The notes beneath the pieces were generated by a model. It searched no databases. It saw nothing but the letters and a program-made list of their open reading frames with translations, and was not told where the DNA came from. From Bacteroidales bacterium (GTDB lineage Bacteria > Bacteroidota > Bacteroidia > Bacteroidales > UBA932), in assembly GCA_017548445.1 (NCBI GenBank), contig JAFYZZ010000010.1:1-11495 (forward strand): a stretch of DNA of 11,495 bases, written 5' to 3'. Positions 1-11,495 of this stretch are shown here, piece by piece; position 1 is the first letter of the stretch; each line of letters opens with the position of its first letter. The position numbers and the translations under genes are program-made.

Positions 1-1047
1 CTCGAACTGCAGCTCGCGGCCGCCGTTGAAGAAGAAGGTCACGTGGGCGTATTTCTCCGTCTCGGCGATGCGCAGCTGGCGCTTGCCGGCCTTGGAGACC
101 GTCTCGCCCAGGGTGTCGTTCACCAGCTCCTTGTCGAAGAGAATGTGTACGCCGGTGAAGGAGGCGTCGTAGGGCGTGAGGCAGCAGTAGTAGAGCGGAA
201 TGGTGTGCATCCCCTCTTCCGGCATATCCTTCTGCGTGAGGACGGTGGTCAGCTCACGCGCGCGATCGTTGCGGAAGTTGTAGAAGATGATAGCGTCGCC
301 TTCCTCCACCTTCGCGAGCGGAGCGCCGGCGGCGTCGGTGATCACGATGGGTTTCACGAACTCGTCGGTCACGTCGGCGTCATAGGACGCCTGGATGCCC
401 TCGAGCGCGGAAGTGAATGCGGCGCCCTTGCCTTCCACGAGCAGGTCGTATGCCTCTTTCACGCGGTTCCAGCGCTTGTCGCGGTCCATCGCATAGAAAC
501 GGCCGCAGACCGTGGCGATCTTGCCGGTAGTCTCCGCCATCTTCTGCTCCAGCTCCTCAAGGAAGCCCTTGCCGCTGCGCGGGTCGGTGTCGCGGCCGTC
601 CATAAAGGCGTGCACATACACCTTGTCCAGGCCATATTCCTTCGCTACGCGCAGGAACTCGTACACGTGCTCCAGCGAGGAGTGCACGCCGCCGTGGGAG
701 GTCAGGCCCATCAGGTGGAGCTTCTTGCCGGAGGTCTTCACATAGTCATAGACCGCCTTGATCTCCTTGTTTTCCAAATACTTATGGTCGCGGACGGCCA
801 TATTGATCTTCACGAGGTCCTGGTAGACCACGCGGCCGGCGCCGAGGTTCATATGGCCGACTTCGGAGTTGCCCATCTGTCCGTCCGGGAGGCCGACGTA
901 TTCGCCGCAGGCCTGCAGGTGACCATAGGGATATTTCTCGCGCAGGGCGTCGATCGTCGGCGTTCCCTGCGCCCAAATCGCGTTGGAATAATCGTGTCTG
1001 CCCTCGCCCCAACCGTCGAGGATCATCAGAAGTACTTTTCTGTTCAT
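1..1047 (-). CDS. gpmI: 2,3-bisphosphoglycerate-independent phosphoglycerate mutase, N-terminal part (cut by window edge)
   Basis: This cytoplasmic glycolytic/gluconeogenic enzyme interconverts 3- and 2-phosphoglycerate using two Mn2+ ions and a phosphoserine intermediate. The protein opens with the family hallmark LMILDGWG (residues 7-14). It has the catalytic serine in GNSEVGH (Ser61), then HAFMDGRD and [12 protein letters not shown]. The window holds 349 codons of a protein usually just over 500 residues long, so roughly the last 160 residues, including the remaining metal ligands, lie outside. I chose the ATG at 1047 (MNRKVLL) because it puts the catalytic serine at the usual position. 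An in-frame ATG at 1056 (MLDMNRK) lies only 4 nt after the upstream stop and is a real alternative. Neither has a Shine-Dalgarno sequence. The gene follows the M3 peptidase closely, so it is probably co-transcribed with it. The family assignment is secure. Confidence 0.96.
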
Positions 1048-1060
1048 ATCAAGCATTGTT

Positions 1061-3061
1061 TTAGTCAGTTAAACCCCGGCCGCGGAGCATAGCGGCGGAG
1101 TCCGGCTCGCGGCCGGCGAAGCTCTTGTAGAGCGTCATCGGCTCCTCGCTGCCACCCTTTTCCAGGAAGGTTTCCTTGAATTTCTTCGCCAGTTCCAGGT
1201 CATACGGTCCGTCCGGCGAGGCGGCGAAGATGCTGAAGGCATCCTTGTCCAGCACCTCGGCCCACAGGTAGCCGTAGTAGCCCGCGGCATAGCCGCTGGA
1301 GAAGATGTGGTTGAAGTAGGTCGAGCGGTAACGGTAGGTGATTTCCGGAATCAGCCCGATCTCTTCGGCGATCTGCTTCTCGAAGGCGTCGATGTCCACG
1401 CCCTTGGTGCTCTCCAGCTCGTGCCAGCGCATATCCAGGATGGACGCGGCGCAGAGTTCGGTGGTCATAAAGCCCTGGTTGAACTTCTTGGCGTTCAGGA
1501 TCTTCTGCACCAGTTCCTCCGGGATGGATTCGCCGGCGGCGTTCTTCGCATATTGGGCCAGCAGCGAAGGCTGGAAGGCCCAGTTCTCGTTGAACTGCGA
1601 GAACATCTCCACGAAGTCGCGGGTGACGTTGGTGCCGCTCACCGAAGGATAATGGCACTGGGTGAGCAGGCCGTGCAGGGCGTGGCCGAACTCGTGGAAG
1701 GTGGTCTCCACCTCGTCGATGGTCAGATAGTCGTCGGAGAAGTTGCAGACGTTCACGATAATCGGGCGGACTTCCTTTCCGTCGGCATCGAAATACTGCT
1801 CGCGGACGTTGTTCATCCAGGCGCCGCCGCGCTTGCTCGGGCGGGGCTTGTAGTCGGTGGTGAAGATGCCCAGCAGCGAACCGTCCGCCGCGGTGACCTT
1901 GTAGGTGCGCACCTGCGGGTTGTACACAGGCACGTCTTTCAGTTCCTCGAAGTTCACCCCGTACAGGATGTGGGCGTTCTTGAAGATGCCGTTGCGCACG
2001 CTGTCGACCTGGAAATAGGGCTTGGTAAGTTCTTCGTCCAGGTCGTATTTGGCTTTGCGGACCTTCTCGGCGTAATACCACCAGTCCCAGGGCTCGATCT
2101 TCGAACCGGCCGGGAGCTTGCCCTCCTTCACTTCTGCGTCCATCACGGCCTGCATATCGGCAAGTTCCTCCCTGGCTTTCGCCACCGAAGCCTTCATAAT
2201 GCCGTCCAGGAAGGCGTCCACCGTCTGCGTGTCGCCCGCCATCTTGTTGGCCAGGATGTAGGCCGCGGCGTTCGGATAGCCCAGGATCTTCGCCTTCTCG
2301 GCACGCAGGTCCAGCACCTCCAGCAGCAACTGGCGGTTGTCGTACTCGTTGCCGCGGTGGCCGCGGGAGGTATAGGCCTCGTTGTACTGACGGCGGAGTT
2401 CGCGGTCTTCGGTGGAGGTCATCTTGTCGGGATAGGCGGCCACGCTGAAGCCGAACCTGTCCAGGAAATCGTTGGACTCGGCCAGGATGTTGTTGCCGAT
2501 CTTCTGCGTCTTGGCGGCGATGTCGGCGTTGATCTGGCGCAGGCGCGTCTGCTGCTCCTCAGGCAGGCCGATGCCCTCACGCTCGAAGCTCTCGAAGGTC
2601 TTCTTCAAGACCATCTGCTGCTCGCGCGTCAGGCCGCTCTGGTCGCCGTTGTACACGGCCGCAACGCGGTTGTAGAGCGCCTTGTTGAAGGAAATGTTGT
2701 TGCTGTGCTCGCTCATCAGCGGGATGGCCTTCTCCTCGACGGCTTCCAGCGCGTCGGTGCGGTCGGTTTCAGTGACGTTGTAGAAAACGCCGGTCACCTT
2801 GGCGAGCAGGCGGCCGGAGAGCTCCAGCGCCGCGATGGTGTTTTCGAAGGTCGGGGCGTCGGGATTCTCCGTGATCGCGTCGATCTCGGCGGTCTGTTCC
2901 TTGATGCCGGCCTCGATGGCAGGCAGATAGTCTTCGGGAAGGATCTTCTCATAAGGAGGGATGCCGTACGGCGTATCCCACTCCGTAAAGAACGGATTCG
3001 TGCGTTTCTGGCAGGCGGTCATAGCAAGGATGATGGCTGCGAGGGTAAAAACTCTTTTCAT
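1061..3061 (-). CDS. dcp: M3-family zinc metallopeptidase lipoprotein (peptidyl-dipeptidase Dcp-like)
   Basis: This is a 666-residue thimet-oligopeptidase-family (M3) peptidase that hydrolyses short peptides. The zinc site is visible as HEFGH (His456, Glu457, His460) with the third ligand Glu485 in DFVEMFSQ, 29 residues after the first His as in characterised M3 enzymes. Near the C-terminus, [16 protein letters not shown] (585-600) carries the substrate-binding His and Tyr cluster; its spacing fits Dcp better than thimet oligopeptidase. Unlike cytoplasmic E. coli Dcp, it has a short signal peptide and a lipobox-like MTAC with Cys17, so it should be a lipid-anchored envelope enzyme. Met at position -3 of the lipobox is atypical. 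The residues after the Cys (QKRT) lack the acidic surface-export signal, so a periplasm-facing location is more likely. Its ATG abuts the stop of the EEP gene (TAAATG), suggesting translational coupling. The M3 assignment is firm; the dcp symbol is less so. Confidence 0.93.
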
Positions 3062-4123
3062 TTATTGTTGACTGATAATAATATACGTAGGGTAATGGTC
3101 GGAATAGCCGTTCAGGAACTGTCCGCCGGAGAAGGTCCGCAGCGGCGTGCCGGCGTAGCGGCCGTCCTGCTGCGTCAGGAAGGGTTTGTCGAAGACATAG
3201 CCGTAGTGGAAGGCGTCGCTCTTGCAGATGCCGTAGCCGGCAGCCGGGCTCGCAAGGGCCCTGTTCACGAGGATCACGTCGTAGATGTTCCACTCGCCGT
3301 GATACTCCTGCGAGCCGAAGCCGTCCTTGTGCATACGCAGGAACGGGGAGAAAAAGTCGCCCTCCCCCACTTCCTCGATCCTCTCGCGGCCGTGCAGGTA
3401 CACGGACATACTCTTGTCCTCCGGATTGTCGTTCATATCACCCATCACGACGATCTTGATGCCGGGATGACGACGCTCCTGGTCCATCGCGTCCGCATAG
3501 ACGATCTCCGCCCCGCGGCACCGCAGGTCCTCCCCCTTGTCGCCCGAGCGGGACGGCAGATGGAGGACGTAGAAGCCGAACATCTCGCCCCCCAGGCGGC
3601 CGCGAACGAACAGGGCGTCGCGCGTCTTGAAGGAGCGCTGCTCCTGCGGGGTCTTCTCGAAGACGATGTCGGAATTGAAATCGAACGGCAGCGCGTAGGA
3701 CTCCAGCAGTTCGAAATCAGCCGGCCGGTAAAGCAGCGCACAGTCGATGCCGCGCACGTCCGGGCTCTCGTAATGCACGAAACGGTAGCCCTCGGCGGCA
3801 ATCTCGCTGCAGGCGGTCAGGTCGCGCAGCACGCGCTCATTCTCCACCTCGGCCAGACCCAGCACGGCGTGCGGGCGGCCGTTTTCCTGCGCCATCGCCC
3901 GGATGACCGAGGCGATGTTGGAAAGCTTCTTCGCGTATTTGTCCTGCGTCCAGTTGTTCTCCCCTTCCGGCAGGAAAGGCTGGTCGCTCTTGCCGCGGTC
4001 GTGCTCGGTGTCGAAGAGGTTCTCCACATTGTAGAAACCGATGACATAGGCATCCTCCGGCACCCGGGTCACACAGGAAACCAGGATTACGACAAGGCAG
4101 AAAAACAAAAACAGTTTCTTCAT
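3062..4123 (-). CDS. Endonuclease/exonuclease/phosphatase (EEP) family lipoprotein
   Basis: This is a 353-residue Mg2+-dependent phosphodiesterase/phosphatase fold of the DNase I / exonuclease III superfamily. Its motifs, in order, are: GFYNVENLFD (29-38, metal-site Asn); LAEVEN (90-95, metal-site Glu); RGIDCALLYR (124-133); LHLPSR with His188; GDMNDNP (228-234, Asp/Asn pair); and SDHYP with the catalytic Asp342-His343. The start at 4123 gives MKKLFLFF followed by a hydrophobic stretch and the lipobox LVSC (Cys17). An upstream in-frame ATG at 4180 would add 19 residues that overlap the previous gene and spoil the signal peptide, so I rejected it. It begins 10 nt after the NUC gene and ends directly against the M3 gene. 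The substrate cannot be read from the sequence because the superfamily includes nucleases and phosphoester phosphatases. Its place next to a nuclease suggests nucleic acid or oligonucleotide breakdown in the periplasm. Confidence 0.9.
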   Translation of the reverse strand: MKKLFLFFCLVVILVSCVTRVPEDAYVIGFYNVENLFDTEHDRGKSDQPFLPEGENNWTQDKYAKKLSNIASVIRAMAQENGRPHAVLGLAEVENERVLRDLTACSEIAAEGYRFVHYESPDVRGIDCALLYRPADFELLESYALPFDFNSDIVFEKTPQEQRSFKTRDALFVRGRLGGEMFGFYVLHLPSRSGDKGEDLRCRGAEIVYADAMDQERRHPGIKIVVMGDMNDNPEDKSMSVYLHGRERIEEVGEGDFFSPFLRMHKDGFGSQEYHGEWNIYDVILVNRALASPAAGYGICKSDAFHYGYVFDKPFLTQQDGRYAGTPLRTFSGGQFLNGYSDHYPTYIIISQQ

Positions 4124-4133
4124 CTTCCGGATT

Positions 4134-5564
4134 CTAATGGTTCCACCACCAGGCTGCGTCGGCGGGATTCTGTTCCTCAACGGTCTTCTGGATATCGGCA
4201 GGCAGATTCACGAAAAAGTCCACGCCCACCTTCTCTTCCAGCTTGTCGATGCTCAGGGCCATCGACTTCTGGATACTTGTGGCCTTGTTCTCCACATTGT
4301 CGAACCAGAAGGCGGCCGCGCTGTAATTCTGGTTCTTGTCGCGCCGCAACAGGGCCTTGTAATACCCCGTCGGCACGGTGACGCGCTTGCCGTCGGCGTC
4401 GAGGACGTATTTGTCGCTGCCCTTGACGGTGCAGCCGGTCACGACATAGAGCGTGTCTGTGTCCGCGTGCTTCGCCCAGTCGCGCACCTTCCCTTCCAGG
4501 ATGGCCCAGGCGTTGGAATTCAAGCCGTTGTGCTGCGGGGTCATATTGGTGCCGAAGAAGGTCTCCAGGTTCACCCGGTAGCTCCAGCGGTCGGCCGAGG
4601 GAATCTGGTGCCCACGGTCGAACATCCCCGCATTGCCGGCCTTGTAGGCCGTCGGCAGATAGGGCTGCTTGTCGCGTGCGAGAAGCGGGTTGAGTGTGAA
4701 TTTCTCCGTCCGTTCACCGGTACCGATGTTGCCTGCGCAAAGCGGATAGGCCACCCAGGAAGATACGAGGTGGTCATAATCCCAATAGGCGGCGTAGTTG
4801 CGGCTTCCGTCGGGGAAGGAGTGGATCAGCAGGTCCTGCCCGTCGGAAGCGGAAGTGGCCGGGAGTTCCAGCCAGCCGGCGCTTGTCGAGGGAACTTTCC
4901 TGCCGAGCTTGTAACTGCCCGCCGTCTTGGAGACGAAATACGCGGGCGTCGTGCCGCCGGCCTCGATGGTGCCGTTGTATTCGCTGCGGAGCGTCATCAT
5001 CGTCACCGTGTCGCCCACTTTCAGGCCCAGTTTGGAGAAAGACTGGTCGTTGGAGCCGACCTGCTTCTCGCAGAGGCCATAGACATACACGAAACCCGTG
5101 TCGTCCACGAGGAAGAAATTGCCGTATTCCTCATTCTCGATGGAAGCGATTTCGCCCGTCAGCTTGTACCAGGTGGTCTTGTCCGCCTTCTTTGCGCGGA
5201 AATCCCGGATGGTGAAGCGGGGCGCGCCCGCCTGCGCGACGCTGATCCGGGCCGACTTCTCCCCGGCCACGATGGTCAGGGTCGCCGTCCGCGGAGCCTC
5301 ATCCGGATTCTCCAGCGCGCTGACAATCAGCGTCTGGTAGTTATCGGACGGGCCGCCGGAGGTGGGCGTCACGGTGAGCCAGTCCGCGTCGGAACGCACG
5401 GACCAGTCCTGGTTGGTCAGGAAGGAGACGTCCTGCGGGCCTCCGGCCGCCTCGACGGAGAGCGAGGAAGACAGGACGCTCAGGCTCGGCACGACGGGCT
5501 TGGAGCAGCCTGAAACGAGGAGTCCCAGTATGCAGAACAGGGGGAAAACCTTCAAAACTTTCAT
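4134..5564 (-). CDS. DNA/RNA non-specific endonuclease (NUC family) lipoprotein with BACON and OB-fold domains
   Basis: This 476-residue lipoprotein has the lipobox VSGC (Cys20). Reading in order: a BACON-like beta-sandwich at about 28-112 (DWSV, ADWLTVTPTSGG, ISVAQAG); an OB-fold module at about 115-212 (EYGNFFLVDDTGFVYVYG, KVGDTV, SEYNGTIEAGG); and a Serratia/NucA-type nuclease domain at about 245-470. The nuclease signature DRGHQIPSADR places the general base at His319. TNMTPQ and LNSNAWAILE align with the family's metal ligand (Asn349) and conserved Glu (Glu357), so it should be active with Mg2+ on DNA and RNA. The OB fold resembles those found with YhcR-type sugar-non-specific nucleases and could hold substrate. 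There is no acidic stretch after the lipid Cys, so I infer a periplasm-facing location. It has its own predicted promoter just upstream and leads a tight cluster with the EEP gene (10-nt gap) and the M3 gene. Confidence 0.93.
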   Translation of the reverse strand: MKVLKVFPLFCILGLLVSGCSKPVVPSLSVLSSSLSVEAAGGPQDVSFLTNQDWSVRSDADWLTVTPTSGGPSDNYQTLIVSALENPDEAPRTATLTIVAGEKSARISVAQAGAPRFTIRDFRAKKADKTTWYKLTGEIASIENEEYGNFFLVDDTGFVYVYGLCEKQVGSNDQSFSKLGLKVGDTVTMMTLRSEYNGTIEAGGTTPAYFVSKTAGSYKLGRKVPSTSAGWLELPATSASDGQDLLIHSFPDGSRNYAAYWDYDHLVSSWVAYPLCAGNIGTGERTEKFTLNPLLARDKQPYLPTAYKAGNAGMFDRGHQIPSADRWSYRVNLETFFGTNMTPQHNGLNSNAWAILEGKVRDWAKHADTDTLYVVTGCTVKGSDKYVLDADGKRVTVPTGYYKALLRRDKNQNYSAAAFWFDNVENKATSIQKSMALSIDKLEEKVGVDFFVNLPADIQKTVEEQNPADAAWWWNH

Positions 5565-5570
5565 AACTTA

Positions 5571-5602
5571 CAAAATTATGGTTTTTCCCGGAAGAAAGCA
5601 AA
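5571..5602 (-). promoter_or_regulatory. Predicted Bacteroidota-type promoter for the NUC nuclease gene
   Basis: On the minus strand a -33 element TTTG (5602-5599) is followed by a 20-nt spacer and a -7 element TAATTTTG (5578-5571), which fits the TAnnTTTG consensus of the Bacteroidota primary sigma factor. The spacer length equals that of the receptor promoter in this window. Only 6 nt separate the -7 element from the ATG at 5564, so the transcript would be leaderless or nearly so. The -33 element is the end of the T-tract of the upstream terminator. This is motif-based only. Confidence 0.6.
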
Positions 5603-5635
5603 AAAAGGAGCCTGCTCGTAACGGGCAGGCTCCTT
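5600..5635 (-). terminator. Rho-independent terminator after the OB/BACON lipoprotein gene
   Basis: There is a perfect 11-bp inverted repeat (5605-5615 pairs with 5625-5635) around a 9-nt loop. Inside the loop 5617 can also pair with 5623. Read on the minus strand, the GC-rich stem is followed by a run of seven T (5606-5600, the first two within the stem). On the plus strand no T-run follows the stem, so it acts in one direction. It starts 18 nt after the stop codon at 5654 and should end the receptor/lipoprotein transcript, unless RNA polymerase reads through into the nuclease gene. Confidence 0.9.
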
Positions 5636-5653
5636 CGGGACAATAGATAAATA

Positions 5654-7210
5654 TTATTCAGCAGCCGTGTGGCTCACGTAGAACGCGTTCTTCATCTGGG
5701 GGTTGCCGTTGTAGGAGGTCTTCGGGCCCACCACGGTGATGGTGTCGCCTTCCTTCACACCCAGTTTGGTGAGAAGGTCCTGTCCGGACTGTCCGCTGAG
5801 GACGGGAACCAGGCCGTAGACATAGATCTTGCCGGTAGCGTCCTCGATGTAGAAGTTGCCGTACTTGTTGTACTTGGTGTCATCGTTCTTGTCCATCACT
5901 ATGCCGCTCACCGTACCGGTGACCATAAACAGGTCGGAACCGTCCTCAAGAGCGTTGAACTTCTCGCAGGAGATGGGGGTGACGGAGGTGTGCTCCACAT
6001 AGTAGGCGTTCTTCATCTGAGGGTTGCCGTTGTAGGAGGCTTTCGGGCCCACCACGGTGAGGATGTCACCCTCCTTGATGCCCTTGGCCGTGAGCACGTC
6101 CTGGCCCGACTCGCCGCCGGCCTCGGGAAGGAGGCCATAGACATAAGCCCTGCCGGTCTCGTCGTTCAGGTAGAAGTTGCCGAACTTGTTGTACTTGGTG
6201 GCGTCGTTCTTGTCCATCACGATGCCGGTCACCACACCCTTGAGACGATACAGGGCGCTGCCGTCCTCGAGGGCGTTGAAGTCGCCGGCCACGATCTCGA
6301 CGATGGAACCGGTCTGGGCAAGGGCCTGCTGGCAGCTGTAGTCCTTCTTGCCGTCGGTAGTCTTGAAGGTGATGGTCGTCTCACGGTCGCCGCCGTTATT
6401 CGGAGCGGCGAAGAAGGTCACGGTGTTGCCCGCGAGCGAGGCGATGGACAGCCAGCTCTTGGCGTCCTCGGGGATCTCGACATACACGCCGTTACCCTTG
6501 TTGGCAAGCGTGACGGTGAAGTTGCCGCCTTCGATAGGCAGAACGGCATCCTCAGGATCGATGGAATCCACCTTGATGAGGGACTTGTTGATCTTGAGCA
6601 CGGTCACGTCCACGAGCTCGACCGTACCGTTGTAAGTAGTCTTCGGACCCTCGACGGTGATCTCGTCACCGACCTCGAGGCCCCAGCTCAGGAAGTTCTT
6701 CGTGTTGCCCTTGGAGTCGAGCGTACCGTAGATGTACACCTCGCCGGTGCCGTCGTTCAGGTACCAGTTGCCGTAGGTGGTGTTGACGATGCTCGTGACG
6801 GTACCGGTGACGCGGTAGGTCTTGCTGTCCGGACCCGCCAGGATCTCGGCGCAGGTGGCCGGGGATACGCTGGCGATACCCTGGATGACGTTGATGCGCT
6901 GCACGGCGCCGTTGCATTCCAGCAGGATCTCGGCGGTACGGCCTTCGGCGGCGTCCGCGGAGAAGGTGATCGTGTTCTCACCGGCGGCGCCGGAGAGCGG
7001 GCTGACCGTCAGCCAGGCAGGAGCGCCGGAGACGGACCAGGCGTAGCCCGACTTGACCGTGATGGGGGTGGAACCGCCGGACACGGGCAGGGAGACATAC
7101 GAGGAAGACACCTGGATCTCGCTCAGATAGTGGGATCCCTCTTCTTTCTGGCAGCCTGCCAGGACGGCGAGGGCTGCAACCAGGGAAGCGAAAATATATT
7201 TGGCTTTCAT
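5654..7210 (-). CDS. Surface lipoprotein with two BACON domains and three OB folds; probable nucleic-acid or other ligand binder
   Basis: This 518-residue protein has no catalytic motif. It has a signal peptide and lipobox LAGC (Cys20), followed at once by QKEE. That resembles the K-(D/E)-(D/E) lipoprotein export signal described for Bacteroidota surface lipoproteins, so the protein is likely exposed outside the cell. Domains in order: BACON 1 (about 31-113; AWSV, PAWLTVSPLSG, INVIQG); OB 1 (about 116-207); BACON 2 (about 213-300; AKSWLSI, CQQALAQTG); OB 2 (about 302-408); OB 3 (about 410-515). Each OB repeats the pattern YGNxYLxDxTGxxYVYG, then EGDxxTVxGPKxxYNG. OB 2 and OB 3 are a tandem copy. 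The same BACON-OB pair occurs at the N-terminus of the neighbouring nuclease. It starts 15 nt after the receptor gene, so it probably acts as the receptor's partner lipoprotein in the position SusD would occupy elsewhere. Nucleic acid is my preferred ligand, by inference from the OB folds and neighbours; it is not shown. Confidence 0.85.
   Translation of the reverse strand: MKAKYIFASLVAALAVLAGCQKEEGSHYLSEIQVSSSYVSLPVSGGSTPITVKSGYAWSVSGAPAWLTVSPLSGAAGENTITFSADAAEGRTAEILLECNGAVQRINVIQGIASVSPATCAEILAGPDSKTYRVTGTVTSIVNTTYGNWYLNDGTGEVYIYGTLDSKGNTKNFLSWGLEVGDEITVEGPKTTYNGTVELVDVTVLKINKSLIKVDSIDPEDAVLPIEGGNFTVTLANKGNGVYVEIPEDAKSWLSIASLAGNTVTFFAAPNNGGDRETTITFKTTDGKKDYSCQQALAQTGSIVEIVAGDFNALEDGSALYRLKGVVTGIVMDKNDATKYNKFGNFYLNDETGRAYVYGLLPEAGGESGQDVLTAKGIKEGDILTVVGPKASYNGNPQMKNAYYVEHTSVTPISCEKFNALEDGSDLFMVTGTVSGIVMDKNDDTKYNKYGNFYIEDATGKIYVYGLVPVLSGQSGQDLLTKLGVKEGDTITVVGPKTSYNGNPQMKNAFYVSHTAAE
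5666..6280 (-). repeat. Tandem intragenic duplication of an OB-fold module (two units, 321-bp period)
   Basis: Unit 1 is 6280-5987 (residues 311-408) and unit 2 is 5959-5666 (residues 418-515). Both begin FNALEDGS, carry IVMDKND, TKYNK and GNPQMKNA in the same places, and end near YV.HT. By hand count about 70 of 98 residues are identical, and long stretches also match at the DNA level, for example around 5690-5760 against 6011-6081. The period is exactly 107 codons. OB 1 and the OB of the nuclease lack the DKND..TKYNK insertion, so the duplication is younger than the split between these modules. Confidence 0.9.
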
Positions 7211-7225
7211 ATGGATGTCCGTTTA

Positions 7226-10200
7226 TTAGTTGAACAGATACTTGAGACCGATGGAAGCATACCAGCACTGGCCGATACCGTGATTGTAGGTCCAGGTCTG
7301 GGTGTTGCCGCTGATGGCGGGGTTCGTGGAGAAGGTCGCGTAACCGTCGGCGTCGACGCCTTCGAACTTGAGGATGCGGGCGTCGGAACCGATGGCCGGG
7401 TTGAGGTACTTGCTCACGCCCCAGCTGGAGTTGAACAGGTTCAGCAGGTTCTTGATGTCGACGTTCAGCTGCAGGGTGTTGGTGGAGCTGCCGATCTTCA
7501 CGGTGAAGTCGTGCTTGTAGCTGAAGTCCACGCGGTGCACCCACGGGGAGTACACGGCGTACGGCTCGGCGTACTGGCCCTGATGCTTGCTCAGGTACTT
7601 GTCGGCGTGCACGTAATCCATAAAGCGGACGGCGTCGTCGTTGGAGACGAAGCGGAACTGGTTGGAAGAAACCTCCGCGTCGGTCGGGATGTACAGGGCA
7701 TCGTAGTTGTAACCGTCGCCGTTCATATCGTTCAGCATCATATAGGAGTAGTTGTAACCGCCGCGCCAGGTCTCATAGATCAGGCTGAAGTGGTTGCCGC
7801 TCCTGTCGTCGTGGGTCGCGGAGACGACCACGCGGTCCGGCGTCATATACTGGGAGTTGTGGATCGGAATGTAGTTCGGACCCTCGGCCGTCGGCACATA
7901 GGTGAAGGCGGACTCGGCGTCGGAACCCGGCATACCGGTGACTTCCTTGGAGACGGAGTGCGTGTAGGCCGCCATCAGGCTCAGGCCCTCGACGGGACGG
8001 GCGTTGAGGGTGACGCTGGCGGACCAGCCGTAACCCTTGCTGGTGTTCTCCAGCACGAACGCCTTGGTGTTGTTGCGGTAACCGGCAGGATAGATCGGAC
8101 GGTTGTCCACGCCGTTGAAGCGGGCGTATCCGCCCACGTTCGGCATACTCCAGTCGCACACGGACACCGCGTTGACCGTCTTGTTGTAGATACCTTCCAC
8201 ACCGATGGACATCGGGAAGGAGGTCGGGAAGGAATAATCCACGGCCAGGGAGGTCTTCCAGACCTGCGGCATACGGAATTTCGGATTGATGGCAGCGATG
8301 CTGCTCGGGACGGTGCCGTCTTCAGGCTTGACGGTGCTGGGATAACCCAGGCCGATGAGTTTCTGGAGCAGGGCGTCGATCGTGGCATTGCCGCTGGCGT
8401 CGGTCACGAGACCGCCGTTGAAGGTATCCATCGAGAACCCGTTCTTCGCGGCGTTCTTGGCATTGATCTCGGCGCGGTACTGCACCAGACCGCCGTTGGT
8501 AGGCATATTGGTGAAGAACACCAGAGGCAGACGGCCGGAGAACAGGCCGGTACCGCCGCGGACCTTCAGGCTCTTGTCACCCAGGACGTCCCAGTTGAAA
8601 CCGACGCGCGGGGACACGGTCACCTTGGCGGTAGGCCACTTGCCGGTGTCGATGTGCTGCTCGGTATAGTCGTAGGTCTTGGGATAATAGTTCAGCTTGT
8701 AGATGGCGGCGTTCGTCATCAGGTCGTTGTTGTTGAAGAACAGACCGTCCAGGCGCACGCCGGCGGTGAGCTTGAAGCGGTCGCTGACGTTCCACTCGTC
8801 CTGGCCGTAGATGCCCGCCTTGTAGAAGCGGACGGCGGCGGCGGGACGCTGCTCCCCGTCATAACCGTAGGTCAGGGTAACGATCTCCGGGGTGGCGCCG
8901 TTGAGGAAGTCGCTCACGGAATCGTAACGGTAGTAACCCGTACCCTCACGCATATAGTGGTTGTCGGCCAGCTGGTACTCGAGGCTGGCACCGGCGGTAA
9001 TCTTGTGGTCGCCGGCGTAGTAGGTCAGGTCGTCCTTGATGTTGATGTTGACCTCGTTCACGGAGTTGGTCCAGGTGAAGAGCTCGTAACCGAGGGCCAT
9101 ATAGATGTTCGGGGTGGCGCCTTCGGCACGGATGTCGCCGTCCAGGATGTCGATGAACGGGAACTCGGCGGAGTTGCTGCCGCGCACCGGATTCTCGACC
9201 TTGGAGTAAGTGGCGAGGAACTGGTTGGACAGACGGTCGCTCAGGCGGCTGTTCAGGTCCAGGGACCAGGTGCTCACGCTGTTGCGGTTGGAATACATCG
9301 AATTCGCGAAGGACATTGAGTATTGGGACATACGGGCGCCGGCCATACGGGTGCCGCCGTCCATCGAGGATGCGTTCGGGCTGTTCCAGGAGTTGTTCAA
9401 CGTGTAATTGTAACGCAGGGCCAGATGGTGCTTGTCGTTGATGTTCCAGTCGATGCGGGCAAGGAGCTTGGTGTTGTTCTCGTTGGCCGGGAAGTCGGTC
9501 CAGGAACCGGTGTCATAGCCATACTTGCTCTTGACGAAGTCGGAGACGCGCTGCAGGTCGGTCAGGGTGGTACGGGAAATGTAGTTGTCCGCATCGGCCT
9601 TGCCGTTGGTGGAACCGCGCCAGCGGTTCACGACGGTCGGGACCATCGACTGCTCCGCATTCACGAAGAAGAAGAGTTTGTTCTTGACGATCGGGCCGCC
9701 CAGGGTGAAACCGTAGGTGGTGTTGCGGTCCTTCTCGCGGGCCCCGCCGATCTGCTCGCCGTCCACGGTGTCGCCGCGCATATTCTCATTGCGGTGATAG
9801 ATGTAGGCGGTACCCTTGAAGGTGTTGGTACCGGACTTGGTGATGGCGTTCACGCCGCCGCCGATGAAGTTGGTCTGGCGGACGTCATACGGCGAGATCA
9901 CGACCTGCATCTCCTCGATGGCGTCGATGGAGATCGGGCTGCCGCCGCCGACGAGACCGCCGGAGAGGCCGAAGTTGTTGTTGAAGTTGGCACCGTCGAC
10001 GGTGAAGTTGGCGGTACGAGGGTCCGCACCCGCGAAGGTCATTCCGTTGCCGCCGTAAGGGGACAGACGGGTGACATCGGTAATGCTGCGGCTCACGGTA
10101 GGAACGGCGGCGATCTGGGTGCTGTTGATGTTGGTGGCAGCGCCGGTCTTCTCCGTGGCGAACTTGGAAGAAGCCGTGGAGATGATGATCGCTTCGCTCA

Positions 10201-10549
10201 GCATCTCGGTGTCGTCGGACATCGTGGCGTCGAGGGCGTAAGGCTCAGCGAGCTGGAGGGTGATGTCCGTGTAGGTGACGCTGTTGAAGCCCAGGCAGCT
10301 GACCTCGACGGTGTAGGGACCGCCGGCACGCATACCGTTGATGAAGTAACGGCCCTCCTCGTTGGCAACCGCATAATACTGCGTGCCGGACGGCGTGTGG
10401 ACCGCGACGACTGCCGCGCCGGCGACGGGCTCACCCTTCTTGTCGACGATCTTGCCGTTCAGGGAGGAGGTGGTCACCTGCGCAAAAGCAGACACAACAA
10501 AAAGCATTGCCGCGAAAGACAGCAATAAACTCTTGATGGTTTGTTTCAT
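7226..10549 (-). CDS. Oar-like TonB-dependent outer-membrane receptor with N-terminal carboxypeptidase-regulatory-like domain
   Basis: This is a 1107-residue outer-membrane beta-barrel. It has a cleavable signal peptide (about 1-23, VVSAFA then Gln24) and a carboxypeptidase D regulatory-like beta-sandwich (about 28-110; LNGKIVDKKGEPVAGAAVVA, GRYFINGMRAGGPYTV). The plug follows at about 135-240 (ITDVTRLSPYGGNGM, RTANFTVDGANFNN, GGGVNAITKSGTN), then the barrel, ending in a strand with a Phe-Asn terminus (GLKYLFN). NLFNSSWG near the C-terminus and the overall layout match Oar-type receptors rather than classical SusC, and no susD-like gene follows. No clear TonB box is visible; SEAIIIS around 118-124 is a possible one. 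Receptors of this class usually import large ligands, but Myxococcus Oar is needed to secrete the protease PopC, so direction is open. It leads the minus-strand cluster behind its own promoter, with the OB lipoprotein 15 nt downstream. Confidence 0.93.
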   Translation of the reverse strand: MKQTIKSLLLSFAAMLFVVSAFAQVTTSSLNGKIVDKKGEPVAGAAVVAVHTPSGTQYYAVANEEGRYFINGMRAGGPYTVEVSCLGFNSVTYTDITLQLAEPYALDATMSDDTEMLSEAIIISTASSKFATEKTGAATNINSTQIAAVPTVSRSITDVTRLSPYGGNGMTFAGADPRTANFTVDGANFNNNFGLSGGLVGGGSPISIDAIEEMQVVISPYDVRQTNFIGGGVNAITKSGTNTFKGTAYIYHRNENMRGDTVDGEQIGGAREKDRNTTYGFTLGGPIVKNKLFFFVNAEQSMVPTVVNRWRGSTNGKADADNYISRTTLTDLQRVSDFVKSKYGYDTGSWTDFPANENNTKLLARIDWNINDKHHLALRYNYTLNNSWNSPNASSMDGGTRMAGARMSQYSMSFANSMYSNRNSVSTWSLDLNSRLSDRLSNQFLATYSKVENPVRGSNSAEFPFIDILDGDIRAEGATPNIYMALGYELFTWTNSVNEVNINIKDDLTYYAGDHKITAGASLEYQLADNHYMREGTGYYRYDSVSDFLNGATPEIVTLTYGYDGEQRPAAAVRFYKAGIYGQDEWNVSDRFKLTAGVRLDGLFFNNNDLMTNAAIYKLNYYPKTYDYTEQHIDTGKWPTAKVTVSPRVGFNWDVLGDKSLKVRGGTGLFSGRLPLVFFTNMPTNGGLVQYRAEINAKNAAKNGFSMDTFNGGLVTDASGNATIDALLQKLIGLGYPSTVKPEDGTVPSSIAAINPKFRMPQVWKTSLAVDYSFPTSFPMSIGVEGIYNKTVNAVSVCDWSMPNVGGYARFNGVDNRPIYPAGYRNNTKAFVLENTSKGYGWSASVTLNARPVEGLSLMAAYTHSVSKEVTGMPGSDAESAFTYVPTAEGPNYIPIHNSQYMTPDRVVVSATHDDRSGNHFSLIYETWRGGYNYSYMMLNDMNGDGYNYDALYIPTDAEVSSNQFRFVSNDDAVRFMDYVHADKYLSKHQGQYAEPYAVYSPWVHRVDFSYKHDFTVKIGSSTNTLQLNVDIKNLLNLFNSSWGVSKYLNPAIGSDARILKFEGVDADGYATFSTNPAISGNTQTWTYNHGIGQCWYASIGLKYLFN

Positions 10550-10556
10550 AACTGTT

Positions 10557-10572
10557 TGATAATATGATAATA
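10557..10572. repeat. Two tandem copies of an 8-bp unit in the receptor leader
   Basis: TGATAATA occurs twice in a row (10557-10564 and 10565-10572), just upstream of the receptor ATG. It overlaps a small inverted repeat, AATAT-GATA-ATATT (10561-10574). It may only reflect the A/T-rich leaders common in Bacteroidota, which keep the start codon unstructured. Copy number could vary by slippage. No function can be assigned. Confidence 0.4.
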
Positions 10573-10608
10573 TTGAACTTTGTTCAGGCCAGGTTCGAAT
10601 ACGCGGCG

Positions 10609-10640
10609 CAAAGATAGTTCAGTAAAACGAAACGGACAAA
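10609..10640 (-). promoter_or_regulatory. Predicted Bacteroidota-type promoter for the receptor gene
   Basis: On the minus strand TTTG (10640-10637) is followed by a 20-nt spacer and TATCTTTG (10616-10609), matching the -33 / -7 consensus of the Bacteroidota primary sigma factor. It lies about 60 nt upstream of the receptor ATG at 10549, leaving an A/T-rich leader of about 50 nt. It would drive the receptor and the OB lipoprotein up to the terminator at 5635-5600. Confidence 0.75.
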
Positions 10641-10649
10641 CCCTTTCCC

Positions 10650-10680
10650 GTTTTTTTATCAACAATTATTGTTACCTTTG
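10650..10680 (+). promoter_or_regulatory. Predicted promoter for metK
   Basis: The -7 element TACCTTTG (10673-10680) fits TAnnTTTG. The expected -33 position holds only a T-run (10651-10657), not a clean TTTG, so that half is weak. Transcription would begin near 10685-10690, a few nucleotides before the riboswitch stem at 10697. That position supports the call. It lies back to back with the receptor promoter: the two -33 regions are about 10 bp apart. Confidence 0.65.
10661..10673. repeat. Perfect 6-bp inverted repeat in the metK promoter spacer (possible operator)
   Basis: AACAAT, one central T, then ATTGTT. The palindrome sits between the presumed -33 and -7 elements of the metK promoter and touches the first base of the -7 element. 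A DNA-binding protein there would block metK and could also affect the receptor promoter about 20 bp away. It is A/T-rich and short, so chance is a serious alternative. Confidence 0.35.
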
Positions 10681-10696
10681 CAGTCCAAAACAACCC

Positions 10697-10746
10697 ACGA
10701 GGACAGATTTGATTGCTTGCAACCTCGTCAAAAATGCTAAAAAAAG
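10697..10746 (+). promoter_or_regulatory. SAM-II riboswitch in the metK leader
   Basis: A perfect 6-bp stem P1 is formed by ACGAGG (10697-10702) and CCTCGT (10723-10728) around a 20-nt loop. The loop carries GATTTG (10706-10711) and GCTTGCAA (10715-10722). The 3' tail carries an A-run and then ATGCTAAA, with GCTAAA at 10736-10741. These are the conserved elements of SAM-II aptamers, in the right order, spacing and strand: GAUUU and GCUUGC in the loop, then GCUAAA downstream that folds back as an H-type pseudoknot. The tail ends at the metK ATG (10747). SAM binding would therefore be expected to close the translation start, giving feedback control of SAM synthetase by its own product. I did not assign every pseudoknot pair. 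The recognition rests on motif recall, not a covariance search. Confidence 0.88.
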
Positions 10747-11495
10747 ATGAACCACCTGTTTACATCGGAGTCCGTCTCCGAAGGTCATCCCGACAAAGTC
10801 GCCGACCAGATTTCTGATGCCATCCTGGACGAATTCCTCCGGCAGGACCCGGAGGCCAAAGTCGCCTGTGAAACCTTTTGCACCTCCGGCCTGGTGATCG
10901 TGGGCGGCGAGGTCTCTTCCGAGAGCGCTTACGTCGACATCCCCGCAACGGTGCGCCGCGTGATCGCGCGCATCGGCTACACCAAGGCCGAATACGGCTT
11001 CGACGCTGACTCCTGCGGCGTCATCTCCACCATCCACGAGCAGAGCGCGGACATCCACCGCGGCGTCGTGCGCGAAGACCCCGACGGGCAGGGCGCCGGC
11101 GACCAGGGAATGATGTTCGGCTACGCCAGCACCGACACCGAGGAGTATATGCCCCTCGCCCTGTCGCTTTCGCACAAGCTGCTGCAGACGCTCGCCGACA
11201 TCCGCCACAACCACCCGGAACTGATGCCCTACCTCCGCCCGGACGCCAAGGCGCAGTTCACCGTGGAATTCACTGGACGCCGCACCCCGGTGCGCATCCA
11301 CACCATCGTGCTGAGCACGCAGCACGACGAATTCGACACCGACGACGCACGAGCGCGCGCACGGATAGAAAAAGATGTAAGGGAGATCGTCCTCCCCCGC
11401 CTCATAGCCACGCTGCCCGAACGGACGGCGAAGCTCTTCGACGGCAGCTTCATCCTGCACGTCAACCCCACCGGCAAGTTCGTCATCGGCGGCCC
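10747..11495 (+). CDS. metK: S-adenosylmethionine synthase, N-terminal part (cut by window edge)
   Basis: This cytoplasmic enzyme makes S-adenosylmethionine from methionine and ATP. Translation from the ATG at 10747 gives MNHLFTSESVSEGHPDKVAD, with the ATP-site His14, Asp16 and Lys17. It continues with the active-site loop region around HEQSADI (97-103), GDQGMMFGYA (118-127), DAKAQFTVEF (166-175), HTIVLSTQHDEF and NPTGKFVIGG at the edge. The window holds 249 full codons plus two bases of a protein of about 390-430 residues, and the reading frame is still open at 11495. No Shine-Dalgarno sequence precedes the start; the leader ends in an A-run plus G, as is common in Bacteroidota. It is transcribed divergently from the receptor gene and sits directly behind the predicted SAM-II riboswitch, which agrees with its function. 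Confidence 0.98.
   Translation, partial: MNHLFTSESVSEGHPDKVADQISDAILDEFLRQDPEAKVACETFCTSGLVIVGGEVSSESAYVDIPATVRRVIARIGYTKAEYGFDADSCGVISTIHEQSADIHRGVVREDPDGQGAGDQGMMFGYASTDTEEYMPLALSLSHKLLQTLADIRHNHPELMPYLRPDAKAQFTVEFTGRRTPVRIHTIVLSTQHDEFDTDDARARARIEKDVREIVLPRLIATLPERTAKLFDGSFILHVNPTGKFVIGG

Follow-up and report, generated by a model that had tools for sequence, protein, structure and literature searches.

A candidate outer-membrane system for nucleic-acid capture, digestion and uptake in Bacteroidales, and its likeness to a gene pair required for transformation in Riemerella

The locus described here probably encodes a system by which nucleic acids are captured, digested and taken up at the outer membrane. 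It occupies the minus strand of the window, that is, of the whole 11,495-nucleotide stretch of Bacteroidales DNA analysed, where genes for an Oar-like receptor, a BACON/OB lipoprotein, a BACON-OB-NUC lipoprotein, an EEP lipoprotein and an M3 peptidase lie between the divergent metK and gpmI (Table 1). In the proposed mechanism, the OB-fold lipoprotein, anchored at the surface beside the receptor, would hold DNA or RNA, and the NUC lipoprotein, which shares this type of front end, would cut it to oligonucleotides. The TonB-driven receptor would then import the fragments to the periplasm for trimming by the tethered EEP, probably with the help of other phosphoesterases; any bound protein would be degraded by the M3 peptidase. 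In these bacteria, such a TonB-type nucleic-acid system is probably nutritional. Bacteroidota are abundant in the gut and in the sea, and the passage of DNA through their outer membrane is, as we judge partly from PMC8459023, largely an open question. What the loci supply is a concrete and testable list of parts, namely a receptor, a binder with an OB fold, an EEP and, for gut lineages, a NUC. They also point to a possible nucleic-acid analogue of polysaccharide utilisation loci in the gut. A wider proposal, which we put forward tentatively and hold to be possible rather than probable, is that a TonB-driven receptor, an OB-fold lipoprotein and an EEP (with NUC in gut lineages), and not a type IV pilus and secretin, import nucleic acid in Bacteroidota. 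One ancestral machine would then serve transformation in Flavobacteriia and feeding in gut Bacteroidales, and the window would hold a receptor-swapped duplicate of it.

Table 1. Features of the window, with their positions and the basis on which they were named
Feature	Positions	Strand	Basis or remark
gpmI (partial), housekeeping flank	1..1056	-	4 nt after M3
M3 (Dcp-like) peptidase lipoprotein	1061..3061	-	Dcp model below its cut-off; abuts EEP; conserved neighbour
EEP (Exo_endo_phos_3) lipoprotein, predicted nuclease/phosphoesterase	3062..4123	-	PF19580
BACON-OB-NUC lipoprotein, DNA/RNA non-specific endonuclease with DRGH	4134..5564	-	BACON, PF01223
Second promoter-like site	5571..5602	-	Bacteroidota promoter consensus; ends 6 nt before NUC
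GC-rich hairpin and T run, putative terminator or attenuator	5600..5635	-	Predicted fold; lipoprotein-NUC gap
BACON and three OB-fold lipoprotein	5654..7210	-	BACON, OB-fold PF01336; CQKEE after lipobox
Oar-like outer-membrane receptor, 1107 aa	7226..10549	-	PF13620, OMP_b-brl_4 and TonB barrel
Promoter match TTTG-N-TANNTTTG	10609..10640	-	Bacteroidota promoter consensus; lies about 60 nt ahead of Oar
metK (partial), divergent housekeeping flank	10747..11493	+

An earlier note on this DNA had reported four adjacent same-strand genes between 3062 and 10549 with these domains, this order and these nuclease motifs, and all of them were found. The M3 peptidase, which travels with the cluster, is added to that four-gene description. 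From the Oar gene towards gpmI, the intergenic gaps measure 15, 89, 10, 0 and 4 nt. The receptor is Oar-like in that PF13620 and the OMP_b-brl_4 barrel each score above their cut-off; when receptors were compared by sequence with solved structures, matches were confined to the N-terminal domain or to a stretch of the plug. Three lipobox-like signals were found (LAG/CQKEEG, VSG/CSKPVV and LVS/CVTRVP, the slash preceding the cysteine), and the CQKEE that follows the lipobox of the BACON/OB lipoprotein is presumably a surface-export-like signal. NUC belongs to the Endonuclease_NS (Serratia nuclease) family, with PF01223 above its cut-off and the DRGH and N/N/E residues conserved: D316-H319 (DRGH), N340, N349 and E357 align with the Serratia nuclease, whose catalytic positions we take these to be, and are invariant in 10 aligned homologues. 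Among PHROGs, one nuclease family matches NUC and none matches the BACON/OB lipoprotein. The EEP scores above the PF19580 (Exo_endo_phos_3) cut-off, and its active-site motifs YNVEN, AEVEN, H187, GDMNDN and SDH are invariant in 8 aligned homologues; its more likely start is ATG 4123 rather than TTG 4180, and nothing matched it in a sequence comparison with solved structures. Judged from their sequences, both NUC and EEP look active. Like the entry nucleases NucM of Moraxella (PMC6384898) and pneumococcal EndA, as named in that source, NUC is a DRGH beta-beta-alpha nuclease of the cell envelope; unlike them, it is fused to BACON-OB, lipid-anchored and encoded beside a TonB-type receptor.

The window holds two matches to TTTG-N17-23-TANNTTTG, against 0.04 expected; this motif, by which both sites were named, we take to be the Bacteroidota promoter consensus. 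A site like the Oar promoter starts 97-103 nt before Oar in six of ten other upstream regions inspected, and an exact match before NUC occurs in 3/11 window-type loci (the window, L001 and L004). Folding of the lipoprotein-NUC gap, with no shuffle control, predicts a hairpin in all eleven window-type loci, and a T run of at least 5 is present in six of them. In the window, seven T come after the hairpin, which was absent from the output of a simple terminator scan. Because a hairpin with a T run and a promoter match precede NUC, the cluster is probably read as two transcription units, Oar-OB and NUC-EEP-M3, or else as one with an attenuator. A single operon was set aside on these counts and is the less supported reading.

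An OB fold was found in the structural model of the BACON/OB lipoprotein (pLDDT 80.9, pTM 0.45), and the modelled OB domains resemble the DNA-binding HIN and RPA domains as judged on predicted structures. A VIA comparison of the model was clearer than a Foldseek search with the whole protein, which gave mostly multi-domain superpositions with large rmsd, p204 HIN-dsDNA ranking second and third. The OB domain of NUC, unreported by Pfam at E<=0.1, was marked by a custom OB profile that was itself built partly from NUC; the pattern YGN..L.D.TG is common to both proteins. The three lipoprotein OB domains each have a net charge of -4 and a pI of 4.5-4.8 (whole protein, pI 4.7), and that of NUC has a net charge of 0; by whole-domain charge, neither protein has the net-basic OB domain looked for as the mark of a nucleic-acid binder. 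The lipoprotein of the transformation family in locus L119 is likewise acidic (pI 5.1). The models thus give OB domains close to DNA-binding ones, in line with the earlier note; the basic face that it proposed to look for is less supported, the lipoprotein domains being net acidic.

The surroundings of Oar genes were also surveyed across the order (33 rows, no more than six candidates scored in any genome, 17 places inspected). An OB lipoprotein adjoins Oar in three of the 17 places (G006, G016 and L061) and is lacking in the other 14. Among the 13 places listed in detail, a type I phosphodiesterase/nucleotide pyrophosphatase adjoins Oar in four (L062, L063, L067 and L073), which is consistent with nucleotide-related Oar substrates; the rest have other neighbours, including one SusD-like gene (L064). 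That gene, the acidic OB domains, the M3 peptidase beside EEP and the match of the BACON part to domains of carbohydrate-active enzymes would all suit a substrate other than nucleic acid, with BACON/OB binding a glycan or glycoprotein, EEP acting on some other phosphoester, and adjacency reflecting shared envelope functions. We regard this as very improbable: NUC lies in a nuclease family and keeps its motifs, the modelled OB domains match nucleic-acid binders, and no carbohydrate-active enzyme is present among the window Pfam hits. The cluster is like polysaccharide utilisation loci in gathering a TonB-type receptor, a predicted binding lipoprotein and lipid-anchored enzymes; unlike them, it has a receptor of the Oar type and not SusC, and neither a SusD-like lipoprotein nor a carbohydrate-active enzyme appears among the Pfam hits for the seven proteins of the window. 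The analogy with these loci, drawn earlier as a claim about families, is accordingly less supported, as is complete breakdown to nucleosides and phosphate, since the window Pfam hits include no nucleotidase. The earlier reading of capture and degradation is thus supported in part, by the adjacency of the genes and the likeness of the OB folds to DNA binders; the basic face, a single operon, full digestion and the analogy just mentioned are less supported.

Conservation of the gene neighbourhood was followed at several depths. The window-type set comprises the window and 10 loci from a single pattern-based scan of GTDB species contigs; the titles of these relatives name nine Bacteroidales and one Bacteroidia, and five mention the rumen or omasum of buffalo, goat or yak. 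All eleven loci keep the order Oar-lipoprotein-NUC and nine have EEP, the exceptions being L004, which ends after NUC, and L007, where none was detected. Because metK and gpmI flank many of these loci, they are by themselves weak evidence. The family survey covered 79 genomes (the family of G006), 41 of which have an OB-NUC profile match at E<=1e-20. Its strong NUC set, 34 of 66 rows in 32 genomes and reaching 1.7e-46, was inspected in full, a neighbour being a gene on the same strand within 5 kb. A BACON/OB lipoprotein stands beside 31/34 of these homologues and an outer-membrane receptor beside 28/34 (12 Oar and 17 PF13620 barrel, one locus having both); EEP is found beside 18 and DUF5689 beside 16. 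No receptor was detected near the other six (L048, L050, L060, L093, L094 and L097). Conserved adjacency of the four families, by which the earlier note had proposed to check its reading, thus speaks in its favour. Chance neighbours were set aside, the same partners recurring in differing surroundings and in two arrangements. Nine of the 32 weaker NUC rows fell in fetched stretches: five are OB matches inside loci that the strong set already includes (L055, L057 and L059), one is an OB gene alone (L045), and L098-L100 are NUC genes without partners. Three further weak rows (G148, G157 and G203) have, by coordinates alone, an EEP no more than 300 nt away, with DUF5689 following downstream on the same strand. 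No partners were detected in the stretches around the NUC genes of L078-L080, and a barrel/DUF5689 pair lies about 4 kb from that of L077. Because a full-length match to the OB-NUC query occurred in only one of the 119 genomes of the order sample, G006 itself, the window type is a narrow lineage. Among the open-access titles and abstract openings listed, no description of nuclease-receptor loci of this kind was found.

The commonest arrangement in the family is a five-gene operon encoding the lipoprotein, NUC, EEP, a PF13620 barrel and a DUF5689 lipoprotein (L041-L044, L047, L049, L051, L052, L054, L055, L057, L059, L076, L081-L084, L091, L092, L095 and L101, with a contig or stretch end cutting it in L042, L055 and L081). 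Two of these operons, L076 and L101, lie outside the family. L044 merges both kinds in the order Oar-lipoprotein-NUC-EEP-barrel-DUF5689-M3, and G001, G004 and G006 bear a window-type locus as well as a five-gene operon, that of G001 being cut by the contig start. In L053 and L060, a DUF5689 domain and a C-terminal NUC domain are joined in a single lipoprotein, and a RecA-like protein, named by eye, is encoded near the operon in L042 (6472-7578) and L043 (5551-6579). Across the phylum sample, with three candidates per genome scored, a barrel of the operon type was found in at least 40 of 247 genomes. In 20 phylum loci picked by hand from 43 rows, DUF5689 lies within 600 nt of the barrel in 19; EEP lies within 260 nt of it, on either strand, in 13 and is absent next to it in 7. 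All five stretches fetched around the top EEP rows without strong NUC (L143-L147) carry the barrel, two of them DUF5689 too. Five AT-rich loci (L114-L116, L118 and L117, 7285-11475) have the barrel/DUF5689 pair without an adjoining EEP, and EEP is therefore not an obligate neighbour of the pair. This recurrence bears on a further explanation, that the enzymes clear external DNA or RNA (biofilm DNA, phage DNA or host DNA traps) next to a receptor with another substrate. Two lipid-anchored nucleases with intact motifs and the separate promoter match before NUC would fit it; with receptors of two types beside 28/34 strong family NUC genes, and EEP beside the barrel in 13/20 phylum loci, we nevertheless consider it quite unlikely.

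Capture and uptake of nucleic acid, the reading preferred here, gains from a comparison with natural transformation in Riemerella anatipestifer. There, RA0C_RS04915, a PF13620 protein predicted in the outer membrane, received three transposon hits, and markerless deletion of RS04915 or of RS04920 (DUF5689) abolishes transformation (PMC8459023). Mutants in tonBA and tonBB lower transformation and tbfA mutants do not, an effect of TonB which the authors say may reflect impaired uptake of iron or nutrients (PMC8383284). The last two genes of the five-gene operon match this pair in their domains. Sister loci across Bacteroidota thus carry the same pair as RA0C_RS04915/RA0C_RS04920, often beside EEP, and the earlier idea of import through the receptor is strengthened by the genetic evidence that Riemerella needs a related pair of receptor and lipoprotein domains for DNA uptake (PMC8459023). 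The Riemerella link rests on these domains, on the model NF052645 and on L119, whose best named homologues are from Chryseobacterium and which has EEP, the barrel and a lipoprotein that scores 753 bits against NF052645 ("M949_1556 family"); M949_1556 is a Riemerella CH3 gene (PMC12566107). The gut lipoprotein of L047 also hits this model (E 2e-15), short of the model's cut-off. The EEP gene of L119 (7010-12745) points away from those of the barrel and of the M949_1556-type lipoprotein. In the Riemerella pair, a PF13620 barrel is accompanied by a DUF5689 lipoprotein, and DUF5689 takes an OB fold when modelled. For this domain of unknown function, mentioned in one of the open-access papers searched, an OB-fold, nucleic-acid-binding hypothesis is offered; profile comparison of OB with DUF5689 gave a weak match (probability 12.7). 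The window differs from that pair in its receptor, which is of the Oar type, in its BACON/OB lipoprotein, and in having two lipoprotein nucleases and the M3 peptidase besides. It contains no barrel of the transformation type and, by Pfam at E<=0.1, no DUF5689, and so lacks a pair of the Riemerella type; profiles of the two receptor types align only over the N-terminal 4-189.

The same comparison raises the question of whether the locus is a competence module, in which the receptor would bring long DNA to the periplasm, NUC and EEP would be entry nucleases, and ComEC would pass one strand for recombination. Transformation in Riemerella requires a barrel/DUF5689 pair made up of the same domains, and a beta-beta-alpha DRGH nuclease is an entry nuclease in Moraxella (PMC6384898). 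Moreover, a protein making ssDNA is assumed, without being named, for R. anatipestifer (PMC8459023); an EEP adjoining the barrel/DUF5689 pair, as in L119, is a candidate for this missing entry nuclease. A ComEC domain is present in 74/79 family genomes and HHH_3 in 77/79, and the presence of competence genes was rejected as a discriminator, being too common. Five genomes with the operon or its Oar variant were inspected closely: ComEC measures 349, 373, 456 and 373 aa in G176, G016, G128 and G186 (L121, L122, L124 and L125), and a DDE transposase gene interrupts it in G136 (L126). Of these ComEC genes, those of L124 and L126 have DUF4131 and the other three lack it; by eye only, none was seen in G006. 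By comparison, ComEC of G198, a genome without the locus, has 711 aa and DUF4131. On the other side, ComEC open frames reach 588-783 codons in locus-bearing G147, G165, G166, G182 and G196, although frames counted from stop to stop overstate length in GC-rich DNA (e.g. G006), and short ComEC frames also occur in genomes without the locus. Non-specific lipoprotein nucleases would, in addition, be expected to shred transforming DNA. The evidence is indirect and mixed, and a competence module is in our view unlikely. For these gut bacteria the balance leans towards feeding rather than transformation, chiefly on account of the short or split ComEC of the few genomes with the locus that were inspected closely.

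The EEP genes suggest how the window type arose. EEP is in general common (73/79 family genomes), and extra copies (L128-L140) lie in other spots, by eye near housekeeping genes. In a tree of 66 EEPs, rooted at the midpoint and with the EEPs from housekeeping spots mostly on the opposite side, eight of the window type form one clade (100/100) inside the EEPs of five-gene operons; together with those of L041-L043 and L051 they make up a set of 12 (99/97). Because its EEP nests in this way, the window locus looks like a duplicate of the five-gene operon in which the receptor module was exchanged. A lipobox-like Cys is found by pattern in 8/9 window-type EEPs, and by eye in the ninth (L002); elsewhere it is found by pattern in 1/38 (L095), and by eye in L120. 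For this reason, lipid tethering of EEP seems to have arisen in the window-type lineage. The M3 gene is kept downstream in eight of ten fetched relatives, the contigs of the other two ending first. It also follows the five-gene operon in L044 (15067-17349) and L051 (13330-15393).
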